From the NCBI GenBank assembly GCA_902795255.1, contig CADBKS010000004.1:1-9165 (forward strand): a stretch of DNA of 9,165 bases, read 5' to 3'. The notes beneath the pieces are model-generated. The model had not been told where the DNA came from and made no database searches. It saw nothing but the letters and a program-made list of their open reading frames with translations. The DNA is from an uncultured Chloroflexota bacterium (GTDB lineage Bacteria; Chloroflexota; Anaerolineae; Anaerolineales; Anaerolineaceae). Within the stretch, counting starts at the first letter, position 1; every line of letters begins with the position of its first letter. The translations under genes and the position numbers were made by a program. This document shows positions 1 to 9,165 of the stretch, piece after piece.

Positions 1-1407
1 GCCGAGATGTTCGGCCGTATAGCAGAAGGAACGGCGGAGATGCTCCAGCAGCGGCTGTGCGAGCTTCACATCGTTATCGAAAGGCACCTGTTCATCCAGG
101 ATCGACCAGTCGCCGGTCTCCCGCAGATACGCGTCCGTCCCGGCGATCAGCCAGAGCGGGTCATCATTAAAGCCGGAACCGACCGCGAGGTTGCCCTTCT
201 TGGTGAGCGGCTGATACTGGTGATAGGCACTGCCATCCGGGAACTGTGTGGCGGCGATATCCAGGATACGTTCCCGGGCCCGTTCCGGGATCATATGGAC
301 GAACCCCAGCAGGTCCTGGCAGGAATCCCGGAACCCCATGCCGCGTCCCATACCGCTCTCATAATAGCTGGCCGAACGGCTCATGTTGAACGTGACCATG
401 CACTGGTACTGGTTCCAGATATTCACCATACGGCAGAGTTTTTCATCATTACAGCGCACCGTATAACCGTCCAGCAGGTCTTTCCAGAACGCGGAGAGTT
501 TCTGAAGCGCTTCATCATAACGTTCGGCACTGCTGAAGCGGCTGATCAGCGCTTCCGCGCGGACCTTATTGAGTTCGCCCGTGGCGGTAAATTTTTCCTG
601 CTGCGGGTTTTCGATATAGCCGAGTCCGAAGAGCAGCGTGCTGCTCTCACCCGGGGCAAGCTTCACGCGGAACTGCATGGCCGCGACCGGCGCCCAGCCG
701 TGCGCGATGCTGTTCGTACAGCCATCACCGAAAACAGCCTGCGGCCGTGCCGGTGAACCGTAAACACCGATAAAGGCATCCCGGGCAGTGTCGAACGCGT
801 CCGGCTTCCGGTCCGTCCAGAACACCGCGAAGTGGTTCCGGCGCTCACGGTATTCGGTCTTGTGGTAAATGGCCTTTTCCGTGACCTCGACCTCGCCGAT
901 GCTGTAATTCCGCTGGAAGTTGGTCGCATCATCGTTGGCATCCCACAGGCAGAATTCGACGTACGGAAAAACATCGAAAGATTTTTCCGATTCCGTCTCA
1001 TTAGTCAGTTTCAGGCGCACCAGCAGGCATTTTTCCCCGAGCGGGACAAACATTTCCTGCTCCGCCCGCAGACCATTCCGGACCGATTCGATAACGGTGT
1101 ATCCGAGCCCGTGGCGGCATTTGTATTCGTCCGGATCATTCTGGACCGGCTGCCAACCGGGGTTCCAGACAGTTTTCCCTTCCCGGATATAGAAACGGAA
1201 GCCCTCACTGTCCAGCGGGGAATTGTTGTAGCGGTAACGGGTGATCCTGCGGAGACGGGCATCCTGATAAAAGCTGTACCCGCCGGCCGTGTTCGACACG
1301 AGCGTGAAGAAATCCTGATTGCCCAGGTAATTGATCCACGGCAAAGGAGTCTGCGGCGTTGTGATCACATACTCCCGCTTCTCATCATCAAAATAACCGA
1401 ATTTCAT
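1..1407 (-). CDS. Cellobiose phosphorylase (GH94), N-terminal 469 residues; truncated by window edge
   Basis: Cytoplasmic phosphorolysis of cellobiose to alpha-glucose 1-phosphate and glucose. The reading frame is open from ATG 1405-1407 to base 1 with no stop, giving 469 of the roughly 810 residues usual for the family. The N-terminus (MKFGYFDDEKREYVITTPQ), the segments SNTAGGYSFYQDARLRR (38-54), CRHGLGYT (97-104), WNQYQCMVTFNMSRSAS (331-347) and GMGFRDSCQDLLGFV (356-370) closely resemble cellobiose phosphorylases as I remember them, rather than cellodextrin or chitobiose phosphorylases. Residues 1 to about 270 are the beta-sandwich domain, followed by linker helices and the start of the (alpha/alpha)6 barrel, including sugar-site residues R360, D361 and D365. 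The catalytic Asp of the family's ADWND motif should lie about a dozen residues past the edge. A GGAG Shine-Dalgarno (1416-1419) lies 8 nt before the ATG. There is no signal peptide. The gene starts 19 bp after the macrodomain gene, so the two are probably co-transcribed. Confidence 0.93.
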   Translation of the reverse strand, partial: MKFGYFDDEKREYVITTPQTPLPWINYLGNQDFFTLVSNTAGGYSFYQDARLRRITRYRYNNSPLDSEGFRFYIREGKTVWNPGWQPVQNDPDEYKCRHGLGYTVIESVRNGLRAEQEMFVPLGEKCLLVRLKLTNETESEKSFDVFPYVEFCLWDANDDATNFQRNYSIGEVEVTEKAIYHKTEYRERRNHFAVFWTDRKPDAFDTARDAFIGVYGSPARPQAVFGDGCTNSIAHGWAPVAAMQFRVKLAPGESSTLLFGLGYIENPQQEKFTATGELNKVRAEALISRFSSAERYDEALQKLSAFWKDLLDGYTVRCNDEKLCRMVNIWNQYQCMVTFNMSRSASYYESGMGRGMGFRDSCQDLLGFVHMIPERARERILDIAATQFPDGSAYHQYQPLTKKGNLAVGSGFNDDPLWLIAGTDAYLRETGDWSILDEQVPFDNDVKLAQPLLEHLRRSFCYTAEHLG

Positions 1408-1426
1408 AGCACTTTCTCCGAAAAAT

Positions 1427-2410
1427 TCATAAAGACGGCCCTTTCGGCAGGAGCGAAAGGCCGTAAATCCCCAAAGCGTTCTCGATCTCATAAATATCAC
1501 AGCGGTGGTGACGGATGAAATACGAGAAGATAATATCCATTTTATCGTTTTCCGAAAAGGTGTAGCCCGCCAGCGAAAGCAGGCGCACCGCCTCCGGGAA
1601 AGTCATCTGTGCCCCGACGGCAAGGCAAAGCACATTCTGTTTCCCGGGATGATAGTCCGGATCACGGATGATCCGGGAAAACAGCTGCTTGCTGACATAA
1701 GCGTTGTTATAGACCGCCGCGTTCTTCAGCCCTTTCGCGCGGATCCTGTCCACCAGATATTCCGCAAAGGACTGGGTATCCGAAGCGAGCAGCGCATCCA
1801 GTTCCGCATACTCTTCCTCCGAAAGCGAGATCTGTTCCTTCACCGCCCGGCGGTCCCGGTATTCCGTGTTCATCATGCGGTCCACCTCATGCTGGCTGAT
1901 ATAGTCATCCAGGTCCGGATCGATCTTTTCAGCCAGGCTGACGGAATCGGCGTCGAAAAGGACGAGACAGACCAGCATGTCATGCTTCAGCAGGAAACGG
2001 CTGATCTCGCTGATAGCGATATGCAGCGCTTCATCGCGCGGATAACCGTAATTTCCGGAGGCGATCAGCGGGAAGGCAAGGGAGCTGAAGCCGTTTTTCA
2101 CCGCGAGGTCCAGGCATCCCCGGTAGCACGCCCGGAGTTTTTCCTCTTCCCCGGATCTGCCGTCAATATACTGCGGACTGACCGTATGCAGAATGAAGCG
2201 GGCCGGCAGGTCAAACCCGGGTGTAATGGCTGTCTGCCCCTCCTCCAGCGGACCGATCTCCTGACGGGCCGCAAGCAGTTTTTCCCGTCCGGCCGCGTTA
2301 TAAACGGCCGTATCCGTCCCCACACCGACGACCGGCAGCGGGTTGGCCGTGTTGACGATCGCGTCCACCTGCATTCTGGTGATATCATTTCGGATAAATT
2401 TCAGCGGCAT
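1427..2410 (-). CDS. Macrodomain protein with C-terminal HTH-like helical domain (327 aa)
   Basis: Predicted ADP-ribose (or ADP-ribose derivative) binding or hydrolysing protein. The macrodomain occupies residues 1 to about 155: NDIT (8-11) is a variant of the usual GDIT, VNTAN (19-23) carries the catalytic/ligand Asn, the G-rich loop GVGTDTAVYNAAG (29-41) replaces the common GGGVDxAIH form but keeps an Asp (D33), and ASGNYGYP (117-124) is the phosphate loop. After a charged linker, residues about 200-320 form a second domain (SFAEYLVDRIRAKGL, then AYVSKQLFSRI, LCLAVGAQMTF, RLLSLAGYTF and YEIENALGIYG). I recall it as a recurrent partner of macrodomains in Firmicutes; it reads like a degenerate XRE-type helix-turn-helix, but its function is unknown. 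I place the start at ATG 2410, not the in-frame ATG 2464: an AGGA sits 7 to 10 nt upstream, the family N-terminus fits, and the extra 18 codons would cover the likely -10 box. The last codons form a hairpin. Confidence 0.88.
   Translation of the reverse strand: MPLKFIRNDITRMQVDAIVNTANPLPVVGVGTDTAVYNAAGREKLLAARQEIGPLEEGQTAITPGFDLPARFILHTVSPQYIDGRSGEEEKLRACYRGCLDLAVKNGFSSLAFPLIASGNYGYPRDEALHIAISEISRFLLKHDMLVCLVLFDADSVSLAEKIDPDLDDYISQHEVDRMMNTEYRDRRAVKEQISLSEEEYAELDALLASDTQSFAEYLVDRIRAKGLKNAAVYNNAYVSKQLFSRIIRDPDYHPGKQNVLCLAVGAQMTFPEAVRLLSLAGYTFSENDKMDIIFSYFIRHHRCDIYEIENALGIYGLSLLPKGPSL
1436..1463 (-). terminator. Hairpin at the 3' end of the macrodomain gene; possible weak attenuator before the GH94 gene
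   Basis: On the minus strand, CGGCCTTTCG pairs with CGAAAGGGCCG (one bulged G) around a 7-nt loop. The stem encodes the last residues of the macrodomain protein (about GLSLLPKGP). It is followed only by TCTTT, not a strong U-tract, so full termination is unlikely. It could act as partial attenuation or a 3' stabilising structure between the two genes of the unit. Confidence 0.35.
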
Positions 2411-2431
2411 GGTCCAAATTTCCTCATTTTG

Positions 2432-2437
2432 ATTATA
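2432..2437 (-). promoter_or_regulatory. Probable -10 box of the macrodomain/GH94 unit
   Basis: The minus strand reads TATTATAATC, with a TATAAT match at 2437-2432. This lies 21 nt before the chosen ATG (2410) and leaves a short leader that holds the ribosome binding site. The hexamer 17 nt upstream (TTTATT) is a poor -35 match. The surrounding 10 bp (GATTATAATA on the plus strand) recur at 2914-2923. Confidence 0.45.
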
Positions 2438-2472
2438 ATAGCGGAACGTAAAAAAATAAAGCATTCTTATTC

Positions 2473-2870
2473 AGCTGACAGCTGTCAGCGAGCAGTGCTT
2501 CGCACAGGTAAAAAGTAAAATGTAAAAATTGCGGTGACGCTTCGCCATTCCAATAAAGTAAAATGTAAAAATTGCGGTGACGCTTCGCCATTCCAATTCG
2601 GAATTCGGAAAGCGGAATTCGGAATTATCCTTGAACATTTTGCGCGTCTCAAAACGTGCCGGCGGTGAGATTGGAAGCGGTAGCCGCTGCGCGGACAATC
2701 ATAGAACGTCGCTGCGCTCCGTATTCGGCAAAAATGCCTCACTGAAACCGTCCCGGTCGGCGACGACCACTGCGGCAACGGCGCCATCTTAAATCATCGC
2801 GAAGCGACACCTTTTCTATTCACTTTTCACCATTCACTATTCACTAAGCGAAGCACTCAGCACACAGCGC
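2473..2870. repeat. Composite intergenic repeat region with 7-bp arrays and inverted arms
   Basis: This is the gene-free stretch between the divergent macrodomain and ECF promoters. It contains several arrays in 7-bp register: AGCTGAC, AGCTGTC (2473-2486), three GTAAAAN units (2508-2528), AATTCGG, AATTCGG, AAAGCGG, AATTCGG (2595-2622) and TTCACTT, TTCACCA, TTCACTA, TTCACTA (2819-2846). The ends are inverted: AGTGCTTCGC at 2494-2503 matches the complement of 2848-2857, and GGTGACGCTTCGC at 2533-2545 matches the complement of 2799-2811 at 12 of 13 positions. A 14-bp perfect palindrome lies at 2475-2488. The core (about 2640-2790) is GC-rich, without an array. Short open frames across the region on both strands are low-complexity translations of the repeats and I do not count them as genes. 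It resembles a MITE-like or multicopy intergenic element, but copy number cannot be seen here. Confidence 0.75.
2512..2597. repeat. Perfect tandem duplication of a 43-bp unit
   Basis: Bases 2512-2554 and 2555-2597 are identical, adjacent and in the same orientation. Each unit begins AAAGTAAAATG, continues with TTGCGGTGACGCTTCGCC and ends CATTCCAAT. Each therefore contains one inverted-arm sequence of the larger element, so only the left arm has been doubled. The perfect identity suggests a recent slippage or recombination event. Confidence 0.95.
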
Positions 2871-2916
2871 ATCAACGATATAAGGGGAAGAATACCGCCG
2901 GATCGGCTTTTTCGAT

Positions 2917-2922
2917 TATAAT
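2917..2922 (+). promoter_or_regulatory. Probable -10 box of the ECF transporter operon
   Basis: TATAAT in the context GATTATAATAGGATG lies 41 nt before the S-component ATG. No convincing TTGACA-like -35 is seen 16 to 18 nt upstream. If this is the promoter, the leader is only about 35 nt, too short for a SAM, FMN or TPP riboswitch. Confidence 0.5.
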
Positions 2923-2963
2923 AGGATGCAGTAATTTTTTATGAAACCGAAGGAGTTCATAAG

Positions 2964-3506
2964 ATGAAAATCACAACCCGCACGATCGTTGCGATCGGTA
3001 TCGGCTCAGCCGTATTCTTCGTTCTGAACCGTTTTGTCGTTATCCCCACCGGGATCCCGAATACGAACATTTCAACCGCTTACGGTTTTCTCGCCTTCAT
3101 GGCGACCCTGTTCGGACCGCTTGCCGGTGCCCTGATCGGGTTCATCGGCCACACCCTGACAGACATCAGCTGGGGCGGTGTCTGGTGGAGCTGGGTGATC
3201 GTCTCGGCCTTTGTCGGCTGCGCGGTCGGACTTTCCTGGAAAAAGATCAACCTGGAAGACGGCAGCTTCGGGGCCAAAGATATCCTGACCTTCAACCTGT
3301 TCCAGATCGCCGCGAATATCATCGGCTGGGGTCTGCTGGCTCCGGTGCTTGACATTCTGATCTACAAAGAACCGGCAGACAAAGTCTTCCTTCAGGGTCT
3401 GACAGCCGGTGTGGCGAACCTGGTTTCCATGGCGATCCTCGGGACGATCTTCCTGACGATCTATGCCAAGACACGCACTTCCGCGGGAAGCCTCAACAAA
3501 CAGTAA
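2964..3506 (+). CDS. ECF transporter substrate-binding (S) component, UPF0397/PF07155 family
   Basis: Integral membrane S component that binds the substrate and docks on the ECF energising module. It is 180 aa with hydrophobic segments at about 8-28, 38-62, 73-92, 108-134 and 145-168. The segments RFVVIPTGIPNTNISTAYGF (23-42, with IPTGIPNTNI the most telling), FGPLAGALIGFIGHTLTD (50-67) and GGVWWSWVI (71-79) are characteristic of the UPF0397 family as I recall it. That family has been named both as a riboflavin-type S component and, in genome-context annotation, as MtsA of a methionine-regulated ECF system, so the substrate is not settled. An AAGGAG (2950-2955) lies 8 nt before the ATG. The ATPase and T genes follow, separated from this gene by a terminator-like hairpin that starts 12 bp after its stop. 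Confidence 0.88.
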   Translation: MKITTRTIVAIGIGSAVFFVLNRFVVIPTGIPNTNISTAYGFLAFMATLFGPLAGALIGFIGHTLTDISWGGVWWSWVIVSAFVGCAVGLSWKKINLEDGSFGAKDILTFNLFQIAANIIGWGLLAPVLDILIYKEPADKVFLQGLTAGVANLVSMAILGTIFLTIYAKTRTSAGSLNKQ

Positions 3507-3518
3507 AAAATGACTTTC

Positions 3519-3553
3519 AGGAGACGCCGGAAAAATGATCCGGCGTCTCTTTT
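3519..3553 (+). terminator. Intrinsic terminator/attenuator between the S-component and ATPase genes
   Basis: GAGACGCCGG (3521-3530) pairs perfectly with CCGGCGTCTC (3540-3549) across a 9-nt loop, and an A-T pair and a G-T wobble extend the stem to 12 bp. TTTT follows at 3550-3553. The 5' arm contains AGGAG (3519-3523), the only Shine-Dalgarno-like sequence near the ATPase start. The hairpin lies inside an operon, so partial termination, yielding more S component than energising module, is likelier than a true operon end. Confidence 0.75.
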
Positions 3554-3570
3554 CGTTATATCGCCCATGA
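3535..3570 (+). CDS. Possible 11-aa leader peptide overlapping the ATPase start
   Basis: ATG 3535 opens an 11-codon frame, MIRRLFSLYRP, whose TGA (3568-3570) overlaps the ATPase ATG (3567-3569) as ATGA. AGGAG lies 11 nt upstream of its start, within the 5' arm of the hairpin, while the ATPase ATG has no Shine-Dalgarno of its own. Translation of this frame would open the hairpin and deliver ribosomes to the ATPase start. It is a hypothesis from layout only; such a short frame can arise by chance. Confidence 0.3.
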   Translation: MIRRLFSLYRP

Positions 3571-4967
3571 ACGACACAGCAGCAATCGAATTCAGAAATT
3601 TCTCCTTCAGGTACAGGGTACAGGCCGAACCCACACTGCATGATCTGAACCTGCGGATCGAAAAAGGTCAGAAGGTCATGATCGCGGGGCCCTCCGGGTG
3701 CGGGAAAAGCACCGTCGGGCACTGCATCAACGGGCTGATTCCCCATTATTACAAAGGCGAGATCAGCGGCAGCCTGTTTGTCAACGGAGAAGACGCATCG
3801 AAGATGGATATCTTCGCACTGTCGAAACATGTCGGGACAGTCCTCCAGGATGCGGACGGACAGTTTGTCGGTCTGACGGTAGGGGAGGATATCGCCTTCG
3901 CGCTTGAAAATGACATGGAAGAGCAGTCCCGGATGAAGGAAAAAGTCCTCCGCACCGCCCGGACAGTCGATATGGACCGGTGGCTGAGATCCCATCCGCA
4001 GGAGCTTTCCGGCGGGCAGAAACAGCGTGTCTCCCTGGCAGGCGTGATGGTCGACGATGTGAACATATACCTGTTTGATGAACCGCTGGCGAACCTTGAT
4101 CCGGCCACCGGCAAAGGCGCGATCGAACTGATCGATGAAACACACCGGCAAACCGGCGCGACAGTCATCATTATCGAACACCGGCTGGAGGATGTGCTCT
4201 GGCGAAAGATGGACCGCATCATTCTGATGGATGAAGGCAGGATCATCTGCGACGACACGCCGGACCGGATCCTTGCCTCCGGGATCCTGCGTTCATCCGG
4301 GATCCGTGAACCGCTGTATGTCACGGCGCTTTCCTACGCCGGCATTCCGGTGCGGGAAGAAATGCATCCGGAAAGCCTGTCCAAAATGGACGTCCGTCCC
4401 TTCCGTGAGACGCTTCACACCTGGGAACGAACGATCCCGCCGGAAAAGCCGGCTGATCCGGGTGAGGAGATCCTTTCCTTTGAACATGTCAATTTTGCCT
4501 ACAGCGAAGACGCGCCGCTGATCCTGAATGATATCAGCTTCAGTATCCGGCGCGGGGAAATGACCGCGATCGCGGGGAAAAACGGCGCGGGGAAAAGCAC
4601 ACTGTGCAAGCTCATCTGCGGCTTTATCACACCCGCCTCCGGGAAAATATACCTCAACGGGAAAGACGCCTCGGACCAGACGATCTATGAACGGGCCCGG
4701 ACTGTGGGATACGTCATGCAGAACCCGAACCAGATGATCTGCAAGGCAATGATCCGCGAGGAGGTCGGATTCGGGCTTGAACTGCGGAACGTTCCCAAAG
4801 AAGAGATCGACCGGCGGGTCGATGAAGTTCTGAAGACCTGCGGTCTGTACCCGTTCCGGAACTGGCCGGTTTCCGCACTGTCATACGGGCAGAAAAAACG
4901 GGTGACGATCGCCTCGATCCTGGTTTTAGAGCCGGATCTGCTCATTCTGGATGAACCGACCGCCTGA
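3567..4967 (+). CDS. Duplicated ECF ATPase (A1-A2 type), ended early by an in-frame TGA
   Basis: Cytoplasmic energising ATPase of the ECF importer with two nucleotide-binding domains in one chain (the arrangement called MtsB or YkoD-like). NBD1 is complete: Walker A GPSGCGKST (41-49), Q-loop Q94, signature LSGGQKQR (147-154), Walker B with FDEPLANLD (170-178) and switch H205. NBD2 has Walker A GKNGAGKST (337-345), Q385, signature LSYGQKKR (438-445) and LLILDEPTA (458-466), then TGA at codon 467, where the family has Gly of the D-loop (AGQD-type). The D-loop and switch His of NBD2 are encoded after the stop in the same frame. As read, the protein is 466 aa, against about 569 for the full frame. 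The start is taken at ATG 3567, not in-frame ATG 3510: the extra 19 codons are the hairpin itself and lack a ribosome binding site, while the family N-terminus fits MNDTAAIEFRNFSF. Confidence 0.85.
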   Translation: MNDTAAIEFRNFSFRYRVQAEPTLHDLNLRIEKGQKVMIAGPSGCGKSTVGHCINGLIPHYYKGEISGSLFVNGEDASKMDIFALSKHVGTVLQDADGQFVGLTVGEDIAFALENDMEEQSRMKEKVLRTARTVDMDRWLRSHPQELSGGQKQRVSLAGVMVDDVNIYLFDEPLANLDPATGKGAIELIDETHRQTGATVIIIEHRLEDVLWRKMDRIILMDEGRIICDDTPDRILASGILRSSGIREPLYVTALSYAGIPVREEMHPESLSKMDVRPFRETLHTWERTIPPEKPADPGEEILSFEHVNFAYSEDAPLILNDISFSIRRGEMTAIAGKNGAGKSTLCKLICGFITPASGKIYLNGKDASDQTIYERARTVGYVMQNPNQMICKAMIREEVGFGLELRNVPKEEIDRRVDEVLKTCGLYPFRNWPVSALSYGQKKRVTIASILVLEPDLLILDEPTA

Positions 4968-5276
4968 GAGGATTTACGGCATTATACGGAAATCATGACG
5001 TTTCTGCAGTCCCTGCAGCAGCAGGGGATCACGATCCTCATGGTCACACATGACATGCACCTGATGCTGGAATACGCCCGGCGTTCGATCGTTCTCGCAG
5101 ACGGACATCTGATCTGTGACGATACCGCGGCACGGGTACTCAGCGACCCGGACATCATCGAACGGGCAAACCTGAAAGAAACAAGCCTCTTCACGCTTGC
5201 GCAGAAAGCCGGGCTGGAAGACCCGATCCGCTTCATTCAGAATTTCATAACGCATGAAAGGGGGCTGCGCGGCTGA
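4968..5276 (+). pseudogene. C-terminal remnant of the ECF ATPase NBD2, downstream of the TGA
   Basis: The 102 codons after the TGA stay in the frame of the preceding ATPase and align with the rest of NBD2: EDLRHYTEIMTFLQ completes the D-loop region, and ITILMVTHDMHLML carries the switch His (codon 495 counted from 3567). The frame ends TGA at 5274-5276. Reading through codon 467 gives a 569-residue protein of normal family length, so this is one gene with a nonsense codon and not two genes. A first internal ATG exists at 4995 (open frame 4995-5276, 93 aa), but it has no Shine-Dalgarno at a workable distance (GAGAGG lies 23 nt upstream). The fragment would lack Walker A, Q-loop and signature, so it cannot be an ATPase alone. 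The terminal TGA overlaps the T-component ATG (TGATG). Confidence 0.8.
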
Positions 5277-6106
5277 TGGCATCCAAAGTCCTTTCATATA
5301 TTCCGCGGGAAACCCCCGTACACCGCTTAAGCGGCGCGACAAAAATGATCGTCTTTCTCGCATGGACGATCGTCTGTATGCTGACTTACAACACCTGGGT
5401 CCTCGTCTGCGCGCTGGTGCTTGGGATCACGATCTTCATCATTGCGCGGATCCGGCTGAGTGAGGTCCGCTTCGTCCTGGTCACGATGCTGGTCTTTCTG
5501 GTCCTGAACGCGGCAGCGATCTATATCTTTTCGCCGGAAGAAGGCGTCAAAGTCTACGGAACGCGGCACCTGCTCTTTCAAATCAGCAGCCGCTATACGG
5601 TGACCTCCGAGCAGCTGTTTTACCTGTTCAATGTCATGCTGAAATATTTCACCGTGGTCCCGATCGCGCTGCTGTTCATCACCACCACGGACCCGAGCGA
5701 ATTCGCGGCTTCCCTGAACAAGATCGGCATCCCCTACAAGATCGCCTATGCCGTCGCGATCACCCTCCGCTACCTCGGCGATGTTCAGGCTGACTATACA
5801 GAGATCTCGCAGGCACAGCAGGCCAGAGGGGTCGACCTTTCCAAAAAGGCGCCGCTGAAAAAACGCATCGCGGGTCTGGCGGGCATCGCGGTACCGCTGA
5901 TCTTTTCCAGTCTGGACCATATCGACCTTGTCAGCAACGCCATGGATCTCCGCGGCTTCGGAAAGAACCCGCGCCGGACCTGGTACAGTGCCCGGCCGTT
6001 TCAGAAAGCCGATTACGCTGTCATGATCGCGACGGTCCTGCTCAGCGCCGCGGGGCTTTACTTCACCTTCAGGGGTGGCAGCAGGTTTTACAACCCGTTC
6101 CTGTAA
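5276..6106 (+). CDS. ECF transporter transmembrane (T) component
   Basis: Membrane scaffold of the ECF module (EcfT/CbiQ family, 276 aa, normal length). It links the two ATPase domains to the S component. Hydrophobic segments lie at about 24-57, 64-86, 115-137, 152-165, 195-212 and 246-266. The two coupling motifs are visible: QARG at 182-185 (context QAQQARGVDLSKK) and DLRG at 224-227 (context NAMDLRGFGKNPRR); their Arg residues contact the ATPases in characterised ECF systems. The start overlaps the preceding stop as TGATG, with AAGGGGG (5258-5264) 11 nt upstream, implying translational coupling to the ATPase frame. The TGA inside the ATPase could therefore reduce its expression. There are no disrupting stops or frameshifts, so the gene still looks under selection. 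Confidence 0.93.
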   Translation: MASKVLSYIPRETPVHRLSGATKMIVFLAWTIVCMLTYNTWVLVCALVLGITIFIIARIRLSEVRFVLVTMLVFLVLNAAAIYIFSPEEGVKVYGTRHLLFQISSRYTVTSEQLFYLFNVMLKYFTVVPIALLFITTTDPSEFAASLNKIGIPYKIAYAVAITLRYLGDVQADYTEISQAQQARGVDLSKKAPLKKRIAGLAGIAVPLIFSSLDHIDLVSNAMDLRGFGKNPRRTWYSARPFQKADYAVMIATVLLSAAGLYFTFRGGSRFYNPFL

Positions 6107-6126
6107 AGAAAACATCTCCCAAATAA

Positions 6127-6154
6127 AAAGTCCGGAGCGGTTTCTCCGGACTTT
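6127..6154. terminator. Bidirectional terminator between the ECF operon and the GH3 gene
   Basis: AAAGTCCGGAG (6127-6137) and CTCCGGACTTT (6144-6154) form a perfect 11-bp stem with a 6-nt loop. On the plus strand it is followed by ATTGTTTT, and on the minus strand by TTATTT. It lies 20 bp after the T-component stop and 6 bp after the GH3 stop on the other strand, so both convergent transcripts can use it. Confidence 0.9.
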
Positions 6155-6160
6155 ATTGTT

Positions 6161-8566
6161 TTAATCCAGCTTCAGGATCAGTTCGAGGACCCTTCTGGCG
6201 GATCTTGTGATCGTTTCTTCACTGATCAGGCCTTTCTCATAGGCCCGTTTCACCCGCTCGGGAAACCCGGTACCCATCTTGATGTCGTTGCCGGCATTCA
6301 GCTCTTTATACTGCTCCGCGTTGTTCCACCAGTCGGTCATCACGGCACCGCGGTAGCCCCATTCCCCGCGCAGGATCCCGTCCAGGAGGTCTTTATTCTC
6401 CGAGGCGCGCTCACCGTTCACCAGGTTGTAGGCGGTCATCAGCGACATCGGATGTGCGGTCTTCACGGCGATCTCAAAGCCCTTCAGATAGATCTCCCGC
6501 AGGGCCCGTTCCGAGACCCGTGAGTCACTGTTCTTGCGGTTCGTTTCCTTGTTGTTGCAGCAGAAATGCTTGATCGCGGCAGCGACCGTATTGCGCTGGA
6601 TCCCGCGGATCATCGCGGCTGAAAGCGTCCCGGTCAGGTACGGGTCCTCGGAATAGTATTCAAAGTTCCGGCCGCAGAGCGGGCTCCGGTGGATGCAGAT
6701 TGCCGGAGTCAGCCAGATCGAAATATTGTTTTCCCGGACCTCCTCACCGGCCGCGAACCCGACCTTTTCGACAATGGACGGGTCCCAGGTGGAAGCCAGC
6801 AGTGTCGAACAGGGGAAAGCGGTCGTATAAACACCGCACTCCGGCCGGATCCGGAGCCCGGCAGGGCCGTCCGCGGTCATGACCGAAGGGACGCCGTACT
6901 CCGGAAGGTTCCCGAAACCGAAAGTATTCGCCACCCCCGTGTTCGGCTGACCGCCCAGCAGATGGATCTTCTCATCAATGCTGAGCTGAGCGATGAATTC
7001 GTCAAGGGTGCATTTTTCATCCGCCACATCATCCAGAATGAATTCTTTTTCCCGCTCGAAGAACTTCATGCGGTCGATAAAACGGGTCTGCGGTGTCAGG
7101 CATTCATCACCGGAGAAGCCCTCCCAGCCGAGCCCGTTCTGCATATGGTCATGCGGTTCTCCGGCGGGCAGCGTTTCATAAGTGCCGTCGGAGCGCAGGC
7201 GTTTTTCCAGCTGCCACGGGGCGGCCCTGGAGATCAGCTGTTCCGTGACCCGGTCCGAATCCTGCCGGAAGGAATAGGGGAGCAGGACCGCATCCCTGAC
7301 GTTTGCCCCGGCATAAAAGCGGTATTCCCCCTTTTCGAGCACATAAGCGGAACGGGCGATCTTACCGAGATCGTCGTAGGAAGCCATATCCGCAACCGGG
7401 AAGCTGAGTTCAAGCTCCTGACGCTCATCCGGCGCCAGCAGGCCGGTCTTGGCAAAGGCGGCCAGTTCGCGGGAAGGTTTCCCGAGCAGCCCGTCCGGAG
7501 CCGAGTAGTAAAGCTGCACCACTTCCTTCCCGGCGGTCCTGCCGCAGTTCCGGACACTGACCTTCACCGTGATCCGGTCATCCGCCTCACCGGCGGAGAT
7601 CAGGTCGACGGCAAAATCCGTATAGGAAAGGCCGTAGCCGAAAGGATAAATGACTTTCTGCTTCATCCCGGGAATCGTTTCAAAGAAGCGGTAGCCGACA
7701 TAAATGTCTTCCGTATAGTCCACATAGTCCGGAGATTCATGGAACCCCGCGGTCGACGGATAATCATCCAGATCCCGAGCGGCCGTATCCGGCAGTCTGC
7801 CGCAGGGAGAAGCGTTCCCCATCAGCAGATCCGCGGCAGCCAGTCCGCCCATCATCCCGCCCTGCCAGGCAAGCAGGGCAGAGTCGATCCGCGGATCTTC
7901 CGAGAACCATTTGAAGTCCATCAGCCCGCCGATGTTCAACACAACGATCACCCGCGGGAAATCAGCGCATACTTTTTCCACCAGGGTCTTTTCCCCGGCT
8001 GTCAGATAAAAATCGCTGTCCGGGAACAAGCGCCGGGAGAGACGGAGAAATTCCAAGCCGTATTCATCCTGGCCTTCAAACTCCCGTCCCATCCGATCCC
8101 AGCCCTCTCCGGAGAACCTGCAGATCGAGATAACAGCCGTATCCGTAAACTCCCTGGCACCGGCCAGCAGCTGCAGCGGAACAGCCGGTTCAACGGTCAG
8201 TCCCGGAAGCGCTCCCTCCTCCAGCTGTTTTTGTACATTCTCACGGTAAAAGGCGCACAGCGGTTCGTAAATCTCAGGGGCGTTCGGCTGCTGTTTCAGC
8301 CCTTCATAAAGATCGATCGTGAAGGAGCAGGTCACGTCACCGCTTCCCCCGCCGCCTTTAACATAATCAAATGTCCCTTTTCCGAAAAGCGCTACGCGGG
8401 AACCGCCGGCCAGCGGAAGCAGCCCGCCCTCATTTTTCAGGAGGACCATCCCCTCCCGCGCGGCTTCCCGCGCGATCGCCAGGTGTTCCTCACCTGCCGT
8501 GACTTTCGATTTTCCTTCATACAACGGTAAATTGACCTGATACCTGGGACGGGTCCAATGGTTCAT
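6161..8566 (-). CDS. GH3 beta-glucosidase-type enzyme with permuted domain order (801 aa)
   Basis: Retaining glycoside hydrolase, most likely releasing glucose from cello-oligosaccharides or other beta-glucosides; exact specificity is not readable. Domains run in the reverse of the usual GH3 order. The sandwich domain normally C-terminal comes first (about 30-315; AREAAREGMVLLKNEGGLLPL-like at 32-52, general acid/base candidate E154 in SGEGWDR, and YPFGYGLSYTDF at 307-318). An FN3-like domain follows (about 330-430; VVQLYYSAP at 349-357), and the TIM barrel comes last (about 524-801; TADGPAGLR 564-572, CGRNFEYYSEDP 631-642, KHF 666-668, nucleophile D745 in VMTDWW). This order is known for Ruminococcus albus and Butyrivibrio fibrisolvens enzymes. 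There is no signal peptide, so it is probably cytoplasmic. The start is ATG 8566, with GGAGG 4 nt upstream. The longer in-frame ATG at 8617 has no ribosome binding site and overlaps the -10 box. Confidence 0.93.
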   Translation of the reverse strand: MNHWTRPRYQVNLPLYEGKSKVTAGEEHLAIAREAAREGMVLLKNEGGLLPLAGGSRVALFGKGTFDYVKGGGGSGDVTCSFTIDLYEGLKQQPNAPEIYEPLCAFYRENVQKQLEEGALPGLTVEPAVPLQLLAGAREFTDTAVISICRFSGEGWDRMGREFEGQDEYGLEFLRLSRRLFPDSDFYLTAGEKTLVEKVCADFPRVIVVLNIGGLMDFKWFSEDPRIDSALLAWQGGMMGGLAAADLLMGNASPCGRLPDTAARDLDDYPSTAGFHESPDYVDYTEDIYVGYRFFETIPGMKQKVIYPFGYGLSYTDFAVDLISAGEADDRITVKVSVRNCGRTAGKEVVQLYYSAPDGLLGKPSRELAAFAKTGLLAPDERQELELSFPVADMASYDDLGKIARSAYVLEKGEYRFYAGANVRDAVLLPYSFRQDSDRVTEQLISRAAPWQLEKRLRSDGTYETLPAGEPHDHMQNGLGWEGFSGDECLTPQTRFIDRMKFFEREKEFILDDVADEKCTLDEFIAQLSIDEKIHLLGGQPNTGVANTFGFGNLPEYGVPSVMTADGPAGLRIRPECGVYTTAFPCSTLLASTWDPSIVEKVGFAAGEEVRENNISIWLTPAICIHRSPLCGRNFEYYSEDPYLTGTLSAAMIRGIQRNTVAAAIKHFCCNNKETNRKNSDSRVSERALREIYLKGFEIAVKTAHPMSLMTAYNLVNGERASENKDLLDGILRGEWGYRGAVMTDWWNNAEQYKELNAGNDIKMGTGFPERVKRAYEKGLISEETITRSARRVLELILKLD

Positions 8567-8600
8567 ACTGCCTCCGAATGACTGTGTGATCTCAGGCACT

Positions 8601-8606
8601 ATTATA
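8601..8606 (-). promoter_or_regulatory. Probable -10 box of the GH3 gene
   Basis: The minus strand reads GGTATAATAGTG, with TATAAT at 8606-8601, 34 nt before the GH3 start codon. No clear -35 hexamer is present 16 to 18 nt upstream. I see no inverted repeat between it and the start that would suggest a LacI-type operator. Confidence 0.5.
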
Positions 8607-8673
8607 CCGTGAAACAACGCAGATCCCTTTCATATCCCGTATCTGCTGAAGCAAATGTCCCCCGCAAACATGA

Positions 8674-8679
8674 TAGAAT
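8674..8679 (+). promoter_or_regulatory. Possible -10 box of the HAD hydrolase gene
   Basis: TAGAAT in the context CATGATAGAATTC lies 19 nt before the ATG at 8699, giving a very short leader. There is no convincing -35. It is the best candidate in the 132-bp divergent region shared with the GH3 gene, which otherwise holds only the GH3 promoter. Confidence 0.3.
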
Positions 8680-8698
8680 TCAATCCAAGGCAGACAGC

Positions 8699-9165
8699 AT
8701 GAAAGAACATTACCGGCATTTCATTTTTGATCTTTACGGGACACTGGCCGATATCCGGACCGATGAAACGCTTCCCGAAGTCCGTCAGGCCGTATCGGAA
8801 TTTCTTGTCGAAAGAGGGATCCGCTGCACGCCGGATGAATTTCAGGATGCGTACCCGCAGATGTGTGACGCCCTGCAGCGTGAAAAAGACGCGGAACTGC
8901 GCTCGGCAGGGACCGCCGGGCCCGCGGAGATCGACATTCTGAAGGTCTGGGACGCCCTGGCCGCGGAAAAAGGCGGCCGCCTCACGCCGGATGATAAACA
9001 GGAACTGTCGGCGCTTTTCCGCAGAAAATCGACCTGCCGGCTGCGTCTGTTTCCGGGTGCAGAGAAAGTTCTGCAGGCGCTCGGGAATGCCGGGAAAACC
9101 GTCTGCCTCCTCACCAACGCGCAGGAAAGCTTCACCATGCCCGAACTGCGGGAGCTTGGCATCCT
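8699..9165 (+). CDS. HAD-superfamily hydrolase, N-terminal 155 residues; truncated by window edge
   Basis: Predicted phosphatase or related HAD hydrolase of unknown substrate. The frame opens at ATG 8699 (MKEHYRHFIFDLYGTLADI) and is still open at base 9165. HAD motif I is DLYGTL at 11-16: nucleophile D11 is present, but the second Asp usual in phosphatases (DxDGT) is Tyr 13, as in haloacid dehalogenase-like members and many clostridial HAD proteins annotated only generically. Residues about 20-110 form a helical cap, and motif II appears as LLTNAQ with the conserved Thr (T139). Motifs III and IV lie outside the window. AAGG (8687-8690) lies 8 nt before the ATG. The gene is divergent from GH3; no functional link is evident. 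Confidence 0.82.
   Translation, partial: MKEHYRHFIFDLYGTLADIRTDETLPEVRQAVSEFLVERGIRCTPDEFQDAYPQMCDALQREKDAELRSAGTAGPAEIDILKVWDALAAEKGGRLTPDDKQELSALFRRKSTCRLRLFPGAEKVLQALGNAGKTVCLLTNAQESFTMPELRELGI

Follow-up and report, generated by a model that had tools for sequence, protein, structure and literature searches.

The in-frame TGA codon that interrupts the second NBD (NBD2) of a fused energy-coupling factor (ECF) transporter ATPase in this Chloroflexota DNA most probably reflects an error in the sequence or an isolated broken copy, and not new biology, because a near-identical database copy of the gene is intact and the stop lies within a small multi-base patch. The window (the whole stretch of DNA analysed, 9,165 nucleotides) holds an S-A-T operon of an ECF transporter, recognised from its reading frames and from Pfam and NCBIfam matches, with the following features, all on the forward strand.

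2964..3506 (+): ECF S component, riboflavin-type (PF07155, Pfam E 4e-50; NCBIfam NF010182, 236.1 bits against a cut-off of 99)
3519..3551 (+): terminator- or attenuator-like hairpin of 13 pairs with a T-rich tail, in the spacer that separates S from A (repeat-site scan and fold)
3567..4964 (+): the 466 codons of the fused ECF ATPase that precede the stop, covering NBD1, the DUF3744 linker and NBD2 as far as Walker B (PF00005 in two stretches, PF12558 in one; P0002 covers 100%)
4965..4976 (+): anomalous 12-base patch encoding stop, Glu, Asp, Leu where relatives have Gly, Gln, Asp and mostly Phe/Tyr (comparison with P0002 and homologues)
4968..5276 (+): rest of NBD2 in open frame, with the switch His and the closing TGA (identical to P0002 except at codons 468 and 470)
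5276..6106 (+): ECF T component, PF02361 CbiQ (Pfam; P0181 has the same residue at 275 of 276 positions)

As written, the ATPase open reading frame runs from 3510 to 4967 on the forward strand and is terminated by the TGA at 4965-4967. Its start is probably at 3567 rather than 3510, because the best homologue, P0002, begins there with the same initial Met. The TGA is codon 467 and directly follows LLILDEPTA, the Walker B sequence of NBD2, and the same frame then remains open for 102 codons (4968-5273) up to a TGA at 5274-5276 that overlaps the ATG of the T gene at 5276. The first-pass annotation, which described a single TGA splitting NBD2 after Walker B and a frame running on for 102 codons to a stop overlapping the T gene, was thus correct on both points, and its description of the surroundings as intact is borne out by the Pfam matches before the stop and in the S and T genes. 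The two ABC ATPase domains and the DUF3744 linker are all recognised within the 466 codons that precede the stop, and the gene is flanked by an S component upstream and a T component downstream. In these respects (NBD1, DUF3744, NBD2 and the flanking S and T genes) the window matches the fused, YkoD-like two-NBD ECF ATPases with DUF3744, but its copy differs from them by the stop and by two other residue changes in the NBD2 D-loop region. In P0002 a single chain carries the whole of NBD2, D-loop and switch His included, whereas the window copy breaks off at codon 467. Aligned by sequence with the cobalt import ATPase CbiO 1 (3gfo), NBD2 of P0002 matches it over a stretch that opens at Walker A and extends beyond the switch His, with the motifs in order; the D-loop region of 3gfo reads ptagld in this alignment, with Gly at the position of the stop, while the window copy ends before its D-loop is complete. 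The EcfA1 structures 4huq and 5jsz were also matched by sequence.

P0002 is an intact protein of 569 residues, with a cluster of 13 member sequences, and is displayed on a single 3443-base contig from ENA. It is identical to the read-through frame of the window at 564 of 569 positions, the differences being at 32, 146, 467, 468 and 470, of which those at 32 and 146 are Glu/Asp exchanges. The T protein likewise differs from its best match, P0181, which is recorded on 4 contigs, at a single residue in 276. A separate comparison of T proteins drew on 63 of the 120 homologues listed for T. On the basis of these identities, P0002 and P0181 are probably from the same species as the window. The first-pass annotation had reasoned that Gly at this codon in a sister strain would mark the stop as an error or a strain-specific mutation; at the protein level, P0002 carries that Gly. 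Beyond this pair the relatives are more distant: the named homologues listed are from Flexilinea sp. (81% and below), Anaerolineaceae (64%) and one Clostridia bacterium (61%), and the nearest of the 147 genomes searched showed 78% identity. A phylum-wide sample gave matches in 3 of 400 genomes, all three already among those found in the 147-genome search. The plasmid search with window 4400-5300 returned seven records with identities of 60-80%, each spanning less than 80% of the query, and a scan of viral contigs returned one pattern match and no relative.

Three of the five differences from P0002 fall inside four consecutive codons, where the window has stop, E and L at 467, 468 and 470 and P0002 has G, Q and F. 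When five positions were placed at random in 569, three or more fell within four codons in a fraction of 0.0005 of 400,000 trials, a test chosen post hoc. Gly467 and Gln468 are present in all 119 of the other listed homologues, and codon 470 encodes Phe in 84 of these, Tyr in 25 and Leu, as in the window (TTA), in 10. The only window residues absent from all 119 are those at 122, 467 and 468, and Arg122 is common to P0002. (The alignment kept all 120 listed homologues; the one without an exact DEPT motif was dropped from a separate motif count.) At the DNA level, a comparison of this codon in related genomes, as suggested in the first-pass annotation, gave GGN CAR, a Gly codon followed by a Gln codon, in all 103 distinct D-loop contexts that remained of 120 loci after identical ones had been counted once; among these loci some genes are represented twice.

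Judged from the codon comparison, the patch would comprise at least three substitutions within 12 bases. Such a patch in an otherwise normal copy argues against a single point mutation, and the confinement of the changes to one 12-base stretch argues against slow decay following inactivation, which would spread changes along the gene. The stop and the Glu that follows it had been recognised as departures from the usual D-loop; both are there, and the Leu (TTA) at codon 470 is a third that had been missed. The suggestion that one base change explains the stop fits poorly with two further amino-acid changes within four codons of a sequence that is otherwise nearly identical to P0002.

We therefore favour, as on balance probable, a localised corruption of the sequence by a base-call, consensus or assembly error, with the organism itself making a normal 569-residue protein. 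According to this proposal, an ordinary fused ECF transporter ATPase gene of a Flexilinea-like Anaerolineaceae bacterium would have been altered in this sequence by one local event, which introduced at least three substitutions in 12 bases, one of them creating the stop; the patch would have arisen in sequencing or assembly and not in the cell, and both the substitution count and the single event are our inferences. Against an error stands the lack of in-frame stops in the other coding stretches checked, which indicates that the contig as a whole is not of poor quality.

A genuine multi-base mutation would leave the same picture as an error. The alternative that a very recent loss-of-function allele arose in one strain, leaving the transporter dead there while the species keeps an intact gene, is accordingly ranked second, as a possibility less probable than a base-call or assembly error, with functional explanations of the stop far behind. 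The sequence as written does carry the stop, the other coding stretches are open, and there is no decay in the gene outside the patch, as expected of a fresh mutation. However, three clustered amino-acid changes, two of them at invariant sites, require a complex mutation, and no template for the patch was found within the window. A template-switch mutation from window DNA is unsupported: only one exact match of at least 8 bases covers two of the inferred changed bases, and it is 8 bases long, inverted and 3.6 kb away. None of the 59 tail-like proteins found reached 90% identity to the 93-residue tail, a comparison in which the allele would be visible only if a gene caller had predicted a tail protein. 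No separate truncated form of the ATPase was seen among the 120 of 7997 homologues listed from a database clustered at 90%, so that truncated members could be hidden inside the cluster of P0002.

Internal stops in this ATPase gene look rare in the genomes compared, which also weighs against a null allele. Of 147 genomes, 34 matched, at 35 places (E at most 1e-150), and of 397 genomes, 68 matched, at 68 places (E at most 1e-100; one partial match); none of these places held an internal stop, nor did two further genomes, a total of 105 places, in searches that scored few candidates per genome and strong matches only and would miss badly decayed copies. Weaker, paralogous ABC matches in three of the genomes (G001, G002 and G004) included at least six that are interrupted by TGA or TAA, five of them once and one twice; these may be broken genes or matches crossing gene ends. 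If the allele were real, NBD2 would be missing its C-terminal part together with the D-loop and the switch His. A transporter whose ABC ATPase lacks these elements would be inactive.

Readings in which the stop is functional, whether by UGA readthrough, by insertion of selenocysteine or through an NBD2 operating in two pieces, are very unlikely. What draws attention to them is the conservation of the downstream frame relative to one related locus, L085 (pN 0.088 and dN/dS 0.072 on the 3′ side of the stop, against a dN/dS of 0.108 for the upstream part, with dS near saturation), but a low dN/dS reflects the past of the lineage and not present function. At the stop position the 120 listed homologues have Gly, never Cys or Trp, and not the Sec/Cys or variable residue expected of a selenoprotein or readthrough site. 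The folds that start at the TGA are ordinary (4965-5010, z 0.23; 4965-5030, z -1.44), as is that of 4920-5010 (z 0.12), whereas the fold of 4968-5060 is equalled in stability by just 3 of 200 shuffles (z -2.48). The outer stem of the latter spans about 70 bases, which is unlike the placement of a bacterial SECIS element, and no SECIS-like hairpin stood out. Selenocysteine at the TGA is thus unlikely, given the Gly in relatives and the ordinary folds at the stop itself, despite the more stable fold of 4968-5060. The existence of the near-identical intact P0002 speaks against every functional version of the stop.

Translation could restart at a Met at 4995, and 12 of the 59 tail-like database proteins begin at the equivalent Met, but this codon lacks a strong Shine-Dalgarno sequence in the window, and the piece downstream of the TGA, taken alone, matches no Pfam family at E 0.001. 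The 59 proteins, found in a search with the tail only, are 51 to 163 residues long; the best over the full length of the tail reaches 80% identity, and P0129 reaches 87% over 66% of it. The 12 that start at the post-D-loop Met (P0126, P0131, P0133, P0134, P0138, P0145, P0146, P0150, P0155, P0160, P0173 and P0174) may be products of ECF ATPase genes that are split or broken elsewhere, or else fragments from the ends of contigs; some of them lie on contigs several kb long, and that of P0138 measures 19 kb. That the patch is truly present and the transporter still used, by UGA readthrough or with a reassembled two-piece NBD2 carrying a changed D-loop, is more improbable still. Were the stop real and tolerated, an ABC ATPase domain would be functioning despite the lack of a normal D-loop, which would be surprising. 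Among the sources covered by our literature search, outside which most subscription journals lie, no report was found of a stop at this site in this ATPase family. The four options offered by the first-pass annotation can thus be narrowed: fresh inactivation and sequence error fit the data, while readthrough and a two-piece protein are unsupported.

An organism that reads TGA as an amino acid throughout would also explain a single in-frame TGA inside a conserved gene, but this is so improbable as to be nearly negligible. No other in-frame TGA occurs in the seven coding stretches checked (two of them parts of this gene), and the ATPase gene itself has TGA as its terminal stop, overlapping the start of T. 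Genome-wide recoding is contradicted by the window's own reading frames. The case carries a caution for the interpretation of single stops, as a conserved frame that continues past one mimics recoding, and here a near-identical intact homologue and the clustering of the changes point instead to an error or a private null allele.

The hairpin at 3519-3551 belongs to the spacer between the S and ATPase genes, and the fold of 3507-3566 that contains it is strongly stable (z -5.41; none of 200 shuffles as stable). Terminator-like sites in 2780-6200 number nine, versus 3.3 expected. Expression of S may be uncoupled or attenuated relative to that of A-T, because no clear Shine-Dalgarno sequence precedes the ATPase start at 3567. 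No Rfam family matched at its gathering score in the window, and two weak hits in 2780-3580 lay far below it. Five related loci were sought for a comparison of the region upstream of the ATPase, and the three that gave sequence (L085, L087 and L088) each have, by eye, an inverted repeat of different sequence at a similar place. Ahead of the S gene, the long intergenic region contains two perfect 43-bp tandem copies at 2512-2597, followed by short arrays of 7-bp units at 2595-2626 and 2816-2846.
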